From Lactobacillaceae bacterium AF64-9pH9TA (GTDB lineage Bacteria; Bacillota; Bacilli; Lactobacillales; Lactobacillaceae), in NCBI GenBank assembly GCA_027681045.1, contig JAQDCK010000001.1, positions 204,425 through 268,424 of the forward strand: a DNA stretch of 64,000 nucleotides, read 5' to 3'. The notes beneath the pieces are model-generated. The model was not told the origin of the DNA. It saw only the letters and a list, made by a program, of their open reading frames with translations, and did not search any database. Positions 1 through 64,000 of this stretch are shown one piece after another (the stretch's first letter is position 1; each line of letters starts with the position of its first letter). The translations under genes were made by a program, and so were the position numbers.

Positions 1-2
1 CT

Positions 3-542
3 GACAAGGCCAGCGTAAAAGAAGACAAAAAGGCAAAAGACGATAAAGAAGACGCAACCAAGCCAGCTGATGCAGAGCTGGACCAGCTCAAGGCTGAAGT
101 TGCCGCTTTGACCCAAAAGAACAAGGACCTGGAAGACAAATACTTAAGAAGCGAAGCTGAAATTCAAAACGCCCAGCGCCGCTACAGCAAGGAAAGAGCC
201 AACCTGGTCAAGTACGAGTCCCAGCGTTTAGGCAAGGATATCCTGGCCAGCGTGGACAACTTGGAAAGGGCTCTGCAGGTCAAGGCCGACGACGAGGCTT
301 CCAGTCAGCTGAAGAAGGGGATCGAAATGACCCTGGAAGGCCTGGTTAGAGCCTTGAAGGACAACGGCATTGAAGAAATCAAGGCTGACGGCGAAAAGTT
401 TGATCCGACATTGCACCAGGCGGTCCAAAGCGTACCGGCTGAAAATGATGATCAAAAAGACCATGTCGTTCAGGTCCTGCAAAAGGGTTACGTCTACAAG
501 GACCGGACCCTGCGGCCAGCCATGGTTGTCGTTGCCCAGTAA
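3..542 (+). CDS. grpE: GrpE nucleotide exchange factor for DnaK (5' end cut by window)
   Basis: The reading frame is open from the first bases of the window, so the true start lies upstream. About 179 residues are visible: a Lys/Glu/Asp-rich charged N-terminus, a long coiled-coil stretch ([20 protein letters not shown]), and the GrpE beta-domain ending in [16 protein letters not shown], the conserved family C-terminus. GrpE releases ADP from DnaK in the cytosolic Hsp70 cycle. It sits 59 bases upstream of dnaK in the usual hrcA-grpE-dnaK-dnaJ order, which supports the call. Its promoter and any CIRCE operator lie outside the window. Confidence 0.95.
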
Positions 543-580
543 GGCAATTTTTTTACAAAGCAATAAACAAGCAAAAATAA

Positions 581-2446
<1,866 letters not shown>

Positions 2447-2461
2447 AGCGACTATAATTAA

Positions 2462-2502
2462 ACAAAAGGAGAAGAACTGCTTGATGTAGTTCTTTTCTTT
2501 TG
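2462..2502 (+). terminator. Hairpin between dnaK and dnaJ, attenuator-like
   Basis: ACAAAAGGAGAAGAACT pairs with AGTTCTTTTCTTTTGT around a short loop, giving a long stem with a bulge and wobble pairs and a T-rich 3' arm. It lies in the 82-base dnaK-dnaJ gap with no obvious promoter beyond it. A partial terminator or RNA-processing site that lowers dnaJ expression relative to dnaK is the likely role; this is inferred. Confidence 0.5.
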
Positions 2503-2528
2503 TTAGTAAAAGGAGCAATAATAAACAG

Positions 2529-3668
2529 ATGGCAGCAAACCGTGACTATTATGACGTCTTAGGCGTGAGCCGGGATGCCAGTGACGCAGAAATCAGCAAG
2601 GCCTACCGGAAGTTGGCCAAAAAGTATCACCCGGACTTAAACCACGAAGCAGGGGCAGAAGAAAAGTACAAGGAAGTCAACGAAGCTTACGAAGTGCTTC
2701 ATGACCCGCAAAAGCGTCAGCAGTATGATCAATTTGGCCAGGCTGGCATGAACGGCCAGGGCGGCTTTGGCGGCCAGTACGGGGGCCAGGGCTTTGGCGG
2801 AGCTGATTTTGGTGACTTTGGTGACATCTTTAGCAGCTTCTTTGGCGGCGGCGCCCGCCAGCAGGTAGACCCGACCGCTCCGCAGCGGGGGGCTGACCTG
2901 GATTACACCATGACGATCGACTTTATGGATGCCATCAAGGGCAAGACCAGTGAAATCAGCTACAGCCGGTCAACTACCTGTGAAGTCTGCAAGGGTTCCG
3001 GGGCTGAAAAGGGCACCCACCCGATCACCTGCGACAAGTGCGGGGGCAGCGGCATGATGACCATTACGCAAAGAAGCGTTTTGGGCATGATCCAGCGGCA
3101 GACGACCTGTGACAAGTGTGCGGGCAGCGGGGTCATCATCCAGCATCCATGCCAGAGTTGCCACGGCAAGGGGGTCAAGACCCAGAAGCAGACCCTGCAG
3201 GTTAAGGTGCCAGCCGGCATCGACAACGGCCAGCAGATCCGCCTGGCCGGCCAAGGCGAAGCCGGCAAGAACGGTGGCCCATACGGGGACCTGTACATCG
3301 TCTTCCGGGTGCGGCCAAGCAAGGACTTCACCAGACGTGGTCAGACCATCTACACGACCGTGCCGATTTCCTTTGCCCAGGCAACCTTAGGTGACGAGAT
3401 CAACGTCAAGACAGTTTACGGCGACACGAAACTGAAGATTCCGGCCGGCACCCAGCCAAACCAGAAGTTTACTTTAAAGGAAAAGGGTGTTCAGAGCCTG
3501 CGCGGCGGCAGCACTGGTGACCAGGTAACCACGGTTGAGATCGTGATTCCGAAGTCCATCAACGAGGCCCAGCGCAAGGCCTTGCTGGAATTCGTCAAGG
3601 CCAGCGGTGGCTCCATTGCCCCGCAGGAAAAAGGCTTCTTTGAACGCTTGAAGGAGAAGCTGAGCTAA
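2529..3668 (+). CDS. dnaJ: Chaperone protein DnaJ (Hsp40)
   Basis: 379 residues with all type I Hsp40 parts: J domain (residues 6-70) with HPD at 34-36, a Gly/Phe-rich linker (about 80-125), the zinc region with four CxxCxGxG repeats ([32 protein letters not shown]), and the C-terminal substrate-binding barrels. It stimulates DnaK ATPase and delivers clients. The AGGAG site lies about 13 bases before the ATG, rather far. Last gene of the heat-shock operon, followed by a terminator at 3689. Confidence 0.97.
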
Positions 3669-3688
3669 ATTTTAGAAGCAAATTAAGG

Positions 3689-3713
3689 AGGCAGTCTGCA
3701 AGGACTGCCTTTT
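3689..3713 (+). terminator. Rho-independent terminator after dnaJ
   Basis: Perfect 8-bp stem AGGCAGTC / GACTGCCT with a 6-base loop, followed by TTT. It closes the heat-shock operon ahead of the lepA promoter. Confidence 0.8.
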
Positions 3714-3727
3714 ATGATGACTGGGAA

Positions 3728-3756
3728 AAGACAAATGAGCCGATTTCGGTTATAAT
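3728..3756 (+). promoter_or_regulatory. Promoter of lepA-srtA-recJ-apt
   Basis: AAGACA (3728-3733), 17-base spacer, perfect TATAAT (3751-3756), 35 bases before the lepA ATG and after the dnaJ terminator. The -35 box is weak (4 of 6). Confidence 0.65.
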
Positions 3757-3790
3757 TGTTAAGTACTTTAGTAAGGATGCGAGAAAATAT

Positions 3791-5629
3791 ATGGACTTAG
3801 AAAAATTAAAAGACTACCAAAAGCACATCCGCAATTTTTCAATCGTGGCCCACGTTGACCACGGCAAATCAACGATTGCCGACCGGATTCTGGAACTGAC
3901 GGACACGGTTTCCAAGCGTCAGCTGAAAAATCAAATGCTGGATGACATGCCCCTTGAACGGCAGCGGGGGATCACCATCAAGATGAACTCGGTGCAGGTC
4001 AAGTACCACGCCAATGACGGGGAAGACTACATTTTCCACTTGATCGACACCCCCGGCCACGTCGACTTCTCCTATGAAGTTTCCCGGTCTCTGGCCGCCT
4101 GTGAAGGGGCTGTCCTGGTCGTTGACGCCTCCCAGGGTGTCCAGGCCCAGACCCTGTCCAACACTTACCTGGCTTTGGAAAACGACCTGGAAATCCTCCC
4201 TGTTTTAAACAAGATCGACCTGCCAAGCGCCGACCCGGACATGGCCAAGAGCGAAATCGGCGACATGCTGGGCTTAGACGCCAGCGACGCCGTGGAAGTT
4301 TCCGGCAAGACCGGGGCAGGGATTCCGGAACTTTTGGAAAGAATCGTGACTGACATCCCAGCGCCGACCGGGGACTTGACCAAGCCCCTCAAGGCCTTGA
4401 TCTTTGACTCCAAGTATGATGACTACCGGGGAGTGGTCATGTCAGTCAGAATTGAAGAAGGCACGGTTAAGCCAGGCGACGAAATCATGATCATGAACAC
4501 CGGCAAGAAGTATGAAGTAACCGAAGTCGGCGTTTCCAGCCCCCACCCGGTTAAAGAAGACATCTTGATTGCCGGGGACGTGGGCTATATTACTGCCAAC
4601 ATCAAGTCTGTCCGGGAAACCCGGGTCGGGGACACCATCACCAGCGCTGAAAACCCGACGGCAGAAGCTTTGCCAGGCTATCGGCAGATTCCGCCAATGG
4701 TCTACTCTGGTATGTATCCGACCGACAACCGGGACTATGACGACTTGAAGGAAGCCTTGCAGAAATTGCAGCTTAACGATGCGTCTCTGGAATTTGAGCC
4801 GGAAACTTCCCAGGCCCTGGGTTTTGGTTTCCGCTGCGGCTTTTTGGGCCTTTTGCACATGGACGTCGTGCAAGAGCGCTTGGAGCAGGAATTTGACCTG
4901 GACCTCATCATGACCGCGCCATCAGTTGACTACCACGCCATCATGCCAACTGGGGAGGTCAAACTGATCGACAACCCGGCTGACCTGCCGGATGCCGGTG
5001 AATACAAGGAATTGCAAGAGCCTTACGTTAAGGCGGAAATCATGGTACCAAATGACTTCGTCGGCGCAGTAATGCAGCTGTGTGAAGGCAAGCGGGGTGA
5101 GTTCCAGACCATGGATTACCTGGACAAGTACCGGGTCAACGTGATCTACGAAATGCCCCTGGCAGAAATCATCTATGACTTCTTTGACCAGCTCAAGTCT
5201 TCAACCAAGGGCTATGCTTCTTTGGACTATGAAATCATCGGCTACAAGGCCACCAACTTGGTCAAGATCGACATCCTCTTGAACAAGGAACCGATCGATG
5301 CCTTGAGCTTCATCGCCCACCGCGAAGAAGCCCGGGACCGGGCTGTCCAGATGTGCAGCCTTTTGAAGAAGCTGATTCCGCGGCAAAACTTCCAAGTCGA
5401 CATCCAAGGAGCAATCGGGTCCAAGATCATTTCCCGGGCTACGATCAAGCCTTACCGAAAGGACGTTACCTGGAAGATCCACACCGGTGACCCGGACCGG
5501 CGGGCCAAGCTGCTGGAGAAGCAGAAGCGGGGCAAGAAGCGGATGAAGTCAGTTGGCCGGGTGGAAGTCCCGCAGGATGCCTTTATGGCAGTATTACGGA
5601 TGAATGATGATGACATCAAAGGCAAGTAA
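3791..5629 (+). CDS. lepA: Elongation factor 4 (LepA), back-translocating ribosomal GTPase
   Basis: 612 residues. GTPase motifs: AHVDHGKST (G1), RGITI (G2), DTPGHVDF (G3), NKIDLP (G4). EF-G-like domains follow, and the LepA-specific C-terminus includes [17 protein letters not shown]. It acts on stalled or mistranslocated ribosomes. First gene of a compact unit: its last 26 bases overlap the sortase ORF. The family is highly conserved and the identification is firm. Confidence 0.97.
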
Positions 5630-6311
5630 AAATACACAAGACCACCCAGTCCGCCGGATTATTCTGCGCCTGATCGCCGTAATCCTCTTTTTGCTGGGCC
5701 TGGCTTTAGTCTTTAACCGGCAGATCAGCGCTTTTTTGGTCAAGCAGAACCAGACCGCGGCTTTAAAGGGCCTGACCCGGGACCAGGTCGTGCAGAACCA
5801 GAAAAAGAAGGGGATGTATGACTTCAAGAAGGTCAAGTCAATTGACTTTGCCCAGACCACCCGCAGCCGGGTGAAGAACACAGCTGGCGCCATTGGGGCA
5901 ATTTCCATCCCCAGCGTCAAGCTTTATCTGCCGATCATGCAGGGCCTCTCAGACGAGGCTTTGTCAACTGGGGGCGGAACCATGCGGGCTGACCAGAAGA
6001 TGGGCAAGGGGAACTACCCTTTGGCTGGCCACTACATGACCGACCAGGGGGCCCTTTTTTCACCCCTTGAGCGGGTCAAGCTGGGCAGCATGGTCTACTT
6101 GACTGACTTAAAGAAGGTCTATGCTTACAAGATCTACTACAAGAAGGTGGTTGACCCCAGCGCCGTCTGGCTGGTTGCCAACACCAAGAAGAAGATCGTA
6201 ACCTTGATCACCTGTGCCGATGGCGGGGTAAACCGCTGGTCCTTAAGAGGAAAACTGACCGCGGTCAAGCCGGCAAGCAAGCAGAATTTGGAGATGTTTA
6301 AACTTCGATGA
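5604..6311 (+). CDS. srtA: Class A sortase, LPXTG transpeptidase
   Basis: 235 residues: short basic N-terminus, one membrane anchor (about 19-40), then the sortase beta-barrel. The catalytic residues are visible: His143 in LAGHYM, Cys204 in TLITC and Arg215 in NRWSLRGKL, the class A set. It cleaves LPXTG proteins at the membrane and joins them to the cell wall. The first of three consecutive ATGs is used here; all lie inside lepA with no good ribosome site, so translation is probably coupled to lepA. Its stop overlaps the recJ ATG by four bases. It is the only sortase in the window and a plausible anchor for the serine-rich adhesin at 60027. Confidence 0.92.
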
Positions 6312-8584
6312 AATGGCAAGAAAGAACAGCTGCTCCTTTGGCCAGTGACCTGGTTGAAGAATTTCAACTTAGCCCATTAACGGCTAAGTTGTTTTCTTTG
6401 CGGGGAATTGACAACGAGGAAAAAATCGACTATTGGCTCCGCGCCAATGAAAATGACCTGGCAGATCCCTCTTTGATGCATGACATGGACAAGGCAGTCC
6501 GCCGGATCAACCAGGCCCTGGACGAGGGTGAAAAGATCACTATTTACGGGGACTATGACGCTGACGGGATCACCGCCACGGCCATCATGACGGAAATGCT
6601 GACCATCATGGGGGCTGACGTCCATTACTTCATTCCTGACCGCTTCAAGGACGGCTATGGGCCAAGTTTAGACCGCTACAAGGAGATTGTGGCGGACGGG
6701 ACTAAATTGATCATTACCGTTGACAACGGGGTGACCGGAATTGAGGAAGTGGCCTATGCTCAGTCTCACGGCGTGGACGTGATTGTCACCGACCACCACA
6801 CCTTCAAAGATGAAAAGCCGGACGCTTATGCCCTGGTGCACTGCAACTATCCAGGCCAGGCTTATCCTTTTGACGACTATTGCGGGGCCGGGGTGGCTTA
6901 TACCATTGCCCGGGCAGTCTTAGAAGACACGGCCAGCGAATTTTTGGAACTGGCCATGATCGGGACCGTTGGGGACATGGTCAAGGTTTCCGGTGAAGGG
7001 CACATTATCGTCAAGCGGGGCTTGGAGATGCTGAATGAAAGCTCCCGGCCGGGCCTGGCGGCTCTTATCCGCAATGCCGGCCTTACACCGGGGATGATTG
7101 ATGAAGAAGACGTCGGCTTTAGCATCGCTCCCCGTTTAAACGCCTGCGGCCGCCTGGCTGATGCCAGCCTGGCCGTAAGGTTGCTTTTGGCGGAAAGCCC
7201 GGGCGAGGCCCAGGAATTAGCCGATCAGATTGAAAAGCTGAACAATGAGCGAAAAGATCTGACCCAAGCGACCATGCAGGCGGCTGAGGCTCAAATTAAG
7301 CGCCGGGGCTACCAGAAAGAAGCGACATTGACCCTGTATGACCCGGCCTGGCATGAAGGGGTCATGGGCTTAGTCGCCAACAAGATCGTGGAAAAATACC
7401 ACAAGCCGACCCTGATGCTGACGAAAAACGAGGCTGGCCTTGTCAAGGGGTCTGGCCGATCCAGCCAGGGCTTCAACTTGTTCAATGCCTTGAAGCCTTT
7501 TGAAGGCAAGTCCATCACCCAGTTTGGCGGCCATGACTTTGCCTGCGGCCTGTCGACGACTGAGGAAAATTTGAACCAGCTCAGGCGCGACTTTAACCAA
7601 AGCTTTAAGGCAGGAGAGAAGGGTCCAGAAAAGGTCCAGAAATATGATGGCACGATCAGTCCATTAGATATTGATTTGACCAGCGTTTATGACCTGGCCC
7701 AGGCCGGGCCTTTTGGCACGGACAACCCCCAGCCGGTCTTTTTGCTTGACAAGCCGCAGATTTCTAACTTCCGCCCTATGCGGAAGGGCTGCAGCTTCAT
7801 GGTGGGCCCAGTCAGGGCGGTGGACTTTGACCAGGGTTTAAACCAAACTGTCCTGCCATATTTGCAGCAGATGTTGGTTAAGCTTGCTTCTAACACTTTT
7901 AAAGGCAAGACCAATGTCCAGTTCCGGATCGTTGACCTGCATTACGGGCAGCCACTTTACGCGCCAGCCGCCCGGATCGTGGACTTCCGCGGGCAAGAGA
8001 ATTTGCTGGGTTTTGCGGACAAGTATCTCTTGTTTGATGAGAAAAATCTCAGCCAGGCCATGAATCATTTTGGCATAACTAAAGAGCAGATTTCTCTGGC
8101 CAAGGACAATGAAGACCTCAGCCAGCAGATCGTGTCAGTTCTTGACGTGCCGGCCAATGAGGCCCAGCTGAACTTTGTCCTGGCCAAGCCTTACCGCCAG
8201 CTCTACCTGCGCTTTCAGCTGGACCAGCTGCCAGGGGAGGCCCTGCCCAGCCGGGGCAACTTCGGCCTGGTCTGGCAGTACTTTTTGGCTCACCCGGGGC
8301 TAAAGCCGAATGATTACATGCAGGCTGCCGGCCAGCTGGGGATGGATCCGGACAGCATCATGTTTATTTTGAGGGTGTTTTTTACCCTTAATTTTGTTAA
8401 AATGGAAGAGGACAGATTGCTCCCTAAGCCGAGTCCGACAAAGAAGTCTTTGGACGATTCAGCCTATTACCGGTCAGTGAAAGCAGAATATGCCTTCGTT
8501 AACAAATTACGAACAATCTCTTCGAATGAATTAATTCGCTATGCCAGTGGTCTAGCAAATGGAGGATTACAAAATGTCAATTGA
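6308..8584 (+). CDS. recJ: Single-strand-specific 5'-3' exonuclease RecJ
   Basis: 758 residues. The DHH phosphoesterase core is clear: [12 protein letters not shown] binds metal, TDHH (residues 161-164) is the signature, and the DHHA1 domain carries [10 protein letters not shown]. The long C-terminal extension is typical of Gram-positive RecJ. It degrades single-stranded DNA in recombination and base-excision repair. It starts inside the sortase stop (ATGA) and overlaps apt by 11 bases; recJ followed by apt is a common Gram-positive arrangement. Confidence 0.95.
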
Positions 8585-9101
8585 TTTTAAGAAGTACATT
8601 GCCAGCGTCAAGGACTTCCCGAATAAAGGAATCATCTTCCGGGACATCACCCCGATCCTGCAAGACGGTGAAGCCTTCGCAGCAGCTACTCACGAAATTG
8701 CCGAATACGCCAAGAGCCGGCAAGCTGACGTGATCGTCGGACCGGAAGCCCGGGGCTTCCTGGTCGGGACTCCGGTAGCAATCGAACTGGGTATCGGCTT
8801 CGTGCCAGCCCGTAAGCCCCACAAGCTGCCACGGGAAGTAGAATCTGCGGCTTACGACCTGGAATACGGGTCAAACGTTCTGGAAATGCACAAGGATGCG
8901 ATCAAGCCTGGCCAAAGAGTAGTCATCTGCGACGACTTGATGGCTACGGCCGGCACCCTGCACGCCACTAAGGAATTGATTGAACGCCTGGGCGGGAAGG
9001 TTGTCGGGGCAGCCTTTTATATTGAATTGACCGACCTTAAGGGCAGAGAAAAGTTCCCGGACGTGGACATCTTCTCCCTGGTTCAATACACCGGCGCTTA
9101 A
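8574..9101 (+). CDS. apt: Adenine phosphoribosyltransferase
   Basis: 175 residues from the ATG at 8574. The upstream in-frame ATG at 8559 contains the ribosome site GGAGG within its own codons, so the later start (8 bases after GGAGG) is preferred. Motifs: FRDITPIL near the N-terminus, the PRPP loop [13 protein letters not shown], and EARGFLVG. It converts adenine plus PRPP to AMP in purine salvage. The start lies within the end of recJ, giving translational coupling. Confidence 0.95.
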
Positions 9102-9118
9102 TTTTAAGAGCAAGACAG

Positions 9119-9154
9119 AAAAAACGGCTTTACCGGAAGGTAGAAGCCGTTTTT
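9119..9154 (+). terminator. Terminator after apt
   Basis: AAAAACGGCTTTACC pairs with GGTAGAAGCCGTTTTT (one bulged base) around a GGAA loop, with a T-run. It also lies just past the stop of the convergent ArsR gene. Confidence 0.85.
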
Positions 9155-9175
9155 GTTTGTATTAAAAAAGTAAAA

Positions 9176-9478
9176 CTATTGCAGCCGGTCCAGGTGGTCT
9201 AGGTGCTCGGTCATCGCGTCGATGATCTGCACGATGTCCTGGTCATTGATTGAATAGTAGACAAAAGTGCCTGCTTTGCGTTTCTGCACGAAATCGTATT
9301 TTTTCAAAATACCGAGCTGCTTGGAAATTACCGGCTGAGAGATGCCCAGGTGGCCGACGATTGCCGAAACCGGGCTTTCGCCGTGTGTTCTAAGATAAAA
9401 GAGAATATGGATCCGCAGGCTGTTACCCAAGACCTTGAAAAGGCGGGCCGCCTGGTCGATCAGTTCTTCATGTGTCAT
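9176..9478 (-). CDS. ArsR/SmtB-family metal-responsive repressor
   Basis: 100 residues with a winged helix-turn-helix (recognition helix ISQPVISKQLGILKKYDFVQ). The C-terminal helix reads DQDIVQIIDAMTEHLDHLDRL and matches the alpha5 metal site of Zn/Co sensors (CzrA: Asp, His, His, His) except that Asp replaces the first His; the HxxH pair is intact. No alpha3 cysteine site is seen. Divergent from the CDF transporter, with an inverted repeat between them at 9509-9567, so metal-relieved repression of the transporter is the obvious model. A GGAGAACC ribosome site precedes the ATG. Confidence 0.88.
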   Translation of the reverse strand: MTHEELIDQAARLFKVLGNSLRIHILFYLRTHGESPVSAIVGHLGISQPVISKQLGILKKYDFVQKRKAGTFVYYSINDQDIVQIIDAMTEHLDHLDRLQ

Positions 9479-9506
9479 GCGGTTCTCCTTTCCAGTATCC
9501 CCCTTG

Positions 9507-9567
9507 ATTATATATCATTTTTGTTATATAGTGTAGACAAGAGTAAATATACCAAAAACGATATATA
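9507..9567. promoter_or_regulatory. Operator and divergent promoters of ArsR and CDF genes
   Basis: TATATATCATTTTTG (about 9509-9523) and CAAAAACGATATATA (9553-9567) form a 15-bp inverted repeat with one mismatch and 29 bases between. Plus-strand promoter candidate for the transporter: TTGTTA (9521) - 17 - TAAATA (9544). Minus-strand -10 TATAAT for the repressor: 9507-9512. The repeat arms cover both promoters, as expected for an ArsR/SmtB operator. Confidence 0.65.
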
Positions 9568-9589
9568 AAAGATTGCGCAGGTAAAAATC

Positions 9590-10477
9590 ATGAATGACCA
9601 AGCATCAAAAAGGTATTTGTGGGTGACTGTCTTCAATGTCATCATTACTGCCGCGGAAATTGCCGGCGGGATTATCTCCGGTTCCCTGGCCCTCTTGTCA
9701 GATGCCTTGCATAACTTGAGTGACGTTGTTTCCATCGTGGTTGCCTTTGCGGCTAATTTAATCGCCAAAAGAAGCAAGGACCAGCACAAGACTTTTGGCT
9801 ACAAGCGGGCGGAAACCCTGGCTGCCTACACCAACGGCTTCTTCTTGTTGGCCATCAGCATCTATCTTTTCATCTCGGCCATCCAGCGCTTCAGCAAGCC
9901 AGAGCCGATTGAAGGGGTAGTCATGTTTATCGTTTCCTTGATCGGCTTGGCCGGCAACTTGATCTCCATGCTGATCCTGGGCAAGGGGAGCAAGGAAAAC
10001 TTGAATGCCCGGGCCCTCTTTTTGAATATGATGTCGGACACCTTGTCCAGTGTTGCCGTTGTGGTGGGGTCCCTCTTGATTTATTACCAAAACTGGACCC
10101 TGGTGGACCCGATTTTAACCATGGCCGCGGCAATTTTCCTCTTGAAAGAGGCTTTTGAAATCACCAGAGACTCAGCCAACGTTTTGATGGAAACTAACCC
10201 TAATCTGGATCTGGATGCCATCGAAAAGGCGGTTTTGGCCTATAAAGAGGTAAGGCAACTCCACCACCTGCATGTCTGGCGCTACAGCGACGATACCATC
10301 ATGCTGGACGCCCACATTGTTGTTGACTCCGGCCTTACTGCCAAGCGGATTGAAGAGCTTGATGAAGAGATTGCTGCTTGTCTGAAAGAAAAGTTTGCCA
10401 TCAACCACGTTACCCTGCAGGCAGAATGCAGCCGGGGCCTGGACGAAGACCTTTTGTCAACCAACAAGGAAAATTAA
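9590..10477 (+). CDS. Cation diffusion facilitator (CzcD/ZitB-like metal exporter)
   Basis: 295 residues, six membrane helices and a cytosolic C-terminal domain (HHLHVWRYSDDTIMLDAHIVVD). Helix 2 carries SDALHNLSD, giving His41 and Asp45 of the transport site. In helix 5 the usual His-x3-Asp pair reads NMMSD, so Asn146 stands where zinc transporters have His, with Asp150 retained. Proton-driven efflux of Zn, Co, Cd or a related divalent ion is expected; the Asn makes metal specificity uncertain. It is controlled with the divergent ArsR gene. Confidence 0.9.
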   Translation: MNDQASKRYLWVTVFNVIITAAEIAGGIISGSLALLSDALHNLSDVVSIVVAFAANLIAKRSKDQHKTFGYKRAETLAAYTNGFFLLAISIYLFISAIQRFSKPEPIEGVVMFIVSLIGLAGNLISMLILGKGSKENLNARALFLNMMSDTLSSVAVVVGSLLIYYQNWTLVDPILTMAAAIFLLKEAFEITRDSANVLMETNPNLDLDAIEKAVLAYKEVRQLHHLHVWRYSDDTIMLDAHIVVDSGLTAKRIEELDEEIAACLKEKFAINHVTLQAECSRGLDEDLLSTNKEN

Positions 10478-10487
10478 GAAAAGATTA

Positions 10488-10620
10488 GCTAACTTTAAAA
10501 AAAGAGAAAATTAGGGTCAAACGGCTTGTTTTCGCAAGGCTTAGGCCTTAGAAGAATTAAAGTTAGCAAAAAATAGCAATAAAATGAAAACAATTTTAAA
10601 AAAGCCTTGCTAACCTTTAG
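10488..10620 (+). promoter_or_regulatory. Interleaved inverted repeats upstream of ilvE
   Basis: GCTAACTTTAA (10488-10498) is inverted as TTAAAGTTAGC (10557-10567), and a third related copy GCTAACCTTTAG is at 10609-10620. GCAAGGCTT (10534-10542) is inverted as AAGCCTTGC (10602-10610). The two pairs interleave (A-B-A'-B'), so as RNA they would be a pseudoknot or alternative folds, and as DNA a cluster of regulator sites. No T-box (AGGGTGGNACCGCG) is present. Confidence 0.5.
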
Positions 10621-10645
10621 AAAGAGTATTATAGTTACAACTATA
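10607..10645 (+). promoter_or_regulatory. ilvE promoter with palindrome over the start site
   Basis: TTGCTA (10607-10612) - 17 bases - TATAGT (10630-10635). A perfect palindrome, TATAGTT-AC-AACTATA (10630-10645), covers the -10 box and start region and could be a repressor site. Confidence 0.65.
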
Positions 10646-10679
10646 AAAACTAGTGATTGAATTTTTAGGAGGTAATATC

Positions 10680-11705
10680 ATGGCTAAAAAAGATCTCGAT
10701 TGGGCAAATATCGGCTTTGGCTATCATCAAACCGACAAGCGCTACGTGGACTATTTCCACGACGGTGCCTGGGAAGGCGGCAAGCTGACCGACGACCCTA
10801 ATGTTGTATTGAATGAATGTGCTGAAACCCTGCAATACGCCCAGCAAGTTTTTGAAGGGATGAAGGCCTACACCTGGAAGGATGGCTCTGTTGTTGTCTT
10901 CAGGCCAGACCAAAACGCGGAACGGATGTACAACTCCGCTAAGCGGATCGAAATGCAGCCTTATCCAAAAGACAAGTTCGTTGAAGCAATCGACCAAGTA
11001 GTCAAGGGCAATGTTGACTGGGTACCGCCATACGGTTCAGGCGCGACTCTTTATCTGCGTCCATACGAAATCGGCACCACACCAATCATCGGCGTTGCTC
11101 CGGCAACTGATTACATGTTCAGAATCTTTGCAACTCCAGTTGGCCCATACTACAAGGGCGGGGCTACTCCAGTTGCCGTTCAAGTTGCCCAATATGACCG
11201 GGCTGCACCTCGCGGGACTGGCCACGTTAAGGCCGCTTTGAACTATGCCATGAGTTTGAAGGCGACTGTCACTGCTCACCAGGCAGGTTTTGCTGAAAAC
11301 ATGTACCTGGACCCAGCTACCCAAACTTATATTGAAGAAACGGGTGGCTCAAACATTATCTTCATCGACCAAAACAACCACTTGGTCGTTCCTAAGTCAA
11401 ATTCAATTTTGCCATCAATCACTAGACGCTCCATTGTATACTTGGCTGAACACTACCTCAACTTGACGGTTGAAGAAAGACAAGTCCGCTTCGACGAAGT
11501 TCCATCCTTCAAGGAATGTGCTTTGGTCGGCACGGCTGCCGTATTGTCACCAGTTGGCCGCATCGTCAATGGCGACCAGGTCATCGACTTGCCATCAGGC
11601 ATGGACAAGCCAGGCAAGTTCATGGAAGAACTTTACAACACTTTGACTGGCATCCAAAACGGGGAAGTCGAAGCCCCAGAAGGCTGGATCCACCACGTGA
11701 TGTAA
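10680..11705 (+). CDS. ilvE: Branched-chain amino-acid aminotransferase
   Basis: 341 residues from the ATG at 10680, which follows TAGGAGG by the usual distance; an in-frame upstream codon at 10653 has no ribosome site. Fold type IV PLP enzyme: the PLP lysine lies in GHVKAALNYA and the cofactor loop in EETGGSNIIF. It interconverts Leu, Ile and Val with their 2-oxo acids using 2-oxoglutarate/glutamate. Alone between two terminated units, with its own promoter. In a lactobacillus it more likely catabolises or balances branched-chain amino acids than completes a synthesis pathway, since no ilv/leu genes are near. Confidence 0.93.
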   Translation: MAKKDLDWANIGFGYHQTDKRYVDYFHDGAWEGGKLTDDPNVVLNECAETLQYAQQVFEGMKAYTWKDGSVVVFRPDQNAERMYNSAKRIEMQPYPKDKFVEAIDQVVKGNVDWVPPYGSGATLYLRPYEIGTTPIIGVAPATDYMFRIFATPVGPYYKGGATPVAVQVAQYDRAAPRGTGHVKAALNYAMSLKATVTAHQAGFAENMYLDPATQTYIEETGGSNIIFIDQNNHLVVPKSNSILPSITRRSIVYLAEHYLNLTVEERQVRFDEVPSFKECALVGTAAVLSPVGRIVNGDQVIDLPSGMDKPGKFMEELYNTLTGIQNGEVEAPEGWIHHVM

Positions 11706-11727
11706 AAATCATCATCGAGAATAAGAT

Positions 11728-11760
11728 AAAAAATGGCAGTTTTTGCAACTGCTATTTTTT
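11728..11760 (+). terminator. Terminator after ilvE
   Basis: AAAAAATGGCAGT pairs with ACTGCTATTTTTT (one G-T wobble) around a short loop; ends in six T. Confidence 0.85.
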
Positions 11761-11819
11761 ATTGCTTTGGCCAGGGCCGGAAACTGTTATAATAAAAGCT
11801 AGTCAAACTAGCGAGGTGT

Positions 11820-12956
11820 ATGATGAACAAATTTTGGAACCACATTGATCAGAAGTATTTTAAGATTGCCCTCTACTGTCTGTGCACGGTCTTTGCCGGT
11901 CTCTTCATCTTGCTTTTAGCCTATGAGTCAACTGGCTTCTGGGTTCGGGTAGGCAAGATTCTGGCGGCAATTGCCCAGCCTTTAACTTACGGTTTGGTTT
12001 TAACCTATCTTTTGATGCCTTTGACCAACTTCTTTGACCGGAAGTTTTCCAAGGGCAGCAGCCGGGGGGCAGTGGCGACAGCCAGCCGGTCAGCCGCAGT
12101 GGCCTTGACCCTGCTCTTGCTCTTGCTGGTTATTTTACTGGCTGCGACAGCGGTTTTCGTAACCTTCTCCAAGCAACTGAGTTATTTCAGCCTGGACAGC
12201 TTGGAAAGCTTCTATGACCAACTGAAAGCCCAATACAGCAGTTTTATCAATGAAATCTTAGCCTACCTGCAAAAGCAGGGCTGGTCGACCAGCGGCCTGG
12301 TCGCTTATATGCAAAAAGGGGTCGGCCGGGTAACTAGTTTTTTGAGTGACTTTTTCTTTGGGGTAATTTTTGCCATCTACTTCCTCTACGATGGCCAGCG
12401 GATCGCGGCATACTGGAAGAGAAACCTGGGCACCCTCTTAAACAGAAAGGTGATCAAGGGAATCAAGCTCTTTTTAGCAGATGCTGACCGGGCTTTCTCC
12501 GGCTACATCAGAGGGCAGATTATTGATGCTTTTATCGTTGGCCTTTTGGTCAGCCTGTCCATGCTGATTGCCAAGGTCCCATATGGCCTTTTGATCGGAT
12601 TGGTAACCGGGATGGGGAACTTGATCCCATACTTTGGTCCGATTTTAGGCTATGGGATGGTTATCTTAGCCTGCACCCTCAGCCAGAATATGACAGCTTT
12701 GATCGTGGGGATGGTTATTCTCCTCTTGATTCAGGCGATTGACGGCAATATCCTTAACCCTAAGCTTTTGTCTTCAGCCATTCACATCCACCCCCTGTAC
12801 GTTATCGCCTGCGTGATTGCCGGCGGGGCCATGGGCGGCTTTGTTGGGATGCTGATTGCCGTCCCGATGGGAGCCTTGCTGAAAACTGAATTCGAGCGCT
12901 TGATTGCTTACCGGCAAAAGCAGTTGGAAAAAAGCAAACAGGCAAGCGAAGAGTAA
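11820..12956 (+). CDS. AI-2E family (YdiK/PerM-like) permease
   Basis: 378 residues with about seven to eight hydrophobic helices and the soluble stretch after helix 3 (KQLSYFSLDSLESFYDQLKAQY) typical of this family, plus the conserved GLVTGMGNLIPYFGPILGY and NILNPKLL motifs. Substrates of the family are unsettled: AI-2 export, ions and other small solutes have been proposed. A TATAAT lies at 11788. GAGGTG precedes two adjacent ATGs; the first is used, though the second (11823) is slightly better spaced. No neighbour hints at a substrate. Confidence 0.85.
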   Translation: MMNKFWNHIDQKYFKIALYCLCTVFAGLFILLLAYESTGFWVRVGKILAAIAQPLTYGLVLTYLLMPLTNFFDRKFSKGSSRGAVATASRSAAVALTLLLLLLVILLAATAVFVTFSKQLSYFSLDSLESFYDQLKAQYSSFINEILAYLQKQGWSTSGLVAYMQKGVGRVTSFLSDFFFGVIFAIYFLYDGQRIAAYWKRNLGTLLNRKVIKGIKLFLADADRAFSGYIRGQIIDAFIVGLLVSLSMLIAKVPYGLLIGLVTGMGNLIPYFGPILGYGMVILACTLSQNMTALIVGMVILLLIQAIDGNILNPKLLSSAIHIHPLYVIACVIAGGAMGGFVGMLIAVPMGALLKTEFERLIAYRQKQLEKSKQASEE

Positions 12957-12990
12957 GCAGCAACTAGTAAATAAATATAAGAATTAAGTA

Positions 12991-13018
12991 AAAGGACTCG
13001 CGAAAGCGGGTCCTTTTT
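12991..13018 (+). terminator. Terminator after the AI-2E permease
   Basis: AAAGGACTCGC / GCGGGTCCTTT (one wobble) with a GAAA tetraloop and a T-run. Confidence 0.88.
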
Positions 13019-13111
13019 GTCAGATTAAACAGTAATAAGTATAAAGCATTTAGTATTTAGTGGATGATTAAGTTTGCCTTACGGGAGCTTAGCCAAATAC
13101 ACATTTATTTG

Positions 13112-15370
13112 TTACTTGTTCTTCATGACCGGCTGGTAGACCAGGTCGATCAAAATGGCGGCCAGGAAGGCTATGGTCAAAGAGGTCAAGAGCTCCTTAA
13201 TTCCGATGGCCGGCATAGCGATGCCCAAAAGTGCCAAAAGGCAGGTCAAAAAGACATCGGCGATCTGGACACTGGCTACTGGCTTAGATGGGGCAGACTG
13301 CCAGAAGAAGCGTTTGGTCCGGGTGATCAAAACGATCATCATGGCGCTCATAACTAAGAAGACGTAGACCATGGTCCCAACTTGATCATGATTTACCCCG
13401 GCCTTGGTCAAGGCTGAGACAAAGGCAAAGCCAATGACCGTCCAGGCTCCTGCTAAGGAGAAGGCAATTTTAGCCAACTTGCCCATGTCCCAGTTTTCCG
13501 GCTTGTAAGTGATGTGGGTATTGTCGGTCCCGATCATCATGGTGACCATGTTGTTCATGATCGTGTAGATGACCATGGCATTTAAGGCCATCGGCAGGTA
13601 GCCGAAAATAAGATAAGAGAAGGTCAAGAGCATGGTCAGTTCAGCCGTTCTGGCCAGTTTGGTCAAAGACCAGGTGGTCATCCGCTGGTAAACCCGGTGG
13701 CCGGCATCCAAGATCTTGACGATTGGGGCCAGGCCGTCGTCTAAAAGGACCATCTTGCTACTCTTTTTTGCCACGTCAGCGGCATTTGACACAGCGATGC
13801 CGACTTCGGCCTGCTTGAGGGCAGGGGAGTCGTTAACCCCGTCCCCGGTCATGCCGACGATGTAGCCAGCCTTTTGGAAGTACTTGACCATGTCCAGCTT
13901 GTCTTCTGGCAAAACGTCGGCGATCCCGGCCAGGTCTTCAGCCTTTACCCCCTCTTTAAAGTCGCTGATGGAGATGACTTTGCCAGTCAAGCCGACTTCT
14001 TCAGCCACGCTGGCCGCGGTTTTCTGGTTGTCCCCGGTCAGCATGACCGGTTTGATTCCCCGCTTGACCAGTTCGGCCAGGACAGCTTTTGAATCAGCTC
14101 TGACTATGTCTTTTGTGATAAAAATTCCTGCCAAACGGTCGTCGAGCAAAATCCCGACTGACCGGCCCAGGCTGAGGTCAACGGCTGCCATTTTTTCAGA
14201 AATAGCCGGGTCAATCTTGCTGAGCTGCTTGACTGAGCCCAGCTTGACGTTATGGCCATCTCCTTGCCCTTCAGAATAGCCCTGGCTGGAAGTGAAGGGG
14301 GTAAAAGATTCTGCTTCTTTAACTTGAATCTTTTTCTCTTGCAGATAATCCATTAAAGCCAGGTCGATCACGCTTTGGTTGCGCTGGTCGATGGCCAGGC
14401 TGGTCAAGGCCAGGACTTTTTCATCTGAGAGCTTTGAAAAATTAGCAAAAGAGGCAACGGCCGTCTTGTTTTCAGTAATGGTCCCGGTCTTGTCCAGTAA
14501 GAGCAGGTTCAAGTTGGCCGCGTCTTGAATCCCGGTCAAATCACTGGTTAAAACCCCCTCTTTTGACAGGCGGGTGGCCTCAAAGGAGTTGGAGAGGGCA
14601 AAAGTTGACGGCATGGCTACCGGAATAGAAGCGATGAACATCATGGCCAGGAAGGGCAGCATTTCCAAGACATTTTCGCCCCGGATGACAGCCGCGATCA
14701 AGAGGATGACGGTCAAAACCCCGTCCAAAAGGCAGAGGTAGTAGATAATCTTGGTCAAAAGCTGCTGCAAGTGGCCAGGAGCCGCGGACGTGTTGATCAA
14801 GTTGATGGTCTGCCCGCTTCTGGAATTGGTCCCGGTCGCGCTGACTCTGCCCAGGGCCTCGCCGTCCATGACGGTCGTGCCCGCGAAAGCCGTAGCCCCG
14901 GCTTTTTTGTAGACATTTTTGGCTTCCCCGGTGATTGAGGATTCATCTAAGGTCAAGTTCCCGTCCAAAAGGTCAATGTCGGCGGCTAAAATATCTCCTC
15001 TTTGCAGGTTGACGATATCACCGACTACCAGGTATTTAGAGTCAATTTTTTGCCAGCGGTCATCTCTTAAAACAGCGACTACCGGGGTCAGTTGCTGGGA
15101 AATTGAACTTAGGACCTTGCGGGACTTCTTCTTTTGCGTCGCCCCATTGTAGGCGGCAAAGAGCAGCATAAGCAAAACGAAGAGGGACTGGATCCACTTG
15201 CCCAGGGCACATTCCAAGAGCAGTGCCGCCTCCAGAATCCAGGCACTGAGATTCCAAAGCTTGCCGGCAAATTCCTTCCAGAAGCTGAATTCCGGCTCCG
15301 GCACCTGGTTGAGTCCGTCTTTTTTTAAGCGCAGGTCAGCTTCGGTCTGCGTCAAGCCTTTTACTTTCAT
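13112..15370 (-). CDS. P-type ATPase, PMA1-like (P3A) cation/proton pump
   Basis: 752 residues. Motifs: phosphorylation site LLLDKTGTITENKT, IPVAMPSTF in M4, MLTGDN, and the hinge MTGDGVNDSPALKQAEVGIAVSNAADVAKKSSKMVLLDDGL. The N-terminal cation-ATPase domain is short and the protein has no heavy-metal-binding domain, fitting plasma-membrane H+ pumps rather than Ca or metal pumps. The actuator loop reads ITGEA where nearly all P-type pumps have TGES; the catalytic Glu remains. Probable role: ATP-driven proton or cation export, perhaps in acid tolerance (inferred). AAGGAG precedes the ATG; a TACAAT -10 box lies at 15441-15446 on the minus strand. Divergent from the LysR gene. Confidence 0.87.
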   Translation of the reverse strand: MKVKGLTQTEADLRLKKDGLNQVPEPEFSFWKEFAGKLWNLSAWILEAALLLECALGKWIQSLFVLLMLLFAAYNGATQKKKSRKVLSSISQQLTPVVAVLRDDRWQKIDSKYLVVGDIVNLQRGDILAADIDLLDGNLTLDESSITGEAKNVYKKAGATAFAGTTVMDGEALGRVSATGTNSRSGQTINLINTSAAPGHLQQLLTKIIYYLCLLDGVLTVILLIAAVIRGENVLEMLPFLAMMFIASIPVAMPSTFALSNSFEATRLSKEGVLTSDLTGIQDAANLNLLLLDKTGTITENKTAVASFANFSKLSDEKVLALTSLAIDQRNQSVIDLALMDYLQEKKIQVKEAESFTPFTSSQGYSEGQGDGHNVKLGSVKQLSKIDPAISEKMAAVDLSLGRSVGILLDDRLAGIFITKDIVRADSKAVLAELVKRGIKPVMLTGDNQKTAASVAEEVGLTGKVISISDFKEGVKAEDLAGIADVLPEDKLDMVKYFQKAGYIVGMTGDGVNDSPALKQAEVGIAVSNAADVAKKSSKMVLLDDGLAPIVKILDAGHRVYQRMTTWSLTKLARTAELTMLLTFSYLIFGYLPMALNAMVIYTIMNNMVTMMIGTDNTHITYKPENWDMGKLAKIAFSLAGAWTVIGFAFVSALTKAGVNHDQVGTMVYVFLVMSAMMIVLITRTKRFFWQSAPSKPVASVQIADVFLTCLLALLGIAMPAIGIKELLTSLTIAFLAAILIDLVYQPVMKNK

Positions 15371-15455
15371 TCAAACATCTCCTTGAAATTATTCTTCAGT
15401 CGTGACGTGTTACATTTAGAAGTTATTTTTCTCACTGTTCATTGTAGCCCCCAGG

Positions 15456-15512
15456 TTGATATAAATAAAATACTGATTTATGATGGTAGATATCTAAAAA
15501 GTTGATATCTAC
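15456..15512 (+). promoter_or_regulatory. LysR-gene promoter plus perfect inverted repeat
   Basis: TTGATA (15456-15461) - 17 - TATGAT (15479-15484). Directly downstream GTAGATATC (15486-15494) and GATATCTAC (15504-15512) form a perfect 9-bp inverted repeat with 9 bases between, over the likely start site. Candidate LysR box for autoregulation and control of the divergent ATPase. Confidence 0.7.
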
Positions 15513-15547
15513 TAAGCTCAAAGATCATTAAAAAGAGAGGGAAGAAA

Positions 15548-16402
15548 ATGAATTTCAAGCAGCTCAATTACTTTCTGGTCGTAGCCGAGGAAGGGCAGAT
15601 TACTTCAGCCGCCAAGCGGCTCTTTGTCGGCCAACCGGCCCTCAGCTACCAGTTAAAGCAATTAGAAGAGGAATTGGGTGCCAAACTTTTCGTCCGCCAG
15701 CCCTATGGAATTGAACTGACCGAAGCAGGAAAAAAACTGTGCGATTATGCCGGTCAGATTTTAACCTTAGCCAAAAACGCCCAGACAGAAATAACAGAGC
15801 TCGACCGGGGCGGGCGGGGAAGGGTTAAATTAGGTTCCGTCTCTTCTTCAATCGGCGAGCTTCCTTCCGCTAAATTGACGGCTTTTGCCCGCCAGCATCC
15901 CGGCGTCTCCTTTGACATTTATGAAGACAACACCTTCGGCATCCTGGACAAGCTGCAGGGCAACCTGCTGGATCTGGCCATCGTCCGCACCCCCTACAAC
16001 CGGGTCAACTTGAACTTTGTCGACATCAGCGATGAGCCGATGACCGCGGTTACCTGCCAGGACTTTTTCCCTGGCAAGGAAAAAGTAGGGCTGCAGGACC
16101 TGGCCGGCCAGCCCCTGGTCATCTACCGGCGCTTTGAGGACATGTTCAAGGAAGCCTTCGCGGAAAAAGGCCTCACCCCAAATTTTGTGGTCAAGTGCGA
16201 TGATTCCAGAACGGCCATCCGCTGGAGCGACTCTGGCCTGGGGATTGCCCTGGTGCCGGAATCAATCGCCAAAACTTATGCCAAAGGCCACATCTACCCA
16301 ATCGACTTGGCTAAGTGGCGAACCCGCCTGCAGCTGGTCTGGCGCAAAGACCGGGTGGTTACCCCCCTTATGCGGCGAATTATTGCCATATATGCAAAAT
16401 AA
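15548..16402 (+). CDS. LysR-family transcriptional regulator
   Basis: 284 residues: N-terminal helix-turn-helix (MNFKQLNYFLVVAEEGQITS then AAKRLFVGQPALSYQLKQLE) and a periplasmic-binding-like effector domain. GAGAGGGAAGAAA precedes the ATG. Divergent from the P-type ATPase at 15370 with an inverted repeat in between, the standard layout for a LysR regulator and its target, so regulation of that pump is inferred. The effector is unknown. Confidence 0.9.
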   Translation: MNFKQLNYFLVVAEEGQITSAAKRLFVGQPALSYQLKQLEEELGAKLFVRQPYGIELTEAGKKLCDYAGQILTLAKNAQTEITELDRGGRGRVKLGSVSSSIGELPSAKLTAFARQHPGVSFDIYEDNTFGILDKLQGNLLDLAIVRTPYNRVNLNFVDISDEPMTAVTCQDFFPGKEKVGLQDLAGQPLVIYRRFEDMFKEAFAEKGLTPNFVVKCDDSRTAIRWSDSGLGIALVPESIAKTYAKGHIYPIDLAKWRTRLQLVWRKDRVVTPLMRRIIAIYAK

Positions 16403-16432
16403 AAACTGGAAGCCAATCCAGCTTTCCAGTTT
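16402..16432 (+). terminator. Bidirectional terminator between convergent genes
   Basis: AAACTGGAAGC pairs with GCTTTCCAGTTT (one bulge), flanked by A- and T-rich ends; it serves the LysR gene and the convergent transporter unit. Confidence 0.75.
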
Positions 16433-16458
16433 CTTTGTTTCTATTGTCTGTTTTTTCT

Positions 16459-17961
16459 TTATGCCCGGCTTGAAGTTAGGTTCATCCGCCGTTCAAAGTA
16501 GTTGAGCAGCCGGGTCAAAATAAAGGTGACCACGAAGTAGATGCACATGGTAATAAAAAGCGGCATGACTCCGCGGTAGGTCGCGGTTTGGACAAGGCCG
16601 GTCTCGTACATCAATTCCCCGACCCCGATGACGGAGACTAGGGAGCTGTCCTTGGTCAAAGTGATGAATTCATTGCCCAGGGCTGGCCAGATATTCTTCA
16701 AGGCTTGCGGGAAGACTACGTAGCGGTAGGTTTTGGCCTGGCTGAGGCCTAGGGACCGGGCAGCTTCCGTTTGCCCCTTGTCTACGGAATTGATCCCGGA
16801 CCGGATATCTTCAGCCACGTAAGCCCCGGAGTTAAGGCCGATGGCGAGGATCCCGGCGCCCAGGGCCGGCATATTCTTGATCAGCATCCCGACGCCGAAG
16901 TAGACAAACATGATCTGAACCATCTGTGGAGTGCCCCGGAGGAACTCAATGTAGCAAACGGCAATGGCGTGCAAAAGCTTGTTCTTAGACAGACGCATCA
17001 AGGCGAAGATGATACCCAGGACTAAACCAATCGTGATGGAGCAAATCGTAATAATCATGGTGTAGACCAGGCCAGTCGCGAAGTAGCTGGTGTACTTGCT
17101 CATGGAGTTGTTGGTCTTGCTTGAGGCCTGCTTCATGGCCTTGGCAGCGGCCGGGATGTACTTCTTGTTAAACAGGTCCTGCTTTTGGCAATTGTTGATG
17201 GTCTTGTTGATGGCCTTGACCAGGTCGCCTTGCCCCTTGGCTACCCCAACGGCATTGCCCATCTGAGCCTGGCTGAGGCTGGACTTGACCAAAGACAGGG
17301 AAGTGTCGTTAGTGGCGTAAGTCTTGGCGTTCAGTTCACCCAATAAAACAGCATCAACCTTGCCGGACTTAAGCGCCATGAGCAGGTTGCTGATCTTGGC
17401 CAGACCCTTGATCTTGATCCCGCTCTTCGCAGCGTTTTTCTTCAAGGAAGTGTACTGAAGCGACCCGGTTTGGGCGCCAACCGTCTTGCCTTTAAAGGAG
17501 GCGGTGCTGGTATACTTGGCCTTGTTGGTCTTGCTGATGACAAAGTAGTCGGACTTTTCAGCGTAGTAGATCTTGGAGAAGTCAATGCTCTTTTTCCGTT
17601 CGGCCGTTGGGGTCATCCCAGAAATTATCACGTCGATCTTGCCAGTTTCCAGGGCAACCAGGAGGGAGTCAAAGTCCATGTTCTTGATTTCCAGCTTGAC
17701 CCCCAGGTCCTTGGCGATCTGCTTGGCCAATTCAACATCGACGCCGACATACTTGTTTTTGCCGTTAACGTTCTTGGTAAATTCCAATGGCGGGTAGTCA
17801 GCGGACATGCCGACAACTAATTTGCCGGACTTCTTGATCTTCTTCATGACCGTGCCGCTGGCCACTTTCTTGCTGCTGGCGGCATCAACTGCTGGAATTG
17901 CCGCGGTAAAGAGCCCGGCCAAGAGGAGGAGGGCGGTCATAATTTTAATAAGTTTCTTCAT
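16459..17961 (-). CDS. Amino-acid ABC transporter, fused substrate-binding protein and permease
   Basis: 500 residues. Signal sequence (about 1-27), a solute-binding domain (about 38-275: GKLVVGMSADYPPLEF, VELAKQIAKDLGVKLE, TPTAERKKSIDFSKIYY), then a His/Glu/Gln-type membrane domain (about 290-500) with the EAA loop EAARSLGLSQAKTYRYVVFPQALKNIWPAL. The GlnH-GlnP fusion is common in lactic acid bacteria. It imports a polar amino acid, probably glutamine/glutamate, but Arg or His cannot be excluded. Second gene after glnQ, 24 bases apart. Confidence 0.92.
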   Translation of the reverse strand: MKKLIKIMTALLLLAGLFTAAIPAVDAASSKKVASGTVMKKIKKSGKLVVGMSADYPPLEFTKNVNGKNKYVGVDVELAKQIAKDLGVKLEIKNMDFDSLLVALETGKIDVIISGMTPTAERKKSIDFSKIYYAEKSDYFVISKTNKAKYTSTASFKGKTVGAQTGSLQYTSLKKNAAKSGIKIKGLAKISNLLMALKSGKVDAVLLGELNAKTYATNDTSLSLVKSSLSQAQMGNAVGVAKGQGDLVKAINKTINNCQKQDLFNKKYIPAAAKAMKQASSKTNNSMSKYTSYFATGLVYTMIITICSITIGLVLGIIFALMRLSKNKLLHAIAVCYIEFLRGTPQMVQIMFVYFGVGMLIKNMPALGAGILAIGLNSGAYVAEDIRSGINSVDKGQTEAARSLGLSQAKTYRYVVFPQALKNIWPALGNEFITLTKDSSLVSVIGVGELMYETGLVQTATYRGVMPLFITMCIYFVVTFILTRLLNYFERRMNLTSSRA

Positions 17962-17985
17962 CTTGCTTCATTCTTCCTTTGCTAG

Positions 17986-18726
17986 CTAGGCTTCCAAAAT
18001 TTTTGCCAAAAAGTCCTTGGCCCGGCCACTTTGCGGGTGGTCGAAGACCTGGTCTGGGCTGCCCTGTTCCAAAAGATAACCGTCAGCCATGAACCAGACC
18101 TCATCAGCGACTTTTCGCGCGAAGCCCATTTCGTGGGTGACCACAACCATGGTCATCCCAGTTTGGGCTAAATCCTGCATGGTCTTTAAGACTTCTCCGA
18201 CCATTTCCGGGTCTAAGGCACTGGTCGGTTCGTCAAAAAGCATCATGTCCGGCTGCATGGCTAAAGCCCGGGCAATGGCGACACGCTGCTGCTGGCCGCC
18301 GGATAGGCTGGCTGGGGTGTGGTCAGCAAAGTCATCCAGGCCAACTTTTGCCAGGAGCTCATGGGCTAATTTAGCAGCTTCCTGGTCGCTCATCCCTTTG
18401 ACCTTCATCGGCGCCAACTTGACATTTTCAATGACGGACATGTTGGGGAAGAGGTTGAAGCTTTGGAAGACCATACCCATCTTCTGCCGGAGCTGGTCCA
18501 GCTCTTCTTCTTTAAGGTCGGTCAGTTCCGTTCCTTCAAAAATGACTTGGCCGCTGGTCGGCTTTTCCAGTAGGTTCAGGCAGCGCAAAAAAGTACTCTT
18601 GCCTGAACCGGATGGACCAATAACCGTGATGACTTTTCCTTTTTCGATGACGGCATTGATGTCCTTGAGAACTTCTTTGTCGCCGTAATCTTTCTTCAGA
18701 TGCTTAACTTCGATGATCTTGTTCAT
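17986..18726 (-). CDS. glnQ: Polar amino-acid ABC transporter ATPase
   Basis: 246 residues. Walker [11 protein letters not shown]-loop [17 protein letters not shown], signature [15 protein letters not shown], Walker [20 protein letters not shown] and switch [19 protein letters not shown], all of the GlnQ/HisP subgroup. It powers the fused transporter encoded directly downstream. GAAGGATTAAAC precedes the ATG. Its transcript probably begins near 19022, leaving an unusually long structured 5' leader. Confidence 0.92.
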
Positions 18727-19028
18727 GTTTAATCCTTCGTCTAAAAGGACACAAGCAATGAAGAGCTGACAAGCGGCAAAGTTCCGGGCAAGAGTACTTA
18801 AAATTGATCAAGTTGACAGTAATTGAAATACTGGAGCCAATGAGCGACTTATGACTGTGACAGCTTTCCATTGCCAGTCCTTGCTTTGCAATGAAACAGC
18901 TTCAGTCACCATCTTGGATGGTGCTATGTTCGGTAGTGGTAAGTCCTCGTCCTCATTTTGATTTGCTCCTTTGGAAAATAAAAGTAAAGTAAAGATAAAT
19001 ATGAGATTAAGCCTCTTATTGGTTTTTA
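18727..19028 (-). promoter_or_regulatory. Long structured 5' leader of the glnQ operon
   Basis: About 295 bases lie between the predicted start and the glnQ ATG. Read on the minus strand it contains AAAGGAG plus a 10-codon ORF (18956 to 18924), then CACCATC-CAA-GATGGTG (perfect 7-bp hairpin, 18907-18923), then AGCTGTTTCATTGC pairing with GCAATGGAAAGCT across a 13-base loop (one bulge, one wobble). No T-run follows these stems and no known riboswitch consensus was recognised. The order leader peptide, hairpins, transporter suggests attenuation or translational control; that is inference. Confidence 0.45.
18924..18956 (-). CDS. Candidate leader peptide MRTRTYHYRT
   Basis: ATG at 18956 to TAG at 18924 encodes ten residues (three Arg, three Thr, two Tyr, one His) behind a strong AAAGGAG site nine bases upstream, followed by a perfect hairpin. 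The ribosome site, length and position ahead of an amino-acid transporter are what a regulatory upstream ORF would look like. It could still be chance in an otherwise gene-poor stretch. Confidence 0.35.
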   Translation of the reverse strand: MRTRTYHYRT

Positions 19029-19057
19029 ATTTTAGCGCAAAGAAGAAGTTGATGCAA
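19029..19057 (-). promoter_or_regulatory. Promoter of the glnQ operon
   Basis: On the minus strand TTGCAT (19057-19052) - 17 bases - TAAAAT (19034-19029), about 300 bases ahead of glnQ. No equally good promoter is visible nearer the gene. Confidence 0.6.
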
Positions 19058-19186
19058 GGGGAAATGACAACTTTCATGAAAAAGGTTGTAAAAATAGGCA
19101 AAATAGCCAGATATCCGTATAAAGCTAAGAAAAGAAACTTTTTCTCGTCTGATTGCTAAGATATTTAGAAATCTCCGCCTTCTTGA

Positions 19187-19215
19187 TTGTTTATTTCCGC
19201 CGCCCTTGCTATGAT
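19187..19215 (+). promoter_or_regulatory. Promoter of a small orphan transcription unit
   Basis: TTGTTT (19187-19192) - 17 - TATGAT (19210-19215). A terminator follows at 19445, so the expected transcript is about 250 bases. Confidence 0.6.
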
Positions 19216-19240
19216 ATTGGGCACGTAAGGTGGGACTTCT

Positions 19241-19465
19241 TTGCAAAAAAGAGCAGATAAAGGGTCCGGCAGAAGGACCGGATTCCTGAAGGCTATTGGG
19301 GAGCTGGCGACAGAGGAGTACACCTATACTGGCATTTACAAACTGTCTAACGGGCAGATTCCTTTTATCACCAAGAAGGGCTTCACCATAGTCTATACGG
19401 CCAACTTTAAAGCTGGTAATCAAGACGGCAGAATAAAACAAAGAAATACGCTCAAATCAAGCTGA
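19241..19465 (+). CDS. Small unrecognised ORF or RNA in a promoter-terminator unit
   Basis: A TTG codon lies about eight bases after AAGGTGG, some 25 bases past the promoter, and opens 74 codons that end inside the terminator stem. The product is basic and soluble (RRTGFLKAIGELATEEYTYT, then TIVYTANFKAGNQDGRIKQ) and I do not recognise it. Alternatives are a decayed gene fragment or a non-coding RNA. It is flanked by glnQ (divergent) and a small membrane-protein ORF (convergent). Confidence 0.35.
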   Translation: MQKRADKGSGRRTGFLKAIGELATEEYTYTGIYKLSNGQIPFITKKGFTIVYTANFKAGNQDGRIKQRNTLKSS

Positions 19466-19483
19466 TCTGAGCGTATTATTTTT
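19445..19483. terminator. Bidirectional terminator of the orphan unit
   Basis: AATACGCTCAAATC and GATCTGAGCGTATT form a 14-bp stem with one mismatch and a 5-base loop; ATTTTTT follows on the plus strand and a T-rich tract on the minus strand. Confidence 0.85.
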
Positions 19484-19492
19484 TGCCAAATA

Positions 19493-19684
19493 TTATTCTG
19501 CAAAGCTGTGGTCCACATGGGTGTGGGCGTATTGGTAATGCCACAGCCAGCAATATAACCAAGGGGATGCCAGGAAGGCAAAAGGAATTACCAGGGTGAG
19601 GATCACAACAAGTGCCCGGAAAGAGCAGGGAAGGCCCTGGCCGGTCAAATGGTAGCTGGCCAGCAGGGCTAAAAGAGCGGCCAA
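19493..19684 (-). CDS. Small two-helix membrane protein, unknown
   Basis: 63 residues from a TTG start that follows GGGAG by seven bases; no ATG is available. Two hydrophobic stretches (MAALLALLASYHL and ALVVILTLVIPFAFLASPWLYCWL) precede a His-rich tail (HYQYAHTHVDHSFAE). It lies between the eno terminator and the 19445 terminator with no promoter seen, so it depends on read-through from eno or is a remnant. Not recognised. Confidence 0.4.
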   Translation of the reverse strand: MAALLALLASYHLTGQGLPCSFRALVVILTLVIPFAFLASPWLYCWLWHYQYAHTHVDHSFAE

Positions 19685-19723
19685 AATAATACTCCCATTG
19701 GCAAAAACAGCTTTTGCCCGCTA

Positions 19724-19751
19724 TAAAAAAAGATCCGCTTATGCGGATCTT
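19724..19751 (-). terminator. Terminator after eno
   Basis: Minus strand: AAGATCCGC-ATAA-GCGGATCTT, perfect 9-bp stem, then TTTTTT. Confidence 0.88.
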
Positions 19752-19773
19752 TCTTGAGCTAATCTTTTAATGA

Positions 19774-21051
19774 TTAGTCTTGAGCTGGGAAGAAGTCGAG
19801 ACGTTCGCCGTCACCGAGTTGTTCTTCGATTCTCAACAATTGGTTGTACTTTTCAACACGTTCTGAACGAGCTGGGGCACCAGTCTTCAGTTGGCCGCCG
19901 TTAGTAGCAACAGCGAAGTCAGCGATGAAGGTGTCACCAGTTTCACCTGAACGGTGAGAAATCATGGTGTTGTAGCCGTGCTTACGTGAAATCCGGATGG
20001 TTTCCAAAGTTTCAGTTACAGTACCGATTTGGTTCAGCTTGATCAATGAAGCGTTACCTGCGCCTTCCTTGATGGCCTTTTCCAGCAAACGTGGGTTGGT
20101 GCAGATAAAGTCGTCAAGAACGATTTGCAGACGGTCCTTGTGGCTTTGAGTGAACTTAACCATACCTTCAGTGTCGTTTTCGTCGTATGGGTCTTCCATT
20201 GAGATCAATTCTGGGAATTCTGCGAGCAACTTGTCGTAGTATTCTGCCAATTGGTCACCGTCAAGAACCTTGCCTTCCAGGTGGTACTTGCCGTCTTCCT
20301 TGTTGTAGTAGTATGAAGCGGCACAGTCACAAGCGATGGCAATGTCTTCGCCAGGAACGTAACCAGCACGTTCGATAGCTTCGTGCAAAGCCTTCAAAGC
20401 TTCTTCTGAGTCCTTCATGTTAGGAGCGAAACCACCTTCGTCACCCAAGCCAGTTTCGTAACCCTTTTCTTCCAAAACCTTCTTCAAGGTGTGGTAAGTG
20501 TTAACGATCTTTTCGAAGCCGTCACGGAATGAAGTCTTCTTAACTGGAGTGATCATGAATTCTTGGATGTCGATGCCGTTGTCAGCGTGTTCACCACCGT
20601 TGATAACGTTGTGGAAAGTTTGAGGCATTGACAAGTCAGTACCGCCAAGGTAACGGTAAAGAGGTTGGTGGGTAGCCTTAGCAGCTGCTACAGCAGTAGC
20701 CATTGAAGTACCCAAGATAGCGTTAGCGCCCAACTTACCCTTGTTTGGAGTACCGTCAAGTTCGATCATAGCCTTGTCGATAGCTGGTTGGTTGAATGGG
20801 TCTGCGCCTTGCAGTTCGTTGTTGATGGCAGTGTTAACGTTGTTAACAGCCTTCATAACACCCTTGCCGCCCAAACGTGAGCCACCGTCACGCAATTCAA
20901 CAGCTTCGTTTTCACCAGTTGAAGCACCAGATGGAACTTCAGCGCGGCCAACTACACCGTTTGACAAAGTAACTTCAACTTCAACAGTTGGGTTACCACG
21001 TGAGTCAAAGATTTCTCTAGCATGAACGTTTTCAATAACAACCTTGGTCAT
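19774..21051 (-). CDS. eno: Enolase (phosphopyruvate hydratase)
   Basis: 425 residues. Family motifs: IFDSRGNPTVEVEV, PSGASTGENEAVELRDG, GDEGGFAPN, the Mg ligand loops SMEDPYDEND and DDFICTNP, LIKLNQIGTVTET, and the signature SHRSGETGDTFIADFAVA. It interconverts 2-phosphoglycerate and phosphoenolpyruvate in glycolysis; lactobacillus enolases are also often surface-exposed. AAGGAGGA precedes the ATG. Codon use is extremely biased, like dnaK. Monocistronic with a strong promoter and terminator. Confidence 0.98.
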   Translation of the reverse strand: MTKVVIENVHAREIFDSRGNPTVEVEVTLSNGVVGRAEVPSGASTGENEAVELRDGGSRLGGKGVMKAVNNVNTAINNELQGADPFNQPAIDKAMIELDGTPNKGKLGANAILGTSMATAVAAAKATHQPLYRYLGGTDLSMPQTFHNVINGGEHADNGIDIQEFMITPVKKTSFRDGFEKIVNTYHTLKKVLEEKGYETGLGDEGGFAPNMKDSEEALKALHEAIERAGYVPGEDIAIACDCAASYYYNKEDGKYHLEGKVLDGDQLAEYYDKLLAEFPELISMEDPYDENDTEGMVKFTQSHKDRLQIVLDDFICTNPRLLEKAIKEGAGNASLIKLNQIGTVTETLETIRISRKHGYNTMISHRSGETGDTFIADFAVATNGGQLKTGAPARSERVEKYNQLLRIEEQLGDGERLDFFPAQD

Positions 21052-21073
21052 TAAAAAATCCTCCTTAAAATAT

Positions 21074-21113
21074 GCTGGCGGAGGAATTCTCCGACAGCAA
21101 GAGCATTCGCTCT
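21074..21113 (-). promoter_or_regulatory. Two hairpins in the eno 5' untranslated region
   Basis: GCTGGCGGAG / CTCCGACAGC (21074-21098, one mismatch, loop GAATT) and AGAGC-ATTC-GCTCT (21100-21113) lie between the eno promoter and ribosome site. They probably stabilise a highly expressed mRNA. Confidence 0.5.
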
Positions 21114-21131
21114 GTAATTATTTACAAGTTC

Positions 21132-21160
21132 ATTATAGTATAAGCTTGTGAATCCGTAAA
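21132..21160 (-). promoter_or_regulatory. eno promoter
   Basis: Minus strand TTTACG (21160-21155) - 17 - TATAAT (21137-21132), about 80 bases before the start codon. Confidence 0.75.
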
Positions 21161-21358
21161 CAGCTAGTTCTTTGAAAACGATTCCAAAAACAGTTTTTTT
21201 ACAAATTTTACTTTTTGCTAAGAAAGTTTGGTAAAAAATCCAAGTTTGAAAGCGGTTAGTGAAAAAATTCCCCGCTTAAGGAAAAACTGTTAAAATAGAT
21301 TTAGAAACAGACAAGGCAGGAAAAGCTGCCAGAAACAATGTAGAATCGGGATAATATT

Positions 21359-22195
21359 ATGGAAAACGTGAGACTGATAGTTGATTCAAGCGCCAATACT
21401 TTGACCGACCCAAGCCGCGGCCTTGAGGTCGTGCCACTGACTTTGACCATCGGCCAGGAAAATTGGCTGGATGACGAGCAGCTGGACATGGGCGCTTTTT
21501 TGAACAAGATGGAGGCCAGCCAGGAGGCAGGCAAGACTGCCGCGCCAAGTATCCAGCGCTGGCTGGATAGTTTGGAGGGCTGCGAGAAGGCAGTGATCGT
21601 GACGATTACCAGCGGCTTGTCGGGGACCTACTCTTCCGCCTTGCAGGCCAGAGACATCTATTTAGAGACCCACCCGCATGCCCAGATCGTGGTCGTTGAC
21701 TCCCGGTCAGCCGGTCCGGAACTGGAAGTAATCCTGGAAGGGATCGAAAGCATTCTTAAAGATGACAAGCTCCGTTTTGCTGACTTGGAAGCCAGAATTG
21801 CCGAATACCGGACCAAGACTCACTTGCTTTTCGTCCTCCAGTCCCTGCGAAACCTGTCCTTAAACGGCCGGGTGTCGCCAGCCGTGGCCAAAATTGCGGG
21901 GATGCTGAAGATCAATTTAATCGGGACGGCCAGCGTTGACGGTGACTTGCAGCCTTTGACCAAGGCCAGAGGAATGAAGAAGGCCCTGCGGGAACTGGTC
22001 AAGCAGATGAAGGAAAAGAAGTACCAGGGCGGCCGGGTCGTGATTGACCACTGCGAAAACGAGGCTGATGCTGAGAAGCTAAAGGAATTGCTGCTAGCAG
22101 AATATCCGGAGGCTGAGATTACCATCCGGCCAATGCGGGGCCTGTGCTCTTTCTACGCGGAAAGAGGGGGGCTCATGGTCGGCTTTCACAATTAA
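21359..22195 (+). CDS. DegV family fatty-acid-binding protein (first copy)
   Basis: 278 residues. DegV features: N-terminal LIVDSSANTL, VTITSGLSGTYSSALQARDI, and VVVDSRSAGPELEVI, with a C-terminal RPMRGLCSFYAERGGLMVGF. Such FakB-type proteins bind fatty acids for FakA kinase. A second DegV is at 32161, so lipid selectivity may differ. No strong ribosome site precedes the ATG. Followed by a terminator. Confidence 0.87.
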   Translation: MENVRLIVDSSANTLTDPSRGLEVVPLTLTIGQENWLDDEQLDMGAFLNKMEASQEAGKTAAPSIQRWLDSLEGCEKAVIVTITSGLSGTYSSALQARDIYLETHPHAQIVVVDSRSAGPELEVILEGIESILKDDKLRFADLEARIAEYRTKTHLLFVLQSLRNLSLNGRVSPAVAKIAGMLKINLIGTASVDGDLQPLTKARGMKKALRELVKQMKEKKYQGGRVVIDHCENEADAEKLKELLLAEYPEAEITIRPMRGLCSFYAERGGLMVGFHN

Positions 22196-22207
22196 TAAGC
22201 TGAAAAA

Positions 22208-22250
22208 TAAAAAATCCAGGGTTCTGTTAAGTTAGAACTCTGGATTTTTT
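22208..22250. terminator. Terminator between degV and the PAP2 gene
   Basis: AAAAATCCAGGGTTCT pairs with AGAACTCTGGATTTTTT (one wobble) around an 8-base loop; works for both convergent genes. Confidence 0.88.
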
Positions 22251-22290
22251 GCTCCTATATATCCTTATCGTCTCTGTTATGTATTATCTC

Positions 22291-22878
22291 TTACTTCAAA
22301 AATAGGGCAGCATAGATTGTCTGCACCACTGTAAAACAGAAGACCGACAAGGCCACGGCTCCCAGGACGTCTGACGGGTAGTGGGCCCGGAGGTTAAGGC
22401 GGGAGATAACCACAAAGAGCCAGTAGACCAAAAGAATTACGGCAAAGAACTGGTCAAATTCCCGTCTGAGCAGGGCGTAAAGAATCAAGCACATGGTCGT
22501 CGCCCCTAAGACATGGCCGCTGGGGAAGCTGTAGCCTTCTTCTTCAGACAAGTGGGCATGTGGACGGCTCCGCTTGACCAGGTGCTTGACGATAAAGCCG
22601 GCCGCGTCGGTCACCCCTAAGGTGGCCAGGACCCAAAGGCCGAGCCGGTAATTGTCTTCGTTTAAGAGCAGGCCGGCAATCAAGACGTCCCAGACAATGA
22701 CCAGCTTGGGCTCGTTGATGAAGGCGATGATCTTCCAAAAAATATTCTTCTGTGTCCGCACCAGTTTCTTGTGCAGCTTCCGGTCCAGGCGGTTGAAGGC
22801 TGGGGAATAGAGAATGTTGAGGATCAAGACCAGCAGGACCAGCCCTGAGATTGTCAGTGAGATAAGGTCGACTTGCAA
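22291..22878 (-). CDS. PAP2-family membrane phosphatase
   Basis: 195 residues with about five to six membrane helices and the three acid phosphatase motifs: KHLVKRSRP, YSFPSGH and SRLNLRAHYPSDVLGA, supplying the catalytic His pair, Lys and Arg. Likely substrates are phosphatidic acid, phosphatidylglycerophosphate or undecaprenyl pyrophosphate. The TTG start at 22878 follows GAAGGAAAA. It has its own promoter. Confidence 0.88.
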   Translation of the reverse strand: MQVDLISLTISGLVLLVLILNILYSPAFNRLDRKLHKKLVRTQKNIFWKIIAFINEPKLVIVWDVLIAGLLLNEDNYRLGLWVLATLGVTDAAGFIVKHLVKRSRPHAHLSEEEGYSFPSGHVLGATTMCLILYALLRREFDQFFAVILLVYWLFVVISRLNLRAHYPSDVLGAVALSVFCFTVVQTIYAALFLK

Positions 22879-22909
22879 ATTTTCATTTTCCTTCTAGCAA
22901 ACTTGACTT

Positions 22910-22973
22910 GTCCGGATAAAAACAACCGGACTTTTACGGAAAATATTCTACACGTCCGCGGCAGGAAAATCAA
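22910..22973 (-). promoter_or_regulatory. PAP2-gene promoter and leader hairpin
   Basis: Minus strand TTGATT (22973-22968) - 17 - TAGAAT (22950-22945), then GTCCGG ... CCGGAC (22931-22910), a perfect 6-bp stem with a 10-base loop in the leader. Confidence 0.6.
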
Positions 22974-23122
22974 CCAATACAGGAAGCGCATACAAAGCTG
23001 GTAAAAGTCGGCCAAAAATAATGAAACCGCTTGCTTCACAAAGGGCTTTTTGTTAAATTAGACCAGGAGAAAAATAACAACATATAAACGGTAAATAGTG
23101 TTAGGAGCTTGTTTAGGAGAAA

Positions 23123-23947
23123 ATGAGAACGAGAAAGAAAATTTGCGATATGAATGTGGCGGTGGTTGACCGGCAGAATCTGCCGGTCTTGCTGGCTAGC
23201 GGGAAAATAGCCGCCCAGGCTGACGAGGACTACCAGATAAACCAGAAGACGGTCGCAGTCTACGACTTCCAGATGGACCTGCTTTTGGGCAAGTACCGGA
23301 CGATTATTTATGACGCTGCTGCCGGCTGGGTCTTGCTTAAAAAGAAGACATGCCGCCGCCTGGTTCATGAACTGAGAAAGAAGGAGCCAGCCCACGAACT
23401 GACTATTAAAAAGCAGCTCTGCCGGCAGATTGGAATGTCCGACCAGTACGTGCAGTCTTTTGGCTCGTACGCCTATTTCTCTTTTTTTATCATGCGCCAC
23501 AAGCCGCTTGACCTGGTGGGCCTGCACCAAATGAAGCTGTTTGAGTGCCTTGACAATCACGGCCTTTTTCTGACTTTAGATCGGCAGTACTGCTTTAGCC
23601 TGGAGATGCCCAGACAATCTGGCCGGGGCCAGCAGATCCTGCAGGACTGCATTACCCACAACGCTGCCTTCTTGCACCTGGCAAGCGCCCGTGCAGCCAG
23701 CTGGGGCTGCCAGTTAAAACCGGTCAGCCGCAAGTCTCTCTTAAACGACCCGGCTTATATCAGACAAAGCCGGCTGGCGGAAATCAGGGCCATGGATCCC
23801 CGGCAGATTTTGGAAGAAGCAGAGGAGAACTACTTAAACTATTGCTCAGAGGAATTTTTGAAGGAATTCCGGGCCTGGAACTGGGGCAAGCAGGACATGC
23901 GGCAGTTGATCAACTACTGCAATAAGTCCTTTAATGAAATCAAATAA
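23123..23947 (+). CDS. Unrecognised 274-residue protein, possibly ComK-like
   Basis: AGGAGAAA precedes the ATG, and the frame is long with ordinary codon use, so it is a real gene. It is basic and Cys-containing, with no signal or membrane segment. The middle (VAVYDFQMDLLLGKYRTIIY ... KKKTCRRLVHEL) and LVGLHQMKLFECLDNHGLFL ... QQILQDCITHNAAFLHLASA faintly recall the competence regulator ComK, but the protein is longer by a C-terminal extension (about 210-274) and lacks the usual GR motif. I cannot assign a function. It stands alone, ended by a strong terminator, beside a convergent LysR gene. Confidence 0.7.
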   Translation: MRTRKKICDMNVAVVDRQNLPVLLASGKIAAQADEDYQINQKTVAVYDFQMDLLLGKYRTIIYDAAAGWVLLKKKTCRRLVHELRKKEPAHELTIKKQLCRQIGMSDQYVQSFGSYAYFSFFIMRHKPLDLVGLHQMKLFECLDNHGLFLTLDRQYCFSLEMPRQSGRGQQILQDCITHNAAFLHLASARAASWGCQLKPVSRKSLLNDPAYIRQSRLAEIRAMDPRQILEEAEENYLNYCSEEFLKEFRAWNWGKQDMRQLINYCNKSFNEIK

Positions 23948-23970
23948 CTCAAGGCGAAAAAACAGCAATG

Positions 23971-24001
23971 AAAAATGCTCATCAACCGATGAGCATTTTT
24001 T
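23971..24001. terminator. Bidirectional terminator
   Basis: Perfect 13-bp stem AAAAATGCTCATC / GATGAGCATTTTT with an AACC loop, between the convergent 274-residue protein gene and LysR gene. Confidence 0.9.
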
Positions 24002-24015
24002 GTATACTTATAATC

Positions 24016-24918
24016 TTAGCCCAGATTTTGTGCCTTGAGCCAGTTCATCAAGTCCAGGACGTGTTCGTCGAGGACATCCTTGCAAGTGAAGAGGGTTAGG
24101 TCTGAGCTGACCTTGACGTCCAGTGGAACCCGCTTTAGGCCGTTGACTTCGCAATTGTCGTCATCAAGCGGGCCGGTGTACGGCTGGATAGCCAGGCCTT
24201 GCTGGGTGTAAACCATCATGGTTTGCGCCACGACATTGTTGGCAAAGAAGATCCGGCTTTGTTTGCAGTTCTTTTCAATCCGGTCCTGCATCAAGGTAAT
24301 CAGCGGTGATGAACAAGAAAGGTCCAGGAAAACCAGGTCTTTGCCGTCCAGGTCCTTTTCTGAAAGCAGGTCCTTTTCAGCCAGAGGGTGGTCACTTGGC
24401 ACCAGGGTGCACCACTTCAACTTGCCGATCGTGTAGGCGGTGAAGTCCGGGAATTTCGGCATGGCTTCCGGAGTAGACAAGACCAGGTCAAGCTCGTGGG
24501 AGGCCAGCTTCTCAAAGAGAACCGGGCTGCTTTCAACGAAGAATTCGATATTGACGGTGTCACGGCTTCTGCGGAACTGGCGGATCAAGCCAGGAAGCAT
24601 CAGCTGCTCGGCCAGAATCCCGATTAAGCCAACCTTCAAGGTGATTTGTCCTTCTGACATGGCGATCCGCTTGGCCTTGGAAATGGCGGTCCGGTAGTCG
24701 TTCAATTCGCTCTTGATGCTGTTGTACAAAGACCGGCCGGCCGGGGTCAGCAGCATCTTGCGGCGGGAGCGGCTGAACAGCTGGTAGCCCAGTTGCTTCT
24801 CGATTGAGGATATGGCCAGGGAAACAGCTGGCTGGGACATGTTCATGTTTTGTGCAGTCTTGGTAAAGCTCTGCGTCTGCGCGGCGTTTACAAAGATCTC
24901 TAGGTGTTCGATTCTCAC
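24016..24918 (-). CDS. LysR-family transcriptional regulator
   Basis: 300 residues: helix-turn-helix MRIEHLEIFVNAAQTQSFTK / TAQNMNMSQPAVSLAISSIE and an effector domain of the CysB/CpsY type. GTG start about 12 bases after GAGGAG. Upstream lies a 400-base AT-rich region and then the ABC exporter genes, so it may regulate them; this rests only on position. Effector unknown. Confidence 0.88.
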   Translation of the reverse strand: MRIEHLEIFVNAAQTQSFTKTAQNMNMSQPAVSLAISSIEKQLGYQLFSRSRRKMLLTPAGRSLYNSIKSELNDYRTAISKAKRIAMSEGQITLKVGLIGILAEQLMLPGLIRQFRRSRDTVNIEFFVESSPVLFEKLASHELDLVLSTPEAMPKFPDFTAYTIGKLKWCTLVPSDHPLAEKDLLSEKDLDGKDLVFLDLSCSSPLITLMQDRIEKNCKQSRIFFANNVVAQTMMVYTQQGLAIQPYTGPLDDDNCEVNGLKRVPLDVKVSSDLTLFTCKDVLDEHVLDLMNWLKAQNLG

Positions 24919-25253
24919 GGGTTTACTAAGCTCCTCATAATAATAAAGATTGAAATGTCGGATATATATGCTACGCGTATCAAACAGTTCTGATATAATA
25001 ATATATCAATTCCTCAAGAAATAAAAACACTTGTTATTAAAAAAATCGAAACTTTTAAAAAAAGCAATTTTTCCCTAACAATTTCTAATTTTCCCGGTTA
25101 GAAAAGCTGCCAGGCAAAAGAAATTGAGGTATTAACAATGAAAAGGTGTTCATTGTTTAGTATTATGACTAAACTTTATTGCTAATCCTGTAAAAAATCA
25201 AGTGGTAAACTCGGAAAAATGATCGATTTAGAAATAAATTTAGAAATATGTAC
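24919..25253. promoter_or_regulatory. AT-rich intergenic region with palindromes
   Basis: No gene seen. GATATA-ATAA-TATATC (24992-25007) is a perfect palindrome near the LysR start. AACAATGAA (25134-25142) and TTCATTGTT (25149-25157) form a perfect 9-bp inverted repeat with a 6-base gap, extended imperfectly on both sides. TTTAGAAATA occurs twice in tandem near 25228-25248. Confidence 0.5.
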
Positions 25254-25302
25254 TTGTTGATTTTAATAAGAATAAAGTATGATAGAATTTCGAAGTATCG
25301 AA
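25254..25302 (+). promoter_or_regulatory. Promoter of the ABC exporter operon
   Basis: TTGTTG (25254-25259) - 18 - TATGAT (25278-25283), followed by the small palindrome TTCGA-AGTA-TCGAA (25289-25302) at the likely start site. Confidence 0.55.
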
Positions 25303-25321
25303 TAAATTAAGGAAGTGGAAC

Positions 25322-27064
25322 ATGAAATACGTCTTTATCTACCTCAAAGACTATAAAAAAGAAAGTATTCTGGCCCCGCTTTTCAAGCTGCTGGAAGCCC
25401 TGTTTGACCTCTTCGTTCCCCTGGTCGTGGCCAGGATCATCGATTACGGGATCAAAGAAAGAAACCAGGCCTATGTTTTCCAGCAGGTTGGCCTCTTGGC
25501 CCTTTTGGCCCTTTTGGGGATCACGGCCAGCATTACTGCCCAGTGGTTTGCCGCCAAGGCCAGCGTGGGCCTGGCCAGCCAGTTGCGGCAAGCGGCTTTT
25601 GACAAGGTGGAAAAGTTCAGTTTTGCCAACCTGGACCAGCTGCCGCCCAGTACCTTGATCACCCGCTTGACCAGTGATATCAACCAGGTGCAGACCGGCT
25701 GCAACATGGCTTTGCGCCTCTTATTAAGAAGTCCTTTTATCGTCTTTGGGTCAATGATCGCGGCTTTCACGGTCAATGTTAAAGCGGCCTTGATCTTTGC
25801 CGTGGCGATTCCGCTTTTAGCCCTGGTCGTTTTTGGCATCATGCTGGTCAGCATCCCCCTTTACCGGAAGGTGCAGAAGCGGCTGGATGAAATTACCCGC
25901 CTAAGCAATGAAAACCTGACCGGGGTCCGGGTCATCCGGGCCTTCAGAAAAGAAGGAGCCGCCGTGGCCAAATTTGATGAAAAAGTTTCCGCCATGACCA
26001 AGCTGAACGAGTTTGTCGGCCGCCTGTCAGCCGCCATGAACCCGGTGACTTATGTCATGATCAACATCGCGGCCATCGTCTTGATTCAAGTTGGCGCCAT
26101 CCAGGTAAATACCGGAGCAATGGCTCAAGGGCAAGTGGTGGCTCTTTACAACTACCTGGCCCAAATGATCGTGGAACTAATCAAGCTAGCCAGCCTGATT
26201 ATCACCATCAACCGGGCCTGGGCCTGCGGGGACCGGGTTGGCCAGGTTCTGGCCACGGAAAATGACTTGATTTATCCTGAAGCAGGTCCAAAGGTCACAA
26301 ACAGTCAGGTTAATTTTAAAAATGTTTCCTTTACCTATCCGGCAGCCTCAGCGCCGGCCGTTTCAAACTTGACCTTTACGATCAAGCCGGCCACGACTGT
26401 TGGCATTATCGGGGGGACGGGCAGCGGCAAGAGCACCCTCTTGAAGCTGTTGACCCGCTTTTATGACTGCGGGGAAGGGGAGATCAAGCTGGGCGGATTT
26501 TCCTTAAAAGACATAACCCAAGAGCAACTGCTGGACCAGTATGCCCTGGTGCCGCAAAAGGCCCAGCTTTTTGCCGGCAGTATCCGGGACAACCTGCTGA
26601 TGGGCAGGCTGGAGGCTAGTGATGAAGACTTGTGGCGGGCACTGGAATTGGCCCAGGCGAAAGACGTAGTCTTGGCTAAGCCCGGCCAGCTGGACTTTCA
26701 GCTCGAGCAGGAAGGCAGAAACCTTTCCGGCGGGCAAAAACAGCGTTTGACCATCGCCCGGGCCCTGGTCAAGCAGGCTCCGCTTTTGATCTTGGATGAC
26801 AGCGACAGCGCCCTGGACCTGGCAACGGGGGCGCGTCTGCGGCAGGCTCTGGCCAGCTTGAAGGACGTAACTAAGATTCTGGTTTCCCAGCGGGCTTCCA
26901 GCATCATGCAGGCTGACCAGATCTTGGTCTTAGACGATGGCAAACTGGTGGCCAGCGGCAAGCACGAGGAGCTTTTGGCCGACTGCCAGGTCTACCAGGA
27001 AATCTATTATTCCCAGTTACCGAAGGAAAAAGAAGCGAAGGAAGATAAGGAGGGGAGCCGATGA
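25322..27064 (+). CDS. ABC exporter half-transporter with degenerate ATP site (BmrC/LmrC type)
   Basis: 580 residues: six membrane helices (about 1-310) and an ATPase domain with Walker A GGTGSGKST, signature LSGGQKQRLTIARAL, but Walker B LLILDDSDSALD with Asp in place of the catalytic Glu, and switch VSQRASS with Gln for His. These losses are the mark of the non-hydrolytic partner in heterodimeric multidrug exporters. AAGGAAGTGGAAC precedes the ATG. Its stop overlaps the partner start by four bases. Confidence 0.92.
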   Translation: MKYVFIYLKDYKKESILAPLFKLLEALFDLFVPLVVARIIDYGIKERNQAYVFQQVGLLALLALLGITASITAQWFAAKASVGLASQLRQAAFDKVEKFSFANLDQLPPSTLITRLTSDINQVQTGCNMALRLLLRSPFIVFGSMIAAFTVNVKAALIFAVAIPLLALVVFGIMLVSIPLYRKVQKRLDEITRLSNENLTGVRVIRAFRKEGAAVAKFDEKVSAMTKLNEFVGRLSAAMNPVTYVMINIAAIVLIQVGAIQVNTGAMAQGQVVALYNYLAQMIVELIKLASLIITINRAWACGDRVGQVLATENDLIYPEAGPKVTNSQVNFKNVSFTYPAASAPAVSNLTFTIKPATTVGIIGGTGSGKSTLLKLLTRFYDCGEGEIKLGGFSLKDITQEQLLDQYALVPQKAQLFAGSIRDNLLMGRLEASDEDLWRALELAQAKDVVLAKPGQLDFQLEQEGRNLSGGQKQRLTIARALVKQAPLLILDDSDSALDLATGARLRQALASLKDVTKILVSQRASSIMQADQILVLDDGKLVASGKHEELLADCQVYQEIYYSQLPKEKEAKEDKEGSR

Positions 27065-28833
27065 AAAAGCAAGACAAGAAAATGGACAGCTGGCAGGCCA
27101 TGAAGCAGCTTCTGCCAATTATCGGCCGCTACCGCCTTCTCTTATTCATCAGCATAATTCTGGCGGCAGTCTCCGTTATCCTCCAGCTTTATGTGCCGAT
27201 CATCTTTGGCCGGGCCATTGACCAGATTGTCGGCACTGGCAAAGTTGACTTTCCGGTTATTGGCCAGGACCTGGTCCAGATTTTAATCTTGGTGCTTGTC
27301 TCAGCCGCCGCCACCTGGCTGATGGGCTTGATCAACAATAAACTGACCTACCGGACCGTCCAGGATATCCGGGAAAAGGCCATCCGGCAGCTGCAGCTTT
27401 TGCCCTTGTCATATTTGGACCAGCACCCAAGTGGGGACATTGTTTCCAGAATAATTGCTGACACTGACCAGCTCTCTGATGGCCTGCTCTTAGGCTTTTC
27501 CCAGCTTTTCTCCGGCTTGTTCACTATTGTGGCTACCCTGGCCTTCATGCTCAGCCAGTCGGTAGAAATCACCCTCCTGGTTTTGCTCTTGACTCCTTTG
27601 AGTTTCATCGTGGCCCGCTTTATTGCCAGCCGGTCCTACCAGATGTTCAGAAAGCAGAGCCAGACTCGGGGCGAGCAGACCAGCTTGATTGAGGAAATGG
27701 TGAGCGGGGTCAAGGTGGTTAAGGCTTTTGGCTATGAAAAAACTGCCTCAAGTCGCTTCGCTGAAATCAACCACCGCCTGCAAGAATACAGCCAGCAGGC
27801 GACCTTTTATTCCAGCCTGACCAACCCGGCCACCCGCTTTATCAATTCCTTGATTTATGCCCTGGTTGCCTTGGTGGGTGCTTTTGCCATCATGGGCGGG
27901 CGCCTTACGGTTGGGGGGCTCAGCGTTTTGCTGAATTACTCTAACCAGTACATGAAGCCTTTTAACGACATCAGCTCGGTGATTACTGAGCTGCAAAACG
28001 CGGCTGCTTGCGCCGGCCGGGTCTTTGAACTGATCAATGAAGAGGCGGAAGTTGATCCGGTGGACTTAAGCAAGGCTGATGGCAATTTGCTTGAAGTCAA
28101 GACCGGTTCAATCGTCTTTGACCATGTCAACTTCTCCTACCAGGCGGACAAGCCTCTGATCAGGGACTTCAACTTGACTGCTAAGCCGGGGATGCGGGTT
28201 GCCCTGGTCGGGCCGACCGGCTGCGGGAAGACGACCACCATCAACCTGCTCATGCGCTTTTATGACGTGGATTCCGGCGGAATCTACTTAGGCGGCAGAA
28301 ATATCAAGGATATGTCCCGCCATGCCTTGAGAAAAAATTTCGGCATGGTCTTGCAGGATACTTGGCTGGAAGAGGGGACAGTCCGGGACAACCTGGCTTA
28401 CGGCAAGGAAGACGCAACGGATGAAGAAATCATTGAAGCCGCAAAAGCCGCCCACAGCTGGGGCTTTATCCGCCGCCTGCCCCAGGGCCTGGACACGCCC
28501 CTTTCCGCTGACAGCTTAAGCGCCGGGCAAAAGCAGCTGCTCTGCATCACCAGGGTCATGCTGCTGGACCCGCCAATGCTGATTTTGGATGAAGCAACCA
28601 GCTCTATCGATACCCGGACAGAAATGCTGATTCAAGTTGCTTTTGACAAGTTGATGCAGGGCCGGACCAGCTTTGTCGTGGCCCATCGTTTGTCCACGGT
28701 CGTTAATGCTGACTTGATCCTGGTGATGAAGGACGGGCAGATTATTGAACGCGGCAAGCACGCTGACCTTTTGGCTCGGGGCGGCTTTTACAGCCAGCTT
28801 TACCGCAGCCAGTTCGCGAAATTACCTTTATAA
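27061..28833 (+). CDS. ABC exporter half-transporter with catalytic ATP site (BmrD/LmrD type)
   Basis: 590 residues: six membrane helices and an ATPase with Walker A GPTGCGKTT, canonical Walker B MLILDEATSSIDTRTE and switch VVAHRLSTV. Its signature is LSAGQ rather than LSGGQ, which in the heterodimer lines the partner's degenerate site. Together with the upstream gene it forms a complete exporter, probably for hydrophobic drugs or lipids (inferred). Terminator follows. Confidence 0.93.
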   Translation: MKKQDKKMDSWQAMKQLLPIIGRYRLLLFISIILAAVSVILQLYVPIIFGRAIDQIVGTGKVDFPVIGQDLVQILILVLVSAAATWLMGLINNKLTYRTVQDIREKAIRQLQLLPLSYLDQHPSGDIVSRIIADTDQLSDGLLLGFSQLFSGLFTIVATLAFMLSQSVEITLLVLLLTPLSFIVARFIASRSYQMFRKQSQTRGEQTSLIEEMVSGVKVVKAFGYEKTASSRFAEINHRLQEYSQQATFYSSLTNPATRFINSLIYALVALVGAFAIMGGRLTVGGLSVLLNYSNQYMKPFNDISSVITELQNAAACAGRVFELINEEAEVDPVDLSKADGNLLEVKTGSIVFDHVNFSYQADKPLIRDFNLTAKPGMRVALVGPTGCGKTTTINLLMRFYDVDSGGIYLGGRNIKDMSRHALRKNFGMVLQDTWLEEGTVRDNLAYGKEDATDEEIIEAAKAAHSWGFIRRLPQGLDTPLSADSLSAGQKQLLCITRVMLLDPPMLILDEATSSIDTRTEMLIQVAFDKLMQGRTSFVVAHRLSTVVNADLILVMKDGQIIERGKHADLLARGGFYSQLYRSQFAKLPL

Positions 28834-28846
28834 CTGAATGCTTTTT

Positions 28847-28875
28847 AACCGTTCTCTAAGTGAGAGCGGTTTTAA
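28847..28875 (+). terminator. Terminator after the ABC exporter operon
   Basis: AACCGTTCTC / GAGAGCGGTT (one wobble), loop TAAGT, then TTTAATTT. Confidence 0.75.
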
Positions 28876-28976
28876 TTTACAAAACAATTGTAAAAATACT
28901 ATTATTTTTAAGAAAAAAAGATAGAAGAATTTAGTTTAATTACTTAAAAAAGTCTCTAATGACAAAAAATAGCTAG

Positions 28977-29144
28977 ATGGAAGCTGGTAATCTGATTGAA
29001 ATAGATGATCTGACAAATTTCCTGCGAAAGTCATTTACTTATATCCGGGAGCCCTTCCTGGTTCTGGAAGTCAAGGATAATAAAACGGCCATCGTCTATG
29101 CCAATAAGAAGCTGGGGGACACGGCCCTTAGGATTAAGACATGA
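28977..29144 (+). CDS. Small ORF, probable gene remnant
   Basis: 55 codons, ATG to TGA, with coding-like G+C content in an otherwise AT-rich gap. The product (NFLRKSFTYIREPFLVLEVK then IVYANKKLGDTALRIK) looks like a folded-domain fragment, faintly like the start of a PAS domain. No ribosome site and no promoter are visible, so it is probably a decayed gene end. The rest of 28876-29146 shows nothing. Confidence 0.3.
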   Translation: MEAGNLIEIDDLTNFLRKSFTYIREPFLVLEVKDNKTAIVYANKKLGDTALRIKT

Positions 29145-29146
29145 AA

Positions 29147-29172
29147 AAAAGGAGTTACACTGGTGACTCCTT
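29147..29172. terminator. Terminator after the YitT gene
   Basis: AAAAGGAGTTAC / GTGACTCCTTTT (one wobble) with an ACTG loop; A- and T-tracts on both sides allow use in both directions. Confidence 0.8.
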
Positions 29173-30072
29173 TTACTTTCTGATAAATAAACTGGATTGT
29201 TTAGTCTGGTAGCTGAAGCCTTCGCCCAAAGCTTCATTGACGTCAAAGAAGATGATAAAGGCCTTAGGGTCTTCTTGCTTGACGATCTTCTTCAATTCCG
29301 GGATTTCCCTTGGCGACAGAACCAGGTAGATCATGTGGCGGGGGTCGCTGGAATAGCCGCCCTCAGCGTTAATGTAGGTGAAGCCCCGCTCTAAGCGCAG
29401 GTCAATCAGCTTGGCGATATTCTTGTAGTTCTGGGAAATGATGAAGACCCCCTTAGCCCGGGTCCCACCTTCAGTAACCAGGGCCATGACCTTGGATAAA
29501 ATGAAGCAGGAGACCATGGTGTAGCCGATATGGAAGAAGTCCAGGTAGGACAGGGAGCAGGACAGGGCTAAAAAGTCCAAAGCCAGCAGGCCCTTATTGG
29601 GCTCGATCGCGTATTTTTCTTGCAGGACTCTGGCGATAATGTCGCTGCCCCCGGTCGTCCCGTTAAAGCGGAAGACCAGTCCCAGTCCCAGCCCCGACAA
29701 GCAGCCGGCCGTGACTGTGGCCAGGAAGGGGTCGTGATGGAGGGGAACTTGGTCTATAATAGACTGCAGGGTCCACATGCTCAAGAAGAAGGACAGGCAA
29801 AGGGTTCCCCAGACGGTATAAATCATAGCCCGCTTGCCCATATATTTAAAGCCCAAAAAGATCAAGGGAATGTTGATGATGAAGGTACTGAGACCAGGGT
29901 TGACCCCCAAGAAGTGGCGGATGATCAGGGTAAAACCCGACAATCCCCCGTCGGCCAGCTTGTTGGGAATCGACACCATGTCCACGCTGAAGGCGTAGAT
30001 GGCCGAACCCAGGGCAATCATCAGGATATCGATCGTGTCACTAGTGGTCCATTTGAATTTTGGCTTGTTCAT
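29173..30072 (-). CDS. YitT family membrane protein (DUF161 plus DUF2179)
   Basis: 299 residues: five to six membrane helices (first DILMIALGSAIYAFSVDMVS), the family motif GGLSGFTLIIRHF, the glycine-rich GTTGGSDIIARVL, and a C-terminal soluble DUF2179 domain (about 220-295: ITYINAEGGYSSDPRHMIYLVL-like). The function is not established; a role as a transporter is assumed. AAGGAG precedes the ATG. Monocistronic and divergent from cca. Confidence 0.87.
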   Translation of the reverse strand: MNKPKFKWTTSDTIDILMIALGSAIYAFSVDMVSIPNKLADGGLSGFTLIIRHFLGVNPGLSTFIINIPLIFLGFKYMGKRAMIYTVWGTLCLSFFLSMWTLQSIIDQVPLHHDPFLATVTAGCLSGLGLGLVFRFNGTTGGSDIIARVLQEKYAIEPNKGLLALDFLALSCSLSYLDFFHIGYTMVSCFILSKVMALVTEGGTRAKGVFIISQNYKNIAKLIDLRLERGFTYINAEGGYSSDPRHMIYLVLSPREIPELKKIVKQEDPKAFIIFFDVNEALGEGFSYQTKQSSLFIRK

Positions 30073-30142
30073 TTCGATACTCCTTTCTTAATTATTCCCC
30101 ATGCGTAATTAATTTTAGCAAAAAACAGTCAAGGTGGAGAAG

Positions 30143-31336
30143 ATGATGACTAATATTCGTATAACAGAAGTTTTTGCCCAGGCCATGCCGGTCCTGGAAA
30201 AGTTGGAAGAAGCAGGCTTTGAAGCTTACTTCGTCGGCGGCTGCGTCCGCGACCTGCTCTTAGATCGGCCGATTCATGACGTGGATATCGCGACCAGTGC
30301 CTACCCGGAAGAAGTCAAGGAGACTTTTGTCAAAAGCATCGACACTGGCATCCAGCACGGGACAGTGACCGTCCTTTATGGGGGATCCAGCTACGAGATC
30401 ACGACTTTCAGAACGGAATCCGGCTACCAGGACTTCCGTCGGCCAGACAAGGTCACCTTCGTGCAGAACCTGGACGAAGACTTAAAGCGGCGGGACTTTA
30501 CCATCAATGCCCTGGCCATGAACCGGCAAGGGGAGATCATTGACCTTTTTGACGGTTTAGGCGACTTGAAGCGCCGGGTGATCAAGGCTGTTGGTGTGGC
30601 TGAAGACCGCTTCCATGAGGATGCCTTGCGGATGATGCGGGCAGTCCGCTTCATGAGCCAGCTCTCTTTCAGCCTGGAAGAGAAGACTCGGCAGGCGATT
30701 ATCGACAACCACGAGCTTTTAAGCAAGATTTCCGTGGAAAGAATCAGGGAAGAATTTGTCAAGCTGGCCCTGGGCAAGGCCAGCCGGCGGGCTTTTAAGG
30801 ACTTTTTGGAAACGGGCTTAAGCGAGGAATGCCCGGGTCTGGCCGGGAAAAAGAACCAGCTCTCTGTCTTCACTGACCTTAAGGCCGGTCCGGATGACGA
30901 AGCAATCTTTTGGAGCTTGATCGCCGTTTTAATCAACCTGCCGGCTGACAAGATTTCGCCTTTCATGCGGGCCTGGAAGAACTCCAATGCAATGAACCAG
31001 CAAGTCAGAGAGATCGTGGCCGCCTTTGACCTCTTGAGCCGGGGGGAAGAGAGCGATTTTGACCTCTTTGAAATCGGCCAGGAGAACCTGGAGGCGGCTT
31101 TAAAGCTAGCGGGACTTTTGGGCCAGCCACTGCCTAGCCAGGTCCTGTTAGACCGCTATAACCGTCTGCCAATCAAGGCGGCAGGGGAACTGGCCATTGA
31201 CGGCCAGTGGCTGATCAAGGAAGGGATTAAGCCTTCACCGGAACTGGGCCAGCTTTTGCGCAAAGCCCTTGAAGGCGTGGTCAGCGGCCAGGTGGAGAAC
31301 AGCCAGGCGGCAATCGCGGAATTTTTGGCAATCTAA
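30143..31336 (+). CDS. cca: CCA tRNA nucleotidyltransferase
   Basis: 397 residues from the ATG at 30143, which follows AAGGTGGAG; an upstream in-frame GTG (30134) lies inside that ribosome site. N-terminal class II nucleotidyltransferase core [20 protein letters not shown] with the DxD metal pair, then [11 protein letters not shown] and [14 protein letters not shown]. It adds or repairs the 3' CCA of tRNAs. It is needed here because the tRNA-Gln at 46107 does not encode CCA. Confidence 0.95.
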
Positions 31337-31364
31337 AAGGCGCTGGTCACCAGCGCCTTTTTTT
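31336..31364. terminator. Terminator between cca and the haemolysin III gene
   Basis: Perfect 11-bp stem AAAGGCGCTGG / CCAGCGCCTTT with a 3-base loop and a T-run; serves both convergent genes. Confidence 0.9.
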
Positions 31365-32025
31365 AGACGTAAAATAAAACTGAAAAGAAAATCAAGATGG
31401 AGCCCAGCAAAACGAAGAAGTGCCAGATGACGTGGCTATATGGCAAGCCCCGCATAGAGAAGAAGAGGCAGCCAAAGGTGTAGGCAATCCCGCCTGAGAC
31501 TAAAAGCCAAAAGCCCGTCGATCCCAGGCTGAAATAAAGCTGGCTGCCGGCTAGGATCACTATCCAGCCCATGGCGATATAAAGGATGGTGTCGCCTATA
31601 ACGTGCTTGCCCTGGTTAAAGATATAATAGAGGATCCCAAAGACAGTCAAGGCCCAGATGATGCCGAACATGACCCAGCCTTTAGCCCCGCCGATCGTGA
31701 CCAGGGTATAAGGGGTATAAGAGCCGGCAATCGCGATAAAGATTGAAGAGTGGTCGAAGATCTGGAAGACTTTGTTCGCCTTGGTAAAGACCAGGCTGTG
31801 GTAGAGGGTCGAGAAGAGGTAAAGCAGGATCATGCAAGCCCCGTAGATGGCAAAAGTTGTCACTCTGAGGGCGCTGTGGCTGTGGGCGGCCCGGACCACT
31901 AAAATAACCAGGCCGGCGATTGAGAGGCCGAAGCCGATCCCGTGCACGACGGCGGAGAGAACATTGTCAATGATATAGTAAGATTTAGGCCGGTCTTCGA
32001 CCGGCTGCCAAGGATTGAAAGCCAT
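31363..32025 (-). CDS. Haemolysin III / PAQR-family membrane protein
   Basis: 220 residues, seven membrane helices. Conserved metal-site residues appear in AVVHGIGFGLS, FSTLYHSLVF with FDHSSIFI, and YSHVIWHFFVLLGS (Ser, Asp, paired His), as in YqfA and adiponectin-receptor-like hydrolases. Despite the name most members are not proven haemolysins. GAAAGGGA precedes the ATG. Monocistronic. Confidence 0.87.
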   Translation of the reverse strand: MAFNPWQPVEDRPKSYYIIDNVLSAVVHGIGFGLSIAGLVILVVRAAHSHSALRVTTFAIYGACMILLYLFSTLYHSLVFTKANKVFQIFDHSSIFIAIAGSYTPYTLVTIGGAKGWVMFGIIWALTVFGILYYIFNQGKHVIGDTILYIAMGWIVILAGSQLYFSLGSTGFWLLVSGGIAYTFGCLFFSMRGLPYSHVIWHFFVLLGSILIFFSVLFYV

Positions 32026-32160
32026 ATAAAGTCCCTTTCAGTTTTGATCAATTAATTATAATTTTTAGCCGAAAATTTGCTATACTAAAGTCTGTATTAA
32101 GTCTAATTCTATCACAACTGAGAAGCTGATAGGATAATTTGGAAATTGAGGTCAGTTAAA

Positions 32161-33006
32161 TTGTCTAAGATCAAGATCATGACGGATTCCTCAGTACAGC
32201 TGAGTCCGGAAGAAATTGAAAAATACGGTATTACGGTGGTGCCCCTGTCGGTGACAATCGACGGACATACCTACACGGATGGCGTTGACATTACCCGGGC
32301 CAACTTTATCCAAAAGATGGATGAGGCAGATAAGCTGCCCAAGACCAGCCAGCCCCCGGTCGGCCTGTTCGTGGAGAGAATGGAAGAACTGACGGCTGAC
32401 GGTAGTGAAGTCCTGGGGATTTTCATGGCCAAGACCCTGTCGGGGACGGTTGATTCTGCCCGCCAGGCAGCTGAAATGGTAGCCGGCAAGATCACGGTCA
32501 TCGACTGCGGCTATACTGACCGCTCTCAAGGCTACTACTGCATTGAGGCGGCCAAGGACGCGGAAGCGGGCAAGGAAATGGATGAAATCCTGGCTCACCT
32601 GGACCAGATCGGCAAGAATATGTACCTGGAAATGATGGTGCCCAACCTGCAGAACATTTTAGCCGGCGGCCGTTTGGGCAAGTGGGCCGGCCGGGTGGTT
32701 TCAGCTTTGAACTTCCACGTTGGCCTGACCATGAAAGAGGGCAGCTTGAATGTCCCTTACCGGGGCCGGGGGAAGAAATTCATCAAGAAGTTTGACAACA
32801 TGCTGGTCGACCAGTTGAAAGAGCTGGGCGACAAGGTCAAGTATGTCGGCATCTCCTATGTCGACACCAGAGACAAGATGGAAGAGCTCGCCCAGCGCTT
32901 CAAGGAAGTCAACCCTGACCTGAAGATCCTGGTCCAGGAAACCAGCCCGATCATCATCACCCACGCCGGCCATGAGGCTTACGCGGTCATGTTTTATACG
33001 GAGTAA
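32161..33006 (+). CDS. DegV family fatty-acid-binding protein (second copy)
   Basis: 281 residues from a TTG at 32161, spaced nine bases after GAGG; an in-frame TTG at 32146 has no site. Motifs: KIMTDSSVQLSPEE, FMAKTLSGTVDSARQAAE, VIDCGYTDRSQGYYC. Probably a FakB-type fatty-acid carrier. Only four bases before the YozE gene, so co-transcribed. It is clearly divergent from the copy at 21359. Confidence 0.87.
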   Translation: MSKIKIMTDSSVQLSPEEIEKYGITVVPLSVTIDGHTYTDGVDITRANFIQKMDEADKLPKTSQPPVGLFVERMEELTADGSEVLGIFMAKTLSGTVDSARQAAEMVAGKITVIDCGYTDRSQGYYCIEAAKDAEAGKEMDEILAHLDQIGKNMYLEMMVPNLQNILAGGRLGKWAGRVVSALNFHVGLTMKEGSLNVPYRGRGKKFIKKFDNMLVDQLKELGDKVKYVGISYVDTRDKMEELAQRFKEVNPDLKILVQETSPIIITHAGHEAYAVMFYTE

Positions 33007-33009
33007 TAT

Positions 33010-33240
33010 ATGGCCTACCGACAAAGTTTTTACCAGTTTTTGATGACTTTGCGCGATCCGGATTCAAACGGCGACCTGGCCCAGTTTGCCAACAACGCCC
33101 AGTTTGACTCGACCTTTCCCAGACAGGAACAGGACCGGACCAGGCTGTCAGAATATCTGGAGGAAAATGCCGCTTACCTGCCCAGCATGACGATTTTTGA
33201 CGATGCTTACCAGGCTTATGAAGAGAAAATGCAGTACTAG
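33010..33240 (+). CDS. YozE family (UPF0346) small protein
   Basis: 76 residues, [20 protein letters not shown] ... [20 protein letters not shown], matching the whole YozE SAM-like fold family by its FY.FL.T.R and F..AY..YE motifs. Cytosolic, function unknown, conserved in Firmicutes. Directly after degV and closed by a weak terminator. Confidence 0.9.
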
Positions 33241-33268
33241 GATAATTTTTAGGATTCAGCGACAAACG

Positions 33269-33291
33269 AAAGGGAGCCCCGGCTTCCTTTT
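33269..33291 (+). terminator. Weak terminator after the YozE gene
   Basis: AAAGGGAGCC / GGCTTCCTTT (one wobble) with a 2-base loop, then TTCTG; the T-tract is poor, so some read-through to rbgA is likely. Confidence 0.5.
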
Positions 33292-33312
33292 CTGCTGTTT
33301 TTGGGAGGAAAA

Positions 33313-34170
33313 ATGACTAAAATTCAATGGTATCCAGGCCACATGAACAAGGCCAGGAATCAGCTGGAAGAAAAATTAAACTTAATTGACGTTGTTGTTG
33401 AAGTTTTGGACGCCCGGATTCCCAGCGCTTCCAGAAACCCGATGATCAGTGAACTGGTCGGCGACAAGCCCCACCTGATCGTTTTAAACAAGGCCGACCT
33501 GGCTGACCCAGTGATGACCAAGCTCTGGCAAAAGAAATTGCAGGGCCCGCGCACCTTGGTCATGGCGATGGATGCCCAGCACAACACCAATATGCAGGCC
33601 TTGATCACCTTGATCAAGAAGGCAGCCAGTGAAAAGGTCAAGAAGCTGGAAGAGAGAGGGGCCTCCAACCCGATCATCCGCATCTGCTTAGTCGGCGTGC
33701 CTAACTGCGGCAAGTCCACTATCATCAACCGCCTGGTTGGCCGCAATGTCGCCATTACAGGGGACCGGCCGGGGGTAACCAAGGGCCAGGCCTGGCTGAA
33801 GACCCCGTATGGCATCCAGATCCTGGACACGCCGGGGATTCTCTGGCCAAAGTTTGAAGACCAGGACGTGGGCTACAAGCTGGCTGCTTTTGGGGCCATC
33901 AAGGACACGATTTTCCACGCTGACGACGTGGCCCTTTTTGTCATCCGGCAGCTGCGGCAGTACTACACGGCTTATCTGGCCAAATTCGCCAACTGCACTA
34001 AGGACAAGCTGGAAAATATCGGCGACACTGACCTGCTTTTAGCCATGACCCAAAACAACGGGATGCGGGACGACTATGACCGCTTCTCCCTTTTCATGCT
34101 GCAGCGGTTAAGAAAGGGCAAGCTGGGCCGGATCAGCCTGGACCGGCCAAGTGCGAATAATGAAAATTAA
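33313..34170 (+). CDS. rbgA: Ribosome biogenesis GTPase A
   Basis: 285 residues from the ATG at 33313, eight bases after GGGAGG (the upstream TTG lies before that site). Circularly permuted GTPase order: G4 NKAD first, then G1 GVPNCGKST and G3 DTPG. N-terminal [15 protein letters not shown] is typical. It acts late in 50S subunit assembly. Overlaps rnhB by 11 bases, the usual rbgA-rnhB pairing. Confidence 0.95.
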
Positions 34171-34930
34171 TGAAATTAAAGACCTGCTGCAAGCAGATTC
34201 AGTTGCGCAAGCCACCTTGGCGAAATTAGCCAAAGACGACCGCAAGGGGGTCCAGAAGCTGCTGGCCAGCTACCAGCGCCGGCAGGAAAAGCTGGCTAAG
34301 CAAAAGGAAGCTTTTTTAGCCCGTTTTTCCTATGAACAGGACTTCTGGGCTAAAGGGCAGCTGGTAGCCGGGGTCGATGAAGTTGGCCGGGGTCCTCTGG
34401 CTGGCCCGGTTGTGGCGGCTGCCGTCGTTTTGCCGGAAGATTTTTCCTTATTGGAAGTCAATGATTCAAAGAAGCTGAGCCCGCAAAAGCGCCTGGCCCT
34501 TTATCCCAAGATCTTAGAGCAGGCTGTTGCTGTCGGCGTCGGGGTCATGGACAACAAGGTGATCGACCAGATCAATATTTACGAGGCTGACCGCCAGGCC
34601 ATGAAGCAGGCCGTGGAAGCTTTGAGCACCAGGCCAGATGCTTTGCTGGTCGATGCCATGAACGTGCCGGTGGACTTGCCCCAGGTGGAATTGATCAAGG
34701 GGGATGCCAAGTCCAACTCGATCGCCGCGGCCTCAATCGTGGCCAAGGTTTTCAGAGACTCTTTGATGGACGACTACGCCCGTCTTTATCCAGACTATGC
34801 CTTTGACCATAATGCCGGCTATGGAACCAAGGACCACCTGGAAGCATTAAGAAAATACGGCCCAACGCCGATTCACCGCCTGACCTTCAGTCCGGTGAGC
34901 GAGATGGTTGGACTTAAAAAGGCTGACTAG
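34160..34930 (+). CDS. rnhB: Ribonuclease HII
   Basis: 256 residues from the ATG at 34160; a GTG nine bases earlier is possible. The catalytic region [20 protein letters not shown] carries the metal-binding DE pair, followed by [11 protein letters not shown] and DAMNVPVDL. It removes RNA from RNA-DNA hybrids and single misinserted ribonucleotides. It starts inside rbgA, and its stop codon sits in the loop of the terminator. Confidence 0.95.
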
Positions 34931-34942
34931 GTCAGTCTTTTT
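34916..34942 (+). terminator. Terminator containing the rnhB stop codon
   Basis: AAAAAGGCTGAC-TAG-GTCAGTCTTTTT: stem with one wobble, the stop codon TAG forming the loop. Confidence 0.82.
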
Positions 34943-35029
34943 CTTTTTGGTCAAAAGAAAAAAGAAAAATTTTGAGATAAAGGAAAAAATGGTCTTTTTG
35001 GCGTAATAGTAAGTGGAGGGAAGAAAAAG

Positions 35030-35869
35030 ATGAACAAAACCGAATTCTTACTGCGCCTAAAGCTGCAGAAAGGCCTCAGCTATCTTAAAATATTGCAGGT
35101 CATGCAGCAGATGCCCCCGGATGAGGACGTGGACCATGAATGGCTGAACTGCCTGGAACTGCCCGATGAAATCCTCTACCAGGTGGAGCGGGCCTTTTTA
35201 AGCGACCGCTATGAAAGTGCCATTGAAAACCTGCAAAGGAATTTCAAAATTATTAGTTTCTTTGACGATGCTTATCCAGTACGATTAAGAGAAATTTATC
35301 GGCCGCCGATTTTGCTTTTTGCCAAGGGAGATTTGTCTCTTTTGGAAAAAGAGGTGACGGTGATCGTGGGGTCAAGAACTCCCAGCCCGTATTCCGGCAA
35401 GGTGATTGAGAACCTCATGCCGGTTTTGCTGAAGAAAAGGCAGGTGATCGCCAGTGGCCTGGCTAAGGGCGTCGATGCCCTGGCCCACCAGAATGCCTTG
35501 AATTTCGGCGGCAAGACCATCGCGGTTGTGGCCAATGGCCTAAATTATTTTTACCCCCGGGAAAATACGCCTTTGCAGCAGCAAATTGCCGCCCGGGGTC
35601 TCCTGCTTAGCGAATACCTGCCCGATACGCCGCCAAGGCCCTTCCGCTTTCCAGAACGCAACCGGATTTTGGCTGGGATTTGCAAGAACGTGATCGTGAC
35701 TGAAGCCAAAGCCCATTCCGGTTCGTTGATTACTGCCAATTTGGCCCTGCAGGAAAACCGGAACGTATTTGCCGTCCCGGGGGCAATCACCAGCCCCTTG
35801 TCGGCCGGCACCAACCAGCTGATCTCAGCCGGAGCGACCCCGGTTATCGATAAAGAAATTGACCTGTGA
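35030..35869 (+). CDS. dprA: DNA processing protein DprA/Smf
   Basis: 279 residues with the Rossmann core (VIVGSRTPSPYSGKVIENL, IASGLAKGVDALAHQNAL, VANGLNYFYPREN, TEAKAHSGSLITANLALQ, VFAVPGAITSPLSAGTNQLI). It loads RecA on incoming single-stranded DNA during transformation. Strong GGAGGGAAG before the ATG. It lacks a C-terminal winged helix, common in lactobacilli. The stop codon lies in the first unit of a perfect 20-bp tandem duplication. Confidence 0.93.
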   Translation: MNKTEFLLRLKLQKGLSYLKILQVMQQMPPDEDVDHEWLNCLELPDEILYQVERAFLSDRYESAIENLQRNFKIISFFDDAYPVRLREIYRPPILLFAKGDLSLLEKEVTVIVGSRTPSPYSGKVIENLMPVLLKKRQVIASGLAKGVDALAHQNALNFGGKTIAVVANGLNYFYPRENTPLQQQIAARGLLLSEYLPDTPPRPFRFPERNRILAGICKNVIVTEAKAHSGSLITANLALQENRNVFAVPGAITSPLSAGTNQLISAGATPVIDKEIDL

Positions 35870-35892
35870 AAGAAGAAATTGACCTGTGAAAG
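35853..35892 (+). repeat. Perfect 20-bp tandem duplication across the dprA stop
   Basis: The unit AAGAAATTGACCTGTGAAAG occurs twice without a gap (35853-35872 and 35873-35892). The dprA stop TGA (35867-35869) is in the first copy; the second is untranslated. It looks like a recent slippage event. Confidence 0.95.
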
Positions 35893-35946
35893 ATTAAATT
35901 CTTGTAAAAATTGCCTGTCCGCTCCCTTAAGTTAATTTTCTTTTGG

Positions 35947-35975
35947 TTGACAATTCCGGAAATTATTTCTATATT
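35947..35975 (+). promoter_or_regulatory. topA promoter
   Basis: Consensus TTGACA (35947-35952) - 17 - TATATT (35970-35975), 40 bases before the topA ATG. Confidence 0.82.
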
Positions 35976-36015
35976 GAAGAAGATTTAATTCCAAATTTAG
36001 TGAAAGGGGCATTTG

Positions 36016-38196
36016 ATGCCTGCTACAGCAAAAGAAGACAAAAGCAAGAGCAAGAGCAGTAAAAAGACCACGGCTGCCAAGAAGAGCAGCCCGAAGCGGA
36101 AAAAGAGCAAGGTGAAAAAAGACCTGGTTATCGTGGAATCTCCAGCCAAGGCCCACACTATCGAGAAGTACCTGGGCCGGAAGTACCACGTAATCGCCTC
36201 TAAAGGGCACATCCGGGACTTGCCCAAGTCCCAGATGGGGGTCGACATTGACCACGACTACCAGCCAAAATACATCTCCATCCGGGGGAAGGGTGATATC
36301 ATCAAGGAACTGAAGGCTGAAGCCAAGAAGGCCAACAAAGTCTACCTGGCTTCCGACCCTGACCGGGAAGGGGAAGCTATTGCCTGGCACGTGGCCCACG
36401 TTTTAGGCTTGGACGAAAAAGAAGCCAACCGGGTAACCTTTAACGAAGTTACCAAGGACGCGGTCAAGGATGCCTTCAACCACGCTCGGACCATCGATAT
36501 AGCCACGGTCAACGCTCAGCAGGCCCGCCGGGTTCTGGACCGCTTGGTCGGCTATTCTTTGTCGCCGATTCTCTGGTCCAAGGTCAAGAAGGGCCTGTCA
36601 GCCGGCCGGGTGCAGTCAGTTGCCTTGAAGCTGGTTATCGACCGGGAAAAGGAAATCAAGTCCTTCAAGCCGGTTGAATACTGGACGATTGACGCTGAAT
36701 TCGCCAAGGGCAAGGACAAGTTCCAGGCTAGCTTTTACGGCGAAGACGGCAAAAAGACTGAATTGCCAAATAACGAGGCTGTCCAGAAGCTGCTGGCCAA
36801 GTTTGACAAGAAGCAGCCGTTTACGGTCAGCAAGGTAGTTAAAAGAGAAGTCCGCCGGCAGCCAGCCGCGCCTTTTACCACTTCCACCATGCAGCAGGAA
36901 GCCAACCGGCGGCTGAACTTCCGGACTTCAAAGACCATGAACATTGCACAGCACCTGTATGAAGGGATCAGCCTTGGCAAGGAAGGCACGGTCGGTTTGA
37001 TCACCTACATGAGAACTGACTCCAAGCGGATCTCACCAGTTGCCCGCCAGGAAGCAGCCCAGTTCATCGCTGAGGAATACGGCAGCGACTTCGCGGTTAA
37101 GAAGGAGCGGCACTTCAAGAACCAAGGCGACGCTCAGGATGCCCACGAAGCTGTCCGGCCGACCAGTGTCTACCGGACACCGAAGTCCCTGGAAAAGGTT
37201 TTGACCAAGGATGAGCTCCGCCTTTACACCTTGATTTGGAGCCGTTTTGTGGCCAGTGAAATGACACCGGCAGTCTTTGACACGGTCCGCTACGACCTGA
37301 CCCAAAATGGGGTGACCTTCAGAGCCAGCGGGTCAGTTATGAAGTTTGCCGGCTACACCAAAGTTTATGACAACCGGAGTGAAAAGAACGTGGCCCTGCC
37401 AGCCCTGGAAGAGGGCGACGAGGTCAAGCTGACCAAGTCAGACAACAAGCAGCACTTCACCCAGCCACCGGCCCGCTATACTGAAGCCAGCCTGGTCCGG
37501 GCCCTGGAAGAAAACGGGGTTGGCCGGCCGTCAACTTACGCGCCGACCATCCAGAACATCCAGTCCCGGAACTATGTCAAGCTGGAAGGCCGGGCAATCG
37601 TGCCAACCGAACTGGGGGAAATCGTCGACGGCTTGGTCGAGCAGTTCTTCCCGGACATCACCAGCGTTGACTACACGGCCAAGCTGGAAGATGAACTCGA
37701 TGAAGTCGAAGAAGGCAAGAAAGACTGGGTCAGTGTGGTTGACCAGTACTACAAGCCGTTCTCCAAAGAATTGGAGAAGGCCGACAGCGAGATCCAGAAG
37801 ATCCAGATCAAGGACCAGCCAGCTGGCTTTGACTGTGAAATCTGCGGGGCCCCGATGCTGGTCAAGATGGGCCGCTACGGCAAGTTCTACGGCTGCTCCC
37901 GTTTCCCGGACTGCCGCCACACCCAGACCATCGTCAAGAAGGTCGGCGTGACTTGTCCGAAGTGCGGGGAAGGCGAAGTTCTGGAAAAGAAGTCCAAGCG
38001 GGGCCGGAAATTCTATGGCTGTTCCCGCTATCCAGACTGCGACTTTGTTTCCTGGGACAAGCCGATCAGCCGGGTTTGCCCGCACGATGGCCACTTCCTG
38101 GTCGAAAAGAAGCGCAAGGACGGCATGGTCGTCCTCTGTCCGAATGGCGACTACAAGGAAGAGCCAAGAGAAGAACAAGGCGAAGCAGCCGAATAA
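36016..38196 (+). CDS. topA: DNA topoisomerase I (type IA)
   Basis: 726 residues from the ATG at 36016, after AAAGGGG. A Lys/Ser-rich N-terminal extension (about 1-35) precedes the Toprim domain (DLVIVESPAKAHTIEKYLG, then SDPDREGEAIAWH). The active-site Tyr is in GLITYMRTDSKRIS. Three zinc-ribbon-like repeats form the C-terminus: CEICGAPM...CSRFPDC, CPKCGEGE...CSRYPDC and a degenerate CPHDGH...CPNGD. It relaxes negative supercoils. Own strong promoter and terminator. Confidence 0.96.
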   Translation: MPATAKEDKSKSKSSKKTTAAKKSSPKRKKSKVKKDLVIVESPAKAHTIEKYLGRKYHVIASKGHIRDLPKSQMGVDIDHDYQPKYISIRGKGDIIKELKAEAKKANKVYLASDPDREGEAIAWHVAHVLGLDEKEANRVTFNEVTKDAVKDAFNHARTIDIATVNAQQARRVLDRLVGYSLSPILWSKVKKGLSAGRVQSVALKLVIDREKEIKSFKPVEYWTIDAEFAKGKDKFQASFYGEDGKKTELPNNEAVQKLLAKFDKKQPFTVSKVVKREVRRQPAAPFTTSTMQQEANRRLNFRTSKTMNIAQHLYEGISLGKEGTVGLITYMRTDSKRISPVARQEAAQFIAEEYGSDFAVKKERHFKNQGDAQDAHEAVRPTSVYRTPKSLEKVLTKDELRLYTLIWSRFVASEMTPAVFDTVRYDLTQNGVTFRASGSVMKFAGYTKVYDNRSEKNVALPALEEGDEVKLTKSDNKQHFTQPPARYTEASLVRALEENGVGRPSTYAPTIQNIQSRNYVKLEGRAIVPTELGEIVDGLVEQFFPDITSVDYTAKLEDELDEVEEGKKDWVSVVDQYYKPFSKELEKADSEIQKIQIKDQPAGFDCEICGAPMLVKMGRYGKFYGCSRFPDCRHTQTIVKKVGVTCPKCGEGEVLEKKSKRGRKFYGCSRYPDCDFVSWDKPISRVCPHDGHFLVEKKRKDGMVVLCPNGDYKEEPREEQGEAAE

Positions 38197-38215
38197 GTTG
38201 AAAGTTAAAGCAAAG

Positions 38216-38245
38216 ATGTCACCAAGGCCCTTGGTGGCATTTTTT
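38216..38245 (+). terminator. Terminator after topA
   Basis: ATGTCACCAAGG / CTTGGTGGCAT (one wobble) with a 2-base loop and five T. Confidence 0.85.
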
Positions 38246-38327
38246 GCTCAGAGCGTGCGATTAGGCAGGGAGAAGCTTTTTCGGTAAAATGATAAGTAGA
38301 TAATTTTTAAGCAAAGGATTGAAGCAA

Positions 38328-39647
38328 ATGACAGAAAAAGTTACGGTAATTGGCGCCGGTTTGGCGGGCAGTGAAGCAGCATGGCAGCTGGCTAAAAGAG
38401 GGATCAAGGTTGACTTATACGAAATGCGGCCAAAGAAAATGACTCCGGCCCATGAAAGCGGTAATTTCGCGGAATTAGTCTGCACCAACTCCATGCGGTC
38501 CAACCAGCTTTCAAACGCTGTTGGCCTCTTGAAAGAAGAAATGCGGCAGATGGACTCCTTGATCATGCAAGCCGCTGATGCCTGCCAGGTGCCAGCCGGC
38601 GGGGCCTTAGCCGTTGACCGGGTGCTTTTCTCCAAGTATGTGACCGGCAAATTGACCAGCCTGCCGGAAGTGACTATTCACGATGAAGAAATCACTGACC
38701 TGCCAAGTGAAGGCATCACCGTTATCGCAACCGGTCCTTTGACCAGCGATAGCCTGGCAGAAAAGATCCAGGCCTTTGAAGGCACCGAAAGCCTCCACTT
38801 CTTTGACGCGGCCGCCCCAATCATCGCGGCTGACTCCATTGACATGGACATCGTTTACAAGAAGAGCCGGTATGACCGGGGCGAAGCTGCCTACCTCAAC
38901 TGTCCGATGACCAAGGAAGAATACGACCGCTTTGCCAATGCCCTGGTTCACGCGGAAACTGCTGAAATGCACGGCTTTGAAAACAGCGAGGTCTTTGAAG
39001 GCTGCATGCCGATCGAAGTAATGGCGGCCCGGGGGGCCAAGACCATGCTCTTTGGTCCTTTAAAGCCAGTCGGCCTGGAGAACCCGAAGGACGGCAAGGC
39101 CCCTTACGCTGTCGTCCAGCTCCGTCAGGACAACGCTGCTGCCTCCATGTACAATATCGTGGGCTTCCAGACCCACCTCAAGTACGGGGAACAAAAGCGG
39201 GTCTTCCAAATGATCCCCGGCCTGGAAAACGCCCGCTTCGTCCGCTACGGCAAGATGCACCGGAACACCTACATGGCCAGCCCGGAAGTTTTAAAGGCTA
39301 GCTATGAAGCCAAAAAGCGGCCGGGCCTCTTCTTTGCCGGCCAGATGACCGGGGTGGAAGGCTACGTGGAAAGTGCCGGCAGCGGCCTGGTCGCCGGGAT
39401 TAACGCGGCTAGAGAAGCACTGGGACAAGAGACGGTTGAATTCCCGGTAACCACTGCCCTTGGCTCTATGGCTCACTACATTACGACCACTGATGCCAAG
39501 CACTTCCAGCCAATGAACGCCAGCTTTGCCTTAATTCCGGGCCTGGAGGGCAAGAAGATCAGAAACAAGCGCGAGCGGCACGAAAAGATCAGTGAACGGG
39601 GCCTGGCCGACCTGGCCGCCTTTAAGGCAGAGAAGCTGGCTGACTAA
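38328..39647 (+). CDS. trmFO: Methylenetetrahydrofolate tRNA-uracil-5-methyltransferase TrmFO (Gid)
   Basis: 439 residues from the ATG at 38328 with AAAGGA upstream. FAD-binding [20 protein letters not shown], then the TrmFO signatures [36 protein letters not shown] and [20 protein letters not shown]. It makes 5-methyluridine at position 54 of tRNAs using a folate donor. The stop TAA shares a base with the xerC ATG. Confidence 0.96.
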
Positions 39648-40534
39648 TGACCCTTGAAGAGCAGTTTCTTTCCTACTTGAAAAACGAGCGCTCTTACAGC
39701 CCCAAAACCATCCTGGCCTACCAAAAGGACCTGGCAGCAGCTAAGAAATTCTGGCAGGAAAACGGGGGCTTTCCGGGCTGGGAGCAAATTTCCCGCCGGG
39801 ATCTGGAAATTTACCTGCAGGCAAGCGGGCAAAAGCTGGCATCCAGCACTTTATCCCGAAAATTATCCAGCCTTAAGTCTCTTTACCGCTTTTTGACCAG
39901 GCGGGGCTTGGTCAAAGCAGACCCGACCGTGGCCATTCAGCTTAGGCGGGGTGAGAAAAAGCTGCCGGAATTTTTTTACCAGGATGAAGTCGGCCAGGTC
40001 ATCCGCTCGCTAAACGATGGCAAACCGCTAACAGTCCGCAATCGGGCAATTGTGGCGCTTTTTTACGTGACCGGGATGCGGCTGAGCGAACTGACTGACT
40101 TGAAAATCAAGCAGCTTGACCTGGAAAACGGCATGATTTTGGTGCACGGCAAGGGCAATAAGGACCGCTATGTCTTTTTTGACCAAGAGACTAAAAAGTA
40201 CTTGGAAGAATATCTGCAAGCGGCCCGGCCAAGTTTATTGAAAAATGAGCCAGATACTTGGGCAGTCTTTTTAAATAAGCTTGGCAGGCCAATTTCCAGC
40301 CGGGGGATTGCCAAAGCCGTCCAGCAAATTTTTCAAAAAGCAGGCCTGACGGCTGCTGCCCACCCCCATGAACTCCGCCACAGCTTCGCCACCGCCATGC
40401 TCAACAACGGGGCGGATCTGAGGAGCGTGCAGGAGCTCTTGGGCCATGAGGACTTGTCAACGACCCAGATTTACACCCACGTCAGTATGCAGCATCTCAC
40501 GGCAGAATATCGCCAGCATTTTCCCCGAAAATGA
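39647..40534 (+). CDS. xerC: Tyrosine recombinase XerC
   Basis: 295 residues: N-terminal SAM-like core-binding domain (EEQFLSYLKNERSYSPKTIL) and catalytic domain with TGMRLSELTDL (Arg), GKGNKDRYVFF (Lys), HELRHSFATAML (His-x2-Arg), LGHEDLSTTQIYTHVS (His, Tyr). With XerD it resolves chromosome dimers at dif. The trmFO-xerC-hslV-hslU order is the conserved Firmicutes layout (codV-clpQ-clpY), so it is not a phage integrase. Confidence 0.95.
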   Translation: MTLEEQFLSYLKNERSYSPKTILAYQKDLAAAKKFWQENGGFPGWEQISRRDLEIYLQASGQKLASSTLSRKLSSLKSLYRFLTRRGLVKADPTVAIQLRRGEKKLPEFFYQDEVGQVIRSLNDGKPLTVRNRAIVALFYVTGMRLSELTDLKIKQLDLENGMILVHGKGNKDRYVFFDQETKKYLEEYLQAARPSLLKNEPDTWAVFLNKLGRPISSRGIAKAVQQIFQKAGLTAAAHPHELRHSFATAMLNNGADLRSVQELLGHEDLSTTQIYTHVSMQHLTAEYRQHFPRK

Positions 40535-40642
40535 GGAAAAGTGTTATTATGAAAATGGCTGGAAAGCGCCAATCATTTCCGCTTTTTAGCAAGATTTTTA
40601 AATAACGCGATCAATAGAAAAGCAAAAAAACGGAGGAAGAAA

Positions 40643-41176
40643 ATGACAACGATTTGTTCAGTAAAATACAATGGCCGGACGGCGATTGCCGGCGACGGCC
40701 AGGTGACTCTGGGCAAGAGCGTTATCGCCAAGACGACGGCCAAGAAAATCCGCCGCATTTACCACGACCAAGTGGTAATCGGTTTTGCCGGCGGGGTGGC
40801 AGATGCCGTCAGCCTGCAGGAAATGTTGGAAGGAAAACTGGAAAGCTACAGCGGCGACTTGCGCCGGGCAGCCGTGGAAATGGCCCAGTCCTGGCGGAAA
40901 GACCCGGCCTTGCAGAAATTGGAAGCCATGGTTATTGCTTTTAACGACCAGGACCTGCTCTTGATTTCCGGCAACGGGGAAGTGCTTGAGCCAGACGAAA
41001 GCGTGGTGGCCATCGGTTCCGGCGGCTACTATGCTCAGGCAGCAGCCGTGGGGATGCTGCGGCATGCCAGCGGGATGACGGCCAGTGAGATTGCCCAGGA
41101 AGCAGTCAACATCGCTGCGGACATCGATGTCTTTACCGACCACGAGATTGTTACGGATGAAATCGAGGAAAAATAG
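40643..41176 (+). CDS. hslV: ATP-dependent protease subunit HslV (ClpQ)
   Basis: 177 residues. [20 protein letters not shown] places Thr2 as the N-terminal nucleophile after Met removal, with GDGQVTLG and the Lys of KTTAKKIRR in proteasome-beta-like positions. It forms the proteolytic core with HslU. Strong GGAGGAAG site. It lies two bases before hslU. Confidence 0.96.
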
Positions 41177-41178
41177 GG

Positions 41179-42573
41179 ATGAGAGAGAAAACGCCAAAGC
41201 AGATTGTTGAGCTGCTGGACAAGTACATTGTCGGGCAAAACGAAGCCAAGAAGTCAGTGGCCATCGCCCTATACAACCGCTACCGCCGGGCCCAGCTGCC
41301 AGAAGACGTGCAAAAGGACATTACGCCAAAGAACATCTTGATGGCCGGGCCAACCGGGGTCGGGAAGACGGAAATTGCCCGCCGCTTGGCGGACATCGTC
41401 GACGCGCCATTCGTCAAGGTTGAGGCTACTAAGTTTACTGAAGTTGGCTACGTGGGCCGGGATGTTGAATCCATGGTCCGGGACCTGGCCAATGAAGCTG
41501 TCCGGATCGTGGAAAAAGAAGAATTTGCCAAGGTTGAAGGCCAGGCCATCCGCCAGGCCAACAAGACCCTGGTCCGCCTGCTAGTGCCGGGCGTTAAGCG
41601 CAACAACCGGCAAAATCAGATGCAGCAGATGCAGGAAATGATGCAGAGCCTGCTGGCTGGCGGCGGGATGCCAGAGGAAACAGAAGAAGTCACTGACGAA
41701 ATCAGAAACCAAAGACTCAGCGTGGCTGAAAAGCTGGACCGGGGGCTTTTGGAAAACGAAGAAGTCACCATCGAAGTTGAACAGGCCCCTAAGGCCAACC
41801 CAATGGGCGACATGATGGGGCAGATGGGGATGGACATGTCCAGCATGCTGGGTGACATGCTTCCTAAGAAGAAAGTTAAGCGGACCCTGCCGGTCGGCCA
41901 GGCCAGAAAGCTTTTGGTCCAAGAAGAAGAAAAGAAGCTGGTCAACTATGACGACATCTACCAGAAGGCCATGGACCGGGCCGGGCAGAGCGGGATCATC
42001 TTCATCGACGAAATCGACAAGATTACCGCGGCTGACAAGCGCAACTCCGCCGGCGTCTCAAGAGAAGGGGTACAAAGAGACATCCTGCCGATCGTTGAAG
42101 GCTCAACCGTAAGCACTAAGTACGGTCCGCTTTCAACCGACCACATCCTCTTTATCGCGGCCGGGGCCTTTGCTGAAAGCAAGCCAAGCGATCTCATTCC
42201 GGAACTGCAGGGTCGGTTCCCGATCAGAGTTGAGCTGGACGCCTTGACCAAGGATGACTTCGTCAGAATTTTGAAGGACCCGCAAAACTCCCTCTTGAAG
42301 CAGTACATTGCCTTGCTGAAGGCTGACGGGGTTGACCTGGTCTTTACGGCTGAAGCAGTCGACAAGATTGCTGAAATCGCCTTTGAAGTCAACCAGGGGA
42401 CGGACAATATCGGTGCCCGCCGTCTGGCTACTATCTTGGAGAAGTTGCTGGAAGAAGTTCTCTATGAAGGGCCGGACATGGAAATGGGGCAAATCACCAT
42501 CACCCAGGCCTATGTCGAACAGAAATTGAGCGATGTCGTCAAGAACAAGGACCTGACCAAGTTTATCCTGTAA
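41179..42573 (+). CDS. hslU: ATPase subunit HslU (ClpY) of the HslUV protease
   Basis: 464 residues of AAA+ unfoldase: Walker [16 protein letters not shown], pore loop motif GYVGRD, Walker [11 protein letters not shown], sensor region [12 protein letters not shown], arginine finger [10 protein letters not shown]. The I-domain insert (about 140-240) is Met-rich ([20 protein letters not shown] and [19 protein letters not shown]). In Bacillus codY would follow; here it does not. Confidence 0.96.
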
Positions 42574-42584
42574 AGGAGGGATTT

Positions 42585-42613
42585 TTGGCAAATTGTTCCT
42601 AAGTTAGTATAAA
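42585..42613 (+). promoter_or_regulatory. Promoter of the epimerase-like gene
   Basis: TTGGCA (42585-42590) - 17 - TATAAA (42608-42613), about 45 bases before the ATG at 42657. It begins right at the hslU end. Confidence 0.72.
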
Positions 42614-42656
42614 ATGCGATTGAGTTTAGAAAAAATAAGGTATTAAGGGGCAAATA

Positions 42657-43553
42657 ATGGATTATACTATCGAAAACGAGATTCTGAAGGTTACGGTATC
42701 AAGCCGCGGGGCAGAGCTGCAGAGCGTCATTGGTAAGCACATCGGCAATGAATACATCTGGCAGGCTGATCCGGAAGTCTGGGGCCGGCACGCTCCGGTC
42801 TTGTTCCCGATCGTGGGCAAGCTGAAGAATGATGAATACAGCTACCAGGGCCAGACCTACCACATGGGCCAGCACGGCTTTGCCCGCGACATGGAATTTG
42901 CCCTGGAAGAGCAGACTAAGGAAAAGCTGACCTTCCTTTTGACCGACACAGCGGAAACCAGAGCTGTCTATCCCTTCAAGTTTGAATTCCGGGTCAGCTA
43001 TGAGCTTTTGAACAACATGATCAAGGAAAGCTTCCATGTCACCAACAAGGGTGAAGGGGACATGATCTTCGGCGTCGGCGGCCACCCGGGCTTTGCCCTG
43101 CCAGTTGAAGACGGGGTCAAGAAGGATGACTTCTACCTGCAGGTCAACCCGGCTAAGCCCCGGGTGCAGGTGCCGCTGGAAGGCGGCCTGCTCAACTGGG
43201 AAAAGCGGTCCCTGGCCCCAACTGAATCCTTGATCACGATCACTGACGATCTCTTTAAGGATGATGCCATGGTGCTGGTGATGCGGCACCCGGACAACAA
43301 GTTCTCCATCAAGACGGAAACCAGCCGCTTCCACATCAATGTCAGAACTGATTCGGCTCCTTATGTGGGCATCTGGTCCCAGTACCCAAAGACGGCTGAT
43401 TACGTCTGCATCGAACCATGGTGGGGGATCGCTGACCTTACCGATACTGATGGGGACCTGGAAAATAAGAAGGGGATGAACCGGCTGGCAAGCGGGGAAG
43501 ACTTCGAAGCCAGCTTCCGCATGTCCTTCCACAGCAAGGTCCGGAGCGAATAA
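42657..43553 (+). CDS. Aldose 1-epimerase-like protein (LacX type)
   Basis: 298 residues of the galactose-mutarotase fold: SSRGAELQSVIG, WGRHAPVLFPIVGKL, HGFARDMEF (catalytic-type His-Gly-Phe), GVGGHPGFALP (second His) and CIEPWWG (catalytic Glu). This is the LacX-like subgroup, shorter than GalM. It probably interconverts sugar anomers, substrate unknown. Monocistronic with promoter and terminator. GGGG precedes the ATG. Confidence 0.88.
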   Translation: MDYTIENEILKVTVSSRGAELQSVIGKHIGNEYIWQADPEVWGRHAPVLFPIVGKLKNDEYSYQGQTYHMGQHGFARDMEFALEEQTKEKLTFLLTDTAETRAVYPFKFEFRVSYELLNNMIKESFHVTNKGEGDMIFGVGGHPGFALPVEDGVKKDDFYLQVNPAKPRVQVPLEGGLLNWEKRSLAPTESLITITDDLFKDDAMVLVMRHPDNKFSIKTETSRFHINVRTDSAPYVGIWSQYPKTADYVCIEPWWGIADLTDTDGDLENKKGMNRLASGEDFEASFRMSFHSKVRSE

Positions 43554-43584
43554 TAGTTAGAAAGTAAAGATCATTTTTTGCATG

Positions 43585-43611
43585 AGCTGCCAGATTCTGG
43601 CAGCTTTTTTT
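43585..43611 (+). terminator. Terminator after the epimerase-like gene
   Basis: Perfect 9-bp stem AGCTGCCAG / CTGGCAGCT, 3-base loop and seven T. Confidence 0.9.
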
Positions 43612-43734
43612 ATGGAAAAAAGCAGGGCAAATATTATGAAAGCGGGCACAAAAATAAAACGATTTGGACTATAATTAACTTATAAAGTATGTGTTTGCAA
43701 AAAGGGTTTGAATTGTGCTTTGGAGGAATAAAAA

Positions 43735-45093
43735 ATGAAGAAGTTATATAGCGCCCTGATGGCCGCTGCCCTTATGCCCCTTTGCCTTTTGGCCGGCCAG
43801 GTCAGCCAAGCCAGCCAGGCAGATGAATATAATCCAGAAGTTAGAAACTTGCAGGTACGGGAAGGCGAATACCGGATTGCCCGAGAGCTGGTCAAGAATG
43901 CTAAAAGCTTGCCGGATAATACGGTATATGAATTCGTGCCCGAGCCCAATTTTGCCAAGGCGGGGGCTTATAAGACCCGGATCCGACTGCTTTATCCTGA
44001 CAATTCGATGGAGACCAGCCGGGAAGTAACCGTCAGCGTGTATGACCATGCCTGGAAAGCTAAGAAGACGGTCAAAAAGCATAAAAAGGCTAAGAGGAGC
44101 AAGAAGGCCAAGAAACGCGTTTCAGACGCCAAGCGCTACCAGGCCAAGGTGAAAGGGAAGAGAACGGCTTTTGGCCAGGCCTTCAAGTCCAAGCGCTTGG
44201 TCACCAACCGGGCCAAATTGCCTAAGAAGACCAGCTTCCGTTTTGCCCGAGTGCCAAACTTCAAGCGGGCCGGGAGCTATTACACGGCCGTTTTGGTCAC
44301 CTACCCAGACAAGAGCCAGGAATACACCCGGCAGGTTAAAGTGACGGTCAAGCGGCAGAAAGACAAGAGCAAGTACCAGCCTAAGGTCAAGGGTAAGACC
44401 GTTGCTTATGGGGCGAAATTAACAGCTAAGTCCCTAATTAAAAACGCCAAAGCCCTGCCAAAGAAGAGCAAGTATCAGCTCTCACAAAAGATCAACACTA
44501 AGCAGGCCGGGACTTACCTGCTTGCTGTCAAAGTAACTTACCCGGATAAGAGCTGGGAAGTGACAAGATTTGTTAAGGTCACGGTCAAGCGGAAGACTGA
44601 CAAGGCCCGCTACCAGGTCAAGGTCCGCCCAGGGCAGGTAACTTTAGGCCAGAAACTGTCACCAAGCCAGCTGGTGACTAACCTCTCCAGCTTGCCGAAG
44701 AAGAGCAAGTTTGCCTTTGCTGCCCAGCCAAATTGGCAAAAGGCTGGCAGCTACCGGACCAAGATCCAGGTGACCTACCCGGACAAGAGCAAGGAGACCA
44801 GCGCCTTTTTGACGGTAACTGTCAAAGATCCCGCTGATTCCACCCGCTACACGCCAGTCCTTTTGGCTGCCAAGACCGAGGCGGGCAAGGCAATCACGGC
44901 TTCCAGCCTGATTGCCAACTTTGCCTCCCTGCCGGCCGGCAGCCAGGCCAGTTTCGTTGCGGTGCCAGACTTTGCCAAAGCAGGCAGCTACAAGACCCAG
45001 ATCAAAGTTACTTACCCGGACAAGTCGACCTGGACCAGTTCAGAATTCATGATTGAGCTTGCCCCGGGAGCAGAAAGCAGGCAGAGTAACTGA
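43735..45093 (+). CDS. Secreted basic protein with five Rib-like repeats
   Basis: 452 residues. Sec signal peptide (MKKLYSALMAAALMPLCLLA ... QASQA, cleavage about 27-30), then five repeats of about 73-80 residues (roughly 32-104, 134-206, 213-285, 292-364, 371-443). Each has the pattern Y-x-P/A-K-V, LVKNAKSLP, F-x-x-A-G-S/T-Y and VTYPDKS..T..V.VTV, typical of Rib/alpha-like surface modules. Between repeats 1 and 2 lies a Lys/Arg tract of about 28 residues. There is no LPXTG or membrane tail; the strong positive charge suggests electrostatic binding to wall teichoic acids (inferred). GGAGG precedes the ATG; TATAAT at 43670. Confidence 0.82.
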   Translation: MKKLYSALMAAALMPLCLLAGQVSQASQADEYNPEVRNLQVREGEYRIARELVKNAKSLPDNTVYEFVPEPNFAKAGAYKTRIRLLYPDNSMETSREVTVSVYDHAWKAKKTVKKHKKAKRSKKAKKRVSDAKRYQAKVKGKRTAFGQAFKSKRLVTNRAKLPKKTSFRFARVPNFKRAGSYYTAVLVTYPDKSQEYTRQVKVTVKRQKDKSKYQPKVKGKTVAYGAKLTAKSLIKNAKALPKKSKYQLSQKINTKQAGTYLLAVKVTYPDKSWEVTRFVKVTVKRKTDKARYQVKVRPGQVTLGQKLSPSQLVTNLSSLPKKSKFAFAAQPNWQKAGSYRTKIQVTYPDKSKETSAFLTVTVKDPADSTRYTPVLLAAKTEAGKAITASSLIANFASLPAGSQASFVAVPDFAKAGSYKTQIKVTYPDKSTWTSSEFMIELAPGAESRQSN

Positions 45094-45113
45094 GATCAGT
45101 AACATCATTCTTT

Positions 45114-45144
45114 AAATCAAGACCAAACTGGGTCTTGATTTTTT
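45114..45144 (+). terminator. Terminator after the Rib-like repeat gene
   Basis: AAATCAAGACC pairs with GGTCTTGATTT around AAACTG, then a T-run. Confidence 0.88.
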
Positions 45145-45175
45145 GTTTTTTTAATCTGCTTTTTCCACAAACTTT

Positions 45176-45184
45176 TGCTATAAT
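45176..45184 (+). promoter_or_regulatory. Extended -10 promoter of the zinc-ribbon gene
   Basis: TGC-TATAAT extended -10 element about 60 bases ahead of the ATG at 45245; the -35 region is weak. Confidence 0.6.
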
Positions 45185-45244
45185 AGCGGTTAGTAAGCGG
45201 TTACAAATCGGCTAAAAGAATTAAGTCAAGATGGGGACAAGAGA

Positions 45245-45979
45245 ATGAGAAAAATCAAGTGTGAGCTTTGCGGGCAAAGAGATTTATTAAAAGAAGGCAG
45301 CCGTTTTGTTTGCCAGTCTTGTGGGGCAGCCTATTCAGCCGACCAGTTGCGCCGGCAATTTGACCTTGCCGACCGGGCGGAAATTTACGCTGAAGCCAAG
45401 CAGGCCTACTGGGCTAAACGCTTTAAACAGGCCAGGCAGCTTTACCTGGCCCTGGCAGAAGAAGGGGACCAGCAGGCAGCCTTTTACGCCAGCCTTGCTG
45501 GCAGCCAGCTCGATCCGGCAGCGGATTTTACCCCCCTTTTGAGCCAGTTGCAGGCAGCCCTGGCGGCCAACCGGGAAAAGGGGGGAGAAGGCTACTTTGC
45601 TTTTGCCAGCCGGGCCCTGGGTGAAGTGATCATTTTTGCCCTGGCAGTGGAAGAAGAATGTGAAGAAGACTTTCAAAAGCAGGCTCAGCGCCTGGAACTC
45701 AGCTCCCGGCAGACCCTGGAGAAGGCCCACCAGAAGATGCAGGAAGAAGCAGGCCGGGCCTGGCTCTTGATGAGCCGGGCAGCCCACCTTTGCGTGGGGG
45801 AGAGCGATGACGTAGCCGCTGCCAGTCCCTATTTCTGGGAGCTGGTCGATGCCATTATCGATGACTTGAGCATTAACCAGAAGCGGGGGACGATCGCCTT
45901 AGGCAACGTGAAAGAAGAACGGTCTTATTTTGAAGGCTTGAAGACTGAGAAAAAGGCCAAAAAGCTGGTTGATGGTTAA
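45245..45979 (+). CDS. Zinc-ribbon protein with helical (TPR-like) body, unknown
   Basis: 244 residues. N-terminal zinc ribbon CELCGQRDLLKEGSRFVCQS with a second CxxC (CQSCG), then an all-helical, Glu/Gln/Ala-rich body (AEIYAEAKQAYWAKRFKQA, LYLALAEEGDQQAAFYASLA) that resembles Sel1/TPR helices. No signal or membrane segment. Family not recognised; such proteins are common single genes in lactobacilli. The ribosome site is weak. It lies alone between a terminator and the tRNA promoter. Confidence 0.7.
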   Translation: MRKIKCELCGQRDLLKEGSRFVCQSCGAAYSADQLRRQFDLADRAEIYAEAKQAYWAKRFKQARQLYLALAEEGDQQAAFYASLAGSQLDPAADFTPLLSQLQAALAANREKGGEGYFAFASRALGEVIIFALAVEEECEEDFQKQAQRLELSSRQTLEKAHQKMQEEAGRAWLLMSRAAHLCVGESDDVAAASPYFWELVDAIIDDLSINQKRGTIALGNVKEERSYFEGLKTEKKAKKLVDG

Positions 45980-46027
45980 CTTTTTAAAGTGAATCTTAGT
46001 TAAAGCAAATTTTTTGTAAAAAAAGGC

Positions 46028-46056
46028 TTGTCAAGAGTTAAAAAGTTAAGTATGAT
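46028..46056 (+). promoter_or_regulatory. Promoter of tRNA-Gln
   Basis: TTGTCA (46028-46033) - 17 - TATGAT (46051-46056), about 50 bases before the tRNA. The rest of 45980-46106 holds only the short tRNA leader. Confidence 0.75.
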
Positions 46057-46106
46057 ATTACTTGGTCGGGGGATGCGAGGAGCTGTCCCTTGGTTGAATT
46101 GAAGAT

Positions 46107-46178
46107 TGCGTTATAGCCAAGTGGTAAGGCAACGGTTTTTGGTACCGTCATGCGCTGGTTCGAATCCAGCTAACGCAA
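46107..46178 (+). tRNA. tRNA-Gln (anticodon UUG)
   Basis: 72 bases. Acceptor TGCGTTA / TAACGCA with discriminator A, D-arm GCCAAGTGGTAAGGC, anticodon stem ACGGT / ACCGT with loop TTTTGGT (anticodon TTG at 46139-46141), T-arm CTGGTTCGAATCCAG. The 3' CCA is not encoded, so Cca (30143) must add it. Single tRNA with own promoter and terminator. Confidence 0.97.
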
Positions 46179-46186
46179 TTGTGAAG

Positions 46187-46213
46187 AAGACACCCAGTTG
46201 GGTGTCTTTTTTG
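46187..46213 (+). terminator. Terminator after tRNA-Gln
   Basis: AAGACACCCA / TGGGTGTCTT perfect stem, 2-base loop, T-run. Confidence 0.9.
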
Positions 46214-46288
46214 TTTTTGTTTCTTTATTGCTTTTTTTCTTCAATTGCTTCTATATACATCTATTCTTAGCTTGATCATACACTTGCC

Positions 46289-46317
46289 TTGACCAGGCAG
46301 GTGGAGAAGGCTAAACT
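46289..46317 (+). promoter_or_regulatory. lysA promoter
   Basis: TTGACC (46289-46294) - 17 - TAAACT (46312-46317), 50 bases before the lysA start. Confidence 0.6.
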
Positions 46318-46366
46318 TATTAGTTAAGTTGATTAAATTTTTTAGAAAAAAAGCTGAGGTAAAAGC

Positions 46367-47677
46367 GTGAACGGATTAATTACGAGAAGCGATGTTAATC
46401 AAGCCGGCCATTTGCAGATTGCCGGGGTAGATGCCCTGGAACTGGCAGCCAAGTACCAGACTCCCCTGCAGGTGTTTGACGTGGGGAGAATCCGGCAGGC
46501 GATCCGGGCCTTCAAGCGGGTCTTTGAAGAAGAAGGGGTGGACTACGAAGTCAGCTATGCCTCAAAGGCCTTTTCCTGCCTGGCCATCTACCAGGTGATC
46601 AATGAAGAAGGCGGCCACACCGACGTTGTTTCCGGCGGGGAACTCTGGACAGCCATGAAGGCGGGCTTTCCTATGGAAAAGGTGAGCTTCCATGGCAACA
46701 ACAAGAGCCGGGCAGAATTGGAAATGGCTGTTGACCAGGGAGTTGGGGTCATTATCTTGGATAACTTCCATGAAATCGACTTACTCAGCCAGATTTTGGA
46801 AGAAAAAGACGCAAGCAGCAAGGTCATGCTCCGGGTTACTCCCGGCATCAGTGCCCACACCAACGAATACATCCAGACCGGTCAGGTAGACTCCAAGTTT
46901 GGCTTTGACATGGAAAGCGGCCAGGCTGACCGGGCCCTGGAACTGGTCCTGGCCAACCCCCGCATGAAGATGGCCGGCATTCACGCCCACATCGGCTCGC
47001 AGATTTTTGATGTCCGGGGCTTCGTGGGCTGCGCAGACAAGCTCTGCCAGCTGGCTAGTGCCTGGAAAGAGAAATATGGCTATGAAACGGACATCCTGAA
47101 TGTGGGGGGCGGCTTTGGCATCCATTATACTGACCAGGACCATCCGCTTCCGGCTGAAGAATTCGTCCGGGCCATTGTTAAAGAAGTCAAAAGCAAGTGC
47201 CAGGAAAACAATTTGAAATTGCCGGCCATCTGGATTGAACCAGGCCGGTCAATCGTCGGCCCTGCTGGCTGGAGTCTCTACACAGTTGGCTCAAGAAAGG
47301 ACTTGCCTGGTTATCCAAGCTATGTAGCCCTTGACGGGGGGATGGGGGATAATATCCGGCCGACCCTTTACCAAGCAGAATATTCAGCCGTTGCCGCTGA
47401 CCGCCCCCAGGCAGAAGCTGAAGAAAGGGTTAACCTGGTCGGCAAGTACTGCGAAAGCGGGGACATTTTGATTAAGTCTTGTCCTTTGCCAAAAACCGAA
47501 CCAGGCGACGTAGTTGCCCTCTTGAGTACCGGTGCCTATGGCTATTCCATGGCTTCAAACTACAACCGCAACCCGCGTCCGGCCGTTGTTTTCGCCGAAG
47601 ATGGAGTCGACCAGCTGGTGATCAAGCGGGAAAGCTATGACGACTTGATTGCTAATGACTTAAAATATCAAAAATAA
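46367..47677 (+). CDS. lysA: Diaminopimelate decarboxylase
   Basis: 436 residues from a GTG seven bases after GAGG. Alanine-racemase-like PLP barrel: PLP Lys in YASKAFSCLA, HGNNKS, GIHAHIGSQIFD, the phosphate loop NVGGGFGIHY, EPGRSIVGPAG, and the second active-site segment YCESGDILIK with the catalytic Cys. It makes L-lysine from meso-diaminopimelate. The downstream class I aminotransferase may belong to the same pathway. Confidence 0.95.
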   Translation: MNGLITRSDVNQAGHLQIAGVDALELAAKYQTPLQVFDVGRIRQAIRAFKRVFEEEGVDYEVSYASKAFSCLAIYQVINEEGGHTDVVSGGELWTAMKAGFPMEKVSFHGNNKSRAELEMAVDQGVGVIILDNFHEIDLLSQILEEKDASSKVMLRVTPGISAHTNEYIQTGQVDSKFGFDMESGQADRALELVLANPRMKMAGIHAHIGSQIFDVRGFVGCADKLCQLASAWKEKYGYETDILNVGGGFGIHYTDQDHPLPAEEFVRAIVKEVKSKCQENNLKLPAIWIEPGRSIVGPAGWSLYTVGSRKDLPGYPSYVALDGGMGDNIRPTLYQAEYSAVAADRPQAEAEERVNLVGKYCESGDILIKSCPLPKTEPGDVVALLSTGAYGYSMASNYNRNPRPAVVFAEDGVDQLVIKRESYDDLIANDLKYQK

Positions 47678-47858
47678 TCCCGGTGTATTTTTAACAAAAT
47701 GAATTTTTAACCAGCACAGAATTAAGAAAATTATTTTTCATTTGAGAGAAAATAGACAAAGTTAGCTTTATCTGCCGCTTTCCTTAACAAACTATGCTAA
47801 AATAGGCTTAAATGTTAAGTTGCTGTTCTTTTTGATTTGAATGAAGAGGTTTTTTCCA

Positions 47859-49043
47859 ATGCCAAAATTAGCGCAAGATTTACTGCCGATTATCAACCAC
47901 AAGCTCGACGCCGTGGTTCCTTCAGATATCCGCCGTTTTGACAAGTATGTTTCCCAGTTCGATGATGTTGTCAAGCTGACCCTGGGTGAACCGGACTTAA
48001 ATACCCCGGAACACATCAAGCAGGCAGCCATCCGGAACATTGAAAACAATGACAGCCACTATGGCCCGCAGTCAGGCAAGCCGGAACTGCTCAAGGCCAT
48101 CAGCAAGTACGTTAAGGGCTTGACCGGGGTTGACTATGACCCGGCAAGTGAAATCACCGTCACGGTCGGGGCAACCGAAGCCTTGAACTGCAGCTTGTCC
48201 GCCCTTTTGAACGATGGCGACAAGATAATCGTGCCCACTCCAGTCTGGTCCATGTACATGCAGCTGGTCTGCTTGACTGGGGCTACCCCAGTTGAAGTCG
48301 ACACTTCCGACACCGGCTTTATTTTGACCCCGGAAAAGCTGGAAGAAGTCATTGAACGGGAAGGCAAGGGGGTTAAGGCTGTTATGCTGAACGACCCGAC
48401 CAACCCGACCGGGGTAACCTATCCTAAGGAAGTTATTGAAGGCCTGGCTGAAGTTATCAAGAAGCACCACATGTACGCGATCAGCGATGAAATCTACTCC
48501 GAACTGATCTACGGGGATGCCAAGCACTATTCCTTGTCTACTTATATTCCAGACAGAACCATCCTTATTTCCGGTCTGTCCAAGTCCCATGCCATGACTG
48601 GCTGGCGGCTGGGCTACATCTGCGGGCCTGCTGAAATTATGGCCAGCGTGCGGAAGATGAATGACTTCATGATCACGGTCGTGACCAACAATGTCCAGGC
48701 TGCTGCCATTGAAGCCTTGACCAACGGCCTGGATGACCCGAAGGAATTCAAGGACATCTACCAGCGCCGGGTAAACTTCATGGAAAAGGGCTTGAAAAAG
48801 CTGGGCTTTGATATGGCCTTGCCGCGCGGCGCCTTTTACATCTTTGCCAAGATTCCTGAAAAGTACCAGGGCGACGACGTTGGCTTTGCCAAGGCCTTGG
48901 CCAAGGAGGCCAGAGTCGGTGTGATCCCGGGCAGCTACTTTGGTGCTGGCGGGGCAGGCTACGTGCGGATGTCCTACGCTTCCAGCGATGAAGCCCTGCA
49001 AGAGGCTCTCAAGCGGATTACTAAGTTTGTAGAAGCAGAATAA
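47859..49043 (+). CDS. Class I/II aminotransferase (PatA-like)
   Basis: 394 residues from the ATG at 47859, preceded by AAGAGG; an in-frame ATG at 47841 lies before that site. Fold type I PLP enzyme: LTLGEPDLNTPEH, NDPTNPTGV, SDEIYSELIY, PLP Lys in LISGLSKSHAMTGWRLGY, and C-terminal Arg in GYVRMSYA. The position after lysA suggests N-acetyl-diaminopimelate aminotransferase, but an aromatic aminotransferase role (AraT) is equally possible by sequence alone. Confidence 0.88.
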   Translation: MPKLAQDLLPIINHKLDAVVPSDIRRFDKYVSQFDDVVKLTLGEPDLNTPEHIKQAAIRNIENNDSHYGPQSGKPELLKAISKYVKGLTGVDYDPASEITVTVGATEALNCSLSALLNDGDKIIVPTPVWSMYMQLVCLTGATPVEVDTSDTGFILTPEKLEEVIEREGKGVKAVMLNDPTNPTGVTYPKEVIEGLAEVIKKHHMYAISDEIYSELIYGDAKHYSLSTYIPDRTILISGLSKSHAMTGWRLGYICGPAEIMASVRKMNDFMITVVTNNVQAAAIEALTNGLDDPKEFKDIYQRRVNFMEKGLKKLGFDMALPRGAFYIFAKIPEKYQGDDVGFAKALAKEARVGVIPGSYFGAGGAGYVRMSYASSDEALQEALKRITKFVEAE

Positions 49044-49070
49044 TAAATTTTATTAAATGTAAATTATGAA

Positions 49071-49103
49071 AGTACGGCGATCTTGATGGAAGCCGTACTT
49101 TTT
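49071..49103 (+). terminator. Terminator after the aminotransferase
   Basis: AGTACGGC / GCCGTACT perfect 8-bp stem, 13-base loop, TTTTT. Confidence 0.8.
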
Positions 49104-49147
49104 CTTTACTGGTCAAAAAGTTGCGGAAATTACCATAAGGGCTGACC

Positions 49148-49236
49148 CTATGTTATTATTTACATAGTAAGTGATGCCGGGCTCAGCTGGGCATTATAAG
49201 AAGAAAATACAATATAAGCTTATATTTCTATAAGCT
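49148..49236 (+). promoter_or_regulatory. Palindromes upstream of the accessory Sec operon
   Basis: CTATGT-TATTATTT-ACATAG (49148-49167) and AGCTTATA-TTTC-TATAAGCT (49217-49236), the latter a perfect 8-bp hairpin, lie in the 249-base gap before secY2. No good -35/-10 pair was found, so promoter placement is uncertain. Confidence 0.45.
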
Positions 49237-49291
49237 AAGGCAAATAGTGTTCGGGCAAGGCTCTGAACTTTAGTGAAATGCAGTGATAATT

Positions 49292-50503
49292 ATGGGTAAG
49301 AAGGCCTCTTTAAAAGGTTTGGGAATAAGCACGATTCTGGCTAAAGCATGGTGGTCCATGCTTTATTTGGGGATCTTTGTTTTTGGCAAGCATATTCCCC
49401 TGCCTTTTGCCAAGCTGCAGACCGGCCAGGTCAATCCACTGTTAGTCGCGACTGGCGGTGACAGCAGCCAGGCCAGCCTCTTTTCCTTAGGGATCAGTCC
49501 CTGGATGTCAGCCATGATCATCATTGGGATGCTGGCCCAGCTTCGCTTGCCGATGATGTCCAAAATGACAGAGCGGAAGATGGATATTGGCCAAAAGGCC
49601 TTGACCTTCTTCTTGACTGTAATTCAAGTGGCCGTCATGCTGCGGGAGTTCCAGCTGACCGATAACAGCTTTGGCAGCCGCCTGGCCGCCGGACTTTTCC
49701 TCATGGCTGGCAGCTTTCTTTTGATCTGGCTGAGCGTCGAAAATGACAAAAACGGCCTGGGCGGAATCAGCTTGATTTTGATGGCCAACATGTTCTTTAC
49801 ACTAATGAAGTCTTTTGCTAATGGCCTCATCCCGGGCCTCAGTGCTCAAAGTGCCAATATCGTTAGGGCCTTGGCTCTTTTTGTTATCCTGCTCTTAGGG
49901 GCGGTCACGGTTATCTTGACCAATGCCGAGCGCCGGGTACCGGTAACCAAGCTCTTGATCAGCGCGGAGTTTGGCTCAGAGTCTTACCTGCCGATCAGAA
50001 TCCTGCCAGCTGGCACCATGCCGGCCATGTTTGCCACGACCATGTTTGTCTTCCCAAAGTACATCTTGCAGTTTTTCTACAATCTGTCGAACTGGAAGTT
50101 TTTTAAAGTGCTGGCTAATGCCTTTGACTTAAGCCAGATCAGCGGCCTTGTTCTTTACTGCTTGATCCTGGCGGGGCTGACCTATGGCTTTTCATATATC
50201 TCGATTGACCCGGTCCAGCAGGCTGACGACATGCAGAAGTCAGGGGACTATATCCCGGGCTGCCGGCCGGGCAAGGAGACGGAAAGATACCTCCGCCACT
50301 TGATCAATGTTTTTTCCTTCGTCAGTTCAGTCTATTTCGTGCTCTTTACCGGCCTGCCGATGTGTTTGACCTTGCTTGATCCCAAGCTGTCCAGCCTGGT
50401 TATGCTGCCCAACTATGTCATCATCTTAGCTGGTTTTGGGGCGGCGATTTCTGAGCAGATCGAAGTTCTGCAAATCAAGGGCCAGTACCGGGGCCTGCTT
50501 TAG
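49292..50503 (+). CDS. secY2: Accessory Sec translocon channel SecY2
   Basis: 403 residues from the ATG at 49292 (a GTG at 49283 is possible; neither has a clear ribosome site). Ten membrane helices of the SecY fold, with the plug-helix region shortened, the cytosolic loop NAERRVPVTKLLISAEFG, LPIRILPAGTMPAMFATTM and the C-terminal YVIILAGFGAAISEQIEVLQ. It is far from canonical SecY and matches the SecY2 branch that exports glycosylated serine-rich proteins. First gene of the operon, 19 bases before asp1. Confidence 0.92.
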   Translation: MGKKASLKGLGISTILAKAWWSMLYLGIFVFGKHIPLPFAKLQTGQVNPLLVATGGDSSQASLFSLGISPWMSAMIIIGMLAQLRLPMMSKMTERKMDIGQKALTFFLTVIQVAVMLREFQLTDNSFGSRLAAGLFLMAGSFLLIWLSVENDKNGLGGISLILMANMFFTLMKSFANGLIPGLSAQSANIVRALALFVILLLGAVTVILTNAERRVPVTKLLISAEFGSESYLPIRILPAGTMPAMFATTMFVFPKYILQFFYNLSNWKFFKVLANAFDLSQISGLVLYCLILAGLTYGFSYISIDPVQQADDMQKSGDYIPGCRPGKETERYLRHLINVFSFVSSVYFVLFTGLPMCLTLLDPKLSSLVMLPNYVIILAGFGAAISEQIEVLQIKGQYRGLL

Positions 50504-50522
50504 CAGAAAGGGGGATAAAAGG

Positions 50523-52088
50523 ATGTATTATTTCGTGCCATCTTGGTACAGACGCGACCGGACCTGGCTCAGCTACGGGCAGATCTGGTTTTTGAACAGC
50601 GGCCTTATTCACTTTGACTTTGACGACAGCATCAACCAGATCCGGATGTTCAAAGATGAGGGGCAGCCGGTCAGAATTCTCACTTTGGGCTACCTGCCTA
50701 GCATTGGCAACTTCCTTTTCCGGCATAATATCCTGGACGCTGAGAGCGACAATATTTTTGACCTGATGCAAGGGATTCCGGCCGACCAGGTGGTTAGAAA
50801 CGTCAACTACTTGGACTTCAACTGGCCAAAGGACTGCAGCTTTGTTTACAATTCCTTCAACATCCTGGTTTACCGGGAAGATGAGCTTTACGCCCGGATC
50901 CGGATGGGGGTTACCGGCAATTTGATTCAGATCGAATTTGTCCGCCAAGGTTACAAGTACCGGACCATGTTTTTTGACTGGCGGGGCTTTTTGTCCAGCA
51001 TCCTCAACTACGACAATGAAGGCCGCTTCGAAAGCCGGGTCTTTCTGAACCCGGAAGGCGAGGAAGTTTTCCGCAACAACAAGGATGATTCAGTGACCAT
51101 TTTTGCCGCGGCCCAGGACCGCTTTAAACAGAGCCACTATGATTCGATCACGGACATGATCAGTGAGTACTTGGACAAGTATTTTGCTGAAAATCTAGAG
51201 CCCGACGACTCCTTTATCATCGCTGCCAGCCGCCGGCACGACCAGTTCCTTTTGGAAAAATTAAAAAATTACAAGACGGCGATTTCTTATTACGGTCACC
51301 GGACTCGCTTTGATGACCCCCATGTTTTTGAAACGGCCAAAATGGCCAGCATGGTCATCGCCGATTCCGACTATACGGTCAACTTGATGAAGGAAAACGG
51401 AGTTGAGCATGTTGTCCAGCTGCCTCCCCTTGATACGGACTTGACCATGGGGGAAAGCGACAGGGAACGCCTGCTCAAGGTCATGTTCATGACGGGCGGT
51501 TTGTCTGAAGAAGTGATCAGGCTAGCTTTGAAGGAGATTTTTGACGTGATGGAGGCTAATAAGCTGGTTGAGATCAACTTTGCTGACTACGCCGGCTTTG
51601 ACCAGTTCGGCATCCTGGACCGCTTAATCAAAGACGAAATGGCCAAAAGAGACTGCAAGTACCGTTATTGCTTTTTAAGGGCCAACCAGTCCCTGCCTAA
51701 GGAAATGGAAACAGAAGACGATGATGAAGAAAACCGGGTCCGCCGGATCAACTATGTCACCATCCACTCTGATACGGACTTGATCAAGATTCTCAAGCCC
51801 ATGCGCTTGATCGTTGACCTGTCGGCCAGACCGGAAATTTTCCTACAAGTGGTCGGCATCAGCACCGGCATCCCCCAGATCCACCTGGTTGAGTCTGACT
51901 ATGTCGATGATGGCAAAAATGGCCTCCGAATCGGATCGATTTCCGACCTCGGCGGGGCCCTGCACTACTACTTGGACGGGCTCAGCAACTGGAACCGGGC
52001 CAAGATGTACTCAGTCGGCAAGATCAACAACTACACGGCCGCCAAGATCGTGAAGGAACTGTCTGAGGCGGTAGGAGGGAAGGCTTGA
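50523..52088 (+). CDS. asp1: Accessory Sec protein Asp1
   Basis: 521 residues from the ATG at 50523 (the frame is open further upstream into secY2, but GGGGG lies just before this ATG). MYYFVPSWYRRDRTWLSYGQ is the family N-terminus. The body is a degenerate glycosyltransferase-B fold (FYxxxHRT-like YYGHRTRFDDP, DLSARPEIFLQVVGISTGIP). With Asp2 and Asp3 it forms the cytosolic complex that delivers the adhesin to SecA2. The stop overlaps the asp2 ATG by one base. Confidence 0.9.
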   Translation: MYYFVPSWYRRDRTWLSYGQIWFLNSGLIHFDFDDSINQIRMFKDEGQPVRILTLGYLPSIGNFLFRHNILDAESDNIFDLMQGIPADQVVRNVNYLDFNWPKDCSFVYNSFNILVYREDELYARIRMGVTGNLIQIEFVRQGYKYRTMFFDWRGFLSSILNYDNEGRFESRVFLNPEGEEVFRNNKDDSVTIFAAAQDRFKQSHYDSITDMISEYLDKYFAENLEPDDSFIIAASRRHDQFLLEKLKNYKTAISYYGHRTRFDDPHVFETAKMASMVIADSDYTVNLMKENGVEHVVQLPPLDTDLTMGESDRERLLKVMFMTGGLSEEVIRLALKEIFDVMEANKLVEINFADYAGFDQFGILDRLIKDEMAKRDCKYRYCFLRANQSLPKEMETEDDDEENRVRRINYVTIHSDTDLIKILKPMRLIVDLSARPEIFLQVVGISTGIPQIHLVESDYVDDGKNGLRIGSISDLGGALHYYLDGLSNWNRAKMYSVGKINNYTAAKIVKELSEAVGGKA

Positions 52089-53641
52089 TGGATTATTTTT
52101 TGCTTTACGGGGTAAAAGAATATCTGCCGCCCGTGCCTGACCGGGAAAACGCTAAATGGTTCCGGGCCGGCTATGGGGAAATGGATGACCTGATTAAAGA
52201 GCTTAAAGCAGACAAAAAGCTGGGTTTCAGGGGCTTTCAAGGGGCCTGGCTGATTGACCTACCAGAAGACGGGGACATCCCGGCCCTGGCCAAAAATTTA
52301 GATGCTTACACGATCATGGTTGACGATGACTTGAAAGATGAAGAACTGACTGAAAAAGCAGCCTTCTTCTTCAAATCCAAGCAGGTCCGCTTCGTCCATT
52401 TTGAAAGCAACAACCAGGCCTTTGCCTGGATTGAAAGCCGCCTTTTCGGCGGCCAGGTCGGCAGCAAGCTGGACGTCTCCAGCATGGAAGTTAACCCCCT
52501 CTTCAAGGGCAGAGTAGAGTTTAACGGCTTTGAAAATGTCCGCTTGAGCGGGAACTTTGGTGACGAATTCTGGCCGGTGATTAACTGGCGGTGGGGGATG
52601 TACTGTGACAAGGACCGGACCCTGGAATTGTGGCCCCAGTTCTTCAAGGATGCCAGCGTGGACATCCGCCTGGCTGTTTATGAAAACAATCCCGGTATCG
52701 CTGACAATGTCCGCCGCCGGGTTCTCTTTACAGAAGCTGATATGAAAAAGTGGCTCCTTTTTGAAGGGACCAACCCCGGCTCAATCTTAAACGTCAGCCT
52801 GGAAGCCAGAGGCGAAGGCAACTTGACCATGGGCAACATCCACTACCGCTGGTCTAGGCGTGGCCTGGGTGCCTTTATTGCGGGCGGAGAAGACCTGGTC
52901 GACAGCAAGCGTGATCCCTTGATTACCTACTTTAATCCTGGTGACCTCAAGCCGCCACTAAATATCTACTTTTCCGGCTACCGGACTGCGGAAGGTTTTG
53001 AAGGCTTTTACATGATGCGGTCCATGAAGGCGCCCTTCATGCTGATCGGGGATCCCCGCTTGGAAGGCGGAGCCTTCTATCTTGGCAGCGAAGAGCTGCA
53101 GGAGAAGCTAGTGGCCAGAATCCAGGAAAAACTGGACTGGCTGGGCTTTGACCGCCAGCAATTAACTATGTCTGGCCTGTCGATGGGGACCTTTGGGGCC
53201 CTTTACTATGGGGCAAAGTTGCAGCCAGGAGCTATCGTGGTCGGCAAGACGCTGGCCAGCCTGGGTAAGATAGCCCAGATGGAAAGAGACTACCGCTATG
53301 GGATTTTCCCGACGGCCCTGGACGTGTTAAACGCTGCTTCCCCAGATGACAACTGGCGGGGGGACTTTGATGAAAGGGCCCAGGCCTTGGACGACATGTT
53401 CTGGTCAACCTTTGACAAGGCAGATTTTTCTAAGACCACCCTGGCTATTGCTTATATGGAAGATGATGACTATGACCCCCATGCCTACCGGGATATCCTG
53501 CGCAGCTTCAGCCGCAGGAAGCAGGACAGCAAGATCATTGCCAAGGGCTTTCCCGGCCACCACAATGACGCGACCGGCCCCTTGGTCAAATGGTTCAGAA
53601 CCCAGTACGGGGCGATTTTGAAGGATGAATTCGGGCGATAG
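52088..53641 (+). CDS. asp2: Accessory Sec protein Asp2 (acyltransferase-type)
   Basis: 517 residues from the ATG at 52088 (TGATG overlap). An alpha/beta-hydrolase domain carries the nucleophile elbow LTMSGLSMGTFGALYYG with Ser365, and HH at 491-492 in GFPGHHNDATGP as the candidate catalytic His. In streptococci Asp2 both aids export and O-acetylates GlcNAc on the serine-rich adhesin; the intact Ser/His suggests the same here. It ends two bases before asp3. Confidence 0.9.
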   Translation: MDYFLLYGVKEYLPPVPDRENAKWFRAGYGEMDDLIKELKADKKLGFRGFQGAWLIDLPEDGDIPALAKNLDAYTIMVDDDLKDEELTEKAAFFFKSKQVRFVHFESNNQAFAWIESRLFGGQVGSKLDVSSMEVNPLFKGRVEFNGFENVRLSGNFGDEFWPVINWRWGMYCDKDRTLELWPQFFKDASVDIRLAVYENNPGIADNVRRRVLFTEADMKKWLLFEGTNPGSILNVSLEARGEGNLTMGNIHYRWSRRGLGAFIAGGEDLVDSKRDPLITYFNPGDLKPPLNIYFSGYRTAEGFEGFYMMRSMKAPFMLIGDPRLEGGAFYLGSEELQEKLVARIQEKLDWLGFDRQQLTMSGLSMGTFGALYYGAKLQPGAIVVGKTLASLGKIAQMERDYRYGIFPTALDVLNAASPDDNWRGDFDERAQALDDMFWSTFDKADFSKTTLAIAYMEDDDYDPHAYRDILRSFSRRKQDSKIIAKGFPGHHNDATGPLVKWFRTQYGAILKDEFGR

Positions 53642-53643
53642 AG

Positions 53644-54261
53644 ATGCAGAGCATTTATTGGAATGAAAATTGCAGTCCCTTCTGGCGGGGAATTTCCGGC
53701 CGGGACCAGCAGAAATACCGGAGCGGCTTTGCTTATACAGGCAGCACGGTCAAAGCGACTGGCCATGCCTATATGTATGGCTCTAAGATCATCCGCCGGG
53801 CCAGAGACGACGTCTTCTTTTATAACGGGGCCTTGCCGGCTGGCTCGGTCATCTACAAGTGGGATATGGTTTACAGCTACAGCACTGCCCACGCCATCCC
53901 GTCACTGCCTTTTTTGATCAATGGCCGTAAGTACCTCTTCCGCCTTTTAGCCGAAGCTGACCAGGAAGACGGCTTTTACCTGCGCCTGGTGGCTTTTGAC
54001 CGGGAGGACCGCATGGTTAAGCTGCAGATCATTCATGGCCAGAAGGGGATTTTCGAATTTCCGAAAGAGGCCAACTATTATACGATCGAACTCGTCGGGG
54101 CAGGCTGCCACCAGCTGGTCTTCCACCGGATCGACGTGGAAGAGATCACTGATGAGACGGACATCAGCCAGATCGACTGGGAAAAAATGCATGAAGAAAA
54201 CGAGCACCGGCGGCTCCTGGCAGCCCAGGTAGTTGACCGGTACTTGCGCAGAAGGGAGTAA
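53644..54261 (+). CDS. asp3: Accessory Sec protein Asp3
   Basis: 205 residues. Start IYWNENCSPFWRGISGRDQQ, then the beta-rich body with FFYNGALPAGSVIYKWDMVY and PSLPFLINGRKYLF, family marks of Asp3. The C-terminus is a charged helix (EKMHEENEHRRLLAAQVVDR). Asp3 binds unfolded serine-rich protein with Asp1 and Asp2. Four bases before secA2. Confidence 0.88.
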   Translation: MQSIYWNENCSPFWRGISGRDQQKYRSGFAYTGSTVKATGHAYMYGSKIIRRARDDVFFYNGALPAGSVIYKWDMVYSYSTAHAIPSLPFLINGRKYLFRLLAEADQEDGFYLRLVAFDREDRMVKLQIIHGQKGIFEFPKEANYYTIELVGAGCHQLVFHRIDVEEITDETDISQIDWEKMHEENEHRRLLAAQVVDRYLRRRE

Positions 54262-54265
54262 GGCC

Positions 54266-56653
54266 ATGGCCGCGATTGGAAGTTCGTTTTCAGCGGATTA
54301 CTGGGACCTGAGGAAAATCCGCCAGCTCTTAAAGAAGGTCAACCGGCTCAAAGAGCCGATGCGGCAATTGACTGATGACCAGCTCAAGGGCAAAACTGCT
54401 GAATTTAAAAAGCGCCTCAAAGCTGGGGCCAGCCTGGACAGCCTGATGGTTGAAGCTTACGCTGTCGTCCGGGAAGCTGACCGGCGGGTTTTGGGAATGT
54501 TTCCCCATGACAGCCAGGTGATGGGGGCAATTGGCCTCAACTATGGGAATATCGTGGAAATGAAGACCGGGGAAGGCAAGACCCTGGTCGCCACCATGCC
54601 TTTATATCTCAATGCCCTAAGCGGGGAAGGGGCAATTTTGGTGACGACCAACGAGTACCTGGCCAACCGGGACGGGGAAGAAATGTCCCAGGTCTACCGC
54701 TGGCTGGGCCTCACTTATGCCACTGGCTTCAGCCTGGAAGGCGAGAAGCTGAAGGTTAAGCAGAAAAAGAAGATCTATAATTCAGACATCGTCTATTCAA
54801 CCAGCGGGGCCTTGGGCTTTGACTACCTTTTGGACAATATGGCCCAGGAAAAAGACGAAAAGTACATGCGGCCATTCAACTACTGCATCGTTGACGAAGC
54901 TGACTCGGTTTTACTGGACATGGCCATTACCCCTTTAGTGATTGCCGGCTTGCCCAAGGTTAAGTCCAACTATATCGGGGTAGCTGACGAGTTTATCTAC
55001 TTTCTGGCAGAAGAGGACTACGAATTCAACGAAGAGCACAACAATGTCTGGCTGACTGAAGCCGGGGTCAAGAAGGCGGAAGACTTTTTCAGCCTGCCGA
55101 ATCTCTATGACGGTCAGCACACGGAATTAGTCCGCTGCCTCAACCTGGCCTTAAAGGCCCACTGCCTTTTTGAAAAAGAAGAGGCCTATGTGGTCGGCGC
55201 AGACGGCGGGGTTGACCTTTTGGACAAGGAGAATGGCCGGATCCTGGAAGGGATGAAGCTGCAGGCTGGCCAGCACCAGGCGATTGAAATGAAAGAGCAG
55301 CTGGATTTATCAGATGACCAGCAGGCCATGGCCGCGATTACCTATCAGAGTTTGTTCAGAATGTTCAAGAAACTGTCTGGCATGACTGGGACTGGTTATT
55401 CTGCCCGGGATGAATTTCTTAAGATCTACGGGACTAAGGTGGTCCGGATCCCGACCAACCGGCCGGTTATCCGCAAGGACCTGCCTGACCGGATCTACCC
55501 GGACCTGCCAAGCAAGCTGTTAGCCTCTTTGGAAGAAGTCAAGCGCCTGCATGCCCTGGGGCGGCCCGTTTTGATCATCACTGAATCTATTGCCGTTTCA
55601 GAAATTTATTCAGAACTTTTATTAAGAGAGCAGATCCCCCACAATGTTTTGAATGCCAAAAATGCCGCCAAGGAAGCCACCATCGTTAAAGAAGGCGGCC
55701 AGGTCGGGGCTGTTACGGTAGCCACCACCATGGCCGGCAGGGGGACTGACATTAAGCTGGGGCCAGGGGTGGCCGAACTGGGCGGTTTGGCCGTTTTAGG
55801 GGTAGCCAAGATGAGCTCAAGGAGAATTGACGACCAGCTGCGCGGCCGGGCCGGCCGGCAGGGGGACCCGGGGACCAGTGAATTTTTTGTTTCTCTGGAA
55901 GATGACGTGGTCATCAAGTACGGTCCCCTCTGGCTGGACCACTACCGGCAAAAATACCATGCTGAAAACTTGAACTTGACCCAGGTTCATGAGCTGAAAA
56001 ACTGGCGGATCAGGGAGGCTCTTAATTCTGCCCAAGTTAGAAGTGACGAAAGCGACTATAATGTCAGAAAGCAGCAATTGTCCATGGGGGCCAGCGACGA
56101 AATCCAGCGTGAGCAAGTCTACGAGATCAGAGACCAGATTATTTTTTCCAACGGGCTCAACTACGACCTGGAGGGCTGGATGAAGCAGCTTTTTAGCGAC
56201 TTTGTCCGCCGGCACCCGCACCTGGAAAAGAGGGACCTGCGCCGCTTTATCCTGGACAATCTGTCTTATGGCTTTGACGGCGACTTCAGCCAGCTGGATT
56301 TGAATAATCCAAAGGCAGTTGTAGCCTATTTGCTGGCCGTGGCTGAAAAAGAGCTGAAGCGCAAGGAAGAGTATTTTGACGATGAAGCTGAGAAAAAGCG
56401 CTTCTACAATCTGGCAGCCTTAAAGGCCATCGACGTCTGCTGGATCAAGCAGGTCGACAACCTGCAGCAACTGCGGCAGATGGTGGCCATGCGGACTTCG
56501 GCGCAAAGGGACCCGATGAATGAGTACCACCATGCCGCCTTAAGCTCATACAAGAAGATGTGCTGGGAGATTAAGCGGCTGACCATCCGCAATGTTTTGA
56601 TGAGCAGCATCACGATTGACAAGTTCGGAAAAAAGGATGTTTACTATGTCTGA
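54266..56653 (+). CDS. secA2: Accessory Sec motor ATPase SecA2
   Basis: 795 residues from the ATG at 54266 after GAAGGGAG. DEAD motor motifs: MKTGEGKTLVATMPLYL (Walker A), CIVDEADSVLLD (Walker B), MTGTGYSARDEF, TNRPVIRKD, TMAGRGTDIKLG and GRAGRQGDPGTSEFFVSLED. It lacks the C-terminal zinc-binding SecB domain of housekeeping SecA and is shorter, as for SecA2 of the SecY2/Asp system. It drives export of the adhesin through SecY2. Confidence 0.95.
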   Translation: MAAIGSSFSADYWDLRKIRQLLKKVNRLKEPMRQLTDDQLKGKTAEFKKRLKAGASLDSLMVEAYAVVREADRRVLGMFPHDSQVMGAIGLNYGNIVEMKTGEGKTLVATMPLYLNALSGEGAILVTTNEYLANRDGEEMSQVYRWLGLTYATGFSLEGEKLKVKQKKKIYNSDIVYSTSGALGFDYLLDNMAQEKDEKYMRPFNYCIVDEADSVLLDMAITPLVIAGLPKVKSNYIGVADEFIYFLAEEDYEFNEEHNNVWLTEAGVKKAEDFFSLPNLYDGQHTELVRCLNLALKAHCLFEKEEAYVVGADGGVDLLDKENGRILEGMKLQAGQHQAIEMKEQLDLSDDQQAMAAITYQSLFRMFKKLSGMTGTGYSARDEFLKIYGTKVVRIPTNRPVIRKDLPDRIYPDLPSKLLASLEEVKRLHALGRPVLIITESIAVSEIYSELLLREQIPHNVLNAKNAAKEATIVKEGGQVGAVTVATTMAGRGTDIKLGPGVAELGGLAVLGVAKMSSRRIDDQLRGRAGRQGDPGTSEFFVSLEDDVVIKYGPLWLDHYRQKYHAENLNLTQVHELKNWRIREALNSAQVRSDESDYNVRKQQLSMGASDEIQREQVYEIRDQIIFSNGLNYDLEGWMKQLFSDFVRRHPHLEKRDLRRFILDNLSYGFDGDFSQLDLNNPKAVVAYLLAVAEKELKRKEEYFDDEAEKKRFYNLAALKAIDVCWIKQVDNLQQLRQMVAMRTSAQRDPMNEYHHAALSSYKKMCWEIKRLTIRNVLMSSITIDKFGKKDVYYV

Positions 56654-56852
56654 GATTGATAAGCAGGAAAAGCAAAGAAGCGAAGAGGAAAAGGACCTGT
56701 TGACGGCCCATATGAACAGCCAGCTCAAAGGGGCCCGAAACCAGTATGTCAAGCCCGCCAAGCCGAAAAAGACTATCTACCGCGCTTTCGGTGTGCTGAT
56801 CACAGCGGCAATCATTATCAGTATTTTGCTGGCGATTATTAAAATGATCTAG
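56646..56852 (+). CDS. Small single-pass membrane protein of the accessory Sec operon
   Basis: 68 residues from an ATG eight bases inside secA2, preceded by AAGGAT. A charged helix (SEIDKQEKQRSEEEKDLLTA) and basic linker (KPAKPKK) precede one C-terminal membrane segment (FGVLITAAIIISILLAIIKM). Its position between secA2 and gtfA and its topology resemble the small Asp4 (SecE-like) accessory subunits of streptococci, but sequence alone does not prove it. Confidence 0.75.
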   Translation: MSEIDKQEKQRSEEEKDLLTAHMNSQLKGARNQYVKPAKPKKTIYRAFGVLITAAIIISILLAIIKMI

Positions 56853-56861
56853 GTAATTAGC

Positions 56862-58367
56862 ATGACAGTTTACAGCATCAACAAGGGAATCGGCTGGGCC
56901 TCCAGCGGGGTTGAATATGCCCAGGCCTACCGGGGCCAGGTCTTCCGCAAATTGGGAGTGAAGGCGAAGTTTATTTTTACCGACTGGATTGGCTATGAAA
57001 ATATTGCCCACTTGAGCCGGAATCTAGGCTTCAAGGACCGGGAAATCATCTGGCTGTACACCTTTTTCACTGACTTTGAAGTCCGGGCAGGCAGCTTTAC
57101 TTTAGACGACCTGGAAAAGGTCCTGCCGCCAATTCTGGAGCGCAAGCCCTTGAACAAGGCGGTCCGCTATATTTTTGCCAATGACTTTTGGGCTACGGCC
57201 TATTTGAAGGATTTGGGTTCGGGCATCGTTGACCGGGTGGAATACGTGTCCGGGGCCAATTTGGTCAGAAAGGACTATTACAGCTACGGCCGCTACTGCA
57301 GCGAGTTTTACGCTCCGGAAAGCAACCGGGCCAAGCTTTACCAGCGCCGTTTTTACAATGAAGACGGGACGGCAGTTTATGATGAAATAATCGATGGTGA
57401 CCATGAAATCTTCAAGTTCAAAGATGACATCTTGTACTCCAAACATGAGCTTTTGATCAAGATGTTGCGGGAATTGAATTTTTCCAAAAAAGACATCATC
57501 TTGATCGACCGGGCTGAAGACCAGGGCCAGGAAATTCTGGAAAACCGGGGCAAGGCCCGGGTGGGGACGATTGTCCACGCTGACCACTTCAGTGAAGCCG
57601 AGACCAATGACGCCACCATCCTTTGGAACAATTACTATGAGTATGAGTTCGAGCATGCTGACCAGATTGACTTTTATGTGACGGCGACTGACCTGCAAAA
57701 AGAGCTGATGGAAGAGCAGTTCTTAAAGTATAAGGGCAAAAAGCCTCAGATCTACGCGATTCCAGTGGGCAGCTTAAAAGAGCTGAAGAAGCCAGATTTT
57801 GCCTCCCGCCAGCCTTTCAGTCTGGTGACGGCGTCTCGACTGGCCAGTGAAAAGCATCTGGACTGGGCCATCCGGGCGGTGGCCAAAGCCAAGAAAGCCT
57901 TGCCGGAACTCAGCTTGGATATTTACGGGTCAGGTTCAGAGCGGACCATGCTGGAAGATGTGATCAAGGAAGTTGGAGCTGAGGACTATGTCCATTTAAA
58001 GGGACACCAGCAGATGGATGACATTTACCAGCACTACCGGGCCTATTTGACCTGTTCAACCAGCGAAGGCTTTGGTCTCACCTTGATGGAAGCAGTGGGG
58101 TCAGGCCTGGCCATGGTCGGTTTTGACGTCCGTTACGGCAACCCGACCTTTATCGCCGACGGGGAAAACGGCCTGCTTTTGCCATATGACCGGCTGGCAA
58201 CCGTGCCAGAGCATGTCAACGAAATGTCCCGGGCGATTGTCAAGCTTTTCTCATCAGACTTAGCCGCCATGTCAGAGAAATCTTATGAGATTGCCGGCAA
58301 GTATAAGGAGAAGCAGGTTGCCAAATTATGGAAAAAGGCCATAGAAAGTGAGCTGCACCGTGATTAA
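56862..58367 (+). CDS. gtfA: O-GlcNAc transferase catalytic subunit GtfA
   Basis: 501 residues. N-terminal MTVYSINKGIGWASSGVEYA is the GtfA hallmark. GT-B fold with the add-on beta-meander domain (VEYVSGANLVRKDYYSYGRY ... RRFYNEDGTAVYDEIIDG) and the retaining GT4 motif EGFGLTLMEAVGSGLAMVGF (E-x7-E). With GtfB it transfers GlcNAc to Ser/Thr of the serine-rich adhesin before export. Its end overlaps gtfB by eight bases. Confidence 0.93.
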   Translation: MTVYSINKGIGWASSGVEYAQAYRGQVFRKLGVKAKFIFTDWIGYENIAHLSRNLGFKDREIIWLYTFFTDFEVRAGSFTLDDLEKVLPPILERKPLNKAVRYIFANDFWATAYLKDLGSGIVDRVEYVSGANLVRKDYYSYGRYCSEFYAPESNRAKLYQRRFYNEDGTAVYDEIIDGDHEIFKFKDDILYSKHELLIKMLRELNFSKKDIILIDRAEDQGQEILENRGKARVGTIVHADHFSEAETNDATILWNNYYEYEFEHADQIDFYVTATDLQKELMEEQFLKYKGKKPQIYAIPVGSLKELKKPDFASRQPFSLVTASRLASEKHLDWAIRAVAKAKKALPELSLDIYGSGSERTMLEDVIKEVGAEDYVHLKGHQQMDDIYQHYRAYLTCSTSEGFGLTLMEAVGSGLAMVGFDVRYGNPTFIADGENGLLLPYDRLATVPEHVNEMSRAIVKLFSSDLAAMSEKSYEIAGKYKEKQVAKLWKKAIESELHRD

Positions 58368-59703
58368 TCTTTTCTTTGACTACAATCAAAAAAGCCAAGA
58401 CCTTGAGGGGTCGCTGAAACTGGCTGGTTACCAGCATCCAAGCGTGGTGATTCAAGACAACGGCTTTTTGCCAGAGGGCGTCGAATCACCCCTTAAGTAT
58501 TTTTTAGGCTTGGCTGGATCTGAATTTGCAGGCCGTCCCTGCTACTTTAACGAAATTGACCTGCCAGAATTCTGGGAAATCAAGGCGGACTCACAAGGCG
58601 GGGAAGTCCTGGATCATGGGCAAAAGCGGGCCAATATCCGCTACTGGAAAAACAACCGCCGCAGGCAGGTCAGCCAGGTTGAATGGTTGGATAAGTCCGG
58701 CCAGGTCCGGGTGATTGACCACTACAACCAGTGGGGCTGGAAATACGCGGTAACCAGCTGCGATAAAAGCGGCCGTCAGGCCATGACCAGCTATTTCGCC
58801 TCTAACGGCCAGGAAGTTTTGATTCAGAACCACTTGACCGGGGACTACACCTACAATCTTCCGGATGGGGGAATCTACAACTTCAAGAACATCAACCAGC
58901 TGACGGCATACTATCTGGAAGAAGCAGATTTTGACCTGGATGAAGTCATCTTCAATTCCCTAGGCAACTGCCTTTTTACATTGATCCAGTTAAAGAAGAA
59001 GCCGTCCCGCAACCTCCTTTTCTGGCAGGAAATCAGCCAAGGGTCGGTACCAGAAAACATGCTTTATCTTCTGGAAGACAACTTGCCAGGTGGCCGGGTG
59101 ATTGTCCAAGACAGGGCTGAATATGAAAAGATTACCGGCCAGCTGGACCGGCAAGTGGCAGAGAAGGTCAACTTCCTGGGGATGGTTTACCCGTTCAAGC
59201 GGGAAAACCAGGCCAGAAAACGGGCTTTGATTTTGACTAATTCCGACCAAATCGAGTGCCTCAAGCAGCTGGTTGAAGGCTTGCCGGACTGGCACTATGA
59301 CATTGCCGCTGTCACGGAAATGTCCGGCCGGCTGATGAATTTTGGCCATTATGAAAACGTGGCCCTCTATCCGGTGGCCAGAAACAAGGACGTTGCCCGC
59401 CTGCTGGAAGAAGATGACCTCTATTTGGATATCAACTATGCTAATGAAATTTTGCAGGCCGGCCGGCAGGCTTTTGAAAACCGCCTTTTGCTTTTGGCCT
59501 TCAGAGATACCTTGCATTCGCCGGAATACGTGGCAGCGAAGAATATTTTCGCGGCCAGGGATGCGGCAGGGATGATTGCCACAATTAAAGATTTATCAGA
59601 TCCTAAAGAATATGCCCGCCTGCTTAGCTTGCAAGAAGACCATGCCGGGTCAGAAACGGTTGAGCATTTCCGGGAAATTTTGGCAAAGAGCCTGCAAGAA
59701 TAA
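58360..59703 (+). CDS. gtfB: GtfB, substrate-binding partner of GtfA
   Basis: 447 residues from a GTG at 58360; another in-frame GTG at 58348 would add four residues, but INLFFDYNQKSQDLEGSLKL AGYQHPSVVIQDNGFLP matches the family from this point. GtfB has a GT-B-like fold without catalysis and holds the acceptor serine-rich region. Last gene of the operon before a terminator. Confidence 0.9.
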   Translation: MINLFFDYNQKSQDLEGSLKLAGYQHPSVVIQDNGFLPEGVESPLKYFLGLAGSEFAGRPCYFNEIDLPEFWEIKADSQGGEVLDHGQKRANIRYWKNNRRRQVSQVEWLDKSGQVRVIDHYNQWGWKYAVTSCDKSGRQAMTSYFASNGQEVLIQNHLTGDYTYNLPDGGIYNFKNINQLTAYYLEEADFDLDEVIFNSLGNCLFTLIQLKKKPSRNLLFWQEISQGSVPENMLYLLEDNLPGGRVIVQDRAEYEKITGQLDRQVAEKVNFLGMVYPFKRENQARKRALILTNSDQIECLKQLVEGLPDWHYDIAAVTEMSGRLMNFGHYENVALYPVARNKDVARLLEEDDLYLDINYANEILQAGRQAFENRLLLLAFRDTLHSPEYVAAKNIFAARDAAGMIATIKDLSDPKEYARLLSLQEDHAGSETVEHFREILAKSLQE

Positions 59704-59709
59704 TGTTTT

Positions 59710-59736
59710 AAGTCCGCTGAAAAAGCGGGCTTTTTT
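59710..59736 (+). terminator. Terminator of the accessory Sec operon
   Basis: AAGTCCGC / GCGGGCTT (one wobble), loop TGAAAAA, then TTTT. It separates the export and glycosylation genes from the adhesin gene. Confidence 0.82.
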
Positions 59737-59804
59737 GATAGCGCTAAAACACTTGAAATAATAGTTTTTTTGTAAATACCTTTTACTAATTGCCCTAGTG
59801 GTCG

Positions 59805-59989
59805 TGTTATAATTAATAAACAAAAGCCCATTTTTAACTTGTTGGCCGGACGGACGGTTTTACAGCGATTTAACTGGTTGTTGCAAAAATTTTTCCGGCG
59901 TTTTTGAGACGATCGGGCATAAAAAGATAACACTTTAAATATAACAAAACGTACATAATTTGCTTATGATTTACCTACAAAGTTATAAG
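59805..59989 (+). promoter_or_regulatory. Candidate promoters of the serine-rich adhesin gene
   Basis: An extended -10 TGT-TATAAT (TATAAT at 59808-59813) would give a leader of about 205 bases; TTGCTT (59960-59965) - 18 - TATAAG (59984-59989) would give one of about 30 bases. The 290-base gap 59737-60026 holds no gene. A nine-codon ORF (ATG 60020) overlaps the start. Confidence 0.55.
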
Positions 59990-60026
59990 CAACTATTTAA
60001 ACGCGAGCATTGGGAGTTGATGAAAG

Positions 60027-63000
60027 ATGTCGAAGTCCAAGAAAGATAAGCAGGTAAAGAGAATGGTCCACTTCTCGGCAAAAGCCAAGGAAGCCATCAA
60101 GAAAGAGGAGAAGGACAGCAAGCGGAAGCTGAATAAGGAGAACGCGGTTAATGCCAATACTCGCGCGGCGTTAAAGGGGATCACTGCTTTAGGAGCCTTT
60201 GCCGGCGGGACAGCGGCTGCCAATGCCTTGATTGACAACAAGGCATTTGGGATCACTTCCCAGGTTGAGGCGGCGGATAACGCGAACAAGGATACGGCCA
60301 GCTTGAACTTTGTTGAAATTAGTTCCAATGAGAACGTTAACGAGTCCTCTCAGTCAGATACTTTGAGCCAAAGCCAGAGCCAGTCCAAGCCGCAGTCCTA
60401 CGCTGATTCAAGTACGGCCAACCAGACCCAGAGTGAGTCGCAGACTGAGTCCCAGACAAATTCTCAAACTGAATCAGCCAACTCAAGCCAGTCAGAATCT
60501 ACTAGCAAAGTTGCCAACAAGTCTGCCTCTGAATCAAAGTCAGAGTCCCTGTCGACATCAGAAACGGAATCTGAAACTCAGAGCGAAGGTAGCCAGAGTC
60601 AGACGGCCAAGGCTAAAGCCAATATCAAGCGTTTTGCTGCCCGTTCTGCTGCCATACCGTCAAATGAGTTAAACACGACTAACGTGAGTCCGGCAGAAAG
60701 CCAGGACAGCCAGCAGACCAGTACGGAGGCTTCAGCTTCCCAGTCTGTTTCTGAAAGCGTAGAGCAGCAAGCTTCTATTGACCGGTCCCAGTCAGTCAGC
60801 GCCTCAGAAGAAGCCAGTCTGTCAGCTTCAGCCAGCGAGTCAGCCGCGGTTGTTGAATATAACAGCAACTTGCAGGTCGCCCAGGCAGAAGCAAGCAAGA
60901 CCCAGCTGCAAACACTGTCAACGACCAAGTACTTTAGCAATAGCGTTGACAGCGGCAAGATTAGCGAACAAGACAACGATACAAACACTAATATCATTTA
61001 CGGCAATTACCGCTTTTACTACTACACCGGCGGCTACAGCGGCACTGGGACCAACATGAGCCAGACGACGGTTGGCTTTGATGCCCAGACCGGGAAGACC
61101 ACCTACTTGATTGAGGTCAACCCGGCGGGGACTGCTGAAGGCACGCAAACTGTAACGATCTCCGGCTTAAATGACGGTGCTTCTGTCAAGGTTTACAGGG
61201 TGGAAGCCAGCCACTTGAGCCAGCTAGATGTTAACACGGTCATCGACCAACTGGATGACCAGGATAACTTCCGCCAAGTTAGCGTGGATGCTAATGTTTC
61301 AAATGGTCAGACTAACTTTAGCGTTGACACTGACTATTGGTATTTTAATCGGGGTTACTACTCATATGTAGCAGTCGTTGAGAACGCGACGGGCCTTACA
61401 ACGGCCAGTGAAGTAACGACGACTGTGCAGCAAGATTACCAGACTGCCGGGATAACGACGACTTTTGATGCTAGCCAGTATCAAGCTGACAGTGAGTCTA
61501 TGTCAACGGAGGCATCGGGCTCAATTAAAGATAGCTTGTCGACTTCTGTGTCAGAGCATGAGTCTCAGTCTAAGTCAGTCAGCGCGGTTGCTTCTGAGAG
61601 CCAATCTTCAAGCAAGAGCCTGTCTGAAAGTGAAAGTCAGGCAATTAGCCAGTCAGAATCAAGCAGCATCTCAAAAAAGAAAGCAGACAGCTTGTCTGTT
61701 TCAGCCAGCTTGAGTACTTCTGCTTTAGAAAGCGAGTCTTTAAGCAAGAGCCTGTCTAAAAGCGAAAGTCAGTCAGTAGCAACTAGTCTTTCAGAAAGTG
61801 AACTGGCGAAAAAAGATGCTGAAGCCAGCTTGAGCCTGCAGGACAGGGATGCATCACTTTTGGCAAGCAAGGAAGACGCGGAAGATGCTTCAGAGAGCGC
61901 TAGCGCGTCAACCAGCACCAGTCTGTCAGAATCAGCAGATTCAGCACATTCAGTTAGCGCGTCAGAATCTTTGTCTAAAGAAGAAGCCAGCGAATCAGAG
62001 AGAATATCAGCAAGCACTTCCGCGGTTGCGTCCGCGTCAGCTTCTGTTTCAAAATCACTCTCACAATCAGTTAGAGAATCTGAAAGCACCAGCAGATCAA
62101 GAGCTGAAAACTACTCCCTAAGTGTTGCGGACTCCATGAGCACTTTGGCCAGCCAGACGGCAGCCAACAAGGGCTTCTTGCTGTACGAAAAGAAAATTAC
62201 AAGCATCACTGACAATCCTTACGGAGCAAAAACTCTGTCAGACTTGAAGGGTTATATGAACCTTTCAACCGGGGTTATTACTTGGGAAGTAACTTACCAG
62301 CCGAAGAACCAATCAGGTCAGGATGCATACTTTGGTTTCTTTGTAAACAGCATGTCGGGTTTGGAAAAGGCTGACAACATTACTGTTTACTCAAATGCTT
62401 CTGGCGCGGTAGTTGCAGCTTACAGCTCGAGCAGCAGCAACAACACTCTTTATAATGTCAACAATACGTTTAGGAACAGGGATTGGGGCGGCAAGCAGGC
62501 GCTGGGCTTCAACGTAAATAGCAGCCATGTTGACGACAGCAGATTTATTGGGAACCGTTATTATGGGGATGCCTACACGACAAGCAACAAGATTGATACG
62601 TCAAGCGGGGTAGTAGTTACTTTTACCACTAAGATCCCAACTGATAACTTGAGTGAATTTGCCACAATTGTTAACAACGTCCTCGTTGAAGTTCAAGCAG
62701 ACGAAAGTGCAACTTCATCTGTTGTCCACGCTACTGGTGCTGAACGAAACTCTGGGCAACATAACCTGGGTGCCATCATGGCGGGTTACAAGAACTCCTA
62801 CATTAAGGAGGGTTTTGACAATTCCAACAGTGAAGCTCAGTCTCAGTCAGTTAGCCGGTCAACATCTGAAGCACAAAGCAAGTCAGAAGAAGCTGAACGC
62901 AGCAAGTCAGTTTCAACTAAGCAAAGTGAAGAAGACCGCCGTAGTGACAGCCGGTCCAAATCATTGGACGAAAGCTCATCAGAGTCAGCATCTAGAAGTG

Positions 63001-64000
63001 AATTAGCATCTAAGTCTGCTGAAGAATCGGCTTCGATCAGCGAATTTAAGAGCACGAGCAGATCACTTTCCAGAAGCGAATCCCGTTCCAAGCGTGACTT
63101 AGTTTCCAACTCTATTTCAGAGAGCAAGTCCTTGTCGACCTCACTGAGCGATTCAATTGCTAAGTCAGAATCTGAAAGCATCAGTGAAGAAGCAAGCAAG
63201 AGCGAATCTGTCAGAGCTAGTGAATCAGCTAGCCTGAGCAAGAGTGCATACGAATCGACTAGCAGCTCACAATCAGAAAGCCTGTCAAGAAGTCTCGCAT
63301 CAGAATCTGACAGTAAAAAGGCAGAAAGCGACTCAATTTCAGTATCACAAAGCATAAGTCAGCAGATTTCTGAAAGCGAAAGTGCGTCTAAGAGTGCTTC
63401 TGAGGCTAGTGAATCAGCATCCAAGTCACTTAGTGAATCTAAGTCAACTAGCTTGAGTCAATCGGTTTCAACTTCTCAAAAATTAAGTGAATCTGTAGCT
63501 GCTTCAAAGAGTGCGAGTGAATCAGAATCGGCCGCTCTCAGCCAAAGCCTGTCTACTGCGGTTAGCCAAAGCAAGTCAACTAGCCAAAGCGTTTTAGCCA
63601 GTGCTTCGACTTCTAAATCTCTCAGCCAAAGCCAGTCAGCAGAACAATCTAAGAGCAAGTCTGAATCACTTAGCAAGAGCAAATCTGTTAGTGCTTCTAT
63701 CAGCCAGTCTGAATCTGAGTCTGCAAGCACTAGCCTGAGTGAAGAAATTTCCAAGGTAAAGTCTGAGTACGAGTCGGACTCTAACAAGGTTTCAGAGAGA
63801 TTGAGTACGATTGAATCAGCCAGCTTGTCAACCGCAATTTCTAAGAGCACGATCAGCAGCGAAGAAGCTTCTAAGAAGCTCTCAGAAATGCTAAGCCAAT
63901 CGACTTCATTCTCTGAAAAGATCAGTAAGTCGATTAGTGAGTCTAAGAGTGAGAGTGAGTCTGCAAGTACTTCAGCGTCAACCAGTGCAAGCACTTCAGC
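60027..64000 (+). CDS. Serine-rich repeat glycoprotein adhesin (3' end beyond window)
   Basis: Open from ATG 60027 to the last base, at least 1324 residues with no stop; an in-frame TGA two codons upstream fixes the start, with GGGAG ten bases before it. Residues 1-82 are the long accessory-Sec signal: basic N-region (KSKKDKQVKRM, KKEEKDSKRKLNKEN), glycine-containing hydrophobic core GITALGAFAGGTAAANAL (51-68), cleavage near SQVEA-ADN. Then serine-rich spacer 1 (about 107-273), non-repeat module 1 (274-487, Tyr-rich: FYYYTGGYSGTG), spacer 2 (488-692), non-repeat module 2 (693-931: KGFLLYEKKITSITDNPYGA, GVITWEVTYQP, DAYFGFFVNSMSGLEK), and spacer 3 (932 onward, Ser-x dipeptides with x = E, K, R, Q, A, L, T). 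Expected: glycosylation by GtfA/GtfB, export by SecA2/SecY2, sortase anchoring. An LPXTG tail cannot be seen. Confidence 0.93.
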   Translation, partial: MSKSKKDKQVKRMVHFSAKAKEAIKKEEKDSKRKLNKENAVNANTRAALKGITALGAFAGGTAAANALIDNKAFGITSQVEAADNANKDTASLNFVEISSNENVNESSQSDTLSQSQSQSKPQSYADSSTANQTQSESQTESQTNSQTESANSSQSESTSKVANKSASESKSESLSTSETESETQSEGSQSQTAKAKANIKRFAARSAAIPSNELNTTNVSPAESQDSQQTSTEASASQSVSESVEQQASIDRSQSVSASEEASLSASASESAAVVEYNSNLQVAQAEASKTQLQTLSTTKYFSNSVDSGKISEQDNDTNTNIIYGNYRFYYYTGGYSGTGTNMSQTTVGFDAQTGKTTYLIEVNPAGTAEGTQTVTISGLNDGASVKVYRVEASHLSQLDVNTVIDQLDDQDNFRQVSVDANVSNGQTNFSVDTDYWYFNRGYYSYVAVVENATGLTTASEVTTTVQQDYQTAGITTTFDASQYQADSESMSTEASGSIKDSLSTSVSEHESQSKSVSAVASESQSSSKSLSESESQAISQSESSSISKKKADSLSVSASLSTSALESESLSKSLSKSESQSVATSLSESELAKKDAEASLSLQDRDASLLASKEDAEDASESASASTSTSLSESADSAHSVSASESLSKEEASESERISASTSAVASASASVSKSLSQSVRESESTSRSRAENYSLSVADSMSTLASQTAANKGFLLYEKKITSITDNPYGAKTLSDLKGYMNLSTGVITWEVTYQPKNQSGQDAYFGFFVNSMSGLEKADNITVYSNASGAVVAAYSSSSSNNTLYNVNNTFRNRDWGGKQALGFNVNSSHVDDSRFIGNRYYGDAYTTSNKIDTSSGVVVTFTTKIPTDNLSEFATIVNNVLVEVQADESATSSVVHATGAERNSGQHNLGAIMAGYKNSYIKEGFDNSNSEAQSQSVSRSTSEAQSKSEEAERSKSVSTKQSEEDRRSDSRSKSLDESSSESASRSELASKSAEESASISEFKSTSRSLSRSESRSKRDLVSNSISESKSLSTSLSDSIAKSESESISEEASKSESVRASESASLSKSAYESTSSSQSESLSRSLASESDSKKAESDSISVSQSISQQISESESASKSASEASESASKSLSESKSTSLSQSVSTSQKLSESVAASKSASESESAALSQSLSTAVSQSKSTSQSVLASASTSKSLSQSQSAEQSKSKSESLSKSKSVSASISQSESESASTSLSEEISKVKSEYESDSNKVSERLSTIESASLSTAISKSTISSEEASKKLSEMLSQSTSFSEKISKSISESKSESESASTSASTSASTS
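60345..64000 (+). repeat. Serine-rich repeat regions (three blocks)
   Basis: Low-complexity Ser-x repeats at 60345-60845, 61488-62102 and 62820-64000 (continuing). Ser codons mix TCA, TCT, AGC, AGT, TCG and TCC, so the protein repeat is much stronger than the DNA repeat. Confidence 0.9.

Follow-up and report, generated by a model that had tools for sequence, protein, structure and literature searches.

How is a serine-rich repeat protein (SRRP) with two non-repeat modules built, where do its parts come from, and would both modules act as adhesive heads? In commensals and pathogens alike, SRRPs serve as colonisation adhesins, normally pictured with a single head per stalk. Here, we describe an SRRP frame (60027-63998, + strand) at the 3' edge of a window of 64,000 nucleotides, which is the whole stretch analysed, from Lactobacillaceae bacterium AF64-9pH9TA (contig JAQDCK010000001.1). 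The original prediction of a serine-rich adhesin whose two modules follow each other with a serine-rich spacer between them is borne out by the operon, the serine profile and the relatives. We favour, with more confidence than doubt, a glycosylated SRRP adhesin, exported by the accessory Sec system and encoded by a mosaic gene, that carries two heads one after the other on a single stalk.

Results

An accessory Sec and glycosylation operon, complete and on the + strand throughout, immediately precedes the adhesin gene; seven of seven of its genes score above their TIGR-family cut-offs. These encode the translocase channel SecY2 (49283..50503; NCBIfam TIGR02920, 254.3 bits vs a cut-off of 249.6, with a further match to NF009082 of 283 bits, under the cut-off of 353), the accessory Sec proteins Asp1 (50517..52088; TIGR03713, 400.8 vs 136.1), Asp2 (52085..53641; TIGR03712, 528 vs 210.75) and Asp3 (53644..54261; TIGR03711, 109.9 vs 67.25), the ATPase SecA2 (54266..56653; TIGR03714, 1061.4 vs 930), the glycosyltransferase GtfA (56862..58367; TIGR02918, 710.7 vs 574.6), which has a role in starting O-glycosylation, and the glycosylation chaperone GtfB (58348..59703; TIGR02919, 481.9 vs 338.3). 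Judging from this operon, GtfA and GtfB would act in the cytoplasm to O-glycosylate the serine regions, and SecA2 and SecY2 with Asp1-3 would export the adhesin. A pattern scan of the GtfB-adhesin gap gave a terminator-like hairpin (59710..59732, +) and promoter-like matches at 59735-59762 and 59941-59970, so the adhesin may have its own transcript; the counts (one hairpin vs a shuffled mean of 0.7, two promoters vs a mean of 1.2) are not clearly above expectation.

The adhesin frame has an ATG start at 60027, is stop-free for 1324 codons and is open at its 3' end. Its putative signal region, of accessory-Sec type (residues 1-95; 60027..60311), has a long basic N-terminus and a Gly-rich hydrophobic core (GITALGAFAGGTAAANALI); TIGR04224, the model of the long accessory-Sec signal peptide, gives the adhesin only 14.2 bits (E 0.033), short of the cut-off of 25. 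A UPF0542 match (Pfam) in the same region is sub-threshold. There follow a first serine-rich region (residues 96-285; 60312..60881; 29% Ser), module 1 (residues 286-495; 60882..61511), a serine-rich spacer (residues 496-706; 61512..62144; 38% Ser), module 2 (residues 707-934; 62145..62828) and the first part of a long serine-rich stalk (residues 935-1324; 62829..63998; 41% Ser) that continues past the window. The module boundaries (~286-495 and ~707-934) were set from relatives; those first read from the sequence, 274-487 and 693-931, lie close to them. Computed in 60-residue windows, the Ser fraction is 0.22-0.33 over residues 91-270, 0.07-0.18 over ~300-510, 0.32-0.43 over ~481-690, 0.10-0.20 over ~720-960 and 0.33-0.50 from there to the window edge, and aromatic residues and Gly mirror it (0.10-0.32 in the modules vs 0-0.07 in the serine-rich parts). 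NCBIfam matches of the whole adhesin to ClfA/Sdr models were disregarded because they are far under cut-off and lie largely or wholly inside serine repeats.

SRRPs exported by accessory Sec, such as the L. reuteri proteins SRRP53608 and SRRP100-23, likewise have SecY2-Asp1-3-SecA2-GtfA-GtfB beside the gene; they have a long signal region, like the putative one here, and run from SRR-1 through a non-repeat region to a serine-rich SRR-2 (PMC6973325). The same order is present here, with SRR-2 incomplete at the window edge and its long form visible in L. nasalidis, but unlike these proteins the adhesin has a second non-repeat module past a 210-residue serine spacer. That one binding region is the usual layout, as first supposed, agrees with a review (PMC6973325) and with other Lactobacillus SRRPs, counted after antisense serine-rich frames had been dropped: each of the 8 in which a non-repeat region is visible has one, although 5/8 of these frames are incomplete, cut in the C-terminal repeat. 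That region is pectate-lyase-like in 7/8, unlike either module here; Pectate_lyase_5 and pAdhesive_15 gave no Pfam match at E <= 1 in module 1 or module 2.

The two-module layout is common to the window, the fragment P0001, L. nasalidis and genome G002. Both modules stand in the same order in one frame each in L. nasalidis, where the stalk runs for more than 2200 residues, and in G002, whose protein of 3654 aa (854 residues masked) is the only full-length relative; the kept order indicates that the layout is more than chance. A recent domain addition, the other suggestion of the original prediction, was rejected within this lineage since all four sequences have the layout even though identity in module 1 has dropped to as little as 39%. 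Between the window and G002, module 1 is 39% and module 2 63% identical.

Searched separately, neither module matches a Pfam family at cut-off, and module 1 has no NCBIfam match. Searched for beyond the lineage, module 1 was found in one of 397 family genomes and one of 390 order genomes (G001 in both), samples drawn from larger groups in which absence is no proof; by sequence, this fast-diverging module is lineage-specific. A PDB sequence search with it returned nothing but one brief, non-significant hit, to a de novo protein. Its predicted model, of low confidence, is all-beta and resembles MSCRAMM adhesin domains in fold comparison, namely the Ig-like subdomains of SdrG, FnBPA and ClfA (DEv-IgG fold), and module 1 is probably an all-beta head with an Ig-like (DEv-IgG) domain. 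The non-adhesin VIA rows for this model (4ei0 7.7, 2r39 7.3, 7wrk 7.2, integrins 7.0-7.1) indicate that the fold match is partly a common beta-sandwich arrangement. MSCRAMMs are defined by two adjacent Ig-like subdomains for dock-lock-latch binding; module 1, by contrast, consists of one run of ~210 residues with serine-rich sequence on either side, is not an N2-N3 pair and gave no sequence match to them.

For module 2, sub-threshold or rejected matches comprise PDZ_1 (Pfam, E 0.32), BC85_0335_fam (NCBIfam, E 0.0025, 17.5 bits vs 65) and GyrA_w_intein (NCBIfam, far under cut-off). A PDB sequence search with module 2 found nothing, nor did a protein search with its counterpart from L. nasalidis (residues 425-655 only of the long frame) at E <= 0.001. 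Its predicted model has a pLDDT of 34.3, at which fold comparisons are meaningless. Some SRRPs from other Lactobacillales have a non-repeat region homologous to module 2. The module 2 profile A7 aligns with Fap1 chain 2x12 of Streptococcus parasanguinis at an hhalign probability of 93.4% and a score of 51.4, vs at most 18.5 in 60 shuffles and at most 18.4 for six other binding regions and the pAdhesive_15 region; with profile A5 the match is weaker (26%, score 30.3), and the link runs through genome G520. By these profile comparisons, and through other Lactobacillales SRRPs, module 2 shares homology with Fap1 chain 2x12, which we take to be NRbeta. A review leads to the same assignment by elimination and describes Fap1 NRalpha and NRbeta as joined by a 27-residue linker (PMC3601411); here, unlike in Fap1, module 2 is preceded by a serine spacer and another kind of head. 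The NRalpha helical subdomain was not found directly before module 2, where the preceding residues are the serine spacer. A helix-like stretch was seen by eye in G852 and has no counterpart in the window adhesin.

The modules had been called unrelated, and in sequence they are (BLASTP E 0.82; hhalign probability 0.4%), on which grounds a duplication was rejected; both may nevertheless belong, distantly, to a single Ig-like adhesin superfold, to which the low-confidence model of module 1 and the Fap1 homology of module 2 point weakly.

Module 2 could instead be a conserved stalk or spacer domain sharing Fap1-NRbeta ancestry (a stiffener, a glycosylation or export checkpoint, or a self-association site), with module 1 as the sole adhesive head. 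We consider this unlikely. In its favour, module 2 is slow to evolve, and G201, a member of another Lactobacillaceae genus, has it along with its serine flanks; the variability lies in module 1, where a receptor-facing head would be expected to show it; and a review describes the Fap1 helical subdomain as driving fibre-fibre contact (PMC3601411). Against it, in the complete SRRP of G641 the module 2 homologue is the sole sizeable non-repeat region between the two serine regions; the homologue also lies in the first non-repeat region in G852, G807 and G520, whose frames are cut or interrupted, and both Fap1 subdomains reportedly contribute when saliva-coated mineral is bound (PMC3601411).

The comparison with G201 also bears on the origin of the gene. 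There, the module 2 half lies behind a different head, pAdhesive_15, and module 2 is ~65% identical to that of the window vs only 36% for GtfB, which argues for horizontal cassette exchange. The end of the spacer, from ~residue 589, is common across genera as well (80/119 identical to G201, vs 38-48% for unrelated serine repeats), placing the mosaic boundary inside the serine spacer, and GC falls from 0.50-0.51 in the N-terminal half to 0.45-0.47 from the spacer onward. These data show a module 2 half that moved between Lactobacillaceae genera and sits behind different N-terminal heads, which suggests gene halves mixed and matched between bacteria. Plasmid carriage was rejected, as tblastn found no match for module 1 or 2 among 72,556 plasmid records. 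The boundary and the GC step would also fit a fusion of two ordinary SRRP genes with no benefit from two heads, serine repeats being, we infer, obvious recombination sites. Such a fusion is improbable: P0001 and three Lactobacillus sequences that have diverged from one another all keep the two-head layout, and in G201 another pair of heads arose. Under drift, one head should have been broken; in the decayed loci of G062 and G013, neither module was found.

The C-terminus of the window adhesin lies beyond view, and anchoring was scored in relatives alone. Unlike SRRPs such as those of L. reuteri, the G002 protein ends without LPXTG and without a clear membrane segment, and the decayed G013 copy has a tail of the same type, vs LPXTG in 7/7 C-termini visible in other Lactobacillus SRRPs. 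The adhesin might be a secreted glycoprotein, a soluble linker between mucin or cells that would need its two heads for bridging, and a review lists SssP1 of S. suis as an SRRP without LPXTG (PMC6973325). We regard this as quite unlikely: 854 of the G002 residues are masked, and SssP1 is reported to function in adhesion, with C-terminal domains that, the review suggests, may tether the protein (PMC6973325).

Discussion

Returning to an adhesin with two heads on one stalk, we infer glycosylation, the folds, binding and a division of labour as follows. Module 1 would be the outer head, diverging fast, partly in aromatic-rich stretches, and suited to strain- or host-specific recognition. Module 2 would be the conserved inner head, ~210 serine-rich residues nearer the cell, making a second contact with a host glycoprotein or neighbouring cells. 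Bivalent adhesion by the two predicted heads is plausible. The tandem Siglec-Unique adhesin of S. sanguinis SK1 is likewise an SRRP, whose two binding modules provide avidity or a broader target range (PMC7586212), but those modules are related and directly adjacent in one region, whereas here they are unlike in sequence with serine repeats between. Streptococcus salivarius SrpA has MucBP domains on both sides of SRR-2 and shares with the window adhesin extra putative binding domains across a serine region (PMC6973325); SrpA, however, has MucBP repeats, whereas here a Fap1-NRbeta-type domain lies between two serine regions.

A bolder proposal, offered tentatively and with more doubt than conviction, is a mix-and-match two-head SRRP: the outer head would be exchangeable (DEv-IgG-like in the delbrueckii lineage, pAdhesive_15 in a second genus) and fused through serine-repeat recombination to a horizontally mobile inner Fap1-NRbeta cassette and its stalk, with host specificity in the outer head, a common function, for example contact with mucin or between cells, in the inner one, and a fibre not anchored by sortase.

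The relatives point to SRRPs without LPXTG in this lineage, and with them to the question of what keeps so long a fibre on the cell. At their different heights, the two heads could be avidity partners, separate tools, or a sensor and a cell-cell connector. If true, a conserved two-head design in lactobacilli whose heads move independently between genera would offer commensals a definite way to alter their specificity for host or tissue.

Description

The adhesin frame at 60027-63998 encodes a real two-module serine-rich repeat protein (SRRP), as the original prediction had it, with a layout that is conserved in its lineage. The frame is stop-free to the window edge over 1324 codons, and its serine profile alternates from a signal region through a serine-rich stretch, serine-poor module 1 (residues ~286-495), a serine-rich spacer and serine-poor module 2 (residues ~707-934) to the onset of a long, serine-rich stalk. 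On its 5' side, SecY2, Asp1, Asp2, Asp3, SecA2, GtfA and GtfB all score over their own TIGR family cut-offs, so the gene belongs to an accessory Sec locus that is complete, glycosylation genes included. In the gap between GtfB and the adhesin there is a terminator-like hairpin; neither its count nor the promoter-like matches near the adhesin are clearly over shuffled sequence. A few genes 5' of the accessory Sec operon, positions 43735-45093 encode a protein of 452 residues that looks secreted, has five Rib-domain stretches (PF08428, E 3.7e-71) and, by eye, lacks an LPXTG at its end; a comparable YPD-repeat frame is found 5' of the operon in genus genome G002 (L010:3-860).

Length-limited, word-based searches of 5.8 billion proteins with each module yielded a single relative, both times P0001, a 939-residue fragment sharing 82% identity with module 1 and 97% with module 2 at full coverage. 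Position by position, P0001 is identical to the window at 167/184 sites in the first serine region (6 gap columns), 178/209 in module 1 (8 gap columns), 156/167 in the spacer (44 gap columns) and 222/228 in module 2 (no gap columns). The module 1 differences are partly scattered and partly clustered in two Tyr/Trp/Phe-rich stretches, which are candidates for the binding surface. A module 2 scan of genome contigs picked out a single locus, in Lactobacillus nasalidis; it has both modules, its serine stalk exceeds 2200 residues, and the start of its adhesin gene appears to lie on another contig. Module 2 occurs in 2 of 75 genus genomes, L. nasalidis and G002, and module 1 in the same two. Only the G002 SRRP (L011:374-11371) is full-length, at 3654 residues with 854 masked; its modules are ordered as in the window, and their identities to the window are 39% for module 1 and 58-63% for module 2. 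Since P0001, L. nasalidis and G002 share the layout, we infer that it is old within the lineage; the suggestion of a recent domain addition does not hold there, with module 1 already at 39% between window and G002.

GtfB is over its cut-off in 14 of the 75 genus genomes. Genomic neighbourhoods, L. nasalidis and G002 apart, were followed as far as contigs reach in 13 genomes (G060, G025, G070, G072, G068, G034, G022, G005, G027, G009, G010, G062 and G013). Eight SRRPs have one non-repeat region each (G060, G025, G070, G072, two in G022, G005 and G027), seven of these regions matching Pectate_lyase_5; five of the eight frames (G070, G072, one of G022, G005 and G027) break off at a contig end, at the end of the stretch covered or at a stop, and a later module in them is possible. 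The G010 SRRP has no non-repeat region, G068 and G034 show C-terminal serine frames only, and G009 stops at a contig edge. In G022, a 4257-residue SRRP frame (L049:4319-17089) with a serine-poor region of ~1330 residues adjoins another SRRP, whose non-repeat region is pectate-lyase-like; the first 1696 residues of the long frame contain no known adhesive Pfam domain, the only hit being PTHB1_GAE with no single stretch passing.

All seven visible C-termini (G060, G025, G068, G034, G022, G027 and G010) carry LPQTG or LPTTG. The G002 SRRP end has no LPXTG and no clear hydrophobic segment (best 19-residue mean 0.88 vs 1.21-1.47 in the seven others), and consists of a Pro/Ala/Thr/Gly-rich segment followed by a short serine tail; the adhesin remnant of G013 has a tail of the same kind. 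SssP1 is reported without LPXTG (PMC6973325). Genome G062 is of approximately the same species as the window (four housekeeping proteins 97-99% identical, including HslU at 98.9% and TrmFO at 98.2%); tblastn found no SecY2, Asp1-3 or SecA2 on its contig, and its adhesin consists of short pieces only (L063, L054). In G013 (L064, L055), SecY2 and SecA2 are fragments, GtfB is present only in split form and the adhesin is broken. Given this decay in both genomes, the adhesin is probably dispensable in some niches.

A profile built from four module 2 sequences matched 3 of 395 genomes of the order, L. nasalidis included, and reached SRRPs in G641 (E 3.8e-11) and G520 (E 7.1e-5), two genomes elsewhere in Lactobacillales. 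With G641 added, it matched 3 of 73 genomes of that genus, namely G641 itself, G852 (3.1e-29) and G807 (1.4e-7), and 1 of 3 genomes of the genus of G520, namely G520 itself (1.1e-6). The G641 SRRP is complete and ends in LPKTG, with the module 2 homologue as its only sizeable non-repeat region between first serine stretch and stalk. A helix-like stretch precedes the homologue in G852, whose frame stops at a contig end; the G807 frame is interrupted and that of G520 is cut. The G520 region matches solved chain 2x12 of the Streptococcus parasanguinis SRRP Fap1 (E 1.7e-19), a chain that we take, by elimination from PMC3601411, to be the NRbeta part. Profile A7, which excludes G520, scored 67.5 against G520 (60 shuffles, at most 20.3) and 51.4 against the Fap1 stretch (60 shuffles, at most 18.5); the pAdhesive_15 region of G201 and binding regions of six other Lactobacillus SRRPs reached at most 18.4. 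On the other side, profile A5, without the three additional rows, matched Fap1 more weakly (score 30.3, probability 26%), hmmsearch with A5, A6 and A7 against PDB sequences gave no match, and the core matched is just 60-90 columns long. These profile comparisons identify module 2 as a putative Fap1-NRbeta-type domain. In Fap1, NRalpha and NRbeta lie within one region (PMC3601411).

Genome G201, from another Lactobacillaceae genus and outside the 75 surveyed for modules and GtfB, has an SRRP (L062:3-5330) in which pAdhesive_15 (PF20597, E 2.6e-18) comes first, with a spacer and then module 2 behind it. Compared with the window, this SRRP is 10-20% identical as far as the end of the first head, then 64% over the spacer, 64-65% over module 2 and 62% over the early stalk (196 gap columns). 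Serine repeats resemble one another by composition and such identities need a control; the control set comprised repeats of four unrelated SRRPs plus a further serine part of G201. Over its final 119 residues the spacer is 67% identical to G201 (control repeats 38-48%; 100 shuffles at most 47%), and the stalk is 62% identical (control repeats 47-53%; shuffles at most 43%). With the controls exceeded, we consider the spacer end and module 2 clearly, and the stalk moderately, common to the window and G201. Non-repeat stretches conserved within the spacer (window 61800-61856, residues 592-610; ELAKKDAEASLSLQDRDAS) and the stalk (residues 1242-1264; SKVKSEYESDSNKVSERLSTIES) are mostly common to both, and could serve as functional sites or as anchors for recombination.

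Between G201 and the window, GtfB is 36% and GtfA 45% identical, vs 65% for module 2; G002 has the opposite pattern, with GtfB at 64% and module 2 at 58%. Simple contamination as the source of the G201 module 2 was rejected because the identity is far below 100%. An assembly chimera inside G201 is conceivable. The SRRP and GtfB of G201 are on different contigs. Module 2 is found in only 1 of 50 genomes of its genus. The conflict between GtfB and module 2 identities suggests that the second half of the adhesin gene has been transferred horizontally. In the window, GC is 0.50-0.51 from the signal region through module 1 and 0.45-0.47 from the spacer onward. Relative to L. nasalidis, pS drops from 0.81 in module 1 to 0.55 in the spacer and 0.45 across module 2 and stalk; Asp1, Asp2, GtfA and GtfB lie at 0.56-0.63. 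On this contrast, the adhesin halves may have different histories even between the window species and L. nasalidis, although serine-repeat codon use possibly contributes.

The canonical SRRP layout has one binding region according to PMC6973325 and likewise PMC6291802, in agreement with what was originally stated of characterised SRRPs. In Streptococcus salivarius SrpA, MucBP domains flank SRR-2 on both sides (PMC6973325), and SK1 has Siglec modules in adjacent tandem (PMC7586212). Among the titles, abstract openings and article passages covered, mostly of openly available papers, this two-head SRRP layout was not found described, nor did any title or abstract opening deal with an adhesin of L. 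nasalidis. Dual adhesion by the two modules is the most likely but unproven function, and most surprising is the head exchange across genera, with a putative Fap1-type inner head.
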